DNA of 64,000 nt from a virus, in the IMG/VR virus record IMGVR_UViG_3300031576_000012, positions 1 to 64,000 of that record; one strand, written 5' to 3'. The notes below the pieces were generated by a model that ran no database searches, had not been told where the DNA came from, and saw only the letters and a program-made list of their open reading frames with translations. Shown here one piece after another: positions 1 through 64,000 of the stretch. How positions within the stretch are numbered: the stretch's first letter is position 1; every line of letters begins with the position of its first letter. The translations under genes were made by a program, and so were the position numbers.

Positions 1-130
1 CCTCAAATAACTGAACTAAGTCTGCATGTGCATGACAATACCCATAATCCTCGTCATCTCTAGGCTGTAGCTCGTTATTCTTTTGAATTATACCAAGTAT
101 TTCATCAATTGTCAAGCTTAAAGATTTCAT
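1..130 (-). CDS. Small protein, cut by the window edge
   Basis: An open frame starts at an ATG and runs off the window; 43 residues are visible, beginning MKSLSLTIDEILG. I do not recognise it. Its start lies 26 bases inside the 3' end of the HNH endonuclease gene, in another frame. A consensus-like promoter lies within its first codons, so downstream genes may be transcribed from here. Confidence 0.6.
   Translation of the reverse strand, partial: MKSLSLTIDEILGIIQKNNELQPRDDEDYGYCHAHADLVQLFE
87..115 (-). promoter_or_regulatory. Sigma70-type promoter inside the edge gene
   Basis: On the minus strand TTGACA is followed after 17 bases by TATAAT, with an upstream TGG giving an extended -10. Both hexamers are perfect. 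It overlaps coding sequence, so use in vivo is an inference. Confidence 0.6.
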
Positions 131-647
131 GCTGCTTTCTATACCTTTTTAGTGCATTAACCATTACTTTAGTTTCTTCCACAGTATAAACATTACGTCT
201 TAAAAAATTACAATCTTTACAACTAGTTATGACGTTATCTAGCTGATATCCTTTACTATTATCTATTCTATCTAACCCATTGTATTTAAAAGACTTTTTC
301 CTTTTAAAAGCAACGTTACTTGATTTCTTGGAACAATAATAACACGGTTTAATTATTAAATCAAGAAATTGTTGTTCGGTTAGATAAAAACCATTTTTAT
401 TTCGTCTATAGCAACCTAACACATCTCTAAAAGCTGCTTCTTTATCAGGCAAGAGTTTAGAACATCCCTTCTTACAACTTTTAATAGATTTAGTTGTAAT
501 ATCTCCTGTTCTTACTTTTGTAATTCCCCCACAATCGCATTTACATTTCCAAAAATAGGAACCATCATGTTTTGATTGCTTCTTTAATTTTTTAACTACT
601 ACGAGTTTACCAGATCTCTTCCCTATTAAGTTTAAGTTTTTAGGCAC
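105..647 (-). CDS. Free-standing HNH endonuclease (homing type)
   Basis: Predicted HNH nuclease of about 180 residues. The C-terminal half has the fold's landmarks: CYYC at 102-105, GLDRIDN at 124-130 and CKDCN at 143-147, a zinc-bound beta-beta-alpha-metal site. The N-terminal half has another cysteine group (C35, C37, C39, C58). I chose the GTG at 647 because it overlaps the phoH stop (TAGTG) and follows a GGGAG ribosome site by 8 bases; a longer frame from 668 has no such site. It sits wedged between phoH and the next small gene, overlapping both, as mobile HNH genes in phages do. Role in homing is inferred. Confidence 0.85.
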   Translation of the reverse strand: MPKNLNLIGKRSGKLVVVKKLKKQSKHDGSYFWKCKCDCGGITKVRTGDITTKSIKSCKKGCSKLLPDKEAAFRDVLGCYRRNKNGFYLTEQQFLDLIIKPCYYCSKKSSNVAFKRKKSFKYNGLDRIDNSKGYQLDNVITSCKDCNFLRRNVYTVEETKVMVNALKRYRKQHEIFKLDN

Positions 648-1540
648 TATAAATTCTCCCAGGCCCACTGAGCAAGTCTGGAACGCTCACTTTTTAACAT
701 ATGAATAGAACCAATGAAAGGACAATCTTTGCCCTTTTCTATAGCGGTTAAAAGCCCATTATTATCGCTACTTACACCTTTTTCAAATACTTGTGCCAGG
801 TCTCCAAGAAGAATAACCTTAGAGTTTGCTGAAGGTCTGGACAAGATTTGCTTCACTACCTCAATAGACAGGTTCTGAGCTTCATCAATAATGATTACAG
901 CATTGCTGATGCTTCTACCTTGTATAAAGGTAATGGGGCTAATTTCTATATACTTACCACCATTTTCTTTCATAAGATTAGGATCTTGCGATGTTAGAGA
1001 GTCCAATTGATAATGAGGTACCCCTAAAATCTCAAAGTTATCATAGAAGTTTCCAAGCCAAGGTCTAACCTTGTCGAACATAGAACCCTTTAGATAACCA
1101 ATCTCTCTCCCAATAGGAGTTAAGGTCTTACACAGAATAATCTTCTGAACCTTATCCTTTTCAAATTGCTCCATTGCATATGCTAGAGCTAATAGCGTTT
1201 TACCAGAACCGGCACAACCGGAAATAGTTACAAGATCAACACTTGGGTCTCTTAATAGACTCATAACTAAAGTCTGTTCTTTGTTCTTAGGGGAAATCCC
1301 AAAAAGTTTGGGGCTATTATCTAGTTTCTTGATAACGTTCCCTTTAACAATACCTAATGCACTCTGTTTATTAAACTTGAGAACTAAACAAAGATTAGGA
1401 TAAAATTGTATGTCTTTATATTTTTTGGAGGCAGGGATAGAAACTTCTCCTTTATTATATAGTTCTTCTATATTTTCAAACTCCTCTAGAACTTCAACTC
1501 CGGTATATACTGAACTCTGCTTAGAGGTTGTTTTCTTCAT
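647..1540 (-). CDS. phoH: PhoH-like ATPase
   Basis: P-loop ATPase of the PhoH family, common in large phages; its role there is unsettled, with RNA-related ATPase or helicase activity proposed. Walker A GCAGSGKT lies at residues 108-115 and Walker B VIIIDEAQN near 215-223, followed by the typical RPSANSKVILLGD segment. The region before residue 85 is short and has no clear PIN nuclease domain. It overlaps the HNH start by one base and is two bases from the upstream metallopeptidase, so it is part of the replication-proximal operon. Confidence 0.9.
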   Translation of the reverse strand: MKKTTSKQSSVYTGVEVLEEFENIEELYNKGEVSIPASKKYKDIQFYPNLCLVLKFNKQSALGIVKGNVIKKLDNSPKLFGISPKNKEQTLVMSLLRDPSVDLVTISGCAGSGKTLLALAYAMEQFEKDKVQKIILCKTLTPIGREIGYLKGSMFDKVRPWLGNFYDNFEILGVPHYQLDSLTSQDPNLMKENGGKYIEISPITFIQGRSISNAVIIIDEAQNLSIEVVKQILSRPSANSKVILLGDLAQVFEKGVSSDNNGLLTAIEKGKDCPFIGSIHMLKSERSRLAQWAWENL

Positions 1541-1542
1541 GG

Positions 1543-1992
1543 TTATCCCTTATATCCTTTGTAGCCAAGCCGCTTTGATAATGATGCAAATCGTTTAAAC
1601 AGCCTAGCTTCTTCTATAAAACGATCTGCGTTATGCTCCCAGTATACTATATGACTCAACTCATGTGCAAGACTATTTAAAGTAAATTCAAAATGATATT
1701 TCTTGTGGGCGTCTTCATACCCAGAGGCATATGCTACCCCGTTATCACTACTATAAACTTGACGTTTCTTTAAGATAGTTATAGTGGCTTTTTTGTTTCC
1801 ATCTTTAATAATGGCTGCATGTTGGTTTTCTACTTTATCCAATGGAACATAATAACCTACAATCTTTTCAATTCTCCAGATAGGAACTCCTGCACGTTTT
1901 GCTTCCATTATGTAGGGAGCTAACCATTCTAAGTCCTTATCTATATCTATTGAGTGATTAAGGCCATTTAAGTCTTTCACTCTCTTAATCAT
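1543..1992 (-). CDS. Putative zinc metallopeptidase
   Basis: A 149-residue protein with HELSHIVYWEHNADRF near residue 112, a zincin-type HExxH site followed by a possible third histidine ligand. No signal peptide or membrane segment is seen, so it should act in the cytoplasm. Such small zincin-like proteins occur in phage replication clusters, but I cannot name the substrate. It lies between dNMP kinase and phoH with almost no spacing. Confidence 0.65.
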   Translation of the reverse strand: MIKRVKDLNGLNHSIDIDKDLEWLAPYIMEAKRAGVPIWRIEKIVGYYVPLDKVENQHAAIIKDGNKKATITILKKRQVYSSDNGVAYASGYEDAHKKYHFEFTLNSLAHELSHIVYWEHNADRFIEEARLFKRFASLSKRLGYKGYKG

Positions 1993-1999
1993 ACAACAC

Positions 2000-2710
2000 C
2001 TATGATAATTTTAAGGCATCCTGGTGTAGGTCTTCTATTGTTCCACCATTTATAATAATTTGGTCATACTCTTCATCTGTTCCTAAAGAATTCTCAGCTA
2101 CATGTCCTACTACAGGTTGCAGCTGACCTTTCTTATCTAAAGAGTTTAAGAGATGATCTGGGGTAAACCCAGGTCTCTTTAATCTTACTAAGATACAATC
2201 AAAGTTTTCTTTAAGTATCTTTCTTTCATTGGGGAACCTAGCATCTGTAATTACCCAGTTTACTTCTGGTTCTTTCTTCATTTTATTTACCAAAACTTCT
2301 GCGTGATAATCTTCAGAAATCTTTCTACAAATCTCTGTACCTACAAATTGAAATACTTCTCTTGGGGAAGTAAACTTCTTATAGGCTTTGTGTTCCTGTA
2401 CATATTCTTCTACATATATTCTGTCAATCTCTTTTAAAGCAGCTGCTGATGTTTCCAGAGAGTGAGTAGACTTAACCCATTCAATAATTTTTTGAAGTTT
2501 TCTACGATCAAAGTCAATAGGAGGGTTAAGAGTTTTTAATTTGCCCTCTTGAGTATTCATATGAAAGTCTGAAAGACCAAATACAACCTGACACATATTC
2601 TTTAAGTTACCAGCAAAAGAGCCTTGTACAAAGCCCTTATTAATTAAAGCTTTAGCAAATTCATCTTTGCCAACCATCATCTCACCTGCTATTGCTATTA
2701 CTTTTCCCAT
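2000..2710 (-). CDS. Deoxynucleoside monophosphate kinase
   Basis: Resembles T4 gp1-type dNMP kinases, which phosphorylate dNMPs to dNDPs for phage DNA synthesis. The N-terminal P-loop reads GEMMVGKDE at residues 9-17, and a long helical region precedes a conserved VITDARFPNE segment. The ATG at 2710 is chosen because GAGGA lies just upstream; a longer frame from 2740 would run through the previous gene's end. With ThyX, the deaminase and NrdJ it supplies a phage nucleotide pathway. Confidence 0.82.
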   Translation of the reverse strand: MGKVIAIAGEMMVGKDEFAKALINKGFVQGSFAGNLKNMCQVVFGLSDFHMNTQEGKLKTLNPPIDFDRRKLQKIIEWVKSTHSLETSAAALKEIDRIYVEEYVQEHKAYKKFTSPREVFQFVGTEICRKISEDYHAEVLVNKMKKEPEVNWVITDARFPNERKILKENFDCILVRLKRPGFTPDHLLNSLDKKGQLQPVVGHVAENSLGTDEEYDQIIINGGTIEDLHQDALKLS

Positions 2711-2711
2711 G

Positions 2712-2897
2712 TTATCCTCGTTTTGATACTGCTTCTGCATTTGTGAACAAATTGTTCTTGAGATCTGTTCTAAGTGTATATTTTCTTAATCTCTTTTTAA
2801 GATTTGCTAGTTGTACTTTAAGTTCAGCATTTTCAATAATTAATGCTACCTTAGAAACCTTTTTAGCTATCTTATCTATTTCTGTTGCGTCCATCAT
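2712..2897 (-). CDS. Small coiled-coil protein, unknown function
   Basis: A 61-residue basic, helix-rich protein (leucines and isoleucines in heptad-like spacing from residue 15 to 45). I do not recognise it. The start is set by GGAGGT 8 bases before ATGATG, and its ATG overlaps the stop of the upstream phosphoesterase (TAATG), which implies coupled translation. Confidence 0.7.
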   Translation of the reverse strand: MMDATEIDKIAKKVSKVALIIENAELKVQLANLKKRLRKYTLRTDLKNNLFTNAEAVSKRG

Positions 2898-4510
2898 TAT
2901 TTTAACCTCCATTTTCCATTAATTGAATTAATCATTTGTCGTGAACCATCGGAATACAACAAACAGGATGTATGGAACCAAGAAGAGGCTCCCACATTGT
3001 AATCTAATTTCAGTTTGCTGGTTGTACCAACTCTCCACACGCTTCTGAGAACTTCAGGTGTATGAGCATGTCCAATTACACATGGTCCATAAGCTTTCTC
3101 AAATGTTAGTAAGCTTCCACCTTTACTACCATTAGCTCCTTTATCCCCGTGAGACCCTAATTCTACCCCTGCAATTTTAAAGCTCTCATCTCTCTTTAAG
3201 AAGATAATTCTCCTAAACTCTTTAAGTTCCGCTACTTTCTTATTAGAAAGCTTTGGAAGATTAACCAAGGCATAAGCAAGAGGATCTTTCCTATCAATCA
3301 TAGGAGCTATCAATTGACTTGCGAATCTAAGATTAGATGGATCAGTAAGATACCTTCCATCTTGAAGATACCTATCTAACACTTCATCATGATTAGACTT
3401 TACAAAGATGAACTTTCCAGGAATCCAAGTGAGTAACTCACTAACCTCAGTGTTAACGATAGATAGTTCTTCTTCTAAGCCCATTCTTTTATCCTCAGAC
3501 AATTGAGCTTTTGTTACTGTCTTGTTCATGTCGTGGTGATTATTCCACTTACCATTAAATACATCATGCCCAACTAAATTCCTTACTCCTACTTCGCTAC
3601 AAACTTCTTTCCAGGCTTGTTTAGCAGAAAGTTCATGCTCTCCAGCATGGTAGTCCCCCATAATAAGGGCCTCTGCACCTAGCTTCTCTATCTTTCCATT
3701 TGGGGAGTAGTATTTACCTAAGTCAAAGAACCTTCCGGTATTAGGTTCTGCTTGTACTTGTCTGTAGAAGTATTTCCCTTCAGGATCTAGCTCAACAATT
3801 AAGGCACCCAACACATGGTCGAAATTAGCTAGATATGAAGTTCTCTTGCTCATATAAACATCTGTTTCATAATCAGCACTAGTAACCGCACCTGTTGTCA
3901 TAATAGGATGTGGCAACTTCTCATTTCCCGTAGGAATAAATTGAAGTCTTTGTTTAGGGGAAGCATAAATGAATGCTCCATCTTTCTGACTTAGCCTAGA
4001 AAGTCCTGTTGTAGGATCAATCTGTTTAGCTGATAGCTGAATCATACGAATATGAATGTTCTTATTTAAGGACAAATCATGCCCGATAATATGTTCATTC
4101 GCTAATGCTGGATCTAAAATCCAATCATCTCCTTGTCCTGGATTGGCGCAAGGAACTATAAGCAACGTAGATTTATTAGCCTTACAATAAACCTTTAAGG
4201 TTTTAAAAAACTTAGTATGAATAGGAGAATTAACTACTGCTGTGGTGATAACAAACCTATTAGACCCTTTAACAAGATCATTTATTTGTTTAAATTTCTG
4301 AGGGTCAAATAAAGAATCACTAATTACCCCCTTAAAACATTCAGGGTGTTCTTCCTTCATATAAGTTTTTAATTGACTGATAGAACCAAAATTATGTCGA
4401 ATAGCTGTCCTGCTAATTTGATACTCTAAGAACTCTCGTGTATTAGGAAGACGCTTATTCTTCTTTACAAAGTCCTTAAAAGCATTAATTATTTCTGGTT
4501 TTTTGTTCAT
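2897..4510 (-). CDS. Metallophosphoesterase-domain protein, possible nuclease
   Basis: A 537-residue two-part protein. The N-terminal third carries a helical, HTH-like segment (NTREFLEYQISRTAIRHNFG). The C-terminal part has calcineurin-like metal-site motifs in order: GDYHAGEHE, HDVFNGKWNNHHD, KSNHDE, GSHGDKG and GHAHTPE. Such proteins are dinuclear-metal phosphoesterases; some phage members are DNases (phage T5 A1 is one I recall as related in type). Location directly after the DNA polymerase gene suggests a role in DNA metabolism; the substrate is not visible from sequence. Confidence 0.75.
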   Translation of the reverse strand: MNKKPEIINAFKDFVKKNKRLPNTREFLEYQISRTAIRHNFGSISQLKTYMKEEHPECFKGVISDSLFDPQKFKQINDLVKGSNRFVITTAVVNSPIHTKFFKTLKVYCKANKSTLLIVPCANPGQGDDWILDPALANEHIIGHDLSLNKNIHIRMIQLSAKQIDPTTGLSRLSQKDGAFIYASPKQRLQFIPTGNEKLPHPIMTTGAVTSADYETDVYMSKRTSYLANFDHVLGALIVELDPEGKYFYRQVQAEPNTGRFFDLGKYYSPNGKIEKLGAEALIMGDYHAGEHELSAKQAWKEVCSEVGVRNLVGHDVFNGKWNNHHDMNKTVTKAQLSEDKRMGLEEELSIVNTEVSELLTWIPGKFIFVKSNHDEVLDRYLQDGRYLTDPSNLRFASQLIAPMIDRKDPLAYALVNLPKLSNKKVAELKEFRRIIFLKRDESFKIAGVELGSHGDKGANGSKGGSLLTFEKAYGPCVIGHAHTPEVLRSVWRVGTTSKLKLDYNVGASSWFHTSCLLYSDGSRQMINSINGKWRLK

Positions 4511-6726
4511 TCTTTAGTCTCCGATAATCGGTCTGCAATTATAGGTTCAGCCACCAAAGGAAGACTAAGCTTGTAGTTATTCTCCATGATATCTTTCATG
4601 ATAACTGCTACTTGTTCTGCTTGATCTTCTCTAGCTTCCACAACAATTTCATCGTGAATTTGAATCAACACGTAAGCATCCAAGTTTAATTCTTTGAACT
4701 TCCTTCTCATAGCTATCATTGCTCTACTTACAATACTAGCAGCCGTTCCTTGAATTTTAAAGTTAATACTTAAATTCAATAGCTTATTTACTAGTAGCTG
4801 ATCTGATCTTACCCTAGATTTGAGTAATTTGTCAATCCCTACAAAGCGTCTAACTCTTCCTGTCTCTGTTTTAACGTAACCAAGTTTCATGGCTTCCCCA
4901 TGACAACGGTTAACGAATTTATACAGATTAGGTAATCCTTTCCAGTACTTATCAATCTTTTCTTGGGCCTCATCAAGTTCGCACTGAAGGGTATGCCCTA
5001 GCTTCCACTTCTTCATGCCGTAGGCTACCCCAAGGGCAATAGCCTTAGCTTCTTGCCTGATGTCTCCTGCCCCGTCTGCCTTCATTGTATTGGGGTTTCC
5101 TTTGTAGTCCATACAAAGTACCGCAATAGTGCCATAGAAGTCATCTCCACGGTAATAGGCGTCTATTAGAGCCTTTTCCTGGCTGTAATGGGCAAATACC
5201 CTTGGCTCTAGCTGAGAGTAGTCAGGACCGATAAGCTTATACCCTGGTCTAGCAATAATCCCCTGTTTAATCCTCTTATCTTCTCGTGGAAGATTCTGGA
5301 AGTTAGGTTCCCTACAAGAAAATCTTCCTGAGTCTGTTCCATGCTGAAGCCATCGTGGGCGTACTATACCTTCTTTTTGAGAGGTAAGAATACCATCTAC
5401 ATAAGTACTTACTAACTTAATGATCTTTCGTCTTTGCGAGACTTTAGCAACAAAGCTATAACTTTTAGCAAAGTGATCTAAAACCTCATCATCTACTTGA
5501 GCATTGTTCTTATCTGTGACCTTCATAGGTGTTTCACCTAAGCGATTAAAGAGAAGGTCTTTAAGTTGATCATTGCTGCTTAAGTTAATAACATATTTAG
5601 ACTTTCCAAGTTCTAGATACATCTCTTGACGTGTTGTAAATAAAAGATCTGCGTATAGTTTTTCTAATTCTGTTTGTTGAATTAGCCCCATTTTCCATTG
5701 AAGTAATACATTCTCTGGGTGTGTTTTAAACTCAGCCTCTATAACCTTTTTAACAAAAGAAGTTTCTCCTTTTTTATCATAATAAAGAGTTAATCCTGAA
5801 TTTATATAAAGTTGTTCAAACAGCAATCCTCTACTTTTTAATGGATAAGCTTCTGTTAATAGTTCATTTTCTAAAGCTTCATAATGTTTTAAATAGTTTT
5901 TCTTAAGCTCTTCATGAGCTTCTTTTTCAAGTTGGTCTGCTTCCGCTGTAAGTGTCTTTTTAAGGTCTTCAAAATAAGGGATATCACACATTACCCCTCT
6001 TCCAATCATATGATCAATAACAACCTCATTAAGAGGCATTACCTCATCAGTATAAAAGAAATTAACTAGCCCTTGTATTTCAAGTTCGGTGTGCATTACT
6101 CCAAAAATCTTAGCGGTTAAATCTACGTCTGCACATGCATACTTCCCTAAAATATCTAAGTCTGCCATGTAAATGTCTTTGTGGTCTTTGTTCCATTTAC
6201 CACCATTATGTATTACGGAAGCTTTTAATTCTTCTTGTTCATCTTTGGCTTCCTCCCCAAAGATTAGAACAGCTATATCTTTTAGCCCATGCGGTCTACG
6301 TTCATCAAGTGTGTGTTTGAGAAGCATGGTATCTGCATAAAGATTCTTTAGGCAATCAGCTCCGATAGTTTGTTTAATAACTTGCACATCGAACGGGCTG
6401 TTATGCATAATTAGTTTAGCTTTGGAGTGTTCTAGTAACTCAATCAATCCTGTACGCAAAAGAAACGCTCTATGATCATCAATAGTATCTAGTCTTGTAT
6501 TAGTGATCTTATTTTGTTCATCCCTTTCAACAGTGTAATTGTGCATGGGGAAGTAAACGGCTTCTCCCTCTGCTGGACTAATAGAAATCCCCATAAGCTT
6601 ACAACTAAGAGTATCAAGAGAGTTAGTCTCGGTATCAACAGCTAAAAATCCAACATTTCTTTTTAAAATGTCTAGATAGTTAGTTTGATCTTCAAGGGTA
6701 TAAGCTATGTAATAGTTCTTAGTCAT
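4507..6726 (-). CDS. Family A DNA polymerase with 3'-5' exonuclease
   Basis: Replicative DNA polymerase, 739 residues. The exonuclease domain starts with DTETNSLD at 31-38 and continues with HNSPFDVQV near 108 and a later YACADVDLT. The polymerase domain has motif A DYSQLEPR (catalytic D502), motif B RQEAKAIALGVAYG (557-570) and motif C HDE (691-693). No 5'-nuclease domain is present, as in T7-type and many phage enzymes. The stop of the primase-helicase overlaps its start, so the two are probably co-translated and act at the same fork. Confidence 0.97.
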   Translation of the reverse strand: MTKNYYIAYTLEDQTNYLDILKRNVGFLAVDTETNSLDTLSCKLMGISISPAEGEAVYFPMHNYTVERDEQNKITNTRLDTIDDHRAFLLRTGLIELLEHSKAKLIMHNSPFDVQVIKQTIGADCLKNLYADTMLLKHTLDERRPHGLKDIAVLIFGEEAKDEQEELKASVIHNGGKWNKDHKDIYMADLDILGKYACADVDLTAKIFGVMHTELEIQGLVNFFYTDEVMPLNEVVIDHMIGRGVMCDIPYFEDLKKTLTAEADQLEKEAHEELKKNYLKHYEALENELLTEAYPLKSRGLLFEQLYINSGLTLYYDKKGETSFVKKVIEAEFKTHPENVLLQWKMGLIQQTELEKLYADLLFTTRQEMYLELGKSKYVINLSSNDQLKDLLFNRLGETPMKVTDKNNAQVDDEVLDHFAKSYSFVAKVSQRRKIIKLVSTYVDGILTSQKEGIVRPRWLQHGTDSGRFSCREPNFQNLPREDKRIKQGIIARPGYKLIGPDYSQLEPRVFAHYSQEKALIDAYYRGDDFYGTIAVLCMDYKGNPNTMKADGAGDIRQEAKAIALGVAYGMKKWKLGHTLQCELDEAQEKIDKYWKGLPNLYKFVNRCHGEAMKLGYVKTETGRVRRFVGIDKLLKSRVRSDQLLVNKLLNLSINFKIQGTAASIVSRAMIAMRRKFKELNLDAYVLIQIHDEIVVEAREDQAEQVAVIMKDIMENNYKLSLPLVAEPIIADRLSETKE

Positions 6727-8716
6727 CTTTATGTTCTAACTGTTTCCTTAGTCCCGCCAATTCCATTTGTTCTTCTTGTACTAAATCTCTTACAATACCA
6801 GAGGCTCCATGAAAGAACAAATCAATTGTTCCTGTATCCCCCATACGATTTTTAAACATCTTTATGCCCATGATATAATCATAGTCTGGATGAGAGTCTT
6901 TAAAAGGACGGAAACAATTTACTTGAGTGGAAGCTTTTTCTTCCCAAGCTCCTGAGCCTTTGGCTAATATCATTTCATCATTAACATTGTTTCTACTGGT
7001 TTGTGATAGCCCTAGAATACAAATATTCTTATTCTTAGATAGTTCTGCTAAAGAGTGAGCATTGAAAGTATCATTAGCAAAACCTAAATAGTCAGATTTA
7101 ATTAGCTGGACATAATCAATAATTACTAACTTGACCTTCCTACCCCACATGTTTTCTTGTCGGTCAATTTCCGCACCAATGTCTTTTACGGTCATATGAG
7201 TTTGAGAACTGATAAGCACGTTCTCTGAGACCTTTTCAAATGCTTCTAAAGACTTACTCATAAGCCCTTCATCATTTCGTGCATGGCCTTCCATGAACTG
7301 CTTACCACTAATGATCTGCTCTTTAATATCTTCAGCTAGAAGAATGGGGGCACATCTTTGGATAAGCATCTCTTGGCTCATATCCATATTAAAAAACAAT
7401 GCAGGGATATTCCCTTTGCTTGCATTATTCATGATGTTGAGCATAAAACTAGTTTTACCAGTACCAGGCTTACCCACAATTAAATTAAATGTACCTAAGT
7501 AAAGAGGCATCCTCTCATCAATAGTAGTAAACCCCGTCTGTACAACATTGGAGTGATAACCTTTATACCAAGACTTAGAACGCTTGTAAGCATCTAGTAG
7601 GGTAATAACGTCGGCCTTTGATTCTTCAAATTTCTTGGGTGCTAAATGACATTTCCTGCTGCATACAGCATCAAGTACAAAGTCATTACAACCATAATCA
7701 TAGTCGTTCTTAAATACTTGTGAAACAATGGTGTCGATCTCTGGCTCAAGAATTGGGTCCATTTGAGCCTTCTTAGGGTCTCTAGCATTCATTAAGTCTA
7801 ACACACCAAGAAGTTTAGCTTTAACTACTGCTTGTGGCATACCAGTCTTACGCTCATGGTCAGCAATCCTCAATAGAGCATTGTTTCTACCTTCAACGTA
7901 GTCACCTTGGCATAACCTCCAAATACATGTCTTAAACATTCTTGGGGCATTACGGTCATCTGTTAGCCCTTCAGAAGTTATAGAAGGAAGACTAATAAGT
8001 TTTCGGCTTACTGTTTCAACTTCCACCATAGACTTACTAAGTAGGTCTGATAGCTTAGATGCATCCGATAATATGTCAAATAGATGAGGTATTCGTATTT
8101 GTACAGCAAAGCGTTTAATTTCATCAATCGTTGAATTTCTCAACATAGGGACTGATAGACTAGTTTTAAACAGTCTGACTGGACGACCATCAACATCTGA
8201 TTCTTTATCATGTAAAGTACCGGCTATTCTGTATAACCTAATATGGTTGTATATTCCTTTGTCAACCGTTTTTAGATCACCAGCAATTGCTAAACAGATC
8301 TTCTTTACATATAAAGGAGTGTTTTCACTTAAGGCTCCATCTAAGCCAACTATACCCTTAGTTCGTATTTCAACCGCAAAACCTTTTCTACCACTAAAGA
8401 ACACACCAATTTCATTCTCTTTTACACTATAATCAGCAATAAGCCTATCAATTAGTGTAACAGCATCTTGTCGTGATAATTCAAGTTCTACGTTATCGAA
8501 ATCCCATACAAGGTATTCAACTCCAGACTTGCCTTTAAATCCTTTTACTGATCCAGTTTCAGTTACATGCTTAAGCATTTCCTCTGTGTAGTGGAAAAGC
8601 CCTCGGTAACTATCTTTATAAGGATCAATATTTTCATACAGCTTGTCGAGAAGAACTACCTTATTTCTAAGGGAACTAGATCTCAATTCCTCACGGAATT
8701 CGATATACAAACTCAT
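6719..8716 (-). CDS. Primase-helicase fusion (AEP primase + DnaB-type helicase)
   Basis: About 665 residues. The N-terminal third looks like an archaeo-eukaryotic primase domain: WDFD as the acidic motif, FSGRKGFAVEI in the place of the SG-x-x-G-x-H motif, and RLYRIAGTLHDK, typical of that superfamily. A cysteine cluster (GCNDFVLDAVCSRKCHL) follows. The C-terminal third is a RecA-fold replicative helicase with Walker A VGKPGTGKTS and Walker B VIIDYVQL. ATG at 8716 is preferred (GAGG four bases upstream); a TTG five codons earlier lacks a ribosome site. The usual motif-II histidine appears to be alanine. Confidence 0.88.
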   Translation of the reverse strand: MSLYIEFREELRSSSLRNKVVLLDKLYENIDPYKDSYRGLFHYTEEMLKHVTETGSVKGFKGKSGVEYLVWDFDNVELELSRQDAVTLIDRLIADYSVKENEIGVFFSGRKGFAVEIRTKGIVGLDGALSENTPLYVKKICLAIAGDLKTVDKGIYNHIRLYRIAGTLHDKESDVDGRPVRLFKTSLSVPMLRNSTIDEIKRFAVQIRIPHLFDILSDASKLSDLLSKSMVEVETVSRKLISLPSITSEGLTDDRNAPRMFKTCIWRLCQGDYVEGRNNALLRIADHERKTGMPQAVVKAKLLGVLDLMNARDPKKAQMDPILEPEIDTIVSQVFKNDYDYGCNDFVLDAVCSRKCHLAPKKFEESKADVITLLDAYKRSKSWYKGYHSNVVQTGFTTIDERMPLYLGTFNLIVGKPGTGKTSFMLNIMNNASKGNIPALFFNMDMSQEMLIQRCAPILLAEDIKEQIISGKQFMEGHARNDEGLMSKSLEAFEKVSENVLISSQTHMTVKDIGAEIDRQENMWGRKVKLVIIDYVQLIKSDYLGFANDTFNAHSLAELSKNKNICILGLSQTSRNNVNDEMILAKGSGAWEEKASTQVNCFRPFKDSHPDYDYIMGIKMFKNRMGDTGTIDLFFHGASGIVRDLVQEEQMELAGLRKQLEHKDD

Positions 8717-8731
8717 AGAACCTCGGTTCAA

Positions 8732-8989
8732 CTATTCTTTGAAATAAACTACAATGACGCCATCTGGGGAATTTTCCTTCTTCTTTTCCTTCACTGGGTA
8801 AAGGACCACATTTGCTTCGGTAGAAAGGTTTAGCAATCCACCTGAAGCCTTGTGACGAAGAAGAACCTCAAATTCATCTTGGGGTCGTTTTCCAGTAAAT
8901 GCTACTGACTGATTATTACCCTTTGTACTTGAGTTATTCCAGAAAGAACCAATAATCTTTGATTCACTTGGTTTTCTATTCTGTTCCAT
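8732..8989 (-). CDS. Small protein in replication cluster, unknown
   Basis: 85 residues, polar N-terminus then a compact beta-rich part (LLNLSTEANVVLYPVKEK). A GAGGAG site precedes the ATG. It overlaps the 3' end of the upstream gene and directly precedes the primase-helicase; a small replication accessory protein is possible but not shown. Confidence 0.75.
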   Translation of the reverse strand: MEQNRKPSESKIIGSFWNNSSTKGNNQSVAFTGKRPQDEFEVLLRHKASGGLLNLSTEANVVLYPVKEKKKENSPDGVIVVYFKE

Positions 8990-9464
8990 TTGTTTTCTCC
9001 TCTTTAGGTTGTTCTTGACTAGTTACTTCTTGGGTTACTGGGGCACTAGCCTTTGCTTCCAGATCCAATTTTCTTTGTGCCATCATATAATCATACAGCA
9101 AAGCGTACTTAGCTGCAAGTATTTTCTGACCAATATCAAATATAAATTTCTCTTGTTCAGATTGGAACTTACTGACTATCTTTTCACCAGCGTAAGGTAA
9201 CTTAAATAGGCCAGTAATAATCCTTCTCAAGGCTCTTGCACTTAGTTTTCTGGACAGATCATTAAAAATCTTCATTCCAGAAGTATGCTGATTCGCAGCC
9301 ATAAGTCGGCTTTGTTCAGCATTGAACTCTACTCGTTCTCCTGACTTCTTTTCTTCCTCATGAACAGAGGTTACTACTGCATCTGTAACTTTGGCTGCCT
9401 CTTCATCAATCCTGGTTATTTCGGCTTCTGATTGTTCAAGGGTCTCTGTTTTTACTTCTTCCAT
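8976..9464 (-). CDS. Hypothetical protein, replication cluster
   Basis: 162 residues: an acidic disordered N-terminus (about 45 residues), a helical core from MAANQHTSGMKIF to DYMMAQRKLD, and an acidic, glutamine-rich tail. Not recognised. Its place between the annealing protein and the primase-helicase points to DNA replication or recombination. Confidence 0.75.
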   Translation of the reverse strand: MEEVKTETLEQSEAEITRIDEEAAKVTDAVVTSVHEEEKKSGERVEFNAEQSRLMAANQHTSGMKIFNDLSRKLSARALRRIITGLFKLPYAGEKIVSKFQSEQEKFIFDIGQKILAAKYALLYDYMMAQRKLDLEAKASAPVTQEVTSQEQPKEEKTNGTE

Positions 9465-9466
9465 GA

Positions 9467-10153
9467 TTACCCCTGCTGTTTCTTAATGGCTTCTTGGATA
9501 ACACTCTTTTTAAACATTACATTCGTTGCCTTTGGAAATACTGGGGTAGTTCCACCATGAGCATCTACTACAACATTTGTAGGTACAACTTTTACTTCTG
9601 CAACTGTAGGTTTAGAAAATCCCGTTGGGGCTGAACCCGTTACTGCTACCGTAACTGTTTCTGCTTTAGCTGCTACTGGAGCAGACTTAACAAAAGGATT
9701 ACCAGTAGTTGGCTTAGTAGCAAACCGCTTGCTAGAAGCTGTCGATACTGAAGTTTCACCTGTTTCAATCTCTGGATCATCTGAACTGTAAGAGAACGTT
9801 TGAAGAAGGAAGTACTTAAACCCTCCTGTCAAAGCCTTATACACACCCTTATCTGTTGAGTCAAACCCTTGAACTGGGATACTGACCGTGAGAGTCTCAG
9901 GGGATTCAAGATCTAAGATCTTATAGTCAACTACGAATGTAGTAATCAATCCTGATTCTTTTTGCACGATGGTTAAGCTATTCTCTCTTGTTACAGGAAG
10001 AACCTTAATTTTATGTTTAATTTCCAAGGCTCGGAACTCTTTCATAGCATCCTCACCTTTGACATAGCTATAGTTGAACTTAGCATTAGTTCCTGTCTTA
10101 GACAGAGAGCCAAGCTCAGTGGTAATTGCTGATAGTTTTTCAAGTAGTGTCAT
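9467..10153 (-). CDS. ERF-family single-strand annealing protein
   Basis: Recombinase of the ERF superfamily, which anneals complementary single strands in phage recombination. The first 135 residues show the family pattern: KLSAITTELG, KFNYSYVKGEDAM, then GVYKALTGGFKYFLLQTF and SSDDPEIE. The last 90 residues are low-complexity, rich in Ala, Val, Thr and Pro, ending in a basic helix, as in many phage ERFs. It abuts the PD-(D/E)XK nuclease gene, the standard annealase-exonuclease pairing. Confidence 0.88.
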   Translation of the reverse strand: MTLLEKLSAITTELGSLSKTGTNAKFNYSYVKGEDAMKEFRALEIKHKIKVLPVTRENSLTIVQKESGLITTFVVDYKILDLESPETLTVSIPVQGFDSTDKGVYKALTGGFKYFLLQTFSYSSDDPEIETGETSVSTASSKRFATKPTTGNPFVKSAPVAAKAETVTVAVTGSAPTGFSKPTVAEVKVVPTNVVVDAHGGTTPVFPKATNVMFKKSVIQEAIKKQQG

Positions 10154-11250
10154 TATTTATTCTCCTCATTTTTAAATATATATTTACTCTTATCCCCGAA
10201 ATGGCACAAGTGATAGTAATCACAAAGTCCATAATTTTTACATGCGTTTAAATTTTTAATTCTTAGTCCTTGATTCATAACACTTGCTAAAGTGGAAAAC
10301 CCGTTCATAAAATCATTTTGCCTATCTTTAGAGATTCTGTCAACAAGTATTTGAACCTTGGCTTCTGGTATCTCATCCCACTCACCTTTACATCTTACCC
10401 CATTTACATCATTATTACAAGTCCTATGTGTACTATCCTTTAGGTACCCACACTTAGAACATAGAGCTTTTCCATCCATTTGTTTCAATAGAACTATATA
10501 ACCGGCTAAATCTGTTCCTACTTCGTCCCCTACTGCTGCTGTATATAGTGTCAGTTGCTCTGCTAAAAAGATAGAGTCTGCATCATAATAAGAGGCAGAA
10601 GTCTTTAAATCAATGATAATAGGCTTATCATATCCTTCAAGTTCTGCTATAAGATCAATATACCCAACAACATCTACTCCTTCTGCTGTTTTTCCTTCAA
10701 TCTTATGTTGAATAGCAATTACCTTTTTAATTTTGGGGAGCACATCTCTTACAAATGCTTCAAGCATTAGAAGTCCCTTATTCTTAAGGGAAATCCAACA
10801 AAGCTTATTAAACATTAAGAATTCATTCTCCTTGAGTGGTTTGTGTTCTTTTTGTTTTTCAGCTTTAATGGCATCTTCTGCTTTAACTTCTAGCTCTCTT
10901 TCCCAACTAGACACAAAGAGTTTATCTTCTGAGGATCTAATAACTACTGAATCATAATCCTTTTGTCGGTACCTCATATTAAGATCATTAACAGCTAGAT
11001 TCCAACCTTTTTCAGCATGATTAAGAAATACATCCTTGTATCCTTTTAATCCTTCTTCCCTAGTTCCATTTTGTACATTGGTTAACAGAAACGCAATGGA
11101 AGTATCAATGGCGATACCAAAACCTAAACTAGAACCCATTTCAATAGGCTTTACACGTTCAATATATCTTAAGTAGTGTTTTTCTTGGCACTCCTTCCAG
11201 GCTTGTGCAGCCGAGTGCGAGACATAAGTTGGCAATTTAATATTACTCAT
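10153..11250 (-). CDS. RecB/Cas4-like PD-(D/E)XK nuclease
   Basis: 365 residues. The nuclease core reads GYIDLIAEL followed by PIIIDLKTS, giving the D...(D/E)xK triad, and QLTLYTAAV after it is typical of the PDDEXK_1 family. A single cysteine (AWKECQ) near the N-terminus plus three near the C-terminus (CKNYGLCDYYHLC) match the layout of a 4Fe-4S cluster in Cas4/AddB nucleases. A zinc-ribbon-like insert (CSKCGYLKDSTHRTC) is also present. It probably resects DNA ends for the neighbouring ERF protein. Confidence 0.87.
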   Translation of the reverse strand: MSNIKLPTYVSHSAAQAWKECQEKHYLRYIERVKPIEMGSSLGFGIAIDTSIAFLLTNVQNGTREEGLKGYKDVFLNHAEKGWNLAVNDLNMRYRQKDYDSVVIRSSEDKLFVSSWERELEVKAEDAIKAEKQKEHKPLKENEFLMFNKLCWISLKNKGLLMLEAFVRDVLPKIKKVIAIQHKIEGKTAEGVDVVGYIDLIAELEGYDKPIIIDLKTSASYYDADSIFLAEQLTLYTAAVGDEVGTDLAGYIVLLKQMDGKALCSKCGYLKDSTHRTCNNDVNGVRCKGEWDEIPEAKVQILVDRISKDRQNDFMNGFSTLASVMNQGLRIKNLNACKNYGLCDYYHLCHFGDKSKYIFKNEENK

Positions 11251-11704
11251 TTAAGTACCTAATAGCCTTTGTTAAGATTTTAATATTATCAAAAAACTTA
11301 CCCAATCCCACATTACAGTTATCACAAAGAAGTCCTCTAATTATACCAGTTTTATGATTATGGTCAACTGCAAAACGTTTATGTTCATACGGCATTCTTA
11401 AACAGATAGCACATTTTCCTTTTTGTTTATTAAGCATACCATCATATGAACCATAAGGCAAATCAAAAGTATATTTTAAGTGTCTATCTTTATATCTATT
11501 CTTATTTTTAGCTATATATCCTTTAAACCATTCTTTTTTCTTAGCCTTGTTTTTAGGATCTGCCCAATATTTTTTCATGTATTGACTGTGACATTCTTTA
11601 CATATAGATCTAATTTTAGAATTATCTTTTCTAAGATAGAAAGAAGAAGCTTTCTTAGACAAGTTGCAAGATTTACATTGTCTATATGTAGGTAGTTTAG
11701 TCAT
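11243..11704 (-). CDS. Endonuclease VII-type HNH nuclease (copy 1)
   Basis: 153 residues. Two N-terminal CxxC pairs (C10/C13 and C35/C38), then C98/C101, DHNH at 114-117 and CDNCN at 127-131, followed by the conserved glycine-phenylalanine stretch. This is the recombination endonuclease VII layout. Family members include both Holliday-junction resolvases and free-standing homing nucleases. It overlaps both flanking genes by 8 bases and has a paralogue at 12875-13333, which favours mobility over an essential resolvase role. Confidence 0.87.
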   Translation of the reverse strand: MTKLPTYRQCKSCNLSKKASSFYLRKDNSKIRSICKECHSQYMKKYWADPKNKAKKKEWFKGYIAKNKNRYKDRHLKYTFDLPYGSYDGMLNKQKGKCAICLRMPYEHKRFAVDHNHKTGIIRGLLCDNCNVGLGKFFDNIKILTKAIRYLNE

Positions 11705-11915
11705 TAATCACATCCTGTATATCTTTAAGGTCTTTCAATATCTTTCTACAAAGTAGAACACGTTCTTTTAGTTCAGGTAAGGAAGACATTCCTTCCATTA
11801 CTCTATGAAGAGGGTTTTCTTCCTTCTTCAATGTGATCAATTCTATCTTAGTTTTGGCCAGCAAGTCAAGATAAACTTTTACTTTACTTAACAGGATGTT
11901 ATTTACGTTGCTCAT
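11697..11915 (-). CDS. Small helical protein, unknown
   Basis: 72 residues, helix-forming throughout (YLDLLAKTKIELITLKKEE), likely coiled coil. Not recognised. It overlaps both the upstream gene (17 bases) and the HNH gene downstream. Confidence 0.65.
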   Translation of the reverse strand: MSNVNNILLSKVKVYLDLLAKTKIELITLKKEENPLHRVMEGMSSLPELKERVLLCRKILKDLKDIQDVIND

Positions 11916-12369
11916 TTTTAGTAGCTTTTCCTTTTACATTAACATATTCCGAAGGGTTAGTCCAGTATCTTCCACCACTAGCTTCAACTAACTCATAGAA
12001 TGTACCTTGTGGCTTTGGTTTTAAATGACCTTTGGCTGAGTGTTCACGATATGGTATTTTATCTCTAATTGCAGCAAACTTCTTATCATTTACTGGGACA
12101 GCTGTAACAGCAACAACTTTTGCCAGTGTATTTCTTGGCAAATCAGAAATGTAAATCTTACGAGACAACACTACTCGTCCCTTAACTGGATATGTTTTAT
12201 CAAACCATACTTCTTTTTTACCAGGATTTAGTATAACTTCTCGTTGCTTATCTACTGGTAAATAGAATACCTCGTGGTTTTGGAACCATTTCTCCCAAAA
12301 CTTATCTTCTTTAACTGTTTTCTTTTTAAAAGAAACAGGTTTAATTTCTTCTGCTTTAACTTCTGACAT
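11899..12369 (-). CDS. Hypothetical protein
   Basis: 156 residues, basic, with a charged N-terminus and a beta-rich middle (GRVVLSRKIYISDLP). No motif recognised. It overlaps the next gene by 17 bases and the preceding one by 14 bases, so it belongs to the same transcription unit. Confidence 0.75.
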   Translation of the reverse strand: MSEVKAEEIKPVSFKKKTVKEDKFWEKWFQNHEVFYLPVDKQREVILNPGKKEVWFDKTYPVKGRVVLSRKIYISDLPRNTLAKVVAVTAVPVNDKKFAAIRDKIPYREHSAKGHLKPKPQGTFYELVEASGGRYWTNPSEYVNVKGKATKNEQRK

Positions 12370-12676
12370 TATCTCTTTCCTTTAATTCCTTTACCCATTT
12401 ATTATGCATACCCATATATTTCTCAACCATTTGTTGAAACTTTGGTGCATCTTCGGGCTTCATAACAAAACAATCGAAGTGACCATACTTACATTTATAC
12501 CCAAAAAGATACTTAAGAGCTACCCATGCTCTCTGAAACACATTTAGATGTTGACAAAGAAATGAGCCTGCCCATAACTCTGGTGGCCAATCTTTATCAA
12601 ACTCATCGTCAATAGCAAAGGTTAGCCTATGCTCATCTGAGTGACAATGACATTCAAAATATTCAGTCTTTAACAT
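12356..12676 (-). CDS. Conserved phage protein of unknown function
   Basis: 106 residues with a Cys/His-rich start (YFECHCHSDEHRL), a central WVALKYLFGYKCKYGHFDCF and a helical tail. I recall this pattern from uncharacterised proteins of other tailed phages. The Cys and His residues could bind a metal; no function can be assigned. Confidence 0.75.
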   Translation of the reverse strand: MLKTEYFECHCHSDEHRLTFAIDDEFDKDWPPELWAGSFLCQHLNVFQRAWVALKYLFGYKCKYGHFDCFVMKPEDAPKFQQMVEKYMGMHNKWVKELKERDNVRS

Positions 12677-12683
12677 ATTTTCC

Positions 12684-12851
12684 TTAACTTATGTTTAATT
12701 GTACATGCCCAGTGGTTAATTTAGTAGATTCATAGTTACTAACATCTAGGATATCATAATGATTTATATCATCTTCCGTATATTCAGCCACTAATACTAC
12801 TAAATTTTGATCTACCTTTTCCAGTAGCTTTATAAGTTCTTTTACCGTCAT
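12684..12851 (-). CDS. Small conserved-type protein, unknown
   Basis: 55 residues from MTVKELIKLLEKVDQN, a layout seen in many small phage proteins with an N-terminal helix, a beta strand (LVVLVAEYTEDD) and a short tail. The start follows AGGAG by 7 bases. The frame extends 13 codons upstream, but those codons overlap the promoter and the HNH gene's end. Confidence 0.7.
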   Translation of the reverse strand: MTVKELIKLLEKVDQNLVVLVAEYTEDDINHYDILDVSNYESTKLTTGHVQLNIS

Positions 12852-12861
12852 AATTTCTCCT

Positions 12862-12890
12862 ATTATACCACATTTTAGCCCTCCCTGCAA
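12862..12890 (-). promoter_or_regulatory. Extended -10 promoter abutting a ribosome site
   Basis: TTGCAG, 17 bases, then TGGTATAAT. The -10 hexamer ends one base before AGGAG, so a transcript begun here would start only about four bases before the ATG at 12851. Confidence 0.6.
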
Positions 12891-13333
12891 GGTTTTTTAA
12901 GATATCTAGCAGCTTTTCTAAGTAATTTAGGGTTATCTTGGAAGAATCCAATCCCTCTGTTACAATTACTACACAAAAGACCTCTAATTCTATTAGAGAT
13001 ATGATCGTGATCTACAGCTAATGCTATCTTCATATCTTTTTGTTTTAGTGGACAAATCTTGCATTTACCTCTTTGTTTAAACAAAAGATATTTATATTGT
13101 TGAATAGTAATCCCATATCTAGTTTTTAATACACCAGATTGGATAGAAGTGCCAAATTCTTGTCTATATTTCTTCTTATATTCTAACAACTTAAGTCTAT
13201 TGTTTATTCTATATTTTTTACTTCGATCTGCTTCACATAATATACATTCGGATCTTAGTTTGTCAGAAGAAAACTTACTATTATAGAAACTAGTTAAATA
13301 TTTAATTTCTTTACATTTAGTACATTTTTTCAT
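12875..13333 (-). CDS. Endonuclease VII-type HNH nuclease (copy 2)
   Basis: 152 residues, paralogous in layout to the protein at 11243-11704: C4/C7, C30/C33, C91/C94, DHDH at 108-111 and C121/C124. Zinc-binding HNH nuclease of the endonuclease VII family. Its ribosome site (AAGG) lies within the 3' strand of a predicted closing helix of a 120-base structured element just upstream, which could limit its translation. Insertion at a gene junction suggests a mobile gene. Confidence 0.87.
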   Translation of the reverse strand: MKKCTKCKEIKYLTSFYNSKFSSDKLRSECILCEADRSKKYRINNRLKLLEYKKKYRQEFGTSIQSGVLKTRYGITIQQYKYLLFKQRGKCKICPLKQKDMKIALAVDHDHISNRIRGLLCSNCNRGIGFFQDNPKLLRKAARYLKKPCREG

Positions 13334-13339
13334 AAAAGC

Positions 13340-13459
13340 CCTTGCCTATTGGATTTTCACCAATCGTGATTCTCTAGCCCTGGAAGTTACGGAAGAATCT
13401 GAAACGCCTCCAATCGGTATACCTGCATTATCATCTCCGCGTGAACGAACGAGGCAAGG
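13340..13459 (-). ncRNA. Structured RNA element ahead of HNH gene
   Basis: A 120-base segment closed by CCTTGCC (5') and GGCAAGG (3') on the minus strand. Just inside the 3' arm is a hairpin with a 5-bp stem ATTGG/CCAAT and the 7-base loop TGAAAAT, like a tRNA T-arm; GATTCT/AGAATC pairs in the middle. It begins 7 bases after a tRNA. I cannot fold a D-arm or anticodon arm, so I do not call it a tRNA. The closing helix includes the ribosome site of the HNH gene, so a cis-regulatory role is possible. Confidence 0.45.
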
Positions 13460-13466
13460 ATAAACT

Positions 13467-13540
13467 TGGTAGCGGGGCTGGGAATTGCACCCAGGACTTA
13501 AGCTTATGAGGCTTACGTTTTACTACTTCACTACCCCGCA
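13467..13540 (-). tRNA. tRNA-Met (CAU), atypical, perhaps initiator-like
   Basis: 74 bases with encoded CCA. The acceptor pairs GCGGGG with CCCCGC, with an unpaired U1-U72. The anticodon stem TAAGC/GCTTA holds loop CTCATAA with anticodon CAU. The T-stem is CTGGG/CCCAG. The unpaired 1-72 and the loop identical to E. coli initiator tRNA suggest an initiator type, but the three G-C pairs of initiator anticodon stems are missing. The T-loop reads TGCAATT (G at 55) and the D-arm is poor with no GG, so it may be degenerate. A tRNA-Ile decoding AUA is another possibility. Confidence 0.75.
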
Positions 13541-13546
13541 ATAATC

Positions 13547-13576
13547 ATTCTACCGACATTTCTTACGTACTGTCAA
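13547..13576 (-). promoter_or_regulatory. Promoter for the tRNA-Met transcript
   Basis: TTGACA, 18 bases, TAGAAT. The -10 ends seven bases before the first base of the tRNA, so transcription would start almost at the tRNA 5' end. Confidence 0.6.
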
Positions 13577-13825
13577 TAATTTATGTTTTAAAATTAAAGA
13601 TAATCCTTCAACTGGTATAATCTCTTGTCTAAACTTAGGATACAGACTCTTCTTTGTAGAAATCCAATATATAAGCTCTTCAGGGCTACAATCCATTGCT
13701 CTTGCCCCTACATCCTCTGCTTTTTTAACAGCATGGATAGTTCCTTCTTGGAATCCCATCTCAGCTTCCCCTACTGCTCCTGGTTTAGCCAAATAACTAA
13801 ACAATACTTTGTCCCCTTTTTTCAT
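13550..13825 (-). CDS. Hypothetical protein
   Basis: 91 residues; begins MKKGDKVLFSYLAKPG, suggesting a small beta-barrel start, then a basic C-terminus. Not recognised. Its ATGA overlaps the stop of the cupin gene. Its 3' end contains the -35 region of the tRNA-Met promoter. Confidence 0.7.
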   Translation of the reverse strand: MKKGDKVLFSYLAKPGAVGEAEMGFQEGTIHAVKKAEDVGARAMDCSPEELIYWISTKKSLYPKFRQEIIPVEGLSLILKHKLLTVRKKCR

Positions 13826-14373
13826 CCCATTCCTACATTCTCTTTATTTGGACCTTCAGGAATATTTAAAAACTTTCTCCAATGTGTCCAAGCCCATTCA
13901 GCTGAGTGAGGCGCAGGAGACCAAAATCCCCATTCCCTTTTCTTCTTTCCTAAGACAACAAATGTCAAAGGCCCTTGATCTGCTGTATCTAATGTAAGAT
14001 GCTTATCGAGTATAACTCTGTGAATATGTTCAGCTTTTCTAAACAACAGATCCCCTGGTTTAGCTGATACTGTAGTGGTAATCCAGTAGTACCTTGTATT
14101 CTTAGCGTAGAAGTCTTTACGTAAGATGTTATCTTTGTATCCACCTTCTAAGATGTAAGTAAAGAAAGGCCAAGGATGATCATGGTATGTATCATCATCA
14201 GACCTAAGAAAGCGATGAAGGTATATACCAAACCAACGTGTTTTAGCAACAACATAACGAATCATATAAACGTCTATGTCGTTTTTCTCTCTGCCCGTAA
14301 TATGAAACACTTGGTTCTTCTTTATTGCTCTTTTCATTAACCAAGCTGCTAATAGTCTCATTAACTTCAGCAT
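13822..14373 (-). CDS. Cupin-like protein
   Basis: 183 residues with a cupin-type double pattern: HDHPWPFFTYILEGGY, then KPGDLLFRKAEHIHRV and a final VVLGKKKREWGF. The histidines in HDHP and EHIH would bind one metal ion in a beta-barrel. Proteins like this are widespread in phages without a known substrate; sugar or oxygenase-like chemistry cannot be told apart here. A GGAAG site precedes the ATG. Confidence 0.75.
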   Translation of the reverse strand: MLKLMRLLAAWLMKRAIKKNQVFHITGREKNDIDVYMIRYVVAKTRWFGIYLHRFLRSDDDTYHDHPWPFFTYILEGGYKDNILRKDFYAKNTRYYWITTTVSAKPGDLLFRKAEHIHRVILDKHLTLDTADQGPLTFVVLGKKKREWGFWSPAPHSAEWAWTHWRKFLNIPEGPNKENVGMG

Positions 14374-14404
14374 TCTTCCATTCCTTATACTAAGATTAAA
14401 AAAG

Positions 14405-14500
14405 GGTCAACTCTGCATTATACCCGCGACTATCTCCCCACGCAAGGAGGGAGAAGGAGTGCAAAGCTCGTTACCAAATGTCGGCTCCATGACCCGCAAA
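14405..14500 (-). other. Intergenic segment with paired repeats
   Basis: Between the interrupted gene and the cupin gene, GGGTCA and TGACCC pair over about 90 bases, enclosing TCTCCC/GGGAGA (10-base loop). The 3' arm is followed by TTTTTT on the minus strand. A promoter with a perfect TATAAT is embedded. No tRNA fold was found. A 27-codon frame starting MEPTFGNEL is open but unconvincing. Confidence 0.35.
14417..14445 (-). promoter_or_regulatory. Promoter upstream of cupin gene
   Basis: TTGCGT, 17 bases, TATAAT on the minus strand, about 45 bases before the cupin start codon. The -35 is weak (3 of 6), the -10 perfect. Confidence 0.45.
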
Positions 14501-14503
14501 TCT

Positions 14504-14533
14504 ACTATACCTTTTCTTTAACTTCTGTGTCAA
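14504..14533 (-). promoter_or_regulatory. Promoter inside the interrupted gene's second half
   Basis: TTGACA, 18 bases, TATAGT on the minus strand, overlapping the last codons of the frame that continues after the TAG at 14607. It would transcribe toward the cupin gene. Confidence 0.5.
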
Positions 14534-14606
14534 CTTCTTTTTTATACTCTTCGGATAGCTCTTCCTGTTCCTCTTCAAATGGAACATGGTTAAGCAAAGA
14601 CTTCCT

Positions 14607-14732
14607 CTAATCATCTGTTAACTGTAGTTCATCTAAAAGTTCAGGTGGCACGTTCATAAGCTCCTCCAAAGTCATATCTGCAACCCATTGACCTCTATAT
14701 TTATGTCCTAAGATAGCATTATAATCAGCCAT
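14607..14732 (-). CDS. Small protein ending at an amber codon with open frame beyond
   Basis: 41 residues from MADYNAILGHKYRGQ; the ATG directly follows the nrdJ stop (TAAATG). The TAG at 14607-14609 is followed in the same frame by 33 more sense codons, down to a second TAG at 14505, coding a glutamate/lysine-rich acidic helix (EEEQEELSEEYKKEVD). This may be one 75-residue gene split by a nonsense codon, an amber-readthrough protein, or two genes: AGAGG just after the TAG precedes a TTG that could restart translation. Function unknown. Confidence 0.6.
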   Translation of the reverse strand: MADYNAILGHKYRGQWVADMTLEELMNVPPELLDELQLTDD

Positions 14733-16604
14733 TTAAATCTCGCATTTATCTCCAGAACATGCTAACGCTTGCGCTCCTGTTGTCGAGTCTTCAAGTTCAT
14801 ATTTGGAGAGTTGTTTATAATCAATCTCAGGGAAGGCTTTCCTTGCCTTTTCATATTCCTCTTCTGTGATCTCCTCGTAAGGAGCCAGCTGATAATGACC
14901 ACCATCATAAGGAAGAAAGGAAACGCCGATAATATCATCAAAATTTCTAAAAACATAAGCTCCTACCTCTGCCCATTCATGGTCGTTAACATATATTGTA
15001 CAAGACTGGTTGTGTTCACACCAGCTATTTTGAATCTTTTTATACCACTCTAACTGTTCAATGGCACTCATTTTATCCCTAGTAATACAATTCTTAGGTG
15101 CTTTTACAGGGAATGTTGCTACCCATGTATCAGGATTATCTTTATCCTGCCCTACTTCGGGTTCACAGGGCACCCCTTGGGTTCGTAGCATTTTGAAGAG
15201 GGGATCTGTTGAGGAAATCCGTACTCGTCTGTAGTAATAACGTGCGTATCTTGGATGACAGCCTGAAGCTGCGTCAACCAACTGGCTAACGGTACCACTA
15301 GGCTTCCCAGTAGTAATAGAAGTACTGAGATTAATCCCAAGACTTGAAGAGGCTTTTTTAGCTGTTTTAATTGCATAATCTTTTAATATCTCTAATTTCT
15401 CTTCAGTTAATAGTTTAGGATTATCAAGTTGCCCCGTTAAAGACACACCTAATAATCTTTCTTCTTCACAATTCTTTTTCCACTCAGCTCTAATATATTT
15501 AAAATTAGTGTAAGTAGATTGGATAGCTCCAATCCATACAGCTACTCTAACTTTATTAATTAGATCATCAAAAGAATCTGTGGATCTAATAACAACTTCA
15601 CTCAGATTACAAAATTCATATGGTCTAAGAAGAATCTCACCACAAGGATTGCTTCTTTCTTGTCCAGTAAACTTACGTCTTGGAGCATACTCAGCTAATT
15701 TAGAGATATTATAGATACCTCTTTCACCTGTACCTGAAGCCGCTAGGTTAAACCATTCTCTTAGAAAGGTAACACTACTAGGCTTAAATTTAAACACTGC
15801 TGAGTTATTACTCATGTATCTAATAGTAGGCATAGGATGATTCTTAGCTTTCATTAAAAGCTCGTCTTCTAGGTCACTAAAAGAAATAAGACTTGACCGT
15901 CTTACTCCTCCCACTACTACAATTTCTGCAATCTTACAACAAATGTCATGGCACTCTAGGCTTGTTAGTCTTCTTCCTTGAGCACCAAGGATAATCTTCT
16001 TCACAAACTTATGAAGACTAATAAGTGGATCTGGACCAGAGGCTCTTCCTCCCATTGTCTCTAACCTAGCTCCTCTTAGCCTTACTTTTGTGTAATCAAA
16101 TTCAATATCTAGTCCTTTGAACAGATTGTCCAGGCTTATTCGTAAAGATTCAGCCCAACCTTCTTTAGAATCTTGAACTACATGTACCCCAGCTCCATCG
16201 CTAGTTTGTAGTTTAACTTCAGGAAGCTGAGAGATATACTCATTCTCTACAGAAAATCCTACTCCTGTTCCGCACATAAGAATGTATAGAAGCTCTGAAA
16301 AAGAGAACAAATCTTTAATAGGTAGATACGAGCAATTATAGCTTGCAACGTTGTTATAAGACATTGCATAGCCAGCACTCCACATAGCTCTCATAGAGGG
16401 CATTACGCCCATTTCTAAGATTTGCTTTTCAATTTCATGTCTAATTTTTTTTGATAGCTTAGTTTGAAGAGGTAATACTGTATTTTTAATATACCTTGTA
16501 ACTGTTTCCTCCCAAGTTTCTCTCCTCTTTTTAGAGGGAATCCAACGAGAATAAGTTCGATAAAAAACAAACTCTGATAGTTCGTTTCGGAAAGGATCAG
16601 TCAC
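14733..16604 (-). CDS. nrdJ: Class II (adenosylcobalamin) ribonucleotide reductase
   Basis: 623 residues, related to the monomeric B12-dependent ribonucleoside triphosphate reductase. Landmarks: YNCSYLP (C91), MCGTGVGFSVE, NPCGEI with C321 and E323, CNLSEV with C332, and a C-terminal CSGDKC pair (C616, C621) that would re-reduce the active site. These give the redox pair, the thiyl cysteine and the shuttle cysteines. It makes dNTP precursors independently of oxygen but needs cobalamin from the host. GTG start, preceded by GGAG. Shorter than the 739-residue Lactobacillus enzyme. Confidence 0.92.
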   Translation of the reverse strand: MTDPFRNELSEFVFYRTYSRWIPSKKRRETWEETVTRYIKNTVLPLQTKLSKKIRHEIEKQILEMGVMPSMRAMWSAGYAMSYNNVASYNCSYLPIKDLFSFSELLYILMCGTGVGFSVENEYISQLPEVKLQTSDGAGVHVVQDSKEGWAESLRISLDNLFKGLDIEFDYTKVRLRGARLETMGGRASGPDPLISLHKFVKKIILGAQGRRLTSLECHDICCKIAEIVVVGGVRRSSLISFSDLEDELLMKAKNHPMPTIRYMSNNSAVFKFKPSSVTFLREWFNLAASGTGERGIYNISKLAEYAPRRKFTGQERSNPCGEILLRPYEFCNLSEVVIRSTDSFDDLINKVRVAVWIGAIQSTYTNFKYIRAEWKKNCEEERLLGVSLTGQLDNPKLLTEEKLEILKDYAIKTAKKASSSLGINLSTSITTGKPSGTVSQLVDAASGCHPRYARYYYRRVRISSTDPLFKMLRTQGVPCEPEVGQDKDNPDTWVATFPVKAPKNCITRDKMSAIEQLEWYKKIQNSWCEHNQSCTIYVNDHEWAEVGAYVFRNFDDIIGVSFLPYDGGHYQLAPYEEITEEEYEKARKAFPEIDYKQLSKYELEDSTTGAQALACSGDKCEI

Positions 16605-16621
16605 TTCAAACTCCGATCAAA

Positions 16622-16804
16622 TTAATACGTTTCGTCTTCTTCTACTACTTCATCTTCATCGCTTAATGACTTAAGAATATCTTGAGTTTCTTGACGTTTA
16701 ATCTCTTCACTCAATCTTTCTTCAAGATAATAGACTACTTCTTCTACATTTTCCATAGTCTCTATCTCGTCAATAAGTTCTTCTAGTAATCTAGTTGTAT
16801 TCAT
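16622..16804 (-). CDS. Small acidic protein
   Basis: 60 residues, very rich in Glu/Asp, two helices then an acidic tail (SDEDEVVEEDETY). Not recognised; could be a partner or inhibitor of a neighbouring protein. It overlaps the end of the upstream regulator by four bases. Confidence 0.7.
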   Translation of the reverse strand: MNTTRLLEELIDEIETMENVEEVVYYLEERLSEEIKRQETQDILKSLSDEDEVVEEDETY

Positions 16805-17484
16805 ACCTCTTCCTGTTCTATCTCTGTAAATTTCATTATTAACTTCTTTGCTTTCTTCAGTCTATAATACGCTGAACTTACATTCTCGTCAATCTTTTTT
16901 ATTTCCTCAATTGTTTTAAAGTTACAATAGTATTGTACCAGAATGTCTCTGTAAATAGTAGATAAAAATCTACCAAACTTCTTTAATAGTCTTTGATACT
17001 CTGCAAATTCTCTAAGTTTTTCTAAAGCTCCGTCTCTTTTTTTGTCTCCCTGAATTGCAGTAAATATAGTTGCTGCTGGGATATTCTGTTCTTTAGAAAT
17101 CTCTTCATAGCTCTTTCCAAATAAAAAATGTTCTTTAATAATCATCTTGTCACGTTCAGATATAGCACCCCAAGGAATATCATTCATAGTTAGTTTATCT
17201 CTTTCTATAGTAACACATGCTTCATTTTGCATATGTTGATAAGAAAATATATCTTCCATCTTTGGAGATAAACTAAACGGAACAGTTGGGAGTGTCTTTT
17301 TATTCCCTCGTTCTATATAAGCTCTCATTTGTGGACAGAGTTTTGTACATGAGTCTCTAATTTCGCAAACTGCACAAGGGGTTACTAATTCACATATACC
17401 ATCTGCATCGGCACAAGGTTGTCTTTTAGGACAATGTGTACATACATCCTGTCTATATTGAATTTTAAATACTTTCTCATTCAA
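16801..17484 (-). CDS. Cysteine-rich HTH protein, sigma-factor-like regulator
   Basis: 227 residues. The first 50 contain eight cysteines (15, 18, 24, 31, 37, 40, 46, 50), enough for two zinc sites or iron-sulfur clusters. Residues about 105-150 look like sigma region 4: SERDKMIIKEHFLFGKSYEEISKEQNIPAATIF. A second HTH-like unit follows (TIEEIKKIDENVSSAYYRLKKAKK). Likely a DNA-binding transcription regulator, possibly redox- or metal-sensing; it might be a phage sigma-like factor. No -10-melting region 2 is seen. Confidence 0.6.
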   Translation of the reverse strand: MNEKVFKIQYRQDVCTHCPKRQPCADADGICELVTPCAVCEIRDSCTKLCPQMRAYIERGNKKTLPTVPFSLSPKMEDIFSYQHMQNEACVTIERDKLTMNDIPWGAISERDKMIIKEHFLFGKSYEEISKEQNIPAATIFTAIQGDKKRDGALEKLREFAEYQRLLKKFGRFLSTIYRDILVQYYCNFKTIEEIKKIDENVSSAYYRLKKAKKLIMKFTEIEQEEV

Positions 17485-17860
17485 GATTCAACTCCCCAAC
17501 ATTTGTTTCTAGGGTTGGATCAGTATAAAATGCTTTTCTCACCCCTGCCTCTTTTAAAATAGCTTGACAATCAGGACAAGGACGGCACATACCTATTTTA
17601 CCATCTAACCGTTCTCTATAAACATATATAATAGCTCCAATGAGCTTTCTACGATCAATACCTATAATAGCATCTACTTCAGCGTGTAGTTTCTTCTTTG
17701 GATTTCGGCTAGTAATAAGAGGGTGTGTCTTATCCATCTTGTTAAAGCCTACTCCTACAATTTGTTTCTTATTCACAACCACAGCACCTATACGAACACG
17801 ATGCTTAGATTTAAAGCATAGTTCTCTGGCTAATCTAAATTTGCTGTGATGTATAAACAT
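17477..17860 (-). CDS. Deoxycytidylate/cytidine deaminase family protein
   Basis: 127 residues with the zinc deaminase signature: HAE at 59-61 and PCPDC with C95 and C98. Deamination of dCMP to dUMP would feed ThyX. The protein is shorter than T4 dCMP deaminase (193 residues) and lacks an evident allosteric insert. TAATG overlap with the lipoprotein gene upstream implies coupled translation. Confidence 0.8.
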   Translation of the reverse strand: MFIHHSKFRLARELCFKSKHRVRIGAVVVNKKQIVGVGFNKMDKTHPLITSRNPKKKLHAEVDAIIGIDRRKLIGAIIYVYRERLDGKIGMCRPCPDCQAILKEAGVRKAFYTDPTLETNVGELNLE

Positions 17861-18258
17861 TATAATCCTCTGACTAATGCCTTATAAGTTTTATACACTA
17901 TTTCTTTACCTTTTCCTAATACTTCTTCAGTAACTCTTACTGGGATCTTACTTTTATGTACCTCTTCAGCAGTTTGGGGATCTCCCTGTCCAATACAAAG
18001 ATATGCCACATTAGTATGTTGTGTTTTCTCCGTATGATAAATTGTCACTCTTTTGACACCAGGATTGCCCATTTCTTGACAAAATTCTGTCGTTCTTTTG
18101 ACAATATGGGCTATAAGTTTCTCTGTAACAGGGCTACTACCTTGTAGAATAATAACTTCAACGTTTGTTTTCTGCTCTTCTGGAGAGGGAACTGTAAGTA
18201 CCTTATGCCCACATCCAGTTAACAAAACTAACATACATAACATATATAACATTTTCAT
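17860..18258 (-). CDS. Predicted lipoprotein
   Basis: 132 residues from MKMLYMLCMLVLLTGCGHK: a lipoprotein signal peptide with lipobox LTGC, so it should be anchored to a membrane of the infected cell. The mature part is not recognised. It starts by an ATGA overlap with the second lipoprotein gene; a longer frame start is possible but gives a worse signal peptide. Host-envelope modification is an inference. Confidence 0.7.
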   Translation of the reverse strand: MKMLYMLCMLVLLTGCGHKVLTVPSPEEQKTNVEVIILQGSSPVTEKLIAHIVKRTTEFCQEMGNPGVKRVTIYHTEKTQHTNVAYLCIGQGDPQTAEEVHKSKIPVRVTEEVLGKGKEIVYKTYKALVRGL

Positions 18259-18692
18259 AATGGATCTTCCCCACATAGTTTCTCTGTTCTCATTGCTTCA
18301 CAGGCATAGCTTATAAAGCCTCTAACGGTAGGGCTTCCAAAAAAGTCTTCTTTAGTATGATTATAATCAGCATCATGTTCTTTTTCTCTTAAAACAACAT
18401 GGCCTAGTTCATGAAGAATTTGTTGACAGATGTATTCATGGGTATCTGGATAATGAATGATAATATTGCTACCCGCTAAACAAGCTGCCCCGCCACAATA
18501 TTCTAACACCTTATCTAAAGGTGCTGCGGTAATCGAGTAATAGGATTCATAGTCTCCGAAGTATTCTCTAACCTTAAGATCTGCATGGTCTGCTTCACAT
18601 TGAACGTCTGCCCCTTTTATTTGCATCAATTGGGGGTTCTGAACACATCCTACTAACAACAATGTAAACCACAAATACTTCAAATTACCCAT
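18255..18692 (-). CDS. Predicted lipoprotein with metallopeptidase motif
   Basis: 145 residues from MGNLKYLWFTLLLVGCVQN: hydrophobic stretch and lipobox LVGC. Four further cysteines suggest disulfides outside the cytoplasm. HELGHVVLREKEHDADYNH near residue 93 is a zincin HExxH site with a downstream HD. It may be a membrane-anchored periplasmic protease or a metal-binding protein; no substrate is visible. Start chosen for signal-peptide length; an earlier ATG at 18728 would lie within thyX. Confidence 0.65.
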   Translation of the reverse strand: MGNLKYLWFTLLLVGCVQNPQLMQIKGADVQCEADHADLKVREYFGDYESYYSITAAPLDKVLEYCGGAACLAGSNIIIHYPDTHEYICQQILHELGHVVLREKEHDADYNHTKEDFFGSPTVRGFISYACEAMRTEKLCGEDPL

Positions 18693-19387
18693 CCTTTTGC
18701 TTCTAATGCTGAAATGGCTATTGGACATACATTCTTTTCCTTAACACAGTTTAACATAAGTTTAGCCACATGTCTAATTTCTGGTTGAGCATGATCTGAA
18801 TTACGAAGTTTCTGATAATTAGCAAAGCTTCTTAGATTGAAGATAGTTGTACGTTCTGTCATTCCACCTGTAGGTACTACTCCTCTTGCTATTTCTCTAA
18901 CACGCTTGTACTCTTTATTAGTAATAATACCAGCATCTTGAGCCTGTTTAGAAAAGTAGATCATGTCATTATATGCTGCAATAGCTGCATCATGCATGAA
19001 TTCTAAATTGTTGGTAAGTTGATTTGAGATAGGAGGACTAACTGTTTCTACTCTCTTCATCATCTCTTTCACATCATCTGGGATGCTGTAATAATCACTT
19101 GGCAATGTTCTATATCTTCCTGATAATCCATTATGAGATGCGATGCGGTGTGTTACAACTTGTCTATCTGTGAAGATAGGAATACGCATCCAAAACTTGA
19201 AAATTACAGATTCAAACGGGGTACCATGACTACCATTTGCCATTAGGTTAATAACTCTCTTAACCTCTTCTTCAGTTCTGTTTTGTTTTTTGTCTTGATC
19301 TAAGCTGCTAGTCCATGCAGTTTCAGCTATACCTCTGTCTGAACCCATCGTGTCAATCAACTGAACCTGTATTTGCTCAAACCCCAT
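18680..19387 (-). CDS. thyX: FAD-dependent thymidylate synthase
   Basis: 235 residues. The ThyX signature appears as VVTHRIASHNGLSGRYR near residue 77-93, a variant in which the first Arg of RHR is Thr, and SFANYQKLRNSDHAQPEIR follows near the C-terminal third, the flavin/dUMP-binding segment. Converts dUMP to dTMP with FAD and methylenetetrahydrofolate. Together with nrdJ, the deaminase and dNMP kinase it completes a dTTP route. Confidence 0.92.
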   Translation of the reverse strand: MGFEQIQVQLIDTMGSDRGIAETAWTSSLDQDKKQNRTEEEVKRVINLMANGSHGTPFESVIFKFWMRIPIFTDRQVVTHRIASHNGLSGRYRTLPSDYYSIPDDVKEMMKRVETVSPPISNQLTNNLEFMHDAAIAAYNDMIYFSKQAQDAGIITNKEYKRVREIARGVVPTGGMTERTTIFNLRSFANYQKLRNSDHAQPEIRHVAKLMLNCVKEKNVCPIAISALEAKGWVI

Positions 19388-19814
19388 AATAATACCCCTC
19401 TAGAATTTCTTTAAACCTTTTTGTTTTTAAATATGCCCCATTTTTGAATTCAATAGCACCTATTTTTATTAAAAAGTATCCTATCTCGTGTAAGGAAGTA
19501 TGGGCTTGTCTATGTTTAGAATGATTTTCACAAAGAAATAAGTTATCAATTTTATTATTAAGTTTGTCTCCATCAATATGATGAATGGTTTCTTTTTTAA
19601 GAAGTTTTCTTCCTAAATGTTTCTCTATTACAACTCTATGTTCTCTTTCATAAACAGACCAAGGGGATTTAACATTAATTCTATCTCTAATAGTTACTAA
19701 TCTATAACCATCACTACTAATGTAAGAACCACCTTTCCAATTAGGAGACTTTGAACCTAGTTGGTCTTTTCTTTGAATTCCTTTGGGATTAGCATTTTTA
19801 TGTTCTTTTGCCAT
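19377..19814 (-). CDS. HNH homing-type endonuclease
   Basis: 145 residues: a basic N-terminus with SPNWKGGSYISSDGY, then YEREHRVVIEKHLGR and HHIDGDKLNN with later CENH, the HNH_3 layout of free-standing phage homing endonucleases. It overlaps thyX by 11 bases, and AAAGGACAAC precedes the ATG. A folded intergenic element lies upstream. Mobility inferred. Confidence 0.87.
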   Translation of the reverse strand: MAKEHKNANPKGIQRKDQLGSKSPNWKGGSYISSDGYRLVTIRDRINVKSPWSVYEREHRVVIEKHLGRKLLKKETIHHIDGDKLNNKIDNLFLCENHSKHRQAHTSLHEIGYFLIKIGAIEFKNGAYLKTKRFKEILEGYYYGV

Positions 19815-19831
19815 GTTGTCCTTTAAAAAAT

Positions 19832-19898
19832 GGAGAGCCTAACAGCAAGCACTACATTTCTGTAGCCTGGGTCTTTCGAGGTCTCTGGTCTACTCTCC
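19832..19898 (-). ncRNA. Predicted structured leader of the HNH gene
   Basis: Closed by GGAGAGT (5') and GCTCTCC (3'), 67 bases, with an internal 5-bp hairpin CTACA-GAAA-TGTAG carrying a GNRA tetraloop. An alternative pairing GGTCTA/TAGACC, reaching 19912, would break the closing helix, as in a two-state switch. It ends 17 bases before the HNH ATG. I cannot match it to a known riboswitch or tRNA. Confidence 0.4.
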
Positions 19899-19931
19899 TG
19901 CTACTATAGACCTTTTTTCGCAGTTTTTCCT

Positions 19932-20132
19932 TTAGGAAGCTGTGACGTTTGAAGCTTGGGCACCTTTAGCGCCTTGAGTCACTTCGTACTCAACTGCATC
20001 ACCCTCTCGTAGGGTCTTAAAACCTTCTCCGCTGATTCCTGTGTGGTGAACGAATACATCTTTACCGTCTTCGCCTGTAATAAATCCGAAGCCTTTTTTC
20101 TCGTTAAACCACTTTACTGTTCCTTTATTCAC
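19932..20132 (-). CDS. Cold shock domain protein
   Basis: 66 residues, the full CspA fold: [15 protein letters not shown] with RNP1 (KGFGFI) and RNP2 (DVFVHHT). Binds single-stranded RNA or DNA and acts as an RNA chaperone. GTG start, with AGGAG six bases upstream. Overlaps the end of the upstream gene by eight bases. Confidence 0.93.
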
Positions 20133-20310
20133 TTAGTACTCCTGTTTCTTGTTTTTCTAGATTATTAATTACTATACAATCACTTATGTCTTTAAGGGCA
20201 CGTCTGTACCCTCTTGCATGAATCTCTGTTATCTTACCTCTTTTTTGAAGGTAATCCAAGGCTGCGTTCATACCTAACAGTCTTGTCTTAAGTGTCTCAA
20301 TTGGTCTCAT
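20125..20310 (-). CDS. Small basic helical protein
   Basis: 61 residues, basic ([20 protein letters not shown]), helical. Not recognised. Co-transcribed with the cold shock gene. Confidence 0.6.
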
Positions 20311-20350
20311 TATAGCTCCTTATTGGGGTTAATGCGCCTTTTAAGGCACT

Positions 20351-20563
20351 TTATCGTCTTTTCCTGGCTAGGGCAGCTATCAGCATGATAACCCCTACAA
20401 ATGTCAATATAGAGGCTACAAGGGCCATTGGTATCCAGATGGGGGATAATACCCACATCCAGGACCAATTAATGACATTTCCCAGCTTTAGACCAATGAA
20501 TAGGAGAGCTAGAAGCCCTGTAAACCCTATTGATGGTCCCTTTATTTCAACTTTATTACTCAC
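20351..20563 (-). CDS. Small two-helix membrane protein
   Basis: 70 residues with two hydrophobic segments (about 12-30 and 40-65) and a basic C-terminus. The start KVEIKGPSIGFTGLLALLFI resembles small membrane proteins I have seen in other phages. GTG start. Function unknown; placement is not that of a holin next to lysis genes. Confidence 0.75.
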   Translation of the reverse strand: MSNKVEIKGPSIGFTGLLALLFIGLKLGNVINWSWMWVLSPIWIPMALVASILTFVGVIMLIAALARKRR

Positions 20564-20564
20564 G

Positions 20565-20741
20565 TTATCCTACCTTTACTTGATGAAGTTTATAGTCCCT
20601 AGTTCTGTTCAAATGATCGTTCTTACATCTCCACATGATACCAGATTGTTTAACGCCTTGAGTTTTAGCAACTAGGACAGCAATTGCTTCTTCACCACAG
20701 TCATGGCACTTATTTTCAATCTTTTCTTTGATTAAAGCCAT
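20565..20741 (-). CDS. Small zinc-ribbon-like protein
   Basis: 58 residues found by direct reading. CHDCG near residue 12 and a later WRCKNDH give C-x2-C plus Cys/His, a possible zinc site. ATG overlaps the stop of the preceding gene (TAATG), and its TAA ends just before the GTG of the membrane protein. Confidence 0.75.
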   Translation of the reverse strand: MALIKEKIENKCHDCGEEAIAVLVAKTQGVKQSGIMWRCKNDHLNRTRDYKLHQVKVG

Positions 20742-20929
20742 TACTTAGCCTTTACCTTCCAGAATTCAGATTCAAGGGCTTGTTTCCCTACTGTCTCAAT
20801 GATTCGTGCTCTAAGTTCAAAAAGCTTATCCCAAGTTGCTTGGTCGAATTGGCCTTTATTTCGGCTGTAATGAGTCATAAACCATTGGAGTCTAGCAAAG
20901 CTTCCATTTAAAAGTTGTCTATTCGTCAT
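20741..20929 (-). CDS. Small hypothetical protein
   Basis: 62 residues, aromatic and helical (FARLQWFMTHYSRNKG). Not recognised. Overlaps its upstream neighbour by 11 bases. Confidence 0.65.
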   Translation of the reverse strand: MTNRQLLNGSFARLQWFMTHYSRNKGQFDQATWDKLFELRARIIETVGKQALESEFWKVKAK

Positions 20930-21173
20930 CTTTTTTTCCTAAAGTTTGGTTAGAAACATCAATAATCATTGTACCGTCTTCACATTCTTTAATGAATGCA
21001 TCGTCATCTTCGATAGTAATAGTCATATCAGGAGTAACTATTTCATAATCTTCTCCTGTAGCAGCATCACGAAAGATAGTAGGCATATGTATAAGTTCTC
21101 CCTTTCTAGCGGTAAAGCTCCCTCCTACAAATAGATAGCCTTTTAGCCCTTTTGCTGATTTAGTCTGTTTCAC
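20919..21173 (-). CDS. Hypothetical protein
   Basis: 84 residues: basic start, beta-rich middle, strongly acidic second half (TITIEDDDAFIKECEDG). Not recognised. Confidence 0.7.
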   Translation of the reverse strand: MKQTKSAKGLKGYLFVGGSFTARKGELIHMPTIFRDAATGEDYEIVTPDMTITIEDDDAFIKECEDGTMIIDVSNQTLGKKDDE

Positions 21174-21174
21174 T

Positions 21175-21390
21175 TTAATCTATCTCCCCTACAATTATTA
21201 AAGCACCTGTCATATAAATTGGGTATTTTCTTTTTGTAAATCCTATCAGTTCAAATTCTGTTCCTGCTTTAAATATCTGTTTTATCGGACTACCACTGGG
21301 CCGTTTAAGAAGCTTTTCTCCCCCACTGAAAGGATCTGATAATATCCATTGAGATGCTTCTTTCATAACTTTTTTATCGCCAATTTTCAT
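21175..21390 (-). CDS. Hypothetical protein
   Basis: 71 residues, likely a small beta barrel (IFKAGTEFELIGFTKRKYPIYM). Not recognised. A strong promoter lies about 25 bases before its start. Confidence 0.65.
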   Translation of the reverse strand: MKIGDKKVMKEASQWILSDPFSGGEKLLKRPSGSPIKQIFKAGTEFELIGFTKRKYPIYMTGALIIVGEID

Positions 21391-21393
21391 ATC

Positions 21394-21621
21394 TCACTCA
21401 ATGTAAGCTATTATACACCCTTTATTGTTGTTGTCAAATGTCCAAGATATCTCATACTCTTGTAAGGTATCTATTACTTCGGATCTAATTTTACCATGTC
21501 CTGTTATCAATGTCAACTTATGTGATTTTCTGGTCTTAAGTACCTGAAATAATAGAGAATCCATATGAGCTGAAGCCTGTTCTAATCGTAACCCGTGGAA
21601 ATCCTTCTCTATTTTAATCAT
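21394..21621 (-). CDS. Smr-domain protein
   Basis: 75 residues matching a lone Smr (small MutS-related) domain: DFHGLRLEQA at residue 7-16 and LITGHGKIRSEV near 38-49. Smr domains nick or cleave structured DNA or RNA. The phage copy is a single domain without MutS2 parts. Substrate unknown. Confidence 0.75.
   Translation of the reverse strand: MIKIEKDFHGLRLEQASAHMDSLLFQVLKTRKSHKLTLITGHGKIRSEVIDTLQEYEISWTFDNNNKGCIIAYIE
21410..21437 (-). promoter_or_regulatory. Sigma70-type promoter
   Basis: TTGACA, 16 bases, TATAAT on the minus strand, inside the last codons of the Smr-like gene and just before the gene at 21175-21390. Confidence 0.6.
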
Positions 21622-21866
21622 ATCATGCCCTTTTTAATAGGTTTCATCATAGGTTGTGTTATCTCGTCTTTATCTTTATCTGAACCTATTTCAATAAGGT
21701 CTACATAATCAACATCTATAATTTTAAATCCATACGGACCATCTGTTCCCTTTATTCTGGGATCTCCTTCACAGTCTGGGCAATACCTCTCTATGTTAAA
21801 AAGTGGCTTAGTGTCTCTGCCACACTTTTTACATTTAAACTCCGTATGATTGATCCTTTTCGGCAT
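21618..21866 (-). CDS. Zinc-ribbon protein
   Basis: 82 residues; CKKCG and CPDCEG (two CxxC pairs separated by 13 residues) form a zinc ribbon in the first half. The rest is acidic then basic. Function unknown. Confidence 0.7.
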   Translation of the reverse strand: MPKRINHTEFKCKKCGRDTKPLFNIERYCPDCEGDPRIKGTDGPYGFKIIDVDYVDLIEIGSDKDKDEITQPMMKPIKKGMI

Positions 21867-22102
21867 TACATGTACTCTGTTTCCTTTGGCTTAATCTTAA
21901 ACGATTTAAACATTTTTATCAAGCAATGTTCACAAATTGAGAACCAATATCTTGTGGCATCTGATAATACTACAGACTCCCAATGCCCAGTAACTCCTAT
22001 CTCTTCTATACCTGTGAACAATTCTGCTGGGTAGTCTTTAGCACAATTATTGCACGTATATGTTTGTACCGCATCTACCTCTATCTTCTTGATTTTAATC
22101 AT
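21866..22102 (-). CDS. Zinc-binding protein of unknown function
   Basis: 78 residues with CNNC near residue 17 and CEHC near 57, a treble-clef or ribbon type site. Overlaps the macrodomain gene by four bases (ATGA type). Confidence 0.7.
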   Translation of the reverse strand: MIKIKKIEVDAVQTYTCNNCAKDYPAELFTGIEEIGVTGHWESVVLSDATRYWFSICEHCLIKMFKSFKIKPKETEYM

Positions 22103-22575
22103 ATATTTGTTATCACCTGAAATCTATCGTCTAATAATTTAGACACAATTGGTTTAACTTCTTTCTCCCAATTTCTTCCACCATTTCCGCATCCTGGACG
22201 AGGCAAAACTACTGAAGTGTACTTCTTTTCATTAGTAATAGCAACTAACTCTCTACAGCTTTGTGCTATTAAATCAAGATCAGCTTTATCCCACCAATAC
22301 TTCTTAACAGGGAAGGTAAGCATATCTTGCGTATTATAGCCAGATGCTTCGTCTATGTAATTAGTTATAACAGTATGAATTTTAAATACATGATTCCCGT
22401 TGGCTTTAATTAAAGACCCAGCATGTTTACTTAAACCTGGGTACCTATCACTAGCCTCTTTAGCACAACCTCTACCCATTACCAACGTTCCATCTTTCTT
22501 GATGAAGGCATTAGTAGTAATACATATGGCTGATGCTTCTTTTTGCGCCCAAAGATTTCCAGTGATCTCTTTCAT
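22099..22575 (-). CDS. Macrodomain protein (ADP-ribose binding)
   Basis: 158 residues. ITGNLWAQKEASAICITTNAF, then GRGCAKEASDRYPG and LPRPGCGNGGRNW match macrodomains of the Poa1p / ADP-ribose-phosphate type. These bind ADP-ribose and may remove it from proteins, nucleic acids or tRNA-processing intermediates. With an RNA ligase in the same arm, roles in RNA repair or in countering ADP-ribosylation are possible. ATG at 22575 follows GGGGGT and overlaps the upstream stop; the frame upstream starts only at TTG. Confidence 0.78.
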   Translation of the reverse strand: MKEITGNLWAQKEASAICITTNAFIKKDGTLVMGRGCAKEASDRYPGLSKHAGSLIKANGNHVFKIHTVITNYIDEASGYNTQDMLTFPVKKYWWDKADLDLIAQSCRELVAITNEKKYTSVVLPRPGCGNGGRNWEKEVKPIVSKLLDDRFQVITNI

Positions 22576-22796
22576 TAAAACCCCCAAGGATCTGGTATTA
22601 ACTTATGTCCTGCTTCAATAGCTTGTTCAAAAGTATCTGCTGAAACAGACACAGGCTCATCCTGTATATCCGTCCACGAAATCTTATACTCATAGCATGA
22701 ACCACAAAGACACCCCTTTGCTAAGGTATATTCTATCTTGGCAAACTGTTCAACAATCATACCTGATAGCCAACCTAATTTCTCTTTGTCTGTCAT
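22575..22796 (-). CDS. Hypothetical protein
   Basis: 73 residues with CLCGSC in the middle and beta strands around it. Not recognised. Overlaps the macrodomain start by one base. Confidence 0.7.
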   Translation of the reverse strand: MTDKEKLGWLSGMIVEQFAKIEYTLAKGCLCGSCYEYKISWTDIQDEPVSVSADTFEQAIEAGHKLIPDPWGF

Positions 22797-23353
22797 GACG
22801 TAATCTCACCTTTAATAATCTGTTTGATCGTTTCAATATTAACAGGGTAGTAATCCCAATTCTCTACAGCAACACAAATCATTTTACCACTGATCTTCCA
22901 ATGACCATGTACGTGCCCATGAATAAGCCAACCACCTTCATTCTTAGGTCTGCGTTCCATATATTTAAGGTGGTAGTCCTTATCTTCCTCACTAGGTTTA
23001 GGGGCGTAGGGGTAATGACACAATAATACTGGGATACCATCAATGTCAATAGTCTTTCTATCTACCACTTCAACGAAGCCTGCTTTAAGAAACAACTCAG
23101 AGCCTCTATCATGATTACCCCTAATCAGAGTCTTTACCCCATTAAGAGCTGTTGATAAAATGGCCACATCTTCTCTTTTACCAAAAGTAAAATCACCCAG
23201 ATAGTAGACTGTATCCTCTGGCTTTACGACTTCATTCCATCTTTTAGTCATCTCAGTATTCATGTGCCACGTATTACCAAAAGGTCTATCCTCGTATTTG
23301 ATGATGTTCTTGTGGCTAAAATGGTGATCTGATGTGAACCAAATTGTGCTCAT
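22793..23353 (-). CDS. Calcineurin-like metallophosphoesterase
   Basis: 186 residues with all five metal-site blocks: FTSDHHFSH (D9, H11), YYLGDFTFG, LIRGNHDRG, LLCHYPY and HGHVHGHW. Phage-type phosphoesterase; the substrate may be a cyclic or dinucleotide phosphate. A second one lies at 34140-34772. Confidence 0.9.
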   Translation of the reverse strand: MSTIWFTSDHHFSHKNIIKYEDRPFGNTWHMNTEMTKRWNEVVKPEDTVYYLGDFTFGKREDVAILSTALNGVKTLIRGNHDRGSELFLKAGFVEVVDRKTIDIDGIPVLLCHYPYAPKPSEEDKDYHLKYMERRPKNEGGWLIHGHVHGHWKISGKMICVAVENWDYYPVNIETIKQIIKGEITS

Positions 23354-23726
23354 ATTCTTCTTTAAGGCCCTTATCTTTAATAAACTTTTCTGCTTTTTCT
23401 AGCTTTTGTTTTGTAGTTACACGTACAAACTTTACTGGCATATTTGAAGTTACGTCCCAGAGAATCACGTTTCTTCCGCTTTGAGAGCATTTTACTTTCC
23501 CAACTTCTTGTACAAGAGACATATTTCTAAGTTCAGCAAATCTAGTATTAGTAGAATAAGCTCTGATTTTTAAAGAGTTAGTTGATTTAGCTATATGATG
23601 AAATACTTCATTAGCTGTTAAAGGCCCATAATTAAAGAGAACATCATATACTTCTTGTTGTCGAATTCCTAATGTGCCTGAAGTTTTTAAATAGTTATAT
23701 GCTTCAATACTAGTTTGTCGTGTCAT
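23316..23726 (-). CDS. Winged-helix DNA-binding protein
   Basis: 136 residues from MTRQTSIEAYNYLK. IRQQEVYDVLFNYGPLTANEV, followed by STNTRFAELRNMSLVQEVG, reads as a winged helix with recognition helix and wing. The start follows GGAG by five bases. A longer frame continues upstream but only through the tRNA-Asn gene, so it is rejected. Probably a transcription regulator. Confidence 0.75.
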   Translation of the reverse strand: MTRQTSIEAYNYLKTSGTLGIRQQEVYDVLFNYGPLTANEVFHHIAKSTNSLKIRAYSTNTRFAELRNMSLVQEVGKVKCSQSGRNVILWDVTSNMPVKFVRVTTKQKLEKAEKFIKDKGLKEEYEHNLVHIRSPF

Positions 23727-23753
23727 TTTATCTCCTTTTATAGTTAATCCCTC

Positions 23754-23828
23754 TGGCTCCGAGCCTACGATTCGAACGTAGAACTTACGCTTTAACAGAG
23801 CGCCGTGATACCATTTCACCAGCTCGGA
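23754..23828 (-). tRNA. tRNA-Asn (GUU)
   Basis: 75 bases with encoded CCA. Acceptor TCCGAGC/GCTCGGA, D-stem GTGA/TCAC with GG in the loop, anticodon stem GCGCT/AGCGT (C-G mismatch-free apart from one wobble) with loop CTGTTAA and anticodon GTT, T-stem TACG extended by the standard loop TTCGAAT. All arms are canonical, unlike the Met tRNA. It lies between two genes of the minus-strand operon. Confidence 0.93.
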
Positions 23829-23837
23829 CCACAAGAA

Positions 23838-24095
23838 TCAACCATTCTGTTTTGATCTTAGCATAGCTTCCATAGTCTCTGCAACATTTAACATAAAATA
23901 GGTCTGTATTTCAGATTCTATAAAATGATACCTTCTAGGAATCAAAAGAGGAGATAAACCAATAGCTACTCCTGTTATCCTATCCCCACTTACTTCTACT
24001 ATCTTTAGTTTAGGTGGTTGACTAGTAACCCCAGCTAAACTACTATTATGCTCTGGTACTTGTCTTCTATCGTATATTTGACCCACTCTTACCAT
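23838..24095 (-). CDS. Hypothetical protein
   Basis: 85 residues starting MVRVGQIYDRRQVPEH; a compact beta-rich first part and helical tail. Resembles small phage proteins with an early VGQIY motif, but no function is known. Confidence 0.7.
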   Translation of the reverse strand: MVRVGQIYDRRQVPEHNSSLAGVTSQPPKLKIVEVSGDRITGVAIGLSPLLIPRRYHFIESEIQTYFMLNVAETMEAMLRSKQNG

Positions 24096-24358
24096 TATTT
24101 AAACTCTTTAATAACATCATCTAAAGATTTTTTATCTCTTACTCTTGTAGAAACAGCTTCTACAATAGCTCCTAAAAGTACTTCTTTAGAATCATTAGTA
24201 AAGAATCTAACCCAAGATTCTTGACCAGTGTAATCTTCTTCTACTCTTGCTTCATAAGGGACTTCTAGGGCCTTTAAAACTTCTGTAATCTCATTTAGAA
24301 AAGTAATGTGTCTCCTAGTATGAGGTACACTTACAGCGCATGTTGTTAGTTTTTCCAT
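24095..24358 (-). CDS. Hypothetical protein
   Basis: 87 residues from MEKLTTCAVSVPHTRRH, alpha/beta with an acidic middle. Not recognised. Start chosen next to an AAGGA site five bases after the upstream stop; an upstream ATG at 24409 would overlap more. Confidence 0.65.
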   Translation of the reverse strand: MEKLTTCAVSVPHTRRHITFLNEITEVLKALEVPYEARVEEDYTGQESWVRFFTNDSKEVLLGAIVEAVSTRVRDKKSLDDVIKEFK

Positions 24359-24362
24359 ATCC

Positions 24363-24866
24363 TTAATTCCAAGTACGATGTTTCTCAGCAACCCATTCAG
24401 CTCCATCATATTCTTGAATTTCCCATTCTACATCATCTGGGATTTCAACTATCTTATGGGATGAGCATCTTCCACCAGCTTGTTCTCCTAATTCTTGTAT
24501 TGTTTGGATTAAGTGAACGTCGTCCCTTGCAATATCTCTATCATAAAGATCTTTGTCTCTATCTTGTCCAATATGATAATGAACCATTGGACCCCAACTA
24601 TCAGTATCATCTAGTAGCTTTTTCATAAAGGCTTCCGCTGCTTCTTTACCAAACGTATTTTCAATATCTGTAAGAGTCATGCTCGGACCCCAAATAGTAT
24701 CTTTTTCCCCAGTAAAATCTCTATCTGGAAGATCTAATGCGGATCTAACTTGGCTCTCACTAGAATACCAATTAAGATCAATACCTTTAAGTTGAGCAAA
24801 TCTTACATATCCCTTGTGAGAAAGCCCAAAACCACCATGATTCTCATTAATTACTATCTTTTTCAT
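24363..24866 (-). CDS. Conserved phage protein, unknown
   Basis: 167 residues starting MKKIVINENHGGFGLSHKGY, a start I recall from several uncharacterised phage proteins. The C-terminal part contains VEIPDDVEWEIQEYDGAEWV. ATG follows GAGG by five bases. Function unknown. Confidence 0.75.
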   Translation of the reverse strand: MKKIVINENHGGFGLSHKGYVRFAQLKGIDLNWYSSESQVRSALDLPDRDFTGEKDTIWGPSMTLTDIENTFGKEAAEAFMKKLLDDTDSWGPMVHYHIGQDRDKDLYDRDIARDDVHLIQTIQELGEQAGGRCSSHKIVEIPDDVEWEIQEYDGAEWVAEKHRTWN

Positions 24867-24868
24867 AT

Positions 24869-25399
24869 TTACCTCAAATTGTAAAAGTAAAGTAAAGCCG
24901 CCCAACCAGAGGGTAGGCTTTGTGGGTCTGTTTCTAATTCCTTGCCATATTTCACTGCCATTTCAAGCATAAACTTAGCATGAAAGAAAGCTTGTAGCAT
25001 TGGAAGGGTGTGTGTATCCCAATCAGAATTATGATTTAGGTTAAAAGTTTTACCTGTGCCTTTTGCATAGATATCTTCATAGCTGAAATCAAACTCTGTT
25101 GGACGCCTAAAATATGGCTCTTTCCCTTTTTCCTTTAGTTCTTCTTTCCGTTTATCCCATTGTTCCTGTTCTTCTTTGATCCATGTAAGATCTGGAGCTA
25201 AACTCTTTAGGAGCTTAGTAATCTCTTCTGTATAGCCTTGGATATAATAAACCTTAAATGAATGATGATAGTAACGGTAGATCAAATCTTCATAAGTCCA
25301 ATGACTATTTACTTTAGTAAGCAACTCTTCAAGCTCAGGTAATCTAGACTTGATATTTTTAAGTAGCTCTCCATGCTTTGCGTATCTGTCAGTGCTCAT
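24869..25399 (-). CDS. Hypothetical protein
   Basis: 176 residues, mainly helical and aromatic-rich (WTYEDLIYRYYHHSFKVYYI). Reminiscent of uncharacterised phage proteins. Four-base overlap with the upstream gene. Confidence 0.75.
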   Translation of the reverse strand: MSTDRYAKHGELLKNIKSRLPELEELLTKVNSHWTYEDLIYRYYHHSFKVYYIQGYTEEITKLLKSLAPDLTWIKEEQEQWDKRKEELKEKGKEPYFRRPTEFDFSYEDIYAKGTGKTFNLNHNSDWDTHTLPMLQAFFHAKFMLEMAVKYGKELETDPQSLPSGWAALLYFYNLR

Positions 25400-25680
25400 A
25401 AATTATAACTCCGTCCATTTCCTTTTGTCATAGGGACTTCACAATCTTGTTTTGCAATCGCTATGAACATACTTCTAATATATATGATATAATACTTTTC
25501 GTCAAGTTGAATCGGATCATAAAGAGTAGTACTAAAGGGCTGTATAACAGTGCCTTTAGGAATGTAACTAGGTCTTATCGAATTAAACTTAGCCCCTGCT
25601 CTCACAAGCTTATACTCATCCCCTTGTGGGTTCTTCGATATGATGTCTACTTTTATTACAATCTCCATTATGTTTACCAT
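25396..25680 (-). CDS. Hypothetical protein
   Basis: 94 residues, beta-rich. Not recognised. GGGG lies six bases before this ATG, but a start at 25668 would lessen the overlap with the zinc-motif gene upstream. Confidence 0.65.
   Translation of the reverse strand: MVNIMEIVIKVDIISKNPQGDEYKLVRAGAKFNSIRPSYIPKGTVIQPFSTTLYDPIQLDEKYYIIYIRSMFIAIAKQDCEVPMTKGNGRSYNL
25477..25505 (-). promoter_or_regulatory. Possible internal promoter
   Basis: TTGACG, 17 bases, TATATT on the minus strand, within coding sequence. AT-rich coding could give this by chance. Confidence 0.3.
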
Positions 25681-25753
25681 TCAGTGCCCCACAAGTAGGA
25701 CAAAGCCCCATTGTTAAAGCCATTTGGTATAGCTCTTCTTTAATTTTTATCAT
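25616..25753 (-). CDS. Small zinc-motif protein
   Basis: 45 residues read directly: MIKIKEELYQMALTMGLCPT then CG and a later C-x-H pattern (CPTCG...DC). Overlaps the next gene by 65 bases in another frame, which lowers confidence, but it fills an otherwise empty gap. Confidence 0.5.
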   Translation of the reverse strand: MIKIKEELYQMALTMGLCPTCGALNGKHNGDCNKSRHHIEEPTRG

Positions 25754-25760
25754 ATCAAAT

Positions 25761-25961
25761 TTATCTTGTAGAGTCATCACACCAATCACCATCTATATCA
25801 AAATTAGTAAATATATCTGAAATACTATGATATGACGTTTCATAGGCTGTATTTAATTTAAAAAAAGGAACAAAAGAATCTTCATACCTAAATACTCCGG
25901 CACACCAATAAGGGCCATTTCTTAAGAATTTATGATACAGAATCTTTCCTTTTCCTAGCAT
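25761..25961 (-). CDS. Hypothetical protein
   Basis: 66 residues, aromatic-rich with a polar acidic C-terminus. Not recognised. Confidence 0.65.
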   Translation of the reverse strand: MLGKGKILYHKFLRNGPYWCAGVFRYEDSFVPFFKLNTAYETSYHSISDIFTNFDIDGDWCDDSTR

Positions 25962-25965
25962 GCCT

Positions 25966-26571
25966 CTATTTTATGCCTAGCACTTCTAGTTTGTCAAGAA
26001 TAACCAAACCTGCGATATTAAAATCTTGCCCTACTTTTGCTAATAGTTTCGCGGTGTTATAGGCATCAGCTAAAGCCCTATGTTGTTTACCATATAGGGG
26101 ATCAAACTCAAGCCCCCAAGCCAGTAACATACCCCCTAGCCCGTTAGAAGGTTTCTTCCCTGTAAGAGCATTAATAAAGGTCATAGCACTTTTGGCTTCG
26201 AAGAACTTACGTCTAAAGTTGTATTGAACTAGGTTAACATCCAAGTATTTTTGAAGGTAAGGGATATCTGCTCCCCACGCACCTAATACGATATTCTTTG
26301 TTTTCTTGGTAGCCCACAATTCAAAGTCATACATGACCTCAATTAAACATCTTCCCTTGCTATCCATTTCTTCTTGAGTAATCCCTGTAAGCTCAATGAT
26401 CTCTTGTTGAAGAGGCTTAGATACAGTAATTAGGGCAGTGAAGGGAACTGGGTCAATTGTTCCATCTCGGTTAAACCTAACTGCTCCTAGTTCAATAATC
26501 TCTTCTTTTGTAGGATCATTGGGGTAGTTAATCTCAAGATCAAGGACAATAACGTCATAAGGTAATTTCAT
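25966..26571 (-). CDS. DEDDh-type 3'-5' exonuclease
   Basis: 201 residues. IVLDLEINYP supplies the first D-x-E pair (D11, E13), LGAWGADIPYL a second acidic position, and HRALADAYNTAKLL the final HxAxxD. Closest in style to Eri-1/RNase T-like or DnaQ exonucleases; RNA or DNA substrate cannot be told. Overlaps the Pth2 gene by four bases. Confidence 0.82.
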   Translation of the reverse strand: MKLPYDVIVLDLEINYPNDPTKEEIIELGAVRFNRDGTIDPVPFTALITVSKPLQQEIIELTGITQEEMDSKGRCLIEVMYDFELWATKKTKNIVLGAWGADIPYLQKYLDVNLVQYNFRRKFFEAKSAMTFINALTGKKPSNGLGGMLLAWGLEFDPLYGKQHRALADAYNTAKLLAKVGQDFNIAGLVILDKLEVLGIK

Positions 26572-26918
26572 AATAGTGTCAACTTTCCTGTAATCTTATC
26601 TACATCTTCTGCTTTAGCCGGTCCAATGGCAAGAGCTGTGATTGTTGGCTCTTTAAATTCTGTTCTGCCTGCATCCATAACAACGTAATAGGGTACATCA
26701 GCAATGATAGCACTTTGAGCTAATACTAACAACTCCTGCTCGCTCTCTACCCCAACACAAATCTTTGTAGATCCTTCTTTTTTCCACTCACTAACAACTC
26801 GTCTATTCATAAGGGACATATTCTTAATAGCCCCGATAGATGCATGAGCACCTTGGACTACCATCTTACCCTTACGCATATTCAAGTCTTTACGCATTAT
26901 AATGACTTGTTTGATCAT
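26568..26918 (-). CDS. Pth2-type peptidyl-tRNA hydrolase
   Basis: 116 residues, the length of a Pth2 domain. KQVIIMRKDLNMRKGKMVVQ, GAHASIGA, and the late FKEPTITALAIGP match the family, whose members release peptides from stalled peptidyl-tRNA. Pth2 is best known from archaea and eukaryotes and appears in some phages. With peptide deformylase and tRNA genes nearby it hints at phage control of translation. Confidence 0.88.
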   Translation of the reverse strand: MIKQVIIMRKDLNMRKGKMVVQGAHASIGAIKNMSLMNRRVVSEWKKEGSTKICVGVESEQELLVLAQSAIIADVPYYVVMDAGRTEFKEPTITALAIGPAKAEDVDKITGKLTLL

Positions 26919-27189
26919 TATCCATGCCTACAATCTGTAAAAGATAAGTACTGTTTAAAGTTTCAATCACCATGCTAAGACCATCATCTGTTTCTGTAAC
27001 TTTTTGAACAATAGAAGTTGTTAGTCTTCTGTAGTCCATATCTTTGTTTATAGGAGCACCATAAATACTGAAAGATTCTCCTACTGTTGGAAGTTTCTCA
27101 AAATCTCCATCTACAAATTTAGATCGTACTGGATTTTCACTAACATCATCATTTTTTGTTTCTAGTTTTGTAAGTTTTCCTGAATACAT
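26890..27189 (-). CDS. Hypothetical protein
   Basis: 99 residues, beta-rich (MDYRRLTTSIVQKVTETDDG). Not recognised. AGGAG precedes the ATG. Overlaps the Pth2 gene by 29 bases. Confidence 0.7.
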   Translation of the reverse strand: MYSGKLTKLETKNDDVSENPVRSKFVDGDFEKLPTVGESFSIYGAPINKDMDYRRLTTSIVQKVTETDDGLSMVIETLNSTYLLQIVGMDNDQTSHYNA

Positions 27190-27218
27190 ATTTTCTCCTT
27201 TTCTCCTACAATTAGGAG

Positions 27219-27250
27219 GGGGGACAGGTACTTTAATTTCCCTATCCCCC
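27219..27250 (-). terminator. Strong hairpin after collagen-like gene
   Basis: A 10-bp stem GGGGGATAGG/CCTGTCCCCC with a 12-base loop just past the collagen-like gene stop. No U-run follows on the minus strand, so it may act as an mRNA stabiliser or a weak terminator. Confidence 0.5.
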
Positions 27251-27261
27251 TTGTTGTATGG

Positions 27262-28002
27262 CTAGAACGTGATTAAATATAACTTCGTACTTGACTCAAT
27301 TACAATCATAAGGTCACTTCTAAAGAAGACCTCATCTGCATTAGGAGTCAACGATACGATTTTTTGGTTGGAGGTACAGCTAGATGTTGGATACAAATCT
27401 ACTGCACTGGAACCACTAGACTTAGCATATAAGCCTGGTACAACCAAACTACAGCTAGTTCCTACAGTTACAGGAGTTAGGCTTGAACCATTTTCCCCAT
27501 CATTCCCGTCTTCACCATCAGCTCCAGCGGGGCCTTGTGGACCAGCAGGCCCTTGAGGACCAATTGGACCTTCAGGACCAGTTTCTCCAATAGCACCATC
27601 AGATCCATTTGCACCGTCTTCTCCGTCTGCTCCATCACTTCCATTTTCACCAGCTGGACCTACAGGGCCTTGTGGACCTTCGGGACCAGGAGCACCATCA
27701 CAAACAACTGCAACTGAACTCTCGATAATTTCATTAAGATCCAAATTACCGCTTCTATTAAGATCCAAACCTGAAGCAAATAGGAATCCAGAACCCGATT
27801 GACAAACATTCTCTTCAGAATTCAATCGTGTGAAGGTGATAAGACTATTAAATCCGTCTTGACCATCTGCACCATTAGCACCATTTGCTCCGTCTGCACC
27901 ATTTACCCCATCTAGGCCAGTAAGTTTTACTTGCTCTAGGTCTCCGCAGCTACAGAGTACCAGGGTTAAAGCTGCTAGAATTACTTTCTTAAACATTTTC
28001 AT
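27262..28002 (-). CDS. Collagen-like lipoprotein
   Basis: 246 residues. A signal peptide with lipobox LCSC ends near residue 19. A first Gly-x-y block ([16 protein letters not shown]) is followed by a beta region with [17 protein letters not shown], an EF-hand-like loop, then a long second Gly-x-y block of about 75 residues with [13 protein letters not shown]. The C-terminal 65 residues are a small beta domain. Likely exposed on the host outer membrane. Such modules are frequent in Bdellovibrionota and related bacteria, so it was probably taken from a host. Role could be surface change or blocking of superinfection; inferred only. Confidence 0.85.
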
Positions 28003-28013
28003 TTCTCCTTAAA

Positions 28014-28691
28014 TTAAAAGTCCAAACCAATACCAATGAAGCCTGACTTATTAGTAAAGCCTGCACCCGTTACTGACAATCTGTTATTAAACAGAGGTGT
28101 CAAGAATGAGTAGCTAAGTCCAGCTTCAAGATCGAAGTCTTCCTTAACTACAAAGGTATTAGGGGCTACTAATTTAGCCTTATTCACACCTGATGGAGCA
28201 AGTCCACCAAGTACTGCTACTCTATGTCTACGCACCAATTCTTTAACAACTGGTACTGTTTCTGTCCTTGTTTGAATCAACGGACGTACTAAGATTACAT
28301 CTACTCGCCTGTTGGCTTGCAAATGCTCAGGTAGGTTATCATTTGGAGCAAGAGGTTTCTCTTCTCCTTGGGATACTTCTACCACAATTTGATCTTCTGG
28401 AGCACCAGCTGATACAAGGGCTGCTTTAACTGCATTTGCTCTACGTTCTGCGAGAGCTAGGTTATAAAGTCGGCCTGCACGTTTATCAGCATTTCCAATA
28501 ACAGCTACGATTAGCTTGTTTGCTTTAATACTCTCTGCTGCTAGTTGAAGTTTTTCAACTTCGTTTTCTCTAATAGCAGATTTGTCTGTATCAAAGTGTA
28601 CAGACGTAATTAGTTTATTACTCTTCGCCTCTTCAGCAAAGCATACGCTGCTAACTAACAAAGCAGCAATAACTACTAAGTGTTTAAACAT
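28014..28691 (-). CDS. OmpA-like periplasmic protein
   Basis: 225 residues. Sec signal peptide cleaved after CFA (about residue 19). VHFDTDKSAIRENEVEKL, NLALAERRANAVKAAL and LQANRRVDVIL are the OmpA C-terminal peptidoglycan-binding pattern. After residue 140 comes a unique basic and then beta-rich tail ending in F, like a partial outer-membrane strand region. Paired with the collagen-like lipoprotein, it forms an envelope module that is unusual for a phage. Confidence 0.87.
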   Translation of the reverse strand: MFKHLVVIAALLVSSVCFAEEAKSNKLITSVHFDTDKSAIRENEVEKLQLAAESIKANKLIVAVIGNADKRAGRLYNLALAERRANAVKAALVSAGAPEDQIVVEVSQGEEKPLAPNDNLPEHLQANRRVDVILVRPLIQTRTETVPVVKELVRRHRVAVLGGLAPSGVNKAKLVAPNTFVVKEDFDLEAGLSYSFLTPLFNNRLSVTGAGFTNKSGFIGIGLDF

Positions 28692-28706
28692 TACATTTTC
28701 TCCTTG

Positions 28707-29054
28707 TTATACTTCATAGTTTACTTTACCTAGATTAACTAATTGATCATCGAAGGCTAGGTCTACCAGCTCTGATCCTTTTTCTACTACCCTGACTAAG
28801 CCTTCAAAGCCTAGTTTTCTTGAGAACCGTTCAGCGTAACTTACGCCTCCACCACTCCATATTACCACATCCATACCATCTTCTACAAATCTTTTTAACA
28901 GCATAACGTTCTTATAGATCGGTCTTTCTTCATGGTCTATAAGAGTTGAGTCTACATCAAAAGCTATAGTAAGTCTAGTCCTATGACCTCTGTTACTATC
29001 TGTTGTACCTATAAGCTCTAATAAAGAGCTGTATGGCTTTTTAATGGAACTCAC
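28707..29054 (-). CDS. HAD-family phosphatase-like protein
   Basis: 115 residues. FDVDSTLID holds the nucleophile D33 and D35, VVIWSGGG supplies motif II, and LAFDDQ motif IV. The cap is minimal. Could be a 5'-nucleotidase or a polynucleotide 3'-phosphatase; next to an RNA ligase the latter is attractive but not shown. Confidence 0.75.
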   Translation of the reverse strand: MSSIKKPYSSLLELIGTTDSNRGHRTRLTIAFDVDSTLIDHEERPIYKNVMLLKRFVEDGMDVVIWSGGGVSYAERFSRKLGFEGLVRVVEKGSELVDLAFDDQLVNLGKVNYEV

Positions 29055-30141
29055 TCTGATCTCCTAGTAAGTAAGCGTCTGATACTAATTTTAACACTTT
29101 CCTACCCATGTATGTCAAGCTTTCTTTTATAGGTTTAACAACTATTCCTTCTCTAATCTTTTGAATTGGGGCTAGTACTGAATCTCCATCTACTAACTTC
29201 TTGATTTCATTCAAATTAAACGGGCCTCTGTAAACTACTGGAACTGTTGGGATTATCCTTTGTAAGCAAGTGGCTTGAAAATCAGGAGCGTCTAAATACT
29301 TACCATCTTTCATGATGTCAAAGGCTACAAATTTCTGTTCTCCAGGGTTACAGCCATAGGTATAGCCCTTTTGAATACCTTCTCCGTAGATCTCCCCGTA
29401 AATAACTTCTCCTTCTTGAAGAATAGTCTGGAGGTTATACTTCTTTACTGTTTCCGCGTACACATTAGAATCATAGTATCCATCATAGAATACTTTGTTT
29501 TGAAGTTGCACATTATGTGAGCCATATACAAACTCAAACTTGGGGGCAAATCCAAAAAACTTCTTAATCTTTTTTATGATAGTATCCGCGTTAAAAGGAA
29601 CATACCCACAACGAAAGTTAGATCCATGAATCTTCTCTGTTACTGCTACTAGTTCCCCTTCTTCAAATAAACTTGGGTAGTTCTTAGCATTTTCAATGTC
29701 AGTGTACTTATGGAAATGGGGGTTTATCTGTTTTTTTCTAACTTGAACTCGTGTGTTACCAAACCCAGAGGGGAGGTTAACAGGAGGTTCATATTTCTTT
29801 ATACCCAAATCTTTTGTTAGGTCATCTCCTAGACTAGCATCTGATACTCCTACAGTCTCAGGATGTACAATCAATCCTTGAGAAATAGCACCCCTAAGCT
29901 TAATCGTTTTTACTCGTGAATGATGCAGCTTTATTTTGGAGTCAGGGCCAAAGATCTTAGCCTCAACTTCTTGAGGAAGAAGAGAATCAATAGGAAAGTA
30001 AACAACTTTGTCGCCTACCTTAAATTGATTAAGTCCAGCTATTACATTCCATCCTAGTACTTTGTAAATGGATAATTTATCAGCATTAGGATGTTTGCTG
30101 GATTCTAAAATTTCAACTATTTCTACCTTTAATGTACTCAT
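29041..30141 (-). CDS. RNA ligase (Rnl5/DraRnl-like)
   Basis: About 366 residues. An N-terminal OB-like domain (about 1-120) precedes the nucleotidyltransferase core: motif I TEKIHGSN with the AMP-linked K170, GEVIYGEIYGEGI as motif III, EGIVVKP as motif IV and KLVSDAYL as motif V. The extra N-terminal domain resembles Deinococcus DraRnl, which seals nicks in RNA-containing duplexes. ATG at 30141 overlaps the upstream stop and follows GGAG. Probably repairs RNA, perhaps tRNA, cut by host defences. Confidence 0.88.
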   Translation of the reverse strand: MSTLKVEIVEILESSKHPNADKLSIYKVLGWNVIAGLNQFKVGDKVVYFPIDSLLPQEVEAKIFGPDSKIKLHHSRVKTIKLRGAISQGLIVHPETVGVSDASLGDDLTKDLGIKKYEPPVNLPSGFGNTRVQVRKKQINPHFHKYTDIENAKNYPSLFEEGELVAVTEKIHGSNFRCGYVPFNADTIIKKIKKFFGFAPKFEFVYGSHNVQLQNKVFYDGYYDSNVYAETVKKYNLQTILQEGEVIYGEIYGEGIQKGYTYGCNPGEQKFVAFDIMKDGKYLDAPDFQATCLQRIIPTVPVVYRGPFNLNEIKKLVDGDSVLAPIQKIREGIVVKPIKESLTYMGRKVLKLVSDAYLLGDQSEFH

Positions 30142-30326
30142 AAACTCCAAAGACTCCCAAAAAAAGTGTCGCTCCAAAGTTTATCTGAATGGATTATGCT
30201 TCCTTCATCAGATAAATGGAAATGAGGGTATTGAATATTTTCAATAGCCGAACCACATATTAAACATTTTCTATCCCCATCTTTAGTAAAGAAGGGTTCT
30301 TTTTCATCTACAATATTAACTGGCAT
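30138..30326 (-). CDS. Small zinc-motif protein
   Basis: 62 residues with CLICG near residue 21 and paired histidines (PHFHLSDEG) later. May bind a metal. Function unknown. Confidence 0.65.
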   Translation of the reverse strand: MPVNIVDEKEPFFTKDGDRKCLICGSAIENIQYPHFHLSDEGSIIHSDKLWSDTFFGSLWSL

Positions 30327-30561
30327 TTTTATCTCCGCTGTTTATAGGTATAATCTCAGCTAACTTTTCCTTTATGGGGGTTAAAGTAATCTTAGTGCCT
30401 TCAGGAAACAGAAAAATCTTGTACTTTCCTGAGTCCTTTTCCTTACCCCACACAAAGGGCCTATCCAAAGTTTGACCAAAGGCAATGGCTTCCTCTTCAG
30501 TATCAAACTCTTTCTTTGCTACCGCCTTATCCATAGGGAACCGTAGTACGTTGTCTTCCAT
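30316..30561 (-). CDS. Hypothetical protein
   Basis: 81 residues, alpha/beta (TEEEAIAFGQTLDRPFVWG). Not recognised. AAGGAAGG precedes the ATG. Confidence 0.7.
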   Translation of the reverse strand: MEDNVLRFPMDKAVAKKEFDTEEEAIAFGQTLDRPFVWGKEKDSGKYKIFLFPEGTKITLTPIKEKLAEIIPINSGDKNAS

Positions 30562-30562
30562 G

Positions 30563-30646
30563 TTAGTCTTTCCTTCCTTTAACTATTGTATCAATAATCG
30601 CATGAATTGTCACGCAAACAATTAAAGTAATTAGAACGGCTGTCAT
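30563..30646 (-). CDS. Tiny membrane protein (27 residues)
   Basis: MTAVLITLIVCVTIHAIIDT then a basic tail: a single hydrophobic helix. ATG overlaps the upstream stop (TGATG), and it ends one base before the next ATG. Too small to name; one of several such mini membrane proteins here. Confidence 0.55.
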   Translation of the reverse strand: MTAVLITLIVCVTIHAIIDTIVKGRKD

Positions 30647-31386
30647 CAATCCCACCATGCAAAGAAATTTTCTTCAATGATATTAAGGGCTTTCTTCCAT
30701 TCCTTTTTACGCTTCTTATCTGCCTTAAGATAGGCTCTACGTTCAGCTTTATGTACTTTTTTATAGTTTTCAGGAGTTTCCTTTTCCCTTTTGTTAAAGG
30801 AGATAGATCCTGTGTGTCGGTTCTTAAACGGGCCTTTATCTTTGTTAGCAAAGCCCCATACGCCTCTTGTAGATGCTTCATACCTAATGCTATCACCATA
30901 TTTTGCTGTTACTTCCTTTTCAAATTCCTCATGATAGTCATCTTCCATTACTCGGTTGATTAAACGAATTACTTCTTTAATCTTCTTAGCTTGTTCTAGG
31001 TCTCCTACATGTCTATCATTATCATTCATTACCTTAGCTAGACGCTCAAGCTTCCACAGGAAGATATACATAGCATATGCAGAGTCAAAGTCGTAAGCTT
31101 CATAGCCTTGTTTGAAATAAGCTAGGCCACTCCCCACTTGCTGTCTAAAGTGACGGAAAGTTACTCTACGCAGAAATCTATCCCACTCGTATTCAAGAGC
31201 TTCTTTAACTGAAAACATTTCAAGATCATCAAAGATATCGAAGTGCTTAAAAAATCTCATATTCGAAAGTTTTCCAGCAATCTTTTGAATTCTGGTTTGC
31301 TTATCTTCTTCCCCGTCCATTTTACCGGCTAACTTGGCTGCTCGTTTACCAGAGCGAGTACCCATATTAATCATTTTACTTAACAT
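30646..31386 (-). CDS. Conserved-type phage protein, unknown
   Basis: 246 residues, highly charged and helical, with YAMYIFLWKLERLAKVMNDN and RHVGDLEQAKKIKEVIRLI, a pattern I recall from uncharacterised phage proteins. The C-terminus is strongly basic. Could bind nucleic acid. Confidence 0.75.
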   Translation of the reverse strand: MLSKMINMGTRSGKRAAKLAGKMDGEEDKQTRIQKIAGKLSNMRFFKHFDIFDDLEMFSVKEALEYEWDRFLRRVTFRHFRQQVGSGLAYFKQGYEAYDFDSAYAMYIFLWKLERLAKVMNDNDRHVGDLEQAKKIKEVIRLINRVMEDDYHEEFEKEVTAKYGDSIRYEASTRGVWGFANKDKGPFKNRHTGSISFNKREKETPENYKKVHKAERRAYLKADKKRKKEWKKALNIIEENFFAWWD

Positions 31387-31906
31387 TGTTTCTCCTTAAA
31401 ACTTTTATTTTTTTAATAATTAATCCTAATTGTAACATTTCTTTATAGTTAAATTTAGTACTTCTAGTATAATTACATAGGCCACAACAAGAAGTAACAT
31501 TATTTAGTAAATACCCTTTATTATTATTTATTCTGTCTAACCCTATTCCTGTTTTATCTAACTCACTAAAACAATAAGTACATTTTTTAGAGATTAATGC
31601 TTTGTATTTATTATAAGTAATATCCCATTTAAGTCCTCGCCTCTTTGCATTATCTCTAGAATGCCAAAATCTTCTTTTTGGAGTTTTTCTTATTTCTTTT
31701 GATCTTTCTCTCCATCTTGCTTTCATTTTCTCTGGATTCTCTAAACAATTCTTTTTATAAGATCTAGACGTTTGCTCGAGTTTACACTTTTTACAATAAT
31801 AATCACAACCGTCTGATTGACTCTTGTTTTTATAAAAGCTATCAATATTCTTTTTTTCTTTGCAATAAGAACAAATCTTATGTTTTCCAAATTTTATAAG
31901 CAACAT
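31376..31906 (-). CDS. HNH endonuclease
   Basis: 176 residues: N-terminal CSYCKEK and CKKC zinc pairs, then CTYCFSE, GIGLDRINNNKGY and CGLCN, an HNH core like the one at 105-647. It starts inside the last 29 bases of the deformylase gene and ends 11 bases into the following gene, the usual fit of an inserted homing gene. Confidence 0.85.
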   Translation of the reverse strand: MLLIKFGKHKICSYCKEKKNIDSFYKNKSQSDGCDYYCKKCKLEQTSRSYKKNCLENPEKMKARWRERSKEIRKTPKRRFWHSRDNAKRRGLKWDITYNKYKALISKKCTYCFSELDKTGIGLDRINNNKGYLLNNVTSCCGLCNYTRSTKFNYKEMLQLGLIIKKIKVLRRNNVK

Positions 31907-32333
31907 CTATAAAAAGCTCTCCATTTAAATGCCCAATCTCATGTTGTACAATCTTTGCTTCATCCTCTAAAGCAATAGCACGTTTTTCTTCCCCTTCTAT
32001 GTTGTGATACTTGATCTGAATTTCTAAGTTGCGTTTAACAACCCCTGATCTTCCAGGTACAGATAAGCATCCTTCTAAACTATCTCCTTCTTCCCCTCTC
32101 ATATCTTCAATAGTGGGGTTAATCATTACATATAATGATTTTTTGGGAGCCTGTACAATAATAACCCTTTTTGTAACTCCTATTTGAGGAGCAGCTATAC
32201 CAACTCCTCCTAAAGCTTTCATGGTATCCATAAGGTCTCTTACAAGCTTCTTCAAAGTGTCATCAAATTTGGTAACACTTGTAGACTTGGCTTTTAAAGC
32301 CTTATTGGGTGTTTTTAGAACACTACGTACCAT
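31878..32333 (-). CDS. def: Peptide deformylase
   Basis: 151 residues with motif 1 GVGIAAPQIG (43-52), motif 2 EGCLSVPG (87-94) and motif 3 HEIGHLNG (131-138). Removes the N-formyl group from new proteins; the metal ligands Cys89, His131 and His135 are present. Motif 3 has Gly where the usual sequence has Asp (HEIDH). The C-terminus ends shortly after the catalytic helix, as in other phage enzymes. Confidence 0.93.
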   Translation of the reverse strand: MVRSVLKTPNKALKAKSTSVTKFDDTLKKLVRDLMDTMKALGGVGIAAPQIGVTKRVIIVQAPKKSLYVMINPTIEDMRGEEGDSLEGCLSVPGRSGVVKRNLEIQIKYHNIEGEEKRAIALEDEAKIVQHEIGHLNGELFIDVAYKIWKT

Positions 32334-32586
32334 AATGTTTTGTTACTCCCTCTCTCAATTCTTCTTGGTCTTGCGGGAATAATTCTACATTAGTTAGACC
32401 TAAACTGTCAATAAATTGTTTTGCTACCCTTTGGTCACACTTTTTGTCTACAGGGCTAGACGAACTATAATCAAAATTCTTATCGTTACGTTCAAAGGTA
32501 TATACTTTAAGATCAATTCCATTGTCTTCCTCAAGTATGTACCCATTTTTCGTTACAGTAACTTTAACTGATTGCGGCCTCATCAT
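32323..32586 (-). CDS. Hypothetical protein
   Basis: 87 residues, beta-rich start and helical end. Not recognised. Overlaps deformylase by 11 bases. Confidence 0.7.
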   Translation of the reverse strand: MMRPQSVKVTVTKNGYILEEDNGIDLKVYTFERNDKNFDYSSSSPVDKKCDQRVAKQFIDSLGLTNVELFPQDQEELREGVTKHYGT

Positions 32587-33149
32587 TACATTACCCCTTT
32601 GTACACATCAAGTCTGTCTGTTTTCAGTGTGAAAACTTCATTTTTCTCTTGATTAGGTTCAGTATCTACAACACTCCAATTTTCTTGGGTGAGTAAGATA
32701 AACAGTTTATTGTTTTCTGCTGACTTATAGACCATATTAAATAGTCTATTACAATTTTGCTGAAGATAAGCAGAGAAATCCTTTCTAACTTTAACTGGCC
32801 ATAGCTTTGGAATTTCTAATTCAACTGTAACCTTATCTGGAATAGCAATTCCAATTCTATCATAAATCCCTGATTCTTTCTTACTAATCTTATTGAATCT
32901 ACGAACCTCTGAACTAACAGGGATATACATCTTTGTTAATAGCCACATCGGGTAATCCTCTGAATGAGGAAACGAAGGGGTATTAATCTGATCCTTTTCA
33001 AACTGCATAGTAGTGTTTATCTTGTATTTCTTAAACACTCTTATCTGTATATACTTAGCATTTGGGCTTTCTACAATCTTCTTTTTTACTGTAAGTTGTA
33101 GTGCTACAGGGTCAGGTGGAATCCATGTTTCTTTTTTCTTATTTTCCAT
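32586..33149 (-). CDS. Hypothetical protein
   Basis: 187 residues from MENKKKETWIPPDPV, alpha/beta mixture with repeated basic strands. Not recognised. Start set by GAAGAAA upstream and short overlap. Confidence 0.7.
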   Translation of the reverse strand: MENKKKETWIPPDPVALQLTVKKKIVESPNAKYIQIRVFKKYKINTTMQFEKDQINTPSFPHSEDYPMWLLTKMYIPVSSEVRRFNKISKKESGIYDRIGIAIPDKVTVELEIPKLWPVKVRKDFSAYLQQNCNRLFNMVYKSAENNKLFILLTQENWSVVDTEPNQEKNEVFTLKTDRLDVYKGVM

Positions 33150-33426
33150 TTGATTTCTTCTTTCCGTTTTCCCCGTCAATAAAAGCTTCTAGGGCTTTCA
33201 TCATTGGTTTAGACATTTCAAAATACTCTATGGTTGTTTTCCCACCATGACTATGCAACTCTTCAACGTTCGATATACTATCAAATATGGTAGTAGAGGT
33301 TACTTCGGTTCTCCATACCAAGGCTACTTTTCCATTGGGCCAGATTACTCCGATTGCAACAGAAGGCCCAGTGCCACTGTTACCGTGTACATCTTCATGA
33401 CGGTGTAATCTGAATATTTTAATCAC
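33139..33426 (-). CDS. Conserved-type hypothetical protein
   Basis: 95 residues; the GTGPSVAIGVIWPNGKVALV then WRTEV segment resembles phage proteins of unknown function. Beta sheet then helix with HGGKTTIEY. Confidence 0.7.
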   Translation of the reverse strand: MIKIFRLHRHEDVHGNSGTGPSVAIGVIWPNGKVALVWRTEVTSTTIFDSISNVEELHSHGGKTTIEYFEMSKPMMKALEAFIDGENGKKKSNGK

Positions 33427-33674
33427 TTCTTTAACCCTTCTACTAAGGCTTGTATTTTTCCTTTAAGGTGGCCACTATATTGCCAGCTACCTAAAGCCCC
33501 TGCTGCCATTAGTAAACCAAAGAGAGCAAATGGAGTTACTCGTCCTATCATAACATGAATCAAAGCTACATTCAAAGCTTGACCCAAAAAGATACCCGAC
33601 ACATAGAACCAGTATCTCTCTTTAAAAGAAAGAACATAAATCTCTGTCTGTTGTTCTTCAGTTAACTGTGTCAT
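33423..33674 (-). CDS. Small membrane protein
   Basis: 83 residues with two to three hydrophobic stretches (about 20-38 and 42-62) and polar ends. Not recognised as a holin by context. Confidence 0.7.
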   Translation of the reverse strand: MTQLTEEQQTEIYVLSFKERYWFYVSGIFLGQALNVALIHVMIGRVTPFALFGLLMAAGALGSWQYSGHLKGKIQALVEGLKK

Positions 33675-33882
33675 CTGATTCCTCTGGTATTAATCTTACT
33701 ATATTAAACAGTGCTTTGTCAAGGTTTTCTAAGTAAGGTCTTAAAGCATCAATACACCCTTCTGCATCATAAAACCTAGAATTAGGTTGTTCTCTGCTAA
33801 TACGTACCGCTGCTCCAAGGGCCTTACCCATCTCCTTATTAATTTGCGCTATAAGTAATTGAATTTCTTTACTTTTCGCCAT
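33658..33882 (-). CDS. Small helical protein
   Basis: 74 residues, helical throughout, probable coiled coil. Not recognised. A weak TTGACA-containing promoter-like stretch lies in its 3' half. Confidence 0.65.
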   Translation of the reverse strand: MAKSKEIQLLIAQINKEMGKALGAAVRISREQPNSRFYDAEGCIDALRPYLENLDKALFNIVRLIPEESDDTVN

Positions 33883-34138
33883 TTGTTGCCTCTTTCACTG
33901 GTTCTTTTAGAGAGTAAATAGCAGAGTTTAAGGACTGAATACTATTGTTGATTTCGTTTAGTTTTGTTTTTAGATCATTCACAGCATACTCTATATTCAT
34001 GAAAGGTTGGTTATAAGAGCTATTATAGCCTGAATCCAAATCACCCTCATTCTGCGCTCTTAGCGCCCTATAGACCCCTTTAGCTACTGCTTTAGTTAAC
34101 TCTCTTAGATAGTCATGTAATTCTTGATCGTCTGACAC
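33869..34138 (-). CDS. Small helical protein
   Basis: 89 residues, two predicted helices separated by a polar loop (GDLDSGYNSSYNQ). Not recognised. Fourteen-base overlap with its downstream neighbour. Confidence 0.65.
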   Translation of the reverse strand: MSDDQELHDYLRELTKAVAKGVYRALRAQNEGDLDSGYNSSYNQPFMNIEYAVNDLKTKLNEINNSIQSLNSAIYSLKEPVKEATNGEK

Positions 34139-34139
34139 T

Positions 34140-34772
34140 TTAAACCTCTATTACAATGGGCTTGTAGACCCTTCTATAATCATCATCAAGTTGTGAAGCA
34201 TTAACAAACTTAGTTCCATCTCTCTCTAATACACCATGAGCTGAATGTATATGCCCAAAAATATGCACAAGGGGTTTAACCCTCTTTACATGATTTAACA
34301 AGTCTTTACAACCTACAGGTTCTCCAGTCATTGGAGTCTTGTCTAAGATCCCATAAGGTGGACCATGAGTAATAAGTACGTCAAGATTAGCAGGAATCTT
34401 TTCCCAATGCTCATTAAGCTTTTCTCCACGCGGGGCATTAAAAGCCCAATCACAAAATTCTGGCTGATAGGGAGAGCCAAAAAAGGTGAGACCTTCTACA
34501 TTAGCCTCTTCTTCATTAAGGTAGATGATACCAGCATCTTTGCACATCTCTCTAGCTAAAGCTGGCTGTCGTTCAAATAGCCAATCATGATTTCCTGCCA
34601 CTAGAATTTTATTTTTATGAGGTAGAGCTTTAAACCATTCAAGGAATGCCCCTACCTCTCGTATTGTTCCTGACCCTGTAAAATCTCCTGGATGTACAAG
34701 GATATCCCCATCTGGTACCACAATCCCTTTATGTTGATTATGAGTATCGCTAATTGCTACTATTTTAGTCAT
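34140..34772 (-). CDS. Calcineurin-like metallophosphoesterase (second copy)
   Basis: 210 residues: AISDTHNQH (D9, H11), VHPGDFTGSG, LVA GNHDW, ITHGPP and GHIHSAHG give the complete dinuclear metal site. Similar to small phosphoesterases such as MPPED-type proteins. Substrate unknown. Confidence 0.9.
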   Translation of the reverse strand: MTKIVAISDTHNQHKGIVVPDGDILVHPGDFTGSGTIREVGAFLEWFKALPHKNKILVAGNHDWLFERQPALAREMCKDAGIIYLNEEEANVEGLTFFGSPYQPEFCDWAFNAPRGEKLNEHWEKIPANLDVLITHGPPYGILDKTPMTGEPVGCKDLLNHVKRVKPLVHIFGHIHSAHGVLERDGTKFVNASQLDDDYRRVYKPIVIEV

Positions 34773-34980
34773 TAACTAATTCCACCTTTTGCACATATAA
34801 GGCTAATGCTTCTTCAAGTGTCTTACCAAGCTTTTGTGCTTGTTCTAGGGTAATTTTAACCGGCCTTACGCCTGTTTCTTTACGGTGGTCTGGTACTTCG
34901 ATAACAACTTGTGTGTCGTTAACTTCAACTACTTTTCCCAAACTATGCTTTGCAGCTACGAAATCTCCAATTTTTAACAT
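34765..34980 (-). CDS. Hypothetical protein
   Basis: 71 residues starting MLKIGDFVAAKHSLGKVVEV, an SH3-like small beta barrel. Not recognised further. Confidence 0.7.
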   Translation of the reverse strand: MLKIGDFVAAKHSLGKVVEVNDTQVVIEVPDHRKETGVRPVKITLEQAQKLGKTLEEALALYVQKVELVND

Positions 34981-34982
34981 AT

Positions 34983-35222
34983 TTACCTCAGTGTAACAAT
35001 ATCTATTCTTGTAATTAACTCATCCTTTTGTAAGGATATTACTTGACGTTTTGTATGAGCGCCCACTTTAATCTCAGGGTAGCTTATGTTTATAGTCCTC
35101 TTGGTTGTAGTATACACAATAACATTTTGGTCAAGATGAACAATACCATGACCAATAATCTTTCCTGCACGAATCTTGTGCTGACTAATCTCCCCTGTTT
35201 GTGTCATATAAAATGTTTTCAT
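34983..35222 (-). CDS. Hypothetical protein
   Basis: 79 residues, almost all beta strand, basic. Not recognised. Confidence 0.65.
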   Translation of the reverse strand: MKTFYMTQTGEISQHKIRAGKIIGHGIVHLDQNVIVYTTTKRTINISYPEIKVGAHTKRQVISLQKDELITRIDIVTLR

Positions 35223-35456
35223 TTAAAATTTACCGCTCCTAAACTCACCTTCAAAGTCATCACATATACTTTTAAGTCTTTCATAGTCATCTTTAAGAGC
35301 TTCCCAACCTTCTATCTCTGCTTCTAACTTAGATATTTTTTCTTCTAGCTCATCCATTGTTTTAAACTGACCAGCTATAGTCTCTTCAGCTTCTTCTAAA
35401 TCTAACTGAAGTTGCTCAATTAAAGCACTCTTTTCATCACTGCTTAGGTAGTCCAT
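35223..35456 (-). CDS. Coiled-coil protein
   Basis: 77 residues, acidic, one long heptad pattern from LIEQLQLDLEEAEETI to the end. Unknown function. Confidence 0.7.
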   Translation of the reverse strand: MDYLSSDEKSALIEQLQLDLEEAEETIAGQFKTMDELEEKISKLEAEIEGWEALKDDYERLKSICDDFEGEFRSGKF

Positions 35457-35694
35457 TGGTTTCTTGCTTCTTTACTTGAGGTTTTCTACCATAAATAAGA
35501 TCAAGGGTTTTACGAAGCCTCTTATGTTTAATCAAATCGTTGTGGAATTTACAAATGAATCTGTACCCGTCCCAATCTATTTCGTATCTTCCATTGGGCA
35601 ATCTAGTGCTTCCTCTTTGTATACGAACAGAGTACACTTCTCGTTTCTCTACAGACATATGATTTTTACATTTGTGAAAACTACACTTTATCAT
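35437..35694 (-). CDS. Small basic zinc-motif protein
   Basis: 85 residues, starting with CSFHKCKNH and later FICKFHND, a Cys/His set that could form a small zinc finger. The rest is basic. Overlaps the previous gene by ATGA. Confidence 0.65.
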   Translation of the reverse strand: MIKCSFHKCKNHMSVEKREVYSVRIQRGSTRLPNGRYEIDWDGYRFICKFHNDLIKHKRLRKTLDLIYGRKPQVKKQETNGLPKQ

Positions 35695-35840
35695 TTCATC
35701 CTCTTTAGTAACTCTTTAACTTCTTGAGCTGCAAGTTTAACAAATTCTCTCTGCTTATCCGTAACAACCGTTATATTATACACCTTTATTAATGAACTTT
35801 CAATAACTTTTTCAATCTCTCTTACAGTTTGTTTGTTCAT
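35691..35840 (-). CDS. Small helical protein (49 residues)
   Basis: MNKQTVREIEKVIESSLIKV and a second helix QREFVKLAAQEVKELLKR. Its TGA overlaps the next ATG (ATGA), and a strong promoter lies 7 bases before its start, so it would be the first gene of a short transcript. The spacing means a short leader. Confidence 0.65.
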   Translation of the reverse strand: MNKQTVREIEKVIESSLIKVYNITVVTDKQREFVKLAAQEVKELLKRMK

Positions 35841-35843
35841 ACA

Positions 35844-36179
35844 TTAAGTATAATCCATCCATGAACCTGTGTCAAGTTGTCTATTGTTCAAGAATTCCGC
35901 ATACTTAACCCTATATTGCATAGACAAAGGGGTATTCAAAGTGAAGTCAGGGGTACTACTATATCTTGAGGTAGTAACAGACTCAAAGGTCTCCATAGTG
36001 AGCATAAAAGTCTCATCTTGGGGTACATTTGTCACCTTATTTTCTAGGAACTTAAACTTAATCATAGCTCTACTTTTCCCAATGGTTAAAGCGTCCAGCT
36101 CGACAAATACGTCTTCAATAACTGCTGTTCGACCATCTTTTACGTCATACACCGTTCCTATTAGCCTATTCTTCATCAT
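35844..36179 (-). CDS. Hypothetical protein
   Basis: 111 residues, beta-rich first two thirds. Not recognised. GGGAG precedes the double ATG. Confidence 0.7.
   Translation of the reverse strand: MMKNRLIGTVYDVKDGRTAVIEDVFVELDALTIGKSRAMIKFKFLENKVTNVPQDETFMLTMETFESVTTSRYSSTPDFTLNTPLSMQYRVKYAEFLNNRQLDTGSWMDYT
35847..35875 (-). promoter_or_regulatory. Consensus-like promoter
   Basis: TTGACA, 17 bases, TATACT on the minus strand, at the very end of the gene at 35844-36179 and just before the 49-residue gene. Confidence 0.65.
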
Positions 36180-36690
36180 TGTTTTCTCCCTTTCTTTCCA
36201 TTTTAAACTTTATTGTATCAGCAAGATGTATTTGAAGTCTACCTTCTTTTAAGGATCTAAGCACTGTCCTAATAGGGGTAGAACCTTTTTTTAGTTTCAT
36301 TTTACAAGGGTAACATACAGTATAAGGTACTAATTCAATTTGAGCATAAAGATGTATAGCTCCATCATTAAAGAACGAATGGTTTAGTTCATCAGCGGTT
36401 ACTTCCAAGTAAAAAGTACATTTACAAGGATCTTTGTTAATATATTGGTTATCATAAGCAGGGTTAAATTCATATACATTCTTAGATAACTCTTGAATAA
36501 ACTGATTCCTTTTGGCTTCAATGAAAGATTCAGCCGAATCCATTTCATTATGAAGTCTGTCTATCATGCTCTCCATGTTCTCATATCTAATTCTTTCAAT
36601 CCTTGTCCTCTTTTTAGAGGTTAAAGTAAACCACAAAGACTTAAAGAAGACAACAATTTGTTCTAAAAGATTTCTATAAGCCATAGACAT
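36166..36690 (-). CDS. Hypothetical protein with N-terminal hydrophobic helix
   Basis: 174 residues: residues 8-22 (LEQIVVFFKSLWFTL) are hydrophobic and may anchor it to the membrane; CKCTFYLEV and YPCKMK are cysteine pairs. No clear ribosome site, so the start could be two codons later. Confidence 0.65.
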   Translation of the reverse strand: MSMAYRNLLEQIVVFFKSLWFTLTSKKRTRIERIRYENMESMIDRLHNEMDSAESFIEAKRNQFIQELSKNVYEFNPAYDNQYINKDPCKCTFYLEVTADELNHSFFNDGAIHLYAQIELVPYTVCYPCKMKLKKGSTPIRTVLRSLKEGRLQIHLADTIKFKMERKGENNDEE

Positions 36691-36890
36691 AACTTTATTC
36701 TAAGGGTATTAATAACAGTAAGAATTTTAGAACTAGTTTTCCTTCTACTTTTCAACAGAGTGGTAAGACCCTGTACATGGTTTAACAAAACAAAAAATCG
36801 TGCTTTTAACAGAACAGATTTAGTTCCATTAACAACAGGTGATTCTTCAACTCTAAGAAGACTGTGTTTCAAGTTTGCTTCTTTTCTCAT
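36663..36890 (-). CDS. Basic protein, weak gene call
   Basis: 75 residues, strongly basic and leucine-rich. It fills the gap between its neighbours but overlaps both (38 and 28 bases) and lacks a good ribosome site. Might be spurious. Confidence 0.4.
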   Translation of the reverse strand: MRKEANLKHSLLRVEESPVVNGTKSVLLKARFFVLLNHVQGLTTLLKSRRKTSSKILTVINTLRIKLCLWLIEIF

Positions 36891-37041
36891 AGTTTTTATT
36901 GGCTTTCTTGTACCCTAACGTTCTAACTTCAAGGTCGTATAACACTGCGTCTTCCGAACACTTCTGAGAACAAAACACGTCATTACTTTGAGACGGTTTC
37001 TTGTTGCACTGAATACAATAGCTAATATGTTCTTCGTTCAT
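36853..37041 (-). CDS. FCS-type zinc-finger protein
   Basis: 62 residues: CIQCNKKPSQSNDVFCSQKC, a CxxC...FCSxxC zinc finger of the MYM/FCS type, then a basic helix. Likely nucleic-acid or protein binding. Its leader is fused to a strong promoter. Confidence 0.75.
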   Translation of the reverse strand: MNEEHISYCIQCNKKPSQSNDVFCSQKCSEDAVLYDLEVRTLGYKKANKNYEKRSKLETQSS

Positions 37042-37050
37042 ATGCCCTCC

Positions 37051-37078
37051 ATTATACCAAAGGATAAGCTAATGTCAA
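37051..37078 (-). promoter_or_regulatory. Consensus promoter abutting a ribosome site
   Basis: TTGACA, 16 bases, TGGTATAAT-type extended -10; the GGAGGG ribosome site follows at once and the ATG is only 12 bases beyond. A transcript from here would start inside or after the ribosome site. Confidence 0.7.
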
Positions 37079-37085
37079 CATGAAA

Positions 37086-37553
37086 CTAGCCCCCTCCAAA
37101 TATCTTTTTACGATCAACACCTGCCCTAAGTAGGCGACTTCTAATCTTAAACTTACGCTCCTCATTACCTTGAATATAATCACACGTCATATCTCTACCC
37201 ATTTCTTGGTAGTAGTCCCAGAACCTATTAGCTTTAGTGGATGCAAATAGTTCTGCTTTAGCTCCGAATCTCTTTTTGGTCTCTTCAATATCAAAAATTA
37301 TACTTCTAATATTCTTGCTGGTACATACAATGCCTGACTCTGTTTCTGTTAAGGGTGACTGGCAGTACGGACATTTTCCTTTTATTGCTTCATATAAGTT
37401 GCTGTTGCTTTTTTTCCTTTCTCCAATAGCGGGTAAAAGAAAGTTAAACTTAAGGTTTACTCCTTTTTCCATACGGAACTTAATCAATCGCTTTAGGATT
37501 TTCCTAGCCTGAGCGATTGTTTTATTCCTTAAGTCTATCGTTCTTACTTTCAT
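37086..37553 (-). CDS. Zinc-ribbon protein, unknown
   Basis: 155 residues, basic. CPYCQSPLTETESGIVC supplies three cysteines of a ribbon, flanked by basic helices. May bind nucleic acid. Confidence 0.7.
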   Translation of the reverse strand: MKVRTIDLRNKTIAQARKILKRLIKFRMEKGVNLKFNFLLPAIGERKKSNSNLYEAIKGKCPYCQSPLTETESGIVCTSKNIRSIIFDIEETKKRFGAKAELFASTKANRFWDYYQEMGRDMTCDYIQGNEERKFKIRSRLLRAGVDRKKIFGGG

Positions 37554-37722
37554 TTAGCACCTTCCGCATTACTTCTATCTGCTTTTGTAAAGTCTGCATC
37601 TCTTCCATAAGAAGCTTACGTTGCCATTCACTGAGGAATTGAACATGCTCAAGTTCATAACAAATTCTCTGAATCCTCTCTAGTAACGCTTTGTCTATTG
37701 TATAGACTAAGCTCCCCTTCAC
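37522..37722 (-). CDS. Coiled-coil protein
   Basis: 66 residues, one long helix (ELEHVQFLSEWQRKLLMEEM). GTG start; overlaps the upstream gene by 68 bases in another frame, so the true start may be later. Confidence 0.55.
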   Translation of the reverse strand: MKGSLVYTIDKALLERIQRICYELEHVQFLSEWQRKLLMEEMQTLQKQIEVMRKVLNESKNDRLKE

Positions 37723-37855
37723 ACATGGGATGGGTTAGTAACTTCTCTCTGTTTAATGTGTGCATCATATCTGCAATTTGTTCTTTTGTTTTCCCTTCTG
37801 GAAACTCCAATATTTTTTCTATTCCACATTTTTCACAATGAATGATAGTTTTCAT
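37655..37855 (-). CDS. Small zinc-motif protein
   Basis: 66 residues with HCEKCGIEK at the start and a later PMCEGELS. Not recognised; the overlap with the gene downstream is large. Confidence 0.55.
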   Translation of the reverse strand: MKTIIHCEKCGIEKILEFPEGKTKEQIADMMHTLNREKLLTHPMCEGELSLYNRQSVTREDSENLL

Positions 37856-37861
37856 TATTCA

Positions 37862-38209
37862 TTATTCTGAAATCTCTAATAACACAGCTTGTCTGTCTTC
37901 TACCGTTGTGTACTTCAGAATACCTCCGAAGAATGCTAGACCCAAAGGAGAATTAGAACTCTTGCCATATCTAGTTTCAGGTGAAGGGCTAGTTGTAAAC
38001 GCCATAACCTCTTTCACACTTTTGTTCTCAGATATCATCTGTAAAACAGCATCTTTAAATATAGCAAGCTGTTCTTGTTTAGGGTTTCTAAACTTAACAG
38101 ATGTGCCAAAGGGGGAAGTAGCAGGAGCAACACTGTTAGTACCTGGAGAAGTACTGTCAATCTTTACTGGCTTCCCATCTGGGGTCTTGAATCCACCTAG
38201 TAGTTTCAT
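37862..38209 (-). CDS. Hypothetical protein
   Basis: 115 residues: a disordered Ser/Pro/Thr-rich first third, then helices. Overlaps the VWA protein gene by four bases, so it may work with the MoxR-VWA pair. Confidence 0.7.
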   Translation of the reverse strand: MKLLGGFKTPDGKPVKIDSTSPGTNSVAPATSPFGTSVKFRNPKQEQLAIFKDAVLQMISENKSVKEVMAFTTSPSPETRYGKSSNSPLGLAFFGGILKYTTVEDRQAVLLEISE

Positions 38210-39627
38210 TTCTCTTCCTTCTTTATCTTTACTATCTTACCAAATTTTACAGCATTTGCAAAGTCTTTTTCTGCATACCCATTCTGTGTTAGTACCCACA
38301 TGACCCCGTATTTTGGCTTAGGAAGGTTAAAGCTAAACCAACCATCTGTTAGTATTACCAAGGCATCAAAGTCGTGCTTATTGGCATATTTGATCCATTC
38401 TGAGGCATCTGTACCGCCTCTCCCTGACACCTTAAAGTCTTTAGGGAGCATCTTCTTCTTCATTTTGTAGTGCTCATGGGTCTGAGTGTCCCCAACCATA
38501 ATCTCTATTTTAGCAAGCTTGGTGTTCCATATCCTATTGATTTCACCACCAAATAGTTTTAAATCAGCCTCACTTATAGACCCTGATGAGTCTACATAGA
38601 TACCTAGTTTAAGCCTTGGGTCAGTCTTTTGCCCTTGATAGGTAATTCCAAACCTTCTTGACCTACGTTTTCTGGTATTTATCCTAAAGATTTCTGTAGC
38701 ACGTTCCATGAACGACCGTAACCTTTGTTTCCAGTTAATTTCTGTCGTAAGGAACTTAAGTATCTCTTCCTGCATATTACCAGGAAGATTACCGAATGAC
38801 TCAGGGGCTTTCTCTTTAGCCTCTCTAATCATCCGTTTTAGCTCTTCATCTAGGATGCCTTGAGTATTCCCTTGTACAGAATCCCATTCATCATGGCTAC
38901 CTGCACCAAAATCAAATCTAACTTTTCCGCTCTTAATGTCTTCTTTTAGTTGCTCTTGCTCTTCAGGTGTGAGATTTGTTTCCCCCGTCTCAGGATTAAT
39001 GTATACAGTCTTGCGTTGAAACTTCTTTAGTAGGTCTTTATTCTCAGTGATAGATTTATAATAGAATTCAGCTGTACGTTTTTCGGGTAAGCCGTAATCT
39101 TGTGGCAATAAGCATGAACAGCATTTACCATCTTTATCTGCTTTAGGTAGTTGCTTCTCTGCTTCTTCTTCTGTCATCCCATGTTGTTTTATAAGCTTCT
39201 CTTTCATTGCTGCTTTATCAAACCTGGGTAGGTTAGCGATATAACAATTGATTGCCATATCAGCCGCTACATTCCACAAATGAGGATCAAGGGATTTACC
39301 CCTAGTCAAATGGTCATTTAGTAAATGGTACACCTCATGGGTTGCAACTGCCTTAGCTTCATCAGAAGACAGAGATGAATAAAAGAATGGGTTTACTAAA
39401 AGAAAGTATCTTGAATCAATTGCACACACTGCTGCTGTTGGAATATCTACAGACATTCTTCGATTCAGCATTTGAATTAGATGCCCAACAAATGCATGAG
39501 ACCGTAAGAGGGTATGGATAGCAGAACTCAGAAGCAAATTAGTATGGTCGATTGCTTCTTTAGTCTCCTCTTCGATCTTTTTGATCTCTTCAGGAGTAAA
39601 CTGTGGTATTACAGGATTACTTGCCAT
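38206..39627 (-). CDS. Metallopeptidase-VWA protein (DUF2201-like)
   Basis: 473 residues. Near the N-terminus VATHEVYHLLNDH (H97, H101) is a zincin-type site in a helical domain, followed by a charged linker. The C-terminal part is a von Willebrand A-like domain with MIDAS start GIYVDSSGSIS and a later ILTDG. This is the two-domain layout of DUF2201 proteins, whose genes regularly pair with MoxR ATPases, as here. The pair may assemble or mature a protein complex; in bacteria such pairs work as metal-inserting or chaperone systems. Confidence 0.85.
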   Translation of the reverse strand: MASNPVIPQFTPEEIKKIEEETKEAIDHTNLLLSSAIHTLLRSHAFVGHLIQMLNRRMSVDIPTAAVCAIDSRYFLLVNPFFYSSLSSDEAKAVATHEVYHLLNDHLTRGKSLDPHLWNVAADMAINCYIANLPRFDKAAMKEKLIKQHGMTEEEAEKQLPKADKDGKCCSCLLPQDYGLPEKRTAEFYYKSITENKDLLKKFQRKTVYINPETGETNLTPEEQEQLKEDIKSGKVRFDFGAGSHDEWDSVQGNTQGILDEELKRMIREAKEKAPESFGNLPGNMQEEILKFLTTEINWKQRLRSFMERATEIFRINTRKRRSRRFGITYQGQKTDPRLKLGIYVDSSGSISEADLKLFGGEINRIWNTKLAKIEIMVGDTQTHEHYKMKKKMLPKDFKVSGRGGTDASEWIKYANKHDFDALVILTDGWFSFNLPKPKYGVMWVLTQNGYAEKDFANAVKFGKIVKIKKEEK

Positions 39628-39835
39628 CTCTCAAATCTCCAGAATAGGTAACTAACTTGTTCGGTCTGATAGGATCATCTGGAAGTATAGTTAAGTTCCC
39701 CTTTCTTAAGATTCTTGATATGGTCATCCATCCTGCTACTGATGCCTCTTCAATTGTTAAGCCTCTAAGATCAGCAGTAGGGAAAGTCTCTACAACAACT
39801 TGCTTAAACACTAGGCTAAAGTCTTCATTAGTCAT
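39617..39835 (-). CDS. Small protein between MoxR and VWA genes
   Basis: 72 residues, alpha/beta (LVFKQVVVETFPTADLRGLT). Not recognised. It overlaps both partner genes (11 and 4 bases), so it is probably part of their system. Confidence 0.75.
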   Translation of the reverse strand: MTNEDFSLVFKQVVVETFPTADLRGLTIEEASVAGWMTISRILRKGNLTILPDDPIRPNKLVTYSGDLRDGK

Positions 39836-40965
39836 TTGCGTTTTCCTTTCTTCTCTTCTTTGTTAAGCTTGGTGATAACATCAAAGAATTCTTTGGCTAC
39901 TTTGTGATGTGGACTGTCTGGTTTTCCAGACCAATTTACAATCACCTCTGTAGTTGCAAAACATTTCTGCATCAGAGTATCTGCACCCACATATGCAATG
40001 TCTTGAGCAATGTCTAGCATAAAGGTTAGAAGATTAACCACTTGGTTTTCATCCTCTGATACTTCTTTATCATTGAATCGTTCTTTGCTAAACAGTTCTT
40101 CAATCGCTTGCTTCTGTTCTGGGAGCTTTCCATCTGCTACAATCTTTTTAACGTCCTCTCTAATTGATGGATAGTCTTTGAGAATCTTAGTTACATCAAT
40201 AGCTAGGTAGTTAGACTTCCTGAATTGATCGTACTGTACCGCTGCGGCTGTTCCTACTAACCCTGATGCAGCATCAATCATGCAAGCGTCAATATATCCA
40301 AGCTTCTCAAGTGAATTAACCATTCTAGCTAACATCACTGCACTTCTACGATTAGGCTTCACACTATCAAAGTCAAAGCTCTTTTGTTTAGCATCAAGCA
40401 ATTTAGGATTAGCCCTGAAGAAGGAAACAACATCAGGTCTTACACCAATCTCTTTTGCATACGCATACCATTCATCTTTAGTCGGTGTCAAATCAATGTG
40501 ACAGAACCGGCTCATCAATGCTGGTTCAATATCTGTTACTTGGTAATCATCATCACCAGGATTACCAGCTGCTACGATACATGCACCCTTTGGTAGTTTG
40601 TAGTGGTTCATAATCCCGCCTGTAAGAACCAATTGGAACACACAGTTCAAAACATCTGGACGTGCCCTATTCAATTCATCAAGGAATAGAATGCCCTTCC
40701 AATTAGGATCTTGCGGAAGGAAGGAAGACATTAGGAACTCAGCTGTCTTTTTACCGTTCTTATCTGTACTCTCAATAGGCAAGCCCATCCAATCACCTGA
40801 TTCAGTCAGTGCTGCTCTAACGTCAATGAAGTTAATACCTAGCTTTTCTGTAACTTGGAAGACTGTTTCACTTTTACCAATACCGTGAACTCCCCAAAGC
40901 CACACAGATACTCCTGCATGTCGTCCCGCTTCGATTATCTTCTTTGCCGTGGTGATACTTGCCAT
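39832..40965 (-). CDS. MoxR-type AAA+ ATPase
   Basis: 377 residues. Walker A GVHGIGKS (25-32), Walker B GILFLDELNR (D96, E97), sensor-like CIVAAGNP, and RFCHIDL as the arginine-finger region. Typical MoxR/RavA-type AAA+ proteins form hexamers that remodel partners bearing VWA domains; the partner is encoded two genes downstream. Confidence 0.9.
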   Translation of the reverse strand: MASITTAKKIIEAGRHAGVSVWLWGVHGIGKSETVFQVTEKLGINFIDVRAALTESGDWMGLPIESTDKNGKKTAEFLMSSFLPQDPNWKGILFLDELNRARPDVLNCVFQLVLTGGIMNHYKLPKGACIVAAGNPGDDDYQVTDIEPALMSRFCHIDLTPTKDEWYAYAKEIGVRPDVVSFFRANPKLLDAKQKSFDFDSVKPNRRSAVMLARMVNSLEKLGYIDACMIDAASGLVGTAAAVQYDQFRKSNYLAIDVTKILKDYPSIREDVKKIVADGKLPEQKQAIEELFSKERFNDKEVSEDENQVVNLLTFMLDIAQDIAYVGADTLMQKCFATTEVIVNWSGKPDSPHHKVAKEFFDVITKLNKEEKKGKRK

Positions 40966-40979
40966 GTTCTGTTCTCCTT

Positions 40980-41486
40980 TTATTTTTTTGCGTTAGCTAC
41001 AATTACTTGTAGTTCTTTTTGAACTTTTACTGGATAGTCCATATTGGTAATTATATGTCCATTGTTGTAGTGAAGTAAAGCTTTTTCTACATTACCGCGA
41101 TACTTTTTTAATAGGTGGGAGAGAAACAAAGAACCACATGCCACATTACGATCAGGGGCAAATGCTTCTTCTTTAGTAAGACCGCAAAGGTTTTTATATA
41201 TAACTGGGGTTAGCTGCATTAGCCCAACTGCACCCGAAGATTGATTATAAGCATAAGGATCACCATCACTTTCTACTTCGATAACTGCTCTTGTGATATT
41301 GGGATCAATAACTGAAAATTGGCCAATCTCAAAAGACGTTTTAGTAGCTGAAGTCTTTTTAAGGAATTCATTCTCTGTTCGGAGAATAGAAATGTCATGG
41401 AAAGCTAGAGCAAGCAACATATAGTTCATAGCAACTAAAGCTGCTAGAGCAAAAATCATATATCTATTTTGTAATGTAATTCTCAT
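40980..41486 (-). CDS. Membrane-anchored lytic transglycosylase
   Basis: 168 residues. A hydrophobic helix (about 10-30) anchors the protein; the SLT domain starts with AVIEVESDGDPYAYN, where E72 is the likely catalytic residue, then SGAVGLMQLTP and ALLHYNNG. Cuts peptidoglycan. It may serve lysis or DNA entry; no holin or spanin is adjacent. A strong promoter lies about 50 bases before the start. Confidence 0.88.
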   Translation of the reverse strand: MRITLQNRYMIFALAALVAMNYMLLALAFHDISILRTENEFLKKTSATKTSFEIGQFSVIDPNITRAVIEVESDGDPYAYNQSSGAVGLMQLTPVIYKNLCGLTKEEAFAPDRNVACGSLFLSHLLKKYRGNVEKALLHYNNGHIITNMDYPVKVQKELQVIVANAKK

Positions 41487-42154
41487 TTTATGCCTTTCGG
41501 TTTATTCAATACGTATATGTTACCTAGCTTTATATTATACGCATTTTGTTCTGATGAGTCAAGGTAAATGACCCTAATTGTATTCTTGTGTTTGCTTAGA
41601 TATTCTGCGACAAGCTTGGTCAACTCTACGTTGTTTGGTTTTTGTTCGTGTTCAGTAAGCACATTATTATATTGATAACCCCTTGATATTGCTTGAAATT
41701 CTGCGTTAAACTTAAATCCTTGAACCAATCGTAGGGCTATTTTAGCTGGGGTATCAACTAATATAGCGTCAACAGTATTCTTTTCTTTTGGTGAGGCTTT
41801 ATACATTTTGAAGTCTAGTATTTTAATCTCTCTACCTTTAGCACTATATAAGCGTGTTTTATGTAGGTTAATTAAAGAGGCTTCCTGCATCAACTCGGTT
41901 AACGATTTACCCCTGTACTGCCTGTTCTCTCTACCTACAGAGCCATAATATTTAGTCTTTAAAGAAATAAGAACTTTGTTTTGTGCTTCTATTTCAGTCA
42001 AATAAAACGAAGCTTCTTTGTGCATTTTACTTGATTGAGTGAAATCAACACTTGTAACACAAGCATTAAATGCAGCATTCAATTTTACAATACCTTCTTG
42101 ACATTTACCAACAAGGGTACTAAAGTGCGCTGCTGAATGTGTACGTCTAGGCAT
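41483..42154 (-). CDS. Hypothetical protein
   Basis: 223 residues, basic, mixed alpha/beta. Not recognised. The N-terminal half has a possible coiled coil, and the last third is beta-rich (TIRVIYLDSSEQNAYNIKL). Confidence 0.7.
   Translation of the reverse strand: MPRRTHSAAHFSTLVGKCQEGIVKLNAAFNACVTSVDFTQSSKMHKEASFYLTEIEAQNKVLISLKTKYYGSVGRENRQYRGKSLTELMQEASLINLHKTRLYSAKGREIKILDFKMYKASPKEKNTVDAILVDTPAKIALRLVQGFKFNAEFQAISRGYQYNNVLTEHEQKPNNVELTKLVAEYLSKHKNTIRVIYLDSSEQNAYNIKLGNIYVLNKPKGIK
41534..41562 (-). promoter_or_regulatory. Sigma70-type promoter for the transglycosylase
   Basis: TTGACT, 17 bases, TATAAT on the minus strand, within the last codons of the gene at 41483-42154. Confidence 0.65.
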
Positions 42155-42452
42155 TGCCTTTAGGCTCCACCTTGCTTAGAATGTCATCAATACGCTGTTC
42201 ACGTTGAGCCTCTTGTTCCTTTTGAAATACTTCAACTTGTGCCTTAGCTTGTTCTAACTTTTTATCCATACTGAGAGTCAATACCTTGTATTGCTTATCA
42301 AATTCGCTCATCACTTCATCTTTAGTAGTTAGCCTACAACTAACAAGAATGTCTGTCAAAACATCCATCATGATCCTTTGTTCAGTTAGAATCTGCATCA
42401 AAGCCATGAAATTAATCTCAACAGGTACCATATTGGGATTATTATTTCGCAT
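42147..42452 (-). CDS. Coiled-coil protein
   Basis: 101 residues from MRNNNPNMVPVEINF: a helical hairpin then a charged coiled coil (LEQAKAQVEVFQKEQEAQRE). Start chosen to follow a GGAAAAAGAAGA site; a longer frame overlaps the previous gene fully. Confidence 0.65.
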   Translation of the reverse strand: MRNNNPNMVPVEINFMALMQILTEQRIMMDVLTDILVSCRLTTKDEVMSEFDKQYKVLTLSMDKKLEQAKAQVEVFQKEQEAQREQRIDDILSKVEPKGNA

Positions 42453-42729
42453 TCTTCTTTTTCCTTTCCTGCTCTTTTTTGATCGTTGTCTTAAGCTTGG
42501 TCTCCAATTCTTTACATTCAAGTTTCTTGTCCTTACAGTTTGCATCCATATACTTAAGTCTTTGATTTACAACACCTTTTAGCATTGGATTGTCCTTCAA
42601 GAATGGATCAGCAATCTTAGTAAAACTTGTAAACCTTTGTTTCAATTCTCCTAAAATCTCTAATGATTCTGAAGACTTCTTTATCTTTTCTTTAATCTTT
42701 TGAATCTTAGTTGGTTTCTTTTTCATATA
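42442..42729 (-). CDS. Basic helical protein
   Basis: 95 residues, very lysine-rich from MKKKPTKIQKIKEKIKKS onward. Probably nucleic-acid binding, but not recognised. First gene of a transcript starting at a strong promoter. Confidence 0.65.
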   Translation of the reverse strand, partial: YMKKKPTKIQKIKEKIKKSSESLEILGELKQRFTSFTKIADPFLKDNPMLKGVVNQRLKYMDANCKDKKLECKELETKLKTTIKKEQERKKKNAK

Positions 42730-42736
42730 CCCCTCT

Positions 42737-42765
42737 ATTATATCATATATAATATTATAAGTCAA
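42737..42765 (-). promoter_or_regulatory. Consensus promoter abutting a ribosome site
   Basis: TTGACT, 17 bases, TGATATAAT extended -10, followed at once by AGAGGGG and an ATG 13 bases on. Same compact arrangement as at 12862 and 37051. Confidence 0.7.
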
Positions 42766-42932
42766 TTACTCATACAATTGTAATCTCTTTTATTTGTATA
42801 CATACTTCTTATTGTATTAATATATTGCATATAAATTAATTATAATCTACATAAATATTGTATTAACATAATTGTATCTTGTAAGAATACAATTGTAATT
42901 ATAATATATATTATAACCTTTATCTCAGCCAT
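42766..42932. other. AT-rich non-coding island with repeats
   Basis: About 165 bases of nearly pure A/T with no gene. It holds two exact copies of ATACAATTGTAAT (42772-42784 and 42887-42899) around a 10-base palindrome TACAATTGTA, two copies of ATTGTATTAA (42811 and 42857) and an inverted repeat AATTGTAT/ATACAATT. The layout fits operators between two promoters, or an origin-like region. Confidence 0.5.
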
Positions 42933-42938
42933 TGTCAA
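42910..42938 (-). promoter_or_regulatory. Perfect sigma70-type promoter
   Basis: TTGACA, 17 bases, TATAAT on the minus strand, at the end of the gene at 42935-43255 and facing the AT-rich island. Confidence 0.7.
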
Positions 42939-43255
42939 TCTAAATTATCGTATTCGATTTCAGACCCTTCATATGAGTCTTCATCACAATCTAGCCCCTC
43001 TGCCTCTTCATCTACCTTTTTAGTAATGATATCATATAGTTCTTTATCATTTAGTTTAATGTTATTGGTAACGTCTTCCCCCTCTTCAGTTCTAATTTTA
43101 AAACTAAAGTCATCTAAGAATGACATACGTACACCTCTATTACCATCAGCATCAGCCCCGTAATTGTTATCAGTAACGAAAGTGTAATCTACTTCAATCT
43201 CAAAGAAACGATAGTCATGATTGTTTCTAGTATCTGTATATACAAAATTATGATT
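42935..43255 (-). CDS. Acidic hypothetical protein
   Basis: 106 residues from MNHNFVYTDTRNNHDY: beta-rich with a strongly acidic C-terminus (EEAEGLDCDEDSYEGSE). Not recognised. GGAG precedes the ATG. Confidence 0.7.
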   Translation of the reverse strand, partial: NHNFVYTDTRNNHDYRFFEIEVDYTFVTDNNYGADADGNRGVRMSFLDDFSFKIRTEEGEDVTNNIKLNDKELYDIITKKVDEEAEGLDCDEDSYEGSEIEYDNLD

Positions 43256-43475
43256 CATTAGTCTTCTCCAAAATGGTTTTAACATACTTGCTAACCTCTT
43301 GTTCTACAAGGGGCTTATTACTCCAATCAGGTGGGAATACATTCTTGTATTCATCCTTCAAACGCATCATAGAAAATACATGAATTTCACACGCGGTATT
43401 AATAACCGTATCATGCTCTTCTGCATACGCATTATTACACATTAACATAATTAAAGCAAGTAAAATCTTTTTCAT
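43248..43475 (-). CDS. Secreted small protein
   Basis: 75 residues with a clear Sec signal peptide MKKILLALIMLMCNNAYA ending at about residue 18; the 57-residue mature part is helical. Likely acts in the periplasm. Function unknown. GGAG and a strong promoter lie upstream. Confidence 0.7.
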   Translation of the reverse strand: MKKILLALIMLMCNNAYAEEHDTVINTACEIHVFSMMRLKDEYKNVFPPDWSNKPLVEQEVSKYVKTILEKTNES

Positions 43476-43493
43476 TATCTTCTCTCCTTTTAA

Positions 43494-43522
43494 ATTTTAC
43501 GTTGTTTTACGTTCATTGTCAA
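43494..43522 (-). promoter_or_regulatory. Sigma70-type promoter
   Basis: TTGACA, 17 bases, TAAAAT on the minus strand. Its -35 overlaps the stop codon of the 58-residue gene upstream. It serves the secreted protein gene. Confidence 0.65.
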
Positions 43523-43695
43523 ATGACTCTTTTAAACAAAGAGTATCTTATAAATACATTTGGTATTTGTTGGTCTGAAGTGGGGTACTTTCCTTGCTGC
43601 CCACCACCAGGGTACCTTTGCCATGAGACCTTATTCTGTTTCTCATGCTCTTTGTTGTAAGGTATTATCCTTATCTTGTCTTTAGGTATGTTCAT
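43519..43695 (-). CDS. Small hypothetical protein
   Basis: 58 residues read directly: MNIPKDKIRIIPYNKEHEKQ then a Gly/Gln-rich loop (YPGGGQQGKYP). Joined to the membrane protein gene by ATGA. Not recognised. Confidence 0.65.
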   Translation of the reverse strand: MNIPKDKIRIIPYNKEHEKQNKVSWQRYPGGGQQGKYPTSDQQIPNVFIRYSLFKRVI

Positions 43696-43844
43696 TTCTG
43701 TATAGTCTTTCTACTGAACCCTATACTAAAACTACAGAATCCAATGAATAATGCAATAACTGTGCCAAATATAAAACCCATGTATATTAAAGAGAACACA
43801 ACTCTAAGACACTCTTTAAAAAATTCTATTACTATTTCAATCAT
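43692..43844 (-). CDS. Small membrane protein (50 residues)
   Basis: MIEIVIEFFKECLRVVFSLI then a hydrophobic run to GFCSF and a basic tail. One or two membrane helices. GGAGG lies 11 bases before the ATG. Confidence 0.65.
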   Translation of the reverse strand: MIEIVIEFFKECLRVVFSLIYMGFIFGTVIALFIGFCSFSIGFSRKTIQK

Positions 43845-43845
43845 A

Positions 43846-43950
43846 TTAATCTCTTCCTCCCAACCAATATTTAATATTATACCATATCGTTAAGGTAATT
43901 TTAATAGCATAACACATGAAGTCGTTAAATTCTTTTTTGAAATTAGCCAA
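43846..43950 (-). CDS. Small peptide gene with TTG start
   Basis: 34 residues, MANFKKEFNDF onward. AGGAG is seven bases before a TTG, and the surrounding leader shares the 16-base TTTAAATTGGCTAATT with the TTG start at 45675. Could be a real gene or a decayed copy. Confidence 0.45.
   Translation of the reverse strand: MANFKKEFNDFMCYAIKITLTIWYNIKYWLGGRD
43876..43904 (-). promoter_or_regulatory. Extended -10 promoter
   Basis: TGGTATAAT preceded at 17 bases by TTAAAA on the minus strand; about 30 bases before the membrane protein gene. Confidence 0.45.
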
Positions 43951-43967
43951 TTTAAAACTCCTTTTAG

Positions 43968-44177
43968 TTACTTACCATTGATGATTGTAAAGTCACCGTC
44001 ACCACGTACAGGGGCGATACTCCTTACTCCCATTTGACTAATGGTGTATGCCGTATCTTTCAATGACGCTTTCTTTTGTAGGTCTTTACATATTTTAATT
44101 GCATCCATCATTGTGATATTATCAATCAATGTTTCAATTACTCCATTAGACCGCTTGTATATAAGACAATTCTTCAT
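43968..44177 (-). CDS. Small hypothetical protein
   Basis: 69 residues, mixed alpha/beta with a basic middle. Not recognised. Confidence 0.65.
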   Translation of the reverse strand: MKNCLIYKRSNGVIETLIDNITMMDAIKICKDLQKKASLKDTAYTISQMGVRSIAPVRGDGDFTIINGK

Positions 44178-44189
44178 TTGTATACCCTT

Positions 44190-44441
44190 TTAGTTATATT
44201 GTTGAACATCAAATACATTACTATTAATCAATTCAATTATGACATTCCCATTTTCTAATTCATTCTCATGTTGCTTAACGAATGTTGAAATGGCCAATTT
44301 ATCAAGGCTTTTTATAATCCACTTCAATGAATGGGATGCATGTACAAAATTTTTATCTGCATGTTGTCCTTCACTGATAGCTGTTAGGTTACTATCTAGC
44401 CCTTTCAATACTTCCAATGTCCTTTGCTCTGATTCAGTCAT
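44190..44441 (-). CDS. Small helical protein
   Basis: 83 residues, helical, acidic. Not recognised. Confidence 0.65.
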   Translation of the reverse strand: MTESEQRTLEVLKGLDSNLTAISEGQHADKNFVHASHSLKWIIKSLDKLAISTFVKQHENELENGNVIIELINSNVFDVQQYN

Positions 44442-44442
44442 G

Positions 44443-44712
44443 TTACTTGCTCCCTACAAAAGGTTTATCATCGCTAGGTACTAAGTCAATCAAGTTTGCA
44501 TATTGAACTACCGGCTTTCTACCACGCTTTAGCTGCAAGCTTTCATCAAATACTTTCACTTGCTCCAATAGTGACGCGGCTATCTCATTACCCGCTTTAG
44601 CATCTTTTAATAGTTTAGTTCTAACATTGCGCCTTGTCTTCTTATCTAGTACCACACCTGATACTACTTCCCTAATTACAGTTTCACTAATTGTCGTTTG
44701 TCCCTTTGGCAT
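44443..44712 (-). CDS. AT-hook-like small protein
   Basis: 89 residues, basic. The sequence LKRGRKPVV holds an AT-hook core (RGRKP) that could bind AT-rich DNA; the helical part before it is basic. A link to the AT-rich island nearby is only a guess. Confidence 0.65.
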   Translation of the reverse strand: MPKGQTTISETVIREVVSGVVLDKKTRRNVRTKLLKDAKAGNEIAASLLEQVKVFDESLQLKRGRKPVVQYANLIDLVPSDDKPFVGSK

Positions 44713-44726
44713 GTTATCGTCCCTTT

Positions 44727-44909
44727 CTATAAGTTAATTGAAACGTCTTTAATAAAACATTCATCGCAAAATCTCACAATTGTACAAATACTATCAGCTA
44801 CTTCTTTAAATTTTTTATATTTATTTTCTTTTAATCCTTCTTTCAAAATATCATTTGATATTGTATATTTTTTATTGCATTTTGGGCAACTAGCATCATG
44901 ATATATCAT
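44727..44909 (-). CDS. Zinc-ribbon protein
   Basis: 60 residues from MIYHDASCPKCNKKYTISND: two CxxC pairs (CPKC and CDEC) about 40 residues apart. Likely zinc-binding. AAAGGA precedes the ATG. Confidence 0.65.
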   Translation of the reverse strand: MIYHDASCPKCNKKYTISNDILKEGLKENKYKKFKEVADSICTIVRFCDECFIKDVSINL

Positions 44910-44913
44910 AAAA

Positions 44914-45132
44914 TTATTCCTTTCTTTTCGTACAATCATTTAATAGTTCTAGTGTGAATGGATCAAGATATCCTTTTTGAATTCCCATTTCATCTATTGC
45001 GTCTAGCATCTCACTTGCCGCTTGATAGGCTACCTCAAGGTATCCATCTCCTGTCAATTCAGCATGGGTACCTAATGCCCCTACTGCATCATACAACTTG
45101 CCTCTTAGCCCTAGATAATCATACTTTGTCAT
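44914..45132 (-). CDS. Small hypothetical protein
   Basis: 72 residues, helical, with SEMLDAIDEMG. Not recognised. Confidence 0.65.
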   Translation of the reverse strand: MTKYDYLGLRGKLYDAVGALGTHAELTGDGYLEVAYQAASEMLDAIDEMGIQKGYLDPFTLELLNDCTKRKE

Positions 45133-45134
45133 AA

Positions 45135-45272
45135 TTACCTCACGAATGCTTTTACATATGCATGTACAGCGGGGGGAATTTGAGCAAACAAATACATTGC
45201 CCCAATAAAATATCCTACTAGCGCCAACATGATTGTTACAAATAATATTTTTTGTTTAGTTTCAAATATCAT
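45135..45272 (-). CDS. Small membrane protein (45 residues)
   Basis: MIFETKQKILFVTIMLALVG then YFIGAMYLFAQ: one hydrophobic helix followed by a polar tail. AAAGGATAATAAA precedes the ATG. Confidence 0.65.
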   Translation of the reverse strand: MIFETKQKILFVTIMLALVGYFIGAMYLFAQIPPAVHAYVKAFVR

Positions 45273-45290
45273 TTTATTATCCTTTCTTTG

Positions 45291-45422
45291 TTATAGTTGT
45301 TCACAATACTCTATTTGTTCCTCACCTATTGCCAAAATAAGAGTATCAATATCCTCCTCTTGACAGTCTACTACAAAAACTTCACCGCTTACAAGCTTTA
45401 TCTCATACGTTGAATTAATCAC
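45291..45422 (-). CDS. Small acidic protein (43 residues)
   Basis: Read from a GTG that overlaps the upstream stop; MINSTYEIKLVSGEVFVVDC then an acidic helix. GAGGAG lies 9 bases upstream. Not recognised. Confidence 0.6.
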   Translation of the reverse strand: MINSTYEIKLVSGEVFVVDCQEEDIDTLILAIGEEQIEYCEQL

Positions 45423-45423
45423 A

Positions 45424-45675
45424 TTAATTTACTCCTCTATAGTCAAAGTCTTGATATGAACATTCATTGTCTTGACTGATAATCTTTGCAATTCTATTGC
45501 CTGCCAAGTCTTCAATGTAACTGTCATGCCCTTCTACCATTGTAGTCAATAGTTCCCCTTCATCTAATAGGTCACTAATCTTTTCTAATGTATATCCTTT
45601 CTTAACTATCATAATATCTTGTGATACATGACCGCTAACTGTAAAAGATATTCTACCTGTTTTTGAATTAGCCAA
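45424..45675 (-). CDS. Small hypothetical protein, TTG start
   Basis: 83 residues from TTG, following GGAGG. Beta-rich then acidic. Shares its 5' leader with the 34-residue gene at 43846-43950. Confidence 0.65.
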   Translation of the reverse strand: MANSKTGRISFTVSGHVSQDIMIVKKGYTLEKISDLLDEGELLTTMVEGHDSYIEDLAGNRIAKIISQDNECSYQDFDYRGVN

Positions 45676-45676
45676 T

Positions 45677-45931
45677 TTAAACCTCCCTTTTAATATTCAT
45701 TATATAGTTAACTAATTTGTTAGTCAACATTTCTTGCTTTCTTTGTTTTGACACTGCCCCTATAAAAAACCTTCTCATTGAATTACCATATCTTTTTTTA
45801 TTACACTTGCCGCACATGCCCTTACCTAATCCCCTTTTTAGCATGTATTTTACTTGCGTATGATATTCTGCATTACATTGTTTACAATTTACTTTGCATG
45901 ACGTAGTTAATCCTTCAATTGGTGTTTTCAT
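45677..45931 (-). CDS. Zinc-finger protein
   Basis: 84 residues: CKVNCKQC and CGKCNKK form a compact Cys cluster; the rest is basic and helical. Likely nucleic-acid binding. Confidence 0.65.
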   Translation of the reverse strand: MKTPIEGLTTSCKVNCKQCNAEYHTQVKYMLKRGLGKGMCGKCNKKRYGNSMRRFFIGAVSKQRKQEMLTNKLVNYIMNIKREV

Positions 45932-46134
45932 TATCGTACCTCAATTTCTTCAATACTAACCCATGAGTCATTTTCAAAATGGTTTAAGTCTTCCACTGTT
46001 TTAATTGTTTCTTTTAAGTCTTCACTATATTGCTTTAAGATATCCTTTTGAAAGTTTAAAGCTTTCTTTTTTTTGTCGAATACTTCAATTTGTCTTCCAT
46101 TGTCGTATTCATGTGTTAGTACATATACTTTCAT
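45931..46134 (-). CDS. Small hypothetical protein
   Basis: 67 residues from MKVYVLTHEYDNGRQIEVF; beta strands then a coiled coil. AAAGGACAATATA precedes the ATG. Confidence 0.65.
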   Translation of the reverse strand: MKVYVLTHEYDNGRQIEVFDKKKKALNFQKDILKQYSEDLKETIKTVEDLNHFENDSWVSIEEIEVR

Positions 46135-46148
46135 TATATTGTCCTTTC

Positions 46149-46700
46149 TTAGCATCGTGTTAGATTCTCAAACAAGTACCCGTTATCATCTTGCGGCAAA
46201 CAATCGTTACGCGCTGCAAAGATAGATATTTCACATTCTTTGCACAATTCTACTCTTTCTTTAATTGACATATTCTCCCATGTTTCACATGCTAGTTCCC
46301 ATTCCATTTCAGAAAACAAGTCTTCATTAAGAATAGGGTAGCTATCTAGGCTTTCTTGAATCAATGCCCATTCAATGAATACGGGGGTTATGTTGCCCAT
46401 TTCATCTATTGGCTTAATACTAAACCCGTCAACGTGCCCTACTGCCCAATGGTTATGACTTTCCATTCTAATATGCCCTGAATTCTCAAAAGGTTTTAGT
46501 TTTTCCTCAATAACCTTTGCATTGCATTGTGTAAGTGTATCAGCGTCACGGTTTGAATAATACACTATGCCCCAATTTTCAGCGTCTTTAGGTTTACCAA
46601 ACCAAACAAAACTATCAAACTTTGCCCAATTGCCGCGTACTTCATTAGCAAACTCTAAAAGCTTTTTCGGATTAGCCAATATTTTAGACTGTTTTAGCAT
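46149..46700 (-). CDS. Hypothetical protein
   Basis: 183 residues from MLKQSKILANPKKLLEFANE. GRGNWAKFDSFVWFGKP-like middle is alpha/beta, with three cysteines near the C-terminus (CKECEIS). Not recognised. AAAAAGG site upstream. Confidence 0.7.
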   Translation of the reverse strand: MLKQSKILANPKKLLEFANEVRGNWAKFDSFVWFGKPKDAENWGIVYYSNRDADTLTQCNAKVIEEKLKPFENSGHIRMESHNHWAVGHVDGFSIKPIDEMGNITPVFIEWALIQESLDSYPILNEDLFSEMEWELACETWENMSIKERVELCKECEISIFAARNDCLPQDDNGYLFENLTRC

Positions 46701-46896
46701 GTTGCACCTTTTTGTTAAATTGTTCATTGTTTTCTATTTGATGATACCCATTTCTAAAAAATACTTGTTTCCCTATATCTTGTTTTTGCACCCTTCCAAA
46801 AAAGTCATATAAGAATATATTTTTCCCGTGTTTTGTTCTATGGGCGCTAATCATCCCTTGCCCTATATCCTGTTTTTGTATGGTGTAAACATGCAT
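46684..46896 (-). CDS. Small protein with internal repeat
   Basis: 70 residues. The motif QKQDIG occurs twice (about residues 7 and 37), and the underlying DNA is near-identical over about 16 bases. Not recognised. Confidence 0.65.
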   Translation of the reverse strand: MHVYTIQKQDIGQGMISAHRTKHGKNIFLYDFFGRVQKQDIGKQVFFRNGYHQIENNEQFNKKVQHAKTV

Positions 46897-46898
46897 AA

Positions 46899-47033
46899 CT
46901 AAGCTTTCCTTTCTTGTCTGAATAGGCTTAAAGCTTCACTCTTAGTATATCCAAAGTAAACCCGCTTGAACAAATACCCTTGCACAATATCAGTTATGAC
47001 ATATGCCCCGTGAATGTTCTTAGTGATAGTCAT
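46899..47033 (-). CDS. Small basic protein (44 residues)
   Basis: MTITKNIHGAYVITDIVQGY, then a basic helix. Read directly from a gap. Not recognised. Confidence 0.6.
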   Translation of the reverse strand: MTITKNIHGAYVITDIVQGYLFKRVYFGYTKSEALSLFRQERKA

Positions 47034-47044
47034 ATATAACCCCC

Positions 47045-47599
47045 TTATATGTAGAAAGCTTGCCCATTAGCAAGAAACGTCATTTCATTACATTGTGCTA
47101 ATTCAATCAAGCTTTCATCACTTGTTTGATGTTCAATATCACTATACCCAATTTTTTCAAACTCCATTGACAAGCTTTGCAAGAATTCAAGGCAAGCGTT
47201 TTCTATCAAGCCAATTGTTTCAGAGTTTGCCCTATTATCACAATGTGTAAAAAGTGTCATGCTGTTTTTATAGGTATAATGCCCCTTAGTCTTAACGTCT
47301 AAGCTTTCAAATTCTACAGCGTCAAGTATTTCAGGGGTTATGCCCTTGCAATGTTCTAGCACGTTTGCCCTTGTCAAATTCCCTTCGAATGCTACCCCGT
47401 CCCCTTGGCAACAACTCAATGACCAATTAGCTTTTAAATCAAGCTTTCTTTCTTCAAGTAACATTGCAAAATTATCTGAAACAATTTCATAAATAAACCC
47501 GTTTTCATATTCTGATTGTCTAAGCTTTTCAATTGCCCTTTCCTTTGCCTTTGGTTCTAATTCTTCAATGCTATAAACTGTTATTTCTACTTTTTGTAT
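47045..47599 (-). CDS. Conserved-type phage protein with ATA as only start
   Basis: 184 residues if read from ATA at 47599. The first 45 residues (QKVEITVYSIEELEPKAKER, AIEKLRQ) look strongly coding and match a phage/plasmid family I recall, which begins with a similar strand, then an A-K-E-x-A-I-E helix, and later W-S-L-S-x-C-Q-G-D-G. No ATG, GTG, TTG or CTG lies between the upstream TAG and ATA; the first ATG is at 47464, which would delete the conserved N-terminus. ATA directly follows the upstream stop, the normal start spacing here. Confidence 0.6.
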   Translation of the reverse strand: MQKVEITVYSIEELEPKAKERAIEKLRQSEYENGFIYEIVSDNFAMLLEERKLDLKANWSLSCCQGDGVAFEGNLTRANVLEHCKGITPEILDAVEFESLDVKTKGHYTYKNSMTLFTHCDNRANSETIGLIENACLEFLQSLSMEFEKIGYSDIEHQTSDESLIELAQCNEMTFLANGQAFYI

Positions 47600-47600
47600 G

Positions 47601-47858
47601 TTATAACTCGCTTTCTATTATTAAGGTTTTCAATTCTTCCCCTGTACCATCAAAAGGCATTGGTATATATCCTTCATAACACCTATTAGCATAATCTGAT
47701 ATACAAACGTCTGATAGTTCCCAATGCTTACCCGTTTTAGTAAAATATGCATATGATTCACAGTTATGATTTTCTTCATTGCATTCATTATCTTTACAAA
47801 TATCTAAACTCAATTCATTCAAGTATTTTGTTGTATTGTTCCATTGTGTTTTAGTCAT
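47601..47858 (-). CDS. Small cysteine-containing protein
   Basis: 85 residues with CKDNECNEENHNCESY, three cysteines in a polar loop, plus two more later. Not recognised. Preceded by the repeated start cassette AAAGGGGACAATATG. Confidence 0.65.
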   Translation of the reverse strand: MTKTQWNNTTKYLNELSLDICKDNECNEENHNCESYAYFTKTGKHWELSDVCISDYANRCYEGYIPMPFDGTGEELKTLIIESEL

Positions 47859-47868
47859 ATTGTCCCCT

Positions 47869-48105
47869 TTACTTTACAAGATTGTCTAAAATGGTTTGAT
47901 CTACTTCTTTGCATTCCATGCCCGAAAATTCAGTGCCTAACCATTTATTGATATGCCTTGACGTTGTAACGCTCCATTTTTTGCTTGTACGTACTACCCC
48001 TAAACCACTAATAAAAGCGGCTACGGGGGTTTTATATGAAAAGAGAATAGAGTTATTTTCTGTTTCTAGTACCGTCATGTTACTTGCGTATGGATTAATT
48101 TTCAT
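47869..48105 (-). CDS. Conserved small protein, unknown
   Basis: 78 residues ending in SVTTSRHINKWLG, a pattern I recall from small phage and plasmid proteins. Beta-rich with a basic end. AAAGGGCATAAAATG start site. Confidence 0.7.
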   Translation of the reverse strand: MKINPYASNMTVLETENNSILFSYKTPVAAFISGLGVVRTSKKWSVTTSRHINKWLGTEFSGMECKEVDQTILDNLVK

Positions 48106-48153
48106 TTTATGCCCTTTCTTGTTTGTTGTTTATTGCCCTATTCATTAAGCTTA

Positions 48154-48357
48154 CTATTCCATGCATTCAATGTCAAGCTTTATTTCAATCAATCTATTAT
48201 AAAGATTTACATGCTCTTTTGTATTTTCCTTGTCTTCTCTAATTAAGCGTAGGCTTTCACTAATCAGATAATTGATATTTTCAAGCTTTGCTTGCTTAGT
48301 CATATAGCTTGCCTTGCCTGTCTTAAAGAAGCTTAATCCGCTTTGTAGTAGTGTCAT
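48154..48357 (-). CDS. Small helical protein
   Basis: 67 residues, helical. The 48357 ATG has the repeated cassette AAAGGGGACAACATG; an internal ATG at 48303 also has a weak site. Not recognised. Confidence 0.6.
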   Translation of the reverse strand: MTLLQSGLSFFKTGKASYMTKQAKLENINYLISESLRLIREDKENTKEHVNLYNRLIEIKLDIECME

Positions 48358-48367
48358 GTTGTCCCCT

Positions 48368-48490
48368 TTACTTGTCTACCCAATTAATTAACCCAATGAA
48401 TAACGCGCCAAAATCAACATATATAATGACCATAGAAGCGATTACAGCTAGAACTATTGCCGCTATATACTCTTTACCTTGCTTTGTCAT
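48368..48490 (-). CDS. Small membrane protein (40 residues)
   Basis: MTKQGKEYIAAIVLAVIASM then hydrophobic residues to GLINWV: one membrane helix. ATG overlaps the upstream stop (TAATG). Confidence 0.65.
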   Translation of the reverse strand: MTKQGKEYIAAIVLAVIASMVIIYVDFGALFIGLINWVDK

Positions 48491-48678
48491 TATTTCTTAC
48501 CTTGAAGCTTTCTAATCATTGCGATATCGCCACGCTTTACCGCTTCCGTCAATAACACTGAAAGGGGGTTAACAGGCTTTGACGTTTCAGCCTTAACAAC
48601 GGGGCGGCTATTTTTAACCCCATTCAATGATCGTTCAATACGTCTTACCTCTCTATCATTATCGTATATGTCTTTCAT
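48490..48678 (-). CDS. First gene of the leftward unit, unknown
   Basis: 62 residues from MKDIYDNDREVRRIERSLNG, basic, helical. Start set by AAAGGGGACAAC. First gene after the control region, so likely very early. Confidence 0.65.
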   Translation of the reverse strand: MKDIYDNDREVRRIERSLNGVKNSRPVVKAETSKPVNPLSVLLTEAVKRGDIAMIRKLQGKK

Positions 48679-48723
48679 GTTGTCCCCTTTCACTTCATTC
48701 TGTTTATTGTTGCCCATATATAG

Positions 48724-48752
48724 AGAGTATCAAACTAAGCTTACTATGTCAA
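48724..48752 (-). promoter_or_regulatory. Leftward promoter
   Basis: TTGACA, 17 bases, TACTCT with an upstream TG on the minus strand. It would start the main leftward transcript about 35-45 bases before the first gene. Confidence 0.65.
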
Positions 48753-49125
48753 CATTTAATTTCAGCAATCCTTCAAAGGAATGCTAAACCTATCTATCGC
48801 ATATAAAGGGTTAATAGGCTATGATAGAGCATAGATAAATCGTTGATATTACAAGGAAATATGCATATTATTGATATTGTTAGTTATTATTAGCAGTAAC
48901 CGGATTTCCCCAACATGCTACATAGCACTATATACTATGGCAATAAACCTACCTATTATCCCTATTGCTCAATATTGCCCATTCCTATATATACCCTAAC
49001 CCCCTATGTAGTACATTCTTATATGCAAGCTTAGTGCCAATTGTATTAGCGGCGCTAACATACATGACCATACATCAAAGGTTTGTTCCCTCTGCAACAT
49101 ACATGCCAAGGTACAAAGATATTGC

Positions 49126-49154
49126 TTGACATATAATCCTATTCCTGGTATAAT
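49126..49154 (+). promoter_or_regulatory. Rightward promoter, full consensus
   Basis: TTGACA, 17 bases, TGGTATAAT on the plus strand: both hexamers perfect plus an extended -10. Start of transcription near 49161, about 225 bases before the first gene. Confidence 0.8.
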
Positions 49155-49269
49155 ATATGCATGTGTTATGTATATAAGCATAATTCATTGCACCCTATAT
49201 ATGTATTATTACATATTGATAATTGAATGTCAATATATAAATTGATTAATGATTTCAATATGATATGGG

Positions 49270-49344
49270 TATGGCATAGGGTATGCATACATGATAAGGG
49301 GTACGGTTATATGCACATTGTATGCCATAGGCCACTGGTACCCC
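49270..49344 (+). promoter_or_regulatory. Possible pseudoknot in rightward leader
   Basis: TATGGCATA (49270-49278) pairs with TATGCCATA (49321-49329), and GGGGTAC (49298-49304) pairs with GTACCCC (49338-49344). The order A-B-A'-B' is that of a pseudoknot. It would lie 40 bases before the first start codon of the arm. Confidence 0.4.
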
Positions 49345-49384
49345 AAATGATAACAACAATTTTAGCAAAGGAACAATCATTCCT

Positions 49385-49663
49385 ATGAGTTTAATGGATG
49401 AATTACAAGATCATATTCATAACTGGATGAATTCACACGGAAAAGAGCCTCCTTGTATTAATGTGACTCTCTCTGAGTATAAAATAATAGAGAAGGAATT
49501 ACTCAGTAACGCTAATACCCTCTATATGCCATTACAGGGGGGAGCTAAACTACTGAGTTTTGATGGAGTTCATATTAACATAGCACAAGAATCTGATCTT
49601 GGGGAGTCAATAGATGAGGAACAAGAGCAAGTCTGGTATGCTCAAGAGTATGACCAAGAGTAG
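49385..49663 (+). CDS. First gene of the rightward arm, unknown
   Basis: 92 residues, acidic with an E/Q-rich tail (DEEQEQVWYAQEYDQE). Beta strand middle (YMPLQGGAKLLSFDGV). I do not recognise it. AAAGGA lies 12 bases upstream. Confidence 0.65.
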   Translation: MSLMDELQDHIHNWMNSHGKEPPCINVTLSEYKIIEKELLSNANTLYMPLQGGAKLLSFDGVHINIAQESDLGESIDEEQEQVWYAQEYDQE

Positions 49664-49817
49664 TATAAAGGTAGTACTTAATAAAAAGATTGACAAAGCT
49701 ATTACCGATATGTTACAATACGTTATAGATAGGGTAGACTTAGAGAAGGCAGAACTAGCTGAAGAAGAACAGGATAGACTTGAGAGAGAATATGGAAGAA
49801 CCAAGAATAAAGACTGA
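49650..49817 (+). CDS. Small helical protein
   Basis: 55 residues from MTKSSIKVVLNKK, basic then acidic coiled coil. Start uncertain; 49638 is also possible. Confidence 0.55.
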   Translation: MTKSSIKVVLNKKIDKAITDMLQYVIDRVDLEKAELAEEEQDRLEREYGRTKNKD

Positions 49818-50058
49818 AGAGCACAGTTTTATGCATCAAGGGGACTGTATAGGACATACTCATAAGTTTACAATTAAGATTAGTACGGTTCCAAATGTAA
49901 CTCCTGGGCAGCTTGTAGAAGTATTCAGGGATGACGTAAAGATTATGAACTATATGATATTAAACGATCAGTGTCCAAGGGTGATCTCTACATACTTTAA
50001 AGAAGAAGAGGGAACCCAGGATGAGTATAATATAAAATATTCAAAAGAAGAGGAATAA
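49792..50058 (+). CDS. Small hypothetical protein
   Basis: 88 residues from MEEPRIKTEEHSFMHQG, beta-rich. GAGAGAAT precedes the ATG. Not recognised. Confidence 0.65.
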   Translation: MEEPRIKTEEHSFMHQGDCIGHTHKFTIKISTVPNVTPGQLVEVFRDDVKIMNYMILNDQCPRVISTYFKEEEGTQDEYNIKYSKEEE

Positions 50059-50066
50059 ACATTCCT

Positions 50067-50369
50067 ATGTCAGATCCTAAAGATATATTGGCTGAAATTA
50101 TGGACCAGGATGAATATAAGCCTAAACGAGAGAACGCTGTGATCAAGATCCAAATACAGGATAAGTATGGTCAGGTTTACGGCGTTACTGAAACGCTCGT
50201 GGGCGCGGTTGCGGATTATGACCCCCGCGATGTCTCTGAAAGAGTGGAGGAGAAGCTCCTTGTCCTCCTTCAGGAGATCTTATACGGAACACGAGATCCA
50301 GACGAGGATAAAGAAGAGCGGGAGGTAGACAATGAGCAAACCATCAAAGATTACGAGCAAAAAGAATAA
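50067..50369 (+). CDS. Small acidic protein with shared C-terminal tail
   Basis: 100 residues. Middle is beta-rich (AVIKIQIQDKYGQVYG). The tail DNEQTIKDYEQKE resembles those of the next two longer proteins. A GC-rich stretch at about 50180-50280 sets its middle apart from neighbours. Not recognised. Confidence 0.65.
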   Translation: MSDPKDILAEIMDQDEYKPKRENAVIKIQIQDKYGQVYGVTETLVGAVADYDPRDVSERVEEKLLVLLQEILYGTRDPDEDKEEREVDNEQTIKDYEQKE

Positions 50370-50562
50370 GGTCTCTTTTCCTAATGGAAGTATGGTGGTT
50401 ATGGATGAGCATCAGTTGGATGCTTTGACCTACCTTACAGCTGAACTTAAGAACTCCAATCAGTTTGTTTATGGTACATTCTTAGATATCTGGAACGAAT
50501 TATATGAGAAAGAGGCTGAAAACGAAAGCCTTATAAGGGAATATGAGCAGAAATCGAGCTAA
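50332..50562 (+). CDS. Small protein with shared C-terminal tail
   Basis: 76 residues, ending ENESLIREYEQKSS. Helical; not recognised. Overlaps the previous gene by 38 bases. Confidence 0.65.
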   Translation: MSKPSKITSKKNKVSFPNGSMVVMDEHQLDALTYLTAELKNSNQFVYGTFLDIWNELYEKEAENESLIREYEQKSS

Positions 50563-50638
50563 CCGACTGATATCATGGATAATTTCGGTGGTCGCGGCGG
50601 TTTTACTCTACCTTTACGTGAAAACCCAGGTCAAATAG
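50543..50638 (+). CDS. Mini membrane protein (31 residues)
   Basis: MSRNRANRLISWIISVVAAV then LLYLYVKTQVK: basic start, one membrane helix. AAGGGAAT lies directly before the ATG. Could be a small holin-like or signal peptide-like protein; no proof. Confidence 0.55.
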   Translation: MSRNRANRLISWIISVVAAVLLYLYVKTQVK

Positions 50639-50645
50639 GCGTGAG

Positions 50646-50903
50646 ATGAGAAAAAAACGGAAAAAAACGGAAAAACAGAAACCGCTGGGTCCGGTACCAA
50701 AGACCCCTAAAGAACTTTTTGAGATACACATGGACAAAATCGAGCCAGGACTGGCAAAAGCAGTAGGAAAGTATGCGGATTTCATTAATCCCTTCTTAAA
50801 GATGCCTAAGCTTACTCCTGATAGACAATTAATCAATAAAGAAGAAGAGAATGAACGATTAATCGAGGAATATCAACAAGTTAACAAGAAAGAGGAGTCT
50901 TAA
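50646..50903 (+). CDS. Small protein with shared C-terminal tail
   Basis: 85 residues: very basic start (RKKRKKTEKQKP), helical middle, tail EENERLIEEYQQVNKK. Same tail as its two longer neighbours. Not recognised. Confidence 0.65.
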   Translation: MRKKRKKTEKQKPLGPVPKTPKELFEIHMDKIEPGLAKAVGKYADFINPFLKMPKLTPDRQLINKEEENERLIEEYQQVNKKEES

Positions 50904-51119
50904 ATGGAATATACACAATCTAAATTGGTTTTAGAGCTTCTATCCAAAGCGTTAGAGTTCTATGCCAAGGACGAGAACTATGAAACGGTACCAACAGATG
51001 ATGACACAGATAGCTTTGCGTTACTCCCTAGTGAAGTAGAACGTGATCGTGGTCGGGTAGCGAAGGAAACATTACACAATATCAGGGAGATTATGGGAAA
51101 AGAAGAGAAACATGGATAG
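50904..51119 (+). CDS. Small acidic protein
   Basis: 71 residues, acidic, helical; immediately follows the previous stop. Not recognised. Confidence 0.65.
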   Translation: MEYTQSKLVLELLSKALEFYAKDENYETVPTDDDTDSFALLPSEVERDRGRVAKETLHNIREIMGKEEKHG

Positions 51120-51327
51120 GATAGAACAATTTGTCAATGAGTATGTAGGATTTATGTCTATAAACGACACAGATGCCGCAGGACAAGCGGAACTACTAAA
51201 GGAGATGGTCAAGGATCTCCTTGTAGAAGATCGTCTCAGGACGCTCAATATAATCGAAATTAAAGGTATTCCCTTAGACAGTCAGACCAAGAATACAATC
51301 TTGGGGGAGGAAATCAATGCCTTTTAA
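51112..51327 (+). CDS. Small hypothetical protein
   Basis: 71 residues, helical (FVNEYVGFMSINDTDAAGQA). Eight-base overlap upstream. Confidence 0.65.
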   Translation: MDRIEQFVNEYVGFMSINDTDAAGQAELLKEMVKDLLVEDRLRTLNIIEIKGIPLDSQTKNTILGEEINAF

Positions 51328-51511
51328 GGTTTATACATCAGATGAGGCTAAACTGGAAGCCAAGTTGAATGAAATCCAGGAATCAGGGGAGAATGTGGTT
51401 CAAGTTGTACTTATGGTATGGCAAGATGCAGAATCCGCTTATTTTAAAATTATATCGTTATCAATGGCTCCTTGGAAGCCTAAACAGGAACCAGAAAGTC
51501 AAAAACAATGA
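51317..51511 (+). CDS. Small hypothetical protein
   Basis: 64 residues: beta-alpha-beta (VVQVVLMVWQDAESAYFKII) and a charged tail. Not recognised. Confidence 0.65.
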   Translation: MPFKVYTSDEAKLEAKLNEIQESGENVVQVVLMVWQDAESAYFKIISLSMAPWKPKQEPESQKQ

Positions 51512-51831
51512 AAAAGCTAATAATATCCACGTTTTGCATGTTGTCTATGTTTGGCTGTGCTGATAAGTTTGATCTGTCAGAATATAGCAATAATCAGATT
51601 ACAGAGGCTCGTGAGAAGTGTGCTTTTGGAACAATGAAGGTTTTAAATGAAAAGTCTCCATTAGAGATTGAAAAGATCATTTGTAGCCTAAAGAGCAGAA
51701 AAGATCACTGTAAGATCACTCCAGAGGAAGTTCAGGAGTTTACCTTAAGAGTATTCAATTCTTGTGTAGAAGGGGTGCTTAAGAGTCAAAAACCTGAGTT
51801 TGAACCTAAAAAGGGCCAGTTTCCGGTATAA
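51508..51831 (+). CDS. Predicted lipoprotein
   Basis: 107 residues. Signal peptide MKKLIISTFCMLSMFGCADK with lipobox FGC. The mature part has four cysteines (CAFGT, CSLKS, CKITP, CVEG) that may form disulfides. Third lipoprotein in the window. Unknown role; might protect against superinfection, by analogy with other phage lipoproteins. Confidence 0.7.
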   Translation: MKKLIISTFCMLSMFGCADKFDLSEYSNNQITEAREKCAFGTMKVLNEKSPLEIEKIICSLKSRKDHCKITPEEVQEFTLRVFNSCVEGVLKSQKPEFEPKKGQFPV

Positions 51832-51945
51832 GTGAAAATAGTTGAGGAATGATTGTTCCCTTTTGTTAGAAAAAGGGTGAATATTAGGATAACTGTATAG
51901 AAGTCTGTTTATTGGTCTGGGCTTATGATTAACTCCTTAGAAACT

Positions 51946-51975
51946 TTACGTTTTTGAGGATGTTACGTTTTTGAG
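51946..51975. repeat. 13-base direct repeat
   Basis: TTACGTTTTTGAG occurs at 51946-51958 and 51963-51975, 17 bases apart, in the gap after the lipoprotein gene. Confidence 0.6.
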
Positions 51976-51982
51976 TTATATC

Positions 51983-52177
51983 ATGAATGAAAGATTAAAC
52001 CGCCCAGATTTAATTAAGCTTACTTTATTGTTAGAATATTACGATGAAATCCTTATTAATCACGCCCAGGCCAAAATAGTGATTCTTTCGGAACATCGGA
52101 ACATTCTACAGGAACGAAGCCGTATTTTGTCTCTCTTGCGGGATAAAAGAAAAAAGGCATTATTGTTGAGTAGATAA
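51983..52177 (+). CDS. Small helical protein
   Basis: 64 residues, from MNERLNRPDLIKLTLLLEYY, basic C-terminus. No clear ribosome site. Not recognised. Confidence 0.5.
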   Translation: MNERLNRPDLIKLTLLLEYYDEILINHAQAKIVILSEHRNILQERSRILSLLRDKRKKALLLSR

Positions 52178-52202
52178 TCTTATTCTAGTGAGGTAATCAA
52201 CC

Positions 52203-52709
52203 GTGATGAGCGAAAAGCCATTCAAACAGAAGTTTAAAGAACTAATGGATGACGCTTCTAAACTCGTTAAGGAAGCTACCCCAAAAGAAATAGAAGAGAT
52301 TAAGGTTAATCTATTTAATACAACTATTCTCCCTTCCTCAGACCTGGTTTGCAAAACCGACGAGGAATTTGATTTACGAGTACTTTATCGTATTACAGGA
52401 GTCATTGGTGAATTGCCTTACATTCTTATACATCATGATGAACTTACAGACGCGCAAATCGAAAAGCATCGACAAAAAGCTCTCTCTGAGCACAAAAAGT
52501 TCATCTTACCCTCTATTGTCGAACCAATCTCAAATCACCCTGATCGCCAATTTACCCCTTATCTCGTATTTCCAACACACGACAAATTACTTTTTCTATT
52601 GCCTCTCGAAGGCTCGGCTTTTTCTGATATCGAATTTGAAGATCCACAATCTGAATCTGATGAGGATTTAGAAGACGATTTCGACTTTCCATCTGAGGAT
52701 GAAGAATAG
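52203..52709 (+). CDS. Hypothetical protein with acidic tail
   Basis: 168 residues; GAGG lies 9 bases before a GTG that is followed by ATG. Middle RVLYRITGVIGELPYILIHH is structured; the last 30 residues are almost all Asp, Glu and Ser. Position just before head genes suggests a late protein. Not recognised. Confidence 0.65.
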   Translation: MMSEKPFKQKFKELMDDASKLVKEATPKEIEEIKVNLFNTTILPSSDLVCKTDEEFDLRVLYRITGVIGELPYILIHHDELTDAQIEKHRQKALSEHKKFILPSIVEPISNHPDRQFTPYLVFPTHDKLLFLLPLEGSAFSDIEFEDPQSESDEDLEDDFDFPSEDEE

Positions 52710-52760
52710 CTGGTGAAGGAAACGAGTATGGTGAAAACTATACTCATGCAATTCCTCCCA

Positions 52761-52784
52761 ACTATCCCTTTAAAAAAGGATAGT
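52761..52784 (+). terminator. Hairpin after acidic-tail gene
   Basis: ACTATCC and GGATAGT form a 7-bp stem with a 10-base loop. No U-run follows, so termination is uncertain. Confidence 0.35.
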
Positions 52785-52802
52785 ACTTCCTCCTCATCTG
52801 TT

Positions 52803-52830
52803 GGGCTAGGTGGCTTCGGCTGCCTAGTCC
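52803..52830 (+). other. Hairpin with UUCG loop
   Basis: GGGCTAGGTGGC pairs with GCTGCCTAGTCC around a TTCG tetraloop, a 12-bp stem including three G-U pairs. No U-run. Likely a stable RNA structure. Confidence 0.6.
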
Positions 52831-53010
52831 TTCAGAATTTATGTTCTTAAAGGCATAAACACAGTTTATGTTTTAAAAGACATAGATGCTTATACTGATG
52901 TGGCCATAAGCTTTAAACGGCCCGTGAAAGTGACCGCAAGGTCTGTGCAGCTATGCCCTATCCTACGTAGTAGGAATATAAGACTTAAATATGTTATAGG
53001 GAAGTATTCT
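52831..53010 (+). other. Non-coding stretch before head genes
   Basis: Contains GACC-GCAA-GGTC (52932-52943), a GNRA-type hairpin, and two GGCC blocks flanking it at 52902 and 52919. A frame from GTG at 52900 leads into the next gene but has no ribosome site. Looks structured; function unknown. Confidence 0.4.
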
Positions 53011-53208
53011 ATGGATATTAAAAATACATTAAAAATAGTCGGTATCTATGCAGGGGTCGCTATAGCGTACATTCTTGCTGTAGATTTTTTTGCTGGTTAC
53101 TTCCTTGGCAAATTCGATTATTGTATGGTAAAAATGTTTTTTAGTATGATCTTAGGTTGTTTTGCTCTTCATCCTCTTTCCAGATGGATTATTGGAAAAA
53201 TTCTATAA
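53011..53208 (+). CDS. Small two-helix membrane protein
   Basis: 65 residues: IVGIYAGVAIAYILAVDFFAG and MFFSMILGCFAL are hydrophobic. Size and topology allow a holin, but no lysis enzyme is next to it. AGGGA 9 bases upstream. Confidence 0.6.
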   Translation: MDIKNTLKIVGIYAGVAIAYILAVDFFAGYFLGKFDYCMVKMFFSMILGCFALHPLSRWIIGKIL

Positions 53209-53609
53209 TGGCTAAACCAAAAGATAACATAACCAAAAACAGTTCAGTTGCTACAAAGAAACCTGAAATGATTAATGGTGCCCCAGTTCGTAAGAGTGGG
53301 TCTGCTATTGCATCTATGCCAAAAAAGGAATATGTCAATACTATGAAATTTGACTATTCTAGTTTAGAATATAAGCAATATCCTAATAGGGTCAAAGTAA
53401 ATATAGAATTGAATGAAGAGAGATTCCCAGCGGAATCTAAAGTTCCTCCTTATGATAAATATGATGAAAAGGGGAACTACATTAAAAATAAGTTTATTGC
53501 TACTGAAAAGAAAGTGAAGAAGGTAGAAGGAGTAAAATACTCAATAGGTCAACTAGTGAGAGAACATGCCCTTTCTAACCCTCATAAAAACAATGGAAGA
53601 AAAAGATAA
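53208..53609 (+). CDS. Hypothetical protein
   Basis: 133 residues from MAKPKDNITKNSSVATKKP, basic and polar, probably partly disordered. ATG overlaps the previous stop (TAATG). Not recognised. Confidence 0.65.
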   Translation: MAKPKDNITKNSSVATKKPEMINGAPVRKSGSAIASMPKKEYVNTMKFDYSSLEYKQYPNRVKVNIELNEERFPAESKVPPYDKYDEKGNYIKNKFIATEKKVKKVEGVKYSIGQLVREHALSNPHKNNGRKR

Positions 53610-54141
53610 AACCTTATCCATCGTAAAAGATGAAGAAAAGGACAATCAGGAATTTACGAAGCTTTCTCTAAAAAAAAGAGTCGAGGCACTAGCACCTGGA
53701 AAATATAATCTTTTTCAAGAACTTTTACAAGAAATTCAAGCTTCAGATATTATTGATAATCTTCAAGGTAAAGATCTTTATCTTGAGAATCAATTAGCAA
53801 GATTAAAAATTCTTATTACAAATAAGTTTTCTTCAGATAAAGAAACAGCTGATTTGTTATTAGAATACACTCCTCCTGAACGAACTATTTATGGTTGGTT
53901 TATTGATGAGTGGAAAGAAGCAGTAATGTTAAAAGTTAAGTCTTCTTTTAGATTTAATGAATCAAGACGTTCTGCAGTATTTGATTCTATTTATAAAAAA
54001 GCAGTGGAAAAGGGAGACATGAAGGCTGCTGAGTTGTTTTGCAAACTCTCAGGAGATTTAGAATCGGGGAAGGGTTCTAAGGAATCTAAAGAAATGGAAG
54101 ACTTTAAAGACTTCAATAGGATTCTTCATGGCAAAAAATAA
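53593..54141 (+). CDS. Probable terminase small subunit
   Basis: 182 residues, directly before the large terminase gene (3 bases). Residues about 85-170 (PPERTIYGWFIDEWKEAVML, AVFDSIYKKAVEKGDMKAAE) resemble the helical core of phage small terminases. It would bind the packaging site. The call rests on position and helical content. Confidence 0.6.
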   Translation: MEEKDKTLSIVKDEEKDNQEFTKLSLKKRVEALAPGKYNLFQELLQEIQASDIIDNLQGKDLYLENQLARLKILITNKFSSDKETADLLLEYTPPERTIYGWFIDEWKEAVMLKVKSSFRFNESRRSAVFDSIYKKAVEKGDMKAAELFCKLSGDLESGKGSKESKEMEDFKDFNRILHGKK

Positions 54142-54144
54142 TCT

Positions 54145-55620
54145 ATGTCACAATACGGCGAACCGCTTAAAATCCATGAATTGCATGTTGAAGAACTAGT
54201 AGAGGAATTCTCGAAACGAGGCATTACTACCACTTCTTCAAAGATTGGTAAGCTACATCCAGCACAAATTCAAATCGTTCATGACGTAGGAAGATTCAAA
54301 GTATTAGCCTGTGGAAGACGTTTTGGTAAATCTTTGTTCTGTACGGCTGTAGCAGCTGCAGTTGCTATGCAGCCAGGAAGAAAGATCTGGATTGTTTCTG
54401 ATAACTATGGTCTAACAGATAGAGTATTTGCAGAACTTTATCATCTTTTTGTTAATGAATTGAAATTAGCTGACTCTTCTAAAGGTGGAGCATCTTCTAA
54501 ATTAAACAGATACATCAGATTACCTAATGGCAGTGTCATTGAAGGTAAATCTTGTGAAAACCGCAAATCTCTCGTAGGTGAATCTATTGATTTACTTATT
54601 TGGGATGAGTGCGCTTTAACTGTTGGAGGGGAAGATATCTGGAATCAGGAGCTTCGTCCTACTTTAATTGATAGAGAAGGTTCAGCTATCTTCATTTCTA
54701 CTCCCCGTGGGAGAAACCATTTGTATAAGTTTTATATGAATGGGTTAGAAGGTATAGCTGCCAGAGAGAAACAGGCTCAAGGCTTACCTCTTACTGAAGA
54801 TGAAACTATAAAATCAGAATGGTCAGGATTTAAATTTAGTTCTTATTGCAATACCACCAATCAAGGTGGCTATTTGAAGAAATCAGAAATTGATTCAATG
54901 AGACTATCAATGCCTGATGTTAAGTTTAGGCAAGAAGTTATGGCTGATTTTACAGCTGTAGCTGATTCTGTGTTCCCTGAATTTGCACAAGAGACTCAAG
55001 TTGTTGATTGGGACTTCAATCCAGCATGGCCAGTTTATGTGGCAATGGATTTTAACTACCAAACACCTTGTACTTCTTTGTATCTTCAAATTGATCCTAA
55101 CAATAATATCTTAGTAATTGATGAATATCATCCTAAAGACGCACATAAAACCGTGCATCAACAGGCTAAACAGCTTTTAGAGATGGATCAAAGGTATAAT
55201 AAGAGAATTGAACTTATTGTAGCAGATATAGCTGGAAAACAGAAAGATCTAAATGGAAGAAGTGCATGGGATGATCTAGCTGATTGGAATATATACCCAG
55301 TTGGCAGAAAGCAAAAAATAGAAACAGGTTGTGATTTAATTCGTTTATGGTGTTCATACCCTAAAGTAGACCAAAATAATCAACCTGTGTTTGATAAAGA
55401 AGAAAAACATATCGTATATCCTAAACTCTTTGTAAATAATAGATGTAAAAATTTAATATTTGCCTTAGAAGCTGCTCGTGCTCCAGAGGGGCAAGGTGGG
55501 GTTTCTAAAGAAGGATATAGAAAAGATGGTATAACAGACGGTCCATTAGATGCACTTCGGTATATTCTAGTGTACCTCTTACATGATTCCAATTTAGTTG
55601 GAACATTACCAGTAGTTTAA
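54145..55620 (+). CDS. terL: Terminase large subunit
   Basis: 491 residues. ATPase domain: Walker A CGRRFGKS (56-63), Walker B LLIWDECA (D154, E155), coupling motif STPRGR (185-190). Nuclease domain: first acidic residue in VAMDFNYQ (D302), then VADIAGK and a final DGPLDALRYIL. Cuts and pumps DNA into the prohead. Confidence 0.96.
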   Translation: MSQYGEPLKIHELHVEELVEEFSKRGITTTSSKIGKLHPAQIQIVHDVGRFKVLACGRRFGKSLFCTAVAAAVAMQPGRKIWIVSDNYGLTDRVFAELYHLFVNELKLADSSKGGASSKLNRYIRLPNGSVIEGKSCENRKSLVGESIDLLIWDECALTVGGEDIWNQELRPTLIDREGSAIFISTPRGRNHLYKFYMNGLEGIAAREKQAQGLPLTEDETIKSEWSGFKFSSYCNTTNQGGYLKKSEIDSMRLSMPDVKFRQEVMADFTAVADSVFPEFAQETQVVDWDFNPAWPVYVAMDFNYQTPCTSLYLQIDPNNNILVIDEYHPKDAHKTVHQQAKQLLEMDQRYNKRIELIVADIAGKQKDLNGRSAWDDLADWNIYPVGRKQKIETGCDLIRLWCSYPKVDQNNQPVFDKEEKHIVYPKLFVNNRCKNLIFALEAARAPEGQGGVSKEGYRKDGITDGPLDALRYILVYLLHDSNLVGTLPVV

Positions 55621-55644
55621 GAATAGCAAAGTAAGGAAGATAAA

Positions 55645-55965
55645 ATGGCAGATCCACATATTGACAGTCGTAAGCGTGTTCGTGAAAGAATTGAACCTAC
55701 GGTTGTTCACAACACAGCAGAATTAAATGGCACAAACACAGTAGGAACTGTTCGACTTGACATTGTATGTCAGAGAATTACGGTCGAACTAGGTAGTCTA
55801 ACTGCGAACGTAGATGGTTCGATTAATGGGAAGAATTTCTTCTCAATCGCAGCCGCTGCTACGGGCCGTGTTAGCTATGGCACAACAGCAGGTAATCACT
55901 TAGTAAAGTGGGTAAAAATCACTCGAACAGCTGGTACTGATGTAGCCGTAGTCATTGGAGTTTAA
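55645..55965 (+). CDS. Small beta-rich protein, probably structural
   Basis: 106 residues with alternating strands (TVRLDIVCQRITVELGSLTA). Located between terminase and portal, it may be a head decoration or adaptor protein. Not recognised. Confidence 0.6.
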   Translation: MADPHIDSRKRVRERIEPTVVHNTAELNGTNTVGTVRLDIVCQRITVELGSLTANVDGSINGKNFFSIAAAATGRVSYGTTAGNHLVKWVKITRTAGTDVAVVIGV

Positions 55966-55967
55966 AA

Positions 55968-56192
55968 ATGCCTAGTACCCCTAAGTTATTGAGGTACTCA
56001 TCGGGGTTTTTTAAGCTTGTAAAAGAAGAACTACCAGAGGCTATCAAAAACGATAATGAGTTGCATACTAAAGTACTAGTTTTACTTTATAATAAGTATG
56101 CGAACAAATCATGGGGGAACACTCTTCCCACACAACGTTATGAAGAGATGAATAATTACGTTTATACGTTATTAGAAGAATATTTCGAATAA
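55968..56192 (+). CDS. Small hypothetical protein
   Basis: 74 residues, helical, aromatic. GGAG seven bases upstream. Not recognised. Confidence 0.65.
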   Translation: MPSTPKLLRYSSGFFKLVKEELPEAIKNDNELHTKVLVLLYNKYANKSWGNTLPTQRYEEMNNYVYTLLEEYFE

Positions 56193-56208
56193 ACATGGAG
56201 TAAAAACA

Positions 56209-56511
56209 ATGGCTGAAGAAAGAAAGAAACATCTCTTGAATACACAAGGGAATTTGATGAAGGGTAAAGGGCATCAAAAGGGGAAAGACTATATGGCAGA
56301 TGACGCGACTAGGAAGAATCCTACCATGTCAGATGTTGGTATAGGCAGTTCCTTTACGCTTGCTAGGCTTCGTAATGAAGCTCAGAGAGTGAAGGCTGAA
56401 AGACGCATCCCTGGTAATCTCGGATACCAAGTTAATCTTGGACCAAAATCCGAAGTTGCAGGCTCTACCATCACAAAACAAAAACGAATGCTATATAATG
56501 GTAAGAAATAA
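56209..56511 (+). CDS. Small basic protein
   Basis: 100 residues, basic and polar, likely disordered at the start. Possibly a DNA-binding head protein. Not recognised. Confidence 0.6.
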   Translation: MAEERKKHLLNTQGNLMKGKGHQKGKDYMADDATRKNPTMSDVGIGSSFTLARLRNEAQRVKAERRIPGNLGYQVNLGPKSEVAGSTITKQKRMLYNGKK

Positions 56512-56566
56512 TTACTATTGCAGCATACATGTATACATATAAAAAACAAAAAAGGAGTAACAAACA

Positions 56567-57097
56567 ATGGGTCTAAATATTAAACCTGTTAGACGTTTGC
56601 ATAAACTCCGCTCAGACGTGAGTGACAATGTTCCTGGACATGAAAAGGTAGAGAAGTTAGATAAAACTCTAAATTCTTCACCTGGTTCTTACAAAGTTGC
56701 TCGTGGTATTCGTCGTCGTCATGAAGAGAGCTTCGGTGGCGATGCATTAGAGAGAGACAAGCCCAAGTTGGCTTGGGAAGTTGATGCGACATTAGATCGT
56801 TTTGACTTTGATGCTGGTGCTCCTACCGATTTTGGTATTAGGATCACTCTTCCCTCTAGCGCACAACTCAGTGACCGTGGCTTAAAAGCAGGCGATGAAC
56901 TACGAATTCTTGATAAAGGTTCGACATTAAAAGGTAAACGCTTTAAAGTAGTTTCTGAAGCAAATACAACTAACGTAGCTCTTGGTAAAGCAAGACTAGT
57001 TAGTGCTACAGTACTACGTTTAAAAGACGTTAACCCGTTCACAACCGAAAACACAATTCGAATTCGTATTGAGCTTGAAGCAGGCAATCGTCGATAA
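56567..57097 (+). CDS. Probable virion structural protein
   Basis: 176 residues: basic N-terminal arm (IKPVRRLHKLRSDVSDNVPG) then a beta domain with IRITLPSSAQLSDRG and VLRLKDVNPFTTENTIRIRI. Likely a small head protein. GGAG upstream. Confidence 0.6.
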   Translation: MGLNIKPVRRLHKLRSDVSDNVPGHEKVEKLDKTLNSSPGSYKVARGIRRRHEESFGGDALERDKPKLAWEVDATLDRFDFDAGAPTDFGIRITLPSSAQLSDRGLKAGDELRILDKGSTLKGKRFKVVSEANTTNVALGKARLVSATVLRLKDVNPFTTENTIRIRIELEAGNRR

Positions 57098-57136
57098 GAC
57101 ATAACTATATAATTATATAATTAGGAGAAATTAACA

Positions 57137-57301
57137 ATGGCTGAAATGAAATCAAATGCGAAGATGGTACCAGCAAGTGCCCCCTCGCTAAAGTCTCGTG
57201 GAATGCGAATGAAAAATAATCCTCCAGTCGGTTCAAAGAAACCGTTGGATCATAACGTTTCAAAGAAGCATGAAGAGGCTTTCCAAGGAAAAGATAAGTA
57301 A
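57137..57301 (+). CDS. Small basic protein (54 residues)
   Basis: Read directly: MAEMKSNAKMVPASAPSLKS onward; basic, proline-containing, likely disordered. AGGAG precedes the ATG. May bind DNA in the head. Confidence 0.65.
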   Translation: MAEMKSNAKMVPASAPSLKSRGMRMKNNPPVGSKKPLDHNVSKKHEEAFQGKDK

Positions 57302-57318
57302 TCTTACTTAATAACTAG

Positions 57319-57348
57319 TAGGGGGCGGTGAGAAATCATCTCCCCCTA
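57319..57348 (+). terminator. Hairpin before portal gene
   Basis: TAGGGGG/CCCCCTA, a 7-bp stem with a 16-base loop, followed by TTAATG. The U-run is short, so this could be a weak terminator. Confidence 0.45.
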
Positions 57349-57371
57349 TTAATGAGTAAAGAGGAGTATTC

Positions 57372-59300
57372 GTGAGTTTTAATTTAGGTGTTCAAAATTA
57401 TCCAGGTGGATATTTAGGTGGATTCGGCTTTGGGACAGTCGGAATTTATCTATACGAAGATGTCTACTATCGTCAATGGATTACTGAAATTGCCTTAGCC
57501 TTCTATGAAGGTAGGCAGGACGAGTTTGTTTGGTTGGATCTTCTAAAGCAATTTAGGAATCCTGAAAAACAACAGATCCTTCCATTAAACTTTACAAAAG
57601 AGATTATAGACGAAATCTCAATTCTTTATCGAGAAGAACCTATCTATAAGATAGTTGACTCTGAAACAGGAGAACTCTTAGATAAAGATCAGAAACTTTG
57701 GGAGAAAGTTCAAAAAGATTCCCGTTATCTTCAAATAATGGATAAAGTTGATAGATGGTGTCATTTACTTGGCACTGTTCTAATCAAGGTATCTTTTATT
57801 GATGGTAAAGGAGAAATGGTAAAAGCCACCGAAGGAGGTAAAGTTCAACTTGACGTTCTTCATGGTGGTGTTTACGATATTAAATATATTGATAGTCCCT
57901 TTCATATATCGGAACTATTAATCGGTTTTGGTCAAGGTTTTGTTGGCTTTAATAGAGGATCTGGTCCTTTAGGTCAAAGACGTGGGGGCTATGTAGCTGG
58001 TATTGGGTCTAATGCAACTGGTGGAAACCAAGCTAACCCTGCTAGTGTTCATGGTCAAATCTCTGAGATTTATTGGTCCCCAGAATCTCATAAAGTAACT
58101 CAGAAAGAAGGAGATACAGAGAAGGTCGTTCATGAGGGTGAAAATCCTTATGGTCGTATTCCTGCGGTTCCTTTCTTTAATTCTGAGCCAGCACACTATT
58201 ATTTTTTACCTATTAATGAGCCTTTGATTTATGCAAATCATGCTCTTAATATGCGTATTACAGACTTAAACCATATTGCTAAGTTCCAATCTTTCGGAGT
58301 TCCAGTTCTATCTGGAGTTGAAAGAGGAACTTCTATTAGACGTGGTAGACCAGTTGATGACTTCAATTTCTTTAGAGCTGGATCTGCAAGTCGTTCTAAT
58401 GTTGGTGGAGCTGCCAGATTCGGACAAGGCACTCAACACAGAACATTTGATAACAGTTATGCCTTCTTTGCAGACGGTAATGCTGATGCAAATGCTGTAG
58501 GAATGAGTATTGGTCCTGATACTGCAATCGCGGTAGGAGAAAAAGGAGACTTTAAGTTTGCCTCTCCAAATGCAGATATTCTAGGACTAGCTTCTACTAT
58601 CCAACAAATTCAGGATTGGGTTCGTGTCAATCATGGATTAACCGCCAAAGGTACTAAAGCCGAAGGTGGAGGTGGAGTAGAGTCCGGTTTTAGTAAGATG
58701 TTGTCCAAGATTGGTGTTCTAGAAGAAAATATTAGACGCCAAAAGTTGTTCAGGGAAAGAGAACAACAGTTATTTGATGTAATCAAAGAACTTTGGAATG
58801 TCCATTATGCGAATGATGGAACACAACAGTTTAGTGAGAATTCCACTCTTGAGATCACCTATGTAGAACCTCAATTTCCAGTTGATCCATTAACTAAGGT
58901 AAACTTAATTGAAGGACAAAGGAAGATTATTGAGACTGGTGATAAGAGAGCAATTAAGGAACTCTTTAAACACCTTTCCGAACCTCAGATTGATAAGATG
59001 ATTAAAGATTATCATGATGATAGGATGGCCCAAGCTGATCGAGAATTAGAGCTTCTTGAAAAGCAAGCAACAAAAATGGGAGAACTAGGGCTTGATTTTA
59101 ATTCATCTGGCCAAGATGGTCAGAATAAGTTCTCATCCATGACAAAAGCAAAAGGTGCTGATAAAGCTGTGTCCGGTCAGGATAACAAACTAAAGCACTC
59201 TGAAGACAGTTCGAAGCAAAAAGGCAAGAACTTAGATTTTCGGAAACAGCCTAAAGAGGTAAAGGCTGCTAAACCACAAGGTAAGGAAAAGGAAGAATAA
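57372..59300 (+). CDS. Portal protein
   Basis: 642 residues. Follows terminase and precedes scaffold and capsid genes. WITEIALAFYEGRQDEFVWL, a hydrophobic-turn core, and IKELFKHLSEPQIDKMIKDY near the end fit the SPP1/phi29-like portal fold seen in several phages, where the ring joins head and tail. GTG start; the tail of about 60 residues is lysine-rich and probably disordered. Confidence 0.85.
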   Translation: MSFNLGVQNYPGGYLGGFGFGTVGIYLYEDVYYRQWITEIALAFYEGRQDEFVWLDLLKQFRNPEKQQILPLNFTKEIIDEISILYREEPIYKIVDSETGELLDKDQKLWEKVQKDSRYLQIMDKVDRWCHLLGTVLIKVSFIDGKGEMVKATEGGKVQLDVLHGGVYDIKYIDSPFHISELLIGFGQGFVGFNRGSGPLGQRRGGYVAGIGSNATGGNQANPASVHGQISEIYWSPESHKVTQKEGDTEKVVHEGENPYGRIPAVPFFNSEPAHYYFLPINEPLIYANHALNMRITDLNHIAKFQSFGVPVLSGVERGTSIRRGRPVDDFNFFRAGSASRSNVGGAARFGQGTQHRTFDNSYAFFADGNADANAVGMSIGPDTAIAVGEKGDFKFASPNADILGLASTIQQIQDWVRVNHGLTAKGTKAEGGGGVESGFSKMLSKIGVLEENIRRQKLFREREQQLFDVIKELWNVHYANDGTQQFSENSTLEITYVEPQFPVDPLTKVNLIEGQRKIIETGDKRAIKELFKHLSEPQIDKMIKDYHDDRMAQADRELELLEKQATKMGELGLDFNSSGQDGQNKFSSMTKAKGADKAVSGQDNKLKHSEDSSKQKGKNLDFRKQPKEVKAAKPQGKEKEE

Positions 59301-59318
59301 AAAAGAGAGGGAATTGCA

Positions 59319-59627
59319 ATGGAAAATAAGTATAGCTTAGTGTTGGATACACTACCTATGTCTTTTAGCTTAGATCAAGGTTCTAGGGAGGCAATGATCA
59401 AAGCTCATAAGAAGTGGTCCATCAAAATTAAAAGAAGTCTGTGGATTGATATCCCAGCAAAAACACCTGTAACCATGAATACAAAGGTTTTTATTGCTCT
59501 TAGAGTAGTAGAGATCACTCCTGAACAGGAGAAAGCGTCTCAGGTGGAACAAGACCCAAGATATAAAACGTTTTTTCAGAACGCCAAGAATATCGGTCCT
59601 GATATAACAGATCAAGGGTATAAATAA
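59319..59627 (+). CDS. Small hypothetical protein
   Basis: 102 residues, alpha/beta, with a beta strand pair ending in FIALRVVEITPEQE. Not recognised; possibly a head protein by position. Confidence 0.65.
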   Translation: MENKYSLVLDTLPMSFSLDQGSREAMIKAHKKWSIKIKRSLWIDIPAKTPVTMNTKVFIALRVVEITPEQEKASQVEQDPRYKTFFQNAKNIGPDITDQGYK

Positions 59628-59692
59628 ACGTACATTTGAATTGAATTCAAAGTACAAACATCTAATATGGGGTTGAACCCCAGGAGATTAAA

Positions 59693-60577
59693 ATGAACTT
59701 AAATAAGTTATTTGGTACAAAAGATAAGACTGACTCTAAGAGTGATGCAACTACTTCGGAGACTCAGATAACAGCTCCTGCTACAACAGATGAAGGAAAT
59801 ACGGAAGAAGTAACAGGAACTGAACAAACTCTTTCTACGGAGACAACTGTAACAGCTGAAGCAGATAAAACTGCAGAAACTGATAAGAGTAATGATCCTT
59901 ACGCACAATGGACAAGAGAGCAAATCGTTAAAGAGATGCAAGCTCGTGGACAGGAAGCGGCAAAGAATCGCGTCGAAAAGAAGGAAATTGAACGACAACT
60001 CAGAGAAGAATACGAGAAACACCTAAAGTCATTAGAAGAAAAATTCTCACCATTTGTTGAGAAAGCTAATGAACTGAAGAAAATGCAGGATAAGGAACTT
60101 GATCGCAAACGTTCGCTGGAAGAAAAACTAGCGGCTCGTGAAGTTAAGATCGAGGAACTTCTTTCTGAAAAGAATCAAGTAGAAACTTCTCTTAAAAATG
60201 AAAAAATTGAGTTGCAATCACAGCTCGAAAAGAAAGTAGCTGATTTAAATGCTTATGAAAGCTACTGGAAAGAGCAGCTAGAAAAAGAGTTAGCCTTAGT
60301 ACCACAACAGCATAAGAAACTAGCGGATCTGATTGTAAAAGGAGCAGGCTCGGATGTACGAGAAGCCCTTGAAGCAATTCGTCAAGCTAAAACCGATAAT
60401 GTTTTTGGAACAAAGAAAGTTACAGTGTATAATGCTACGCCAAATGCTAAACAAGGAGCACGTATGGACGCAGCTTCAGCACAGAAGTCAACTGATGGTA
60501 TGTCGAAAAAGGACAAAATCTCTCAGGGGCTTAATAAGTGGAAATCTATCCAAAGACGTAGACTCGGTGGTGAATAA
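59693..60577 (+). CDS. Scaffolding protein
   Basis: 294 residues: an acidic, Thr/Glu-rich disordered first 70 residues, a long coiled coil (about 70-220) with heptads, and a basic C-terminus (WKSIQRRRLGG). This is the standard layout of a phage scaffold located before the capsid gene. Confidence 0.8.
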   Translation: MNLNKLFGTKDKTDSKSDATTSETQITAPATTDEGNTEEVTGTEQTLSTETTVTAEADKTAETDKSNDPYAQWTREQIVKEMQARGQEAAKNRVEKKEIERQLREEYEKHLKSLEEKFSPFVEKANELKKMQDKELDRKRSLEEKLAAREVKIEELLSEKNQVETSLKNEKIELQSQLEKKVADLNAYESYWKEQLEKELALVPQQHKKLADLIVKGAGSDVREALEAIRQAKTDNVFGTKKVTVYNATPNAKQGARMDAASAQKSTDGMSKKDKISQGLNKWKSIQRRRLGGE

Positions 60578-60626
60578 GATCTATTCATCTTTTATAACAA
60601 TATAATCAACCTAATAGGAGTTATTA

Positions 60627-61994
60627 ATGGCACAAGTCATTTCATTAGCTGATGCAGCTAAATTATCTAATAATCTCTTGGTTGAAGGTGTAATTGAAGA
60701 TATTATCACTATTAATGAGTGGTACCGTTTTCTACCTTTCGTTGTATTTGAAGGACTTTCCTATACATTTACACGAGAGGCTCAAATCGCTAAGTCTGCT
60801 TTCGCAGCTCCTGGTGCTAACCTCAACCAATTGAAATATCAGAAGGGTGCAACCGTTTCAAACGTAAACGTTCACCTAGCTGCTATCATTGGCGACATTA
60901 TCATGGACGGACAGATCGAAGACCAACTATCTGATCACAACGATCAGCTACAGGTCCAGATCAGTTCAAAGTCTAAGGATATTGCTCGTACTTACATGAA
61001 CTCAATCATCAATGGCCGTAGAATCCCTGGTGGTCCACTTGTTCAATCGAACAACGGTCCTATCGGAATCGAAGCCAAATTCGACGGTATGAAAGCTATT
61101 CTAGATGCAGAATCTGGAAACAGCGATGACGTTAACCATCCTTTCTATAATGCTGGTGCTTCAACACAAACACTAGACCTTACAGAGGATGACAGCGCAT
61201 CACCCCGTTTGAATCGTCCAGGCCGCGTATTTACACTAGAAGATCTAGACAACTTGATCGACCGTGTAACTACAGGTAAACCTGACTTCTTGATGATGCA
61301 CTCAAGAGACATCCGTACACTAAGAGTATTACTACGTAATACTGGTGGTGGAACAGATGCATATCAAATTCAGCAAGTTGGTCTCGGAAATATGAAGCCT
61401 ATGCTTATGTATCAAGAGATCCCTGTATTCCGAAACGATTTTATTTCTCGTTTCGAACCAGTTAACTTGGTGGATTCAGGCGCAGTTGCCGCAGTAGGCG
61501 CTGCCTCAATCACAACCGCTGAAGACTATTCTCTAGGCGTACCCGCAGCTCTTGCTGATGGTATTGCTGCAGGAACAGCAGCCGCAGTTGTACGTGGTGA
61601 TGATGGAATTCTTCGGAAATACAAAATCACTGTCGCAACAGCAGCTAACCCTTCAGTACTCACAGTAGTCGCAACTGGAACATTCCTTGATGTTGAAAAC
61701 AACAACAATGAACTCCAACTTGCACCAAACGATGTATCCCTCGGACTCGTAGGCAAAACCTATGAACTCTATGAGAGAGCAGACGGTTCGGAAGTCTATT
61801 GTGGACGTTGGGGTGAGATGGAAGGCGTTTGCGGATTTACTTCTGCTAATGACGCCGGTGTTGTATTCGAATTCGTTGGTCCTCGTGAGAACGAGAACGC
61901 CAATCAGTACCGCCTCAAGTGGTATTGTGGGTTCGATCTCTACAACCGCCTCTCGCTTGCTAGAATGCGTAGAGTTCTACCTCTCGGAGCATAA
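60627..61994 (+). CDS. Major capsid protein
   Basis: 455 residues. The N-terminal part (VIEDIITINEWYRFLPFVVF, FTREAQIAKS) and PVFRNDFISRFEPVN near the middle fit HK97-fold capsid proteins. An insert of about 60 residues near 310-360 (beta strands with VVRGDDGILRKYKIT) may form a surface domain. Codon use is noticeably more even than neighbours (many GCA, GTA, CGT), as in highly expressed genes. Confidence 0.85.
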   Translation: MAQVISLADAAKLSNNLLVEGVIEDIITINEWYRFLPFVVFEGLSYTFTREAQIAKSAFAAPGANLNQLKYQKGATVSNVNVHLAAIIGDIIMDGQIEDQLSDHNDQLQVQISSKSKDIARTYMNSIINGRRIPGGPLVQSNNGPIGIEAKFDGMKAILDAESGNSDDVNHPFYNAGASTQTLDLTEDDSASPRLNRPGRVFTLEDLDNLIDRVTTGKPDFLMMHSRDIRTLRVLLRNTGGGTDAYQIQQVGLGNMKPMLMYQEIPVFRNDFISRFEPVNLVDSGAVAAVGAASITTAEDYSLGVPAALADGIAAGTAAAVVRGDDGILRKYKITVATAANPSVLTVVATGTFLDVENNNNELQLAPNDVSLGLVGKTYELYERADGSEVYCGRWGEMEGVCGFTSANDAGVVFEFVGPRENENANQYRLKWYCGFDLYNRLSLARMRRVLPLGA

Positions 61995-62018
61995 TCCAAG
62001 AGTAAACTAATTAAGATT

Positions 62019-62050
62019 GGGGGAGATTAACGTCTCCCCCTTTCTTATCT
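62019..62050 (+). terminator. Strong rho-independent terminator
   Basis: GGGGGAGA and TCTCCCCC form an 8-bp stem with a 6-base loop, followed by TTTCTTATCTTT. It lies 25 bases past the capsid gene stop, so it would end most transcripts. Confidence 0.85.
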
Positions 62051-62068
62051 TTCTATGGAGGAAAGAGG

Positions 62069-62671
62069 ATGTATTATACAACTAAAAAACAAGGAGCCTT
62101 AGATAAAGACTACATACTGGTAAAACACCCACTGAATATAGGTGGGAATTACTTCTTAATGGGAGTTAAGTTTGTAAATGGTATTGCAGTTGTAGAAAGA
62201 GGTTCTAAAGTTCATAAGAATTTATTGAGATCACCTCTTCTTAAGAATCGTAAAGAATTCGGTTTAGAGTGGTTAGTAAAGTTTGGTTTTCGTACAAAAG
62301 ATGTACAAATGGTATTTGGTAAGGATATTTACTATTCTTACTTAAAAGCTATCGAAAAAGAAAAAACCAAACAAGCTGAAATTGATTCTATAGTTAAAGA
62401 AGCTATGGAAGCTATACCAACTCAACTTGAAGAACTTACACTAGAAGAAGTGTCAAGTGAACCAAATCCAATAGAAGATGTAATTGAAGAAGCACCAACT
62501 ATGTCACTTGATGATATTATTGCTGCTCATAAAGTATTACATCAATGTATATTGGTAAAAGAGGATGAAACAGTCTGTGATAAGCCTGTTTCTAAAGGAA
62601 GTCCATCTGGACTATATTGTTTCGCGCATATGCGTAAAGACCCAGAATATAAGAAAAAATTGGAGGAATAA
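62069..62671 (+). CDS. Hypothetical structural-region protein
   Basis: 200 residues. First half beta-rich (YILVKHPLNIGGNYFLMGVK), middle an acidic disordered linker, C-terminus with CILVKEDETVC and CFAH, a possible zinc knuckle. Position after the capsid gene suggests a head-tail joining protein, but this is only inference. Confidence 0.6.
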   Translation: MYYTTKKQGALDKDYILVKHPLNIGGNYFLMGVKFVNGIAVVERGSKVHKNLLRSPLLKNRKEFGLEWLVKFGFRTKDVQMVFGKDIYYSYLKAIEKEKTKQAEIDSIVKEAMEAIPTQLEELTLEEVSSEPNPIEDVIEEAPTMSLDDIIAAHKVLHQCILVKEDETVCDKPVSKGSPSGLYCFAHMRKDPEYKKKLEE

Positions 62672-62673
62672 GC

Positions 62674-62958
62674 ATGTTAGTTTTATTTGATAATGATACT
62701 CTTCAACTTAATGTAAGAGCAGGAGCTTTGGAAACATACGCACCTGATGAACAAGTTAAAGCAGTTACTGCAAAGACAGAAGAATTAAAAGTAAAGGTTC
62801 AGGCTAAACAAACAGAAATGGCAGAAATTTATAAAAAGTTCATTACTGAAGAAATTGAGCCTGTACGAGTTGAAATTCGTAAAGCTGTTCTTGAGATCAA
62901 CAAAAAAAATAATCCCAATCTAGAACAGATTTTAGAAGCACAGAAGCCAGGACAGTAA
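62674..62958 (+). CDS. Coiled-coil protein
   Basis: 94 residues, one long charged helix from EQVKAVTAKTEEL onward. Possibly a virion accessory protein. Confidence 0.6.
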   Translation: MLVLFDNDTLQLNVRAGALETYAPDEQVKAVTAKTEELKVKVQAKQTEMAEIYKKFITEEIEPVRVEIRKAVLEINKKNNPNLEQILEAQKPGQ

Positions 62959-62982
62959 GAGTCCTCAGTACGGGAGTAACTT

Positions 62983-63771
62983 ATGGGTACAAAAAATAAC
63001 TCCGCTGGGTCTCAACATAACCCACGGGGTACAACCCAAGGTATTACGCTCGTAGCACATGAGTCGGGACTCCCTATTGATAGCATTGTAGATGTTAATG
63101 GTAAACGGAGGCTCGCAGTTGATGCTAATATAAGCATCGCTAGTGCTACCATTAACGTAGACTTGGAATCAGATACAGATAACGTTGCCATACGTAATAC
63201 TAGTAACGATAATGAGTTACTAATACATAGCGACGGTAGTATTTCTATTCGTTTAAAAGATGAATCAGGAGCAGCTTTTTCAACTGCTAATCCCCTTCCT
63301 GTTGAAATTGCAGCTGGAAATCTTGATGTTGAATTAGATGCAGCTGATGGGGACAATGTTGCTATTCATGATAATGAAGGCCATGAGCTTGAAATTAATG
63401 CTGATGGTTCAATTAACGTTAATGCTACATTTGGATCAGGTGGCACACCATTTTCTCTCTTTGATGAGATAAGTGCAATAGCCTCTGCAACTCTAACTAC
63501 TATTCTCACACACACTGTACCTGCACTTACTACTTTAAAATTATATAAAATTGAAGTAAGTGGAACCAATACTGCTACGTATGAACTTTATGTAAATGCA
63601 GTTATTGAAGGTAGACGTAGAACATACTTCGGCGGCTCATTATCTGAAGCATTTGAGTTTCCCACAAGTTCCTTGTTGTTAGCAGCAGGGGATGTAGTAG
63701 ACGTGAAAGTAATACATGGTAGACCTTTCACTGGTGATTTTGAAGCAAGGCTTCATGGGGAGACACTCTAA
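62983..63771 (+). CDS. Probable virion surface protein with repeats
   Basis: 262 residues. A beta-strand motif occurs twice: DTDNVAIRNTSNDNELLIHS then DGDNVAIHDNEGHELEINAD. The C-terminal half is a beta domain with TLTTILTHTVPALTTLKLYK. Likely a fibre, decoration or adhesin-type protein. Polar, Asn/Asp-rich. Confidence 0.65.
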   Translation: MGTKNNSAGSQHNPRGTTQGITLVAHESGLPIDSIVDVNGKRRLAVDANISIASATINVDLESDTDNVAIRNTSNDNELLIHSDGSISIRLKDESGAAFSTANPLPVEIAAGNLDVELDAADGDNVAIHDNEGHELEINADGSINVNATFGSGGTPFSLFDEISAIASATLTTILTHTVPALTTLKLYKIEVSGTNTATYELYVNAVIEGRRRTYFGGSLSEAFEFPTSSLLLAAGDVVDVKVIHGRPFTGDFEARLHGETL

Positions 63772-63959
63772 TGGCTAATATTGAATTAAAAAGAACTCAA
63801 TTAGAGCTAATAAGAGTTAGAGCAGCTAAAGCTGAAATGGAATTTGTTATTGCTGAAAAACTTGAAGATATTGAAAGAGTAAAGAATAACATAAAAATTC
63901 AAGAAGCTAGAGAAGCTGAACTTATAAAAAAACTAGCCGAGACAAAAGAGGTAATATAA
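63771..63959 (+). CDS. Small coiled-coil protein
   Basis: 62 residues, a single charged helix with heptads. Overlaps the previous stop by one base. Confidence 0.65.
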   Translation: MANIELKRTQLELIRVRAAKAEMEFVIAEKLEDIERVKNNIKIQEAREAELIKKLAETKEVI

Positions 63960-64000
63960 ATGGCTGATCAAAATACAGCACTTCCCATTCGTTCTGAAGC
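63960..64000 (+). CDS. Next gene, cut by window edge
   Basis: Starts ATG one base after the previous stop; 13 residues visible (MADQNTALPIRSE). Frame is open to the window end. Too short to identify. Confidence 0.6.
   Translation, partial: MADQNTALPIRSE

What the first reader, a model, noticed from the sequence alone, without database searches (positions are those of the whole stretch)
14505..14732. Gene interrupted by in-frame TAG, or amber readthrough
The 41-residue gene after nrdJ stops at TAG (14607-14609), but the same frame stays open for 33 more sense codons that read as an acidic coiled coil, then stops at a second TAG. Two outcomes are visible: suppressed readthrough giving a 75-residue protein, or restart at a TTG that follows AGAGG by six bases. 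A nonsense mutation is a third.
Basis: partly seen in the sequence, partly recalled or inferred. Interest (0 to 1): 0.6.

Follow-up and report, generated by a model that had tools for sequence, protein, structure and literature searches.

The report
Ordinary stop-restart after phage nrdJ
In an uncultured phage a 41-residue gene ends at a normal amber stop and the same reading frame carries on as a short acidic stretch, most likely a second tiny gene restarted at a TTG codon (or the tail of a recently truncated 75-residue gene), and nothing points to a special decoding of the stop.

Summary
On the minus strand a 41-codon ORF follows nrdJ directly, stops at TAG (14609-14607), stays open for 33 more codons, then meets TAG TAG (14507-14502). 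Both halves have the phage's codon usage. Amber readthrough or recoding is not supported: TAG is an ordinary stop here (16 of 118 ORFs; five of seven TAG-ended genes with a homologue in a related phage end within 0-3 residues of it), the 95-kb record has no CTA-anticodon tRNA, and RNA folding around the stop is unremarkable. The TTG restart is plausible: its Shine-Dalgarno is as strong as that of real genes, 9 nt from the stop, and this phage uses a TTG start elsewhere. A nonsense-truncated 75-residue gene therefore stays open. New here: a near-consensus sigma-70 promoter (TTGACA-18-TATAGT, 14533-14504) overlaps the end of the second ORF and its stop, a layout seen at several gene ends in this phage. 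Verdict: probably ordinary tandem small ORFs, possibly a decayed gene; low interest.

The parts
14733..16604 (-). nrdJ: adenosylcobalamin-dependent ribonucleoside-triphosphate reductase, 623 aa, GTG start, TAA stop
   Evidence: Pfam RNR_Alpha, Ribonuc_red_lgC and RNR-II insertion domain; TIGR02505 match below its cut-off; about 50% identical to hundreds of viral contigs
14607..14732 (-). ORF 1: 41 aa, ATG directly after the nrdJ stop (TAA-ATG), ends TAG
   Evidence: codon score +14.0 for the whole ORF, its first 33 codons above 97% of open wrong-frame windows; weak own SD (-3.0 kcal/mol), so probably coupled to nrdJ translation; no homologue found
14604..14608 (-). AGAGG Shine-Dalgarno-like element overlapping the TAG stop, six bases before the TTG
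   Evidence: calculated duplex with anti-SD -6.0 kcal/mol; 63% of the phage's long ATG genes are at least as strong, against 7% of internal TTG codons
14505..14597 (-). ORF 2: 30 aa from TTG (MLNHVPFEEEQEELSEEYKKEVDTEVKEKV), same frame as ORF 1, ends TAG TAG (14507-14502)
   Evidence: frame 14606-14508 has codon score +11.9, above 99% of open wrong-frame windows; no homologue found
14504..14533 (-). sigma-70-like promoter TTGACA-18-TATAGT inside the last codons and stop of ORF 2, 131 nt before the next gene
   Evidence: 11 of 12 consensus bases; 20 such sites in the 95-kb record against about 1.5 per strand expected, several overlapping 3' ends of genes
13822..14373 (-). next gene downstream: 183-aa protein (PHROG 4786, 'cysteine dioxygenase'), probably served by that promoter
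   Evidence: PHROG E = 8e-37; promoter assignment inferred from position

Best explanation
Two tiny, tandem, translationally coupled ORFs at the end of the nrdJ transcription unit of an uncultured tailed phage. Ribosomes leaving nrdJ restart on ORF 1 (TAA-ATG) and end normally at TAG; these ribosomes, or new ones, then start at a TTG nine nucleotides on, guided by an AGAGG element that overlaps the stop, giving a 30-residue acidic peptide. It ends at TAG TAG inside the -10 box of the promoter for the next gene. Shown: the frames, codon usage, Shine-Dalgarno strength, and that TAG is a working stop. Inferred: actual translation from TTG, coupling, promoter activity, and any function of the peptides.
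For: TAG is an ordinary stop: 16 of 118 ORFs use it, and five of seven TAG-ended genes with a homologue in the related 117-kb phage end within 0-3 residues of the homologue. SD of the TTG: -6.0 kcal/mol, typical of real genes and reached by 7% of internal TTGs; a start of that quality within 30 nt after a random stop occurs in 3.3%. TTG starts are used: the gene at 16801-17484 starts with TTG where the relative has an aligned ATG. Short gaps are common: 30 of 110 same-strand pairs lie 0-20 nt apart, 9 in the same frame. Codon usage of the second frame is coding-like. Literature: coupling by termination-reinitiation falls with gap length, by 40-80% at 14 nt in E. coli; a small set of E. coli pairs is spaced around +10 nt (PMC10666635).
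Against: Same frame costs a factor of three under this model; TTG starts are rare (1 of 23 homology-checked starts); a 30-aa gene is very small; no homologue shows ORF 2 as a separate gene; part of its 3' end is also promoter sequence.
Confidence: 0.45

Rival explanations
1. Truncated gene: a 75-residue small protein whose frame was cut by a recent nonsense substitution, or a strain variant in the sampled population; the 3' part is still recognisable because too little time has passed.
For: Both halves have the same coding-like codon usage in the same frame. TAG is one substitution from many sense codons. A single-sequence model of the joined product runs a helix (residues 40-49) across the junction, though at low confidence (pLDDT about 64). 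Nonsense codons between conserved halves of prokaryotic genes are documented, many short-lived (PMC7918605).
Against: The Shine-Dalgarno and TTG just after the stop would have to be coincidence (3.3%). No intact homologue exists in any collection searched.
Confidence: 0.32
2. ORF 1 is the gene; what follows is a purine-rich 3' region with the promoter of the next gene, open by chance.
For: 33 open codons has about 10% chance; a near-consensus promoter occupies the last nine codons and the stop; 15% of ORFs have such extensions, though mostly because a real gene follows.
Against: Codon score above 99% of open wrong-frame windows, and 96% without the promoter part; SD-plus-start at the right place.
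Confidence: 0.15
3. Programmed or leaky amber readthrough giving a 75-residue protein besides the 41-residue one.
For: The frame is open and coding-like beyond the stop.
Against: No CTA-anticodon tRNA in the record; TAG is a normal terminator; no unusual RNA structure (z = -0.97) and no known RNA element; no conservation to support a programmed site.
Confidence: 0.05
4. Sequencing or assembly error at 14607-14609.
For: Single consensus of a metagenome-derived record; reads could not be inspected.
Against: Not a homopolymer; no other long gene in the region is broken.
Confidence: 0.03

Closest known systems
Translational coupling by termination-reinitiation (PMC6728339, PMC10666635, PMC12548453)
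   Same: Stop and next start lie within about 10 nt; an SD-like element overlaps the stop; same strand.
   Different: TTG start, a tiny second ORF and the same frame; no expression data here.
Conserved in-frame stop codons and putative readthrough in prokaryotic genes (PMC7918605)
   Same: A stop lies between two halves with coding character in one frame.
   Different: There orthologues with and without the stop exist; here no homologue at all, so purifying selection cannot be tested.
TAG-recoded phages, genetic code 15 (PMC9523058, PMC7886860)
   Same: In-frame TAG in a phage gene.
   Different: No suppressor tRNA, no TAG inside long genes, and TAG-ended genes whose homologues end at the same place.

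Membership tests
Genetic code 15 (TAG read as Gln) | Suppressor tRNA with CTA anticodon | tested here: not met
   Only tRNA-Met(cat) and tRNA-Asn(gtt) in the 95-kb record; the record may be incomplete and a host tRNA cannot be excluded
Genetic code 15 (TAG read as Gln) | TAG avoided as a stop and present inside conserved genes | tested here: not met
   16 of 118 ORFs end in TAG; five of seven TAG-ended genes with a homologue in the relative end within 0-3 residues of it
Programmed stop-codon readthrough | Homologues keep the stop and the extension, with purifying selection on both | tested here: inconclusive
   No homologues found
Programmed stop-codon readthrough | Stimulatory RNA structure near the stop | tested here: not met
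   Folding z = -0.97 for 121 nt around the stop; no Rfam element at the stop
Termination-reinitiation gene pair | Short stop-to-start distance on one strand | tested here: met
   9 nt between TAG and TTG
Termination-reinitiation gene pair | Credible start codon with ribosome binding site | tested here: met
   SD -6.0 kcal/mol; TTG start used elsewhere in this phage
Termination-reinitiation gene pair | Downstream translation depends on upstream translation | not testable with these tools
   Needs a reporter or ribosome profiling
Pseudogene by nonsense mutation | Intact homologue running through the stop position | tested here: inconclusive

The most novel reading that the evidence does not exclude
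The TAG is a programmed leaky stop that makes a fixed ratio of a 41- and a 75-residue protein from the nrdJ operon of a phage that otherwise uses TAG as a normal terminator.
Probability: 0.05. Interest if true: 0.5.

Novelty: new member of a known kind. Interest (0 to 1): 0.15.

Why it matters
Little, if the best explanation holds: tandem tiny ORFs with stop-restart junctions are routine in phages. It is a worked case of how an in-frame stop between two coding-like halves can be checked without homologues, and it shows that this phage seems to lay promoters over the 3' ends of upstream genes.

Tried and rejected
Recoded TAG: rejected. Overlapping 47-aa ORF in another frame from ATG 14614 (ATGATTAG): rejected, no SD (+0.4) and codon score -7.6. 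Homology by degenerate DNA patterns (D-M-T-x-E-E-L-x3-P-P; P-P-E..L-T..Q-R; G-x-W-V-x-D-M-T): hits are unrelated proteins, or none. PHROG 24693 (E = 0.036) and Pfam YfhD (E = 0.07) matches were weak and came only from the joined product with Gln set at the stop; the PHROG match vanished when the stop was written as X. Small ORFs behind nrdJ in about 80 other viral loci: none similar. Fifteen records with a related portal gene: no match. RNA structure or Rfam element at the stop: none.

Full report
What is there. The window is bases 1-64000 of a 94,996-base virus record, 37% G+C. On the minus strand the B12-dependent ribonucleotide reductase gene nrdJ (14733-16604) is followed without a gap by a 41-codon ORF (ATG 14732, TAG 14609-14607). 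The same frame stays open for 33 codons and then meets TAG TAG (14507-14502).

Is it more than chance? Length alone is not: 33 open codons has about 10% probability from base composition, and 15% of this phage's ORFs of at least 80 aa have at least as long an in-frame extension, usually because the next gene is in the same frame. Codon usage says more. Scored with a codon model from the phage's own ORFs, the first half has +14.0 and the second +11.9; the second exceeds 99% of open windows taken from wrong frames and lies well inside the coding distribution, while its other forward frames score -7.6 and +3.9 (the latter with five stops). Without the nine codons that overlap a promoter it still exceeds 96%.

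Is TAG a stop here? Yes. Sixteen of 118 ORFs end with TAG. Seven of these have homologues in a related 117-kb phage (IMG/VR 3300003154_000002; terminase 63%, portal 72% identical), and in five of the seven the homologues end within 0-3 residues of the aligned end or with at most six residues of difference (four with 1-3 residues left on both sides, one with 0 against 6). Genes also follow TAG stops in frame elsewhere: the primase-helicase begins with an ATG 15 nt after the TAG of the preceding ORF. The record encodes tRNA-Met and tRNA-Asn only. RNA folding around the stop is ordinary (z = -0.97). This removes recoding and leaves no positive evidence for readthrough. Precisely, four of the seven are within 0-3 residues and a fifth within six; where the short fields above say five within 0-3, this sentence is the correct count.

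Is restart credible? The 20 nt before TTG 14597 pair with the anti-Shine-Dalgarno at -6.0 kcal/mol; 63% of the phage's long ATG genes have at least that strength, but only 7% of internal TTG codons. A start codon of that quality within 30 nt after a random stop occurs in 3.3% of cases. The phage uses TTG starts: the gene at 16801-17484 begins with TTG exactly where its homologue has ATG. Thirty of 110 same-strand neighbours lie 0-20 nt apart, nine of them in the same frame. Published work puts coupling by reinitiation at such short distances, with strong decline by 14-38 nt in E. coli (PMC10666635).

Is it a broken gene? The joined product has no relative in 50,697 phage records, 72,556 plasmids, IMG/VR or one genome per species of GTDB, by direct search and by degenerate patterns; neither it nor the halves match PHROGs, Pfam or NCBIfam convincingly; nothing similar lies in the records of relatives or behind nrdJ in about 80 relatives. 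The related 117-kb phage lacks nrdJ and the small ORFs. Under truncation the SD-TTG is a 3% coincidence; under two genes the shared frame (one in three) and the rare TTG (1 of 23 checked starts) are the price. These roughly balance, so I give restart only a modest lead, resting on a judgement of priors rather than on a decisive test.

What was not in the finding. The last nine codons and the stop of the second ORF coincide with TTGACA-18-TATAGT (11 of 12, 14533-14504), 131 nt before the 183-aa gene at 13822-14373. The record has 20 sites of this quality, 18 of them on the minus strand, against about 1.5 expected per strand, and several lie over the last codons of genes (stops at 105, 13550, 25966, 35844, 42935). 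The second ORF's stop lying in a -10 box therefore fits how this phage arranges gene ends, and the end of the extension is probably constrained as DNA, not only as protein.

Verdict. Observation confirmed; readthrough and recoding not supported; restart favoured; nonsense truncation open. Interest is low.

Noticed in passing
window 14504-14533 and others (87-115, 13547-13576, 25968-25997, 35847-35875, 42910-42938): Near-consensus sigma-70 promoters, 18 on the minus strand against about 1.5 expected, several laid over the last codons and stop of the upstream gene.
   Followed up: partly
L163:574-1212 (IMGVR_UViG_3300003154_000002, about 19473-20111): The relative lacks nrdJ, but in the syntenic interval has a free-standing 212-aa protein with a TSCPD domain (Pfam E = 1.7e-9), a domain I know as part of some B12-dependent ribonucleotide reductases.
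   Followed up: partly
L005:4001-6787; G024 and G027 nrdJ (loci L189-L192): nrdJ relatives with about 300 extra residues inside an open frame; L005 has a sub-threshold intein-splicing match (E = 0.009), so probably inteins, at different positions of nrdJ.
   Followed up: partly
window 11243-11704, 12875-13333, 19377-19814: Several free-standing endonuclease genes between phage genes: two endonuclease VII type, one HNH_3.
   Followed up: no
window 6719-8989: An 85-aa ORF ends in TAG and the 670-aa primase-helicase frame continues directly behind it in the same frame; homologues in the relative are separate, so it is two genes.
   Followed up: yes
window 13467-13540: tRNA-Met(cat) gene between the promoter at 13576-13547 and the endonuclease VII gene; the only other tRNA is Asn(gtt) at 23754-23828.
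   Followed up: no
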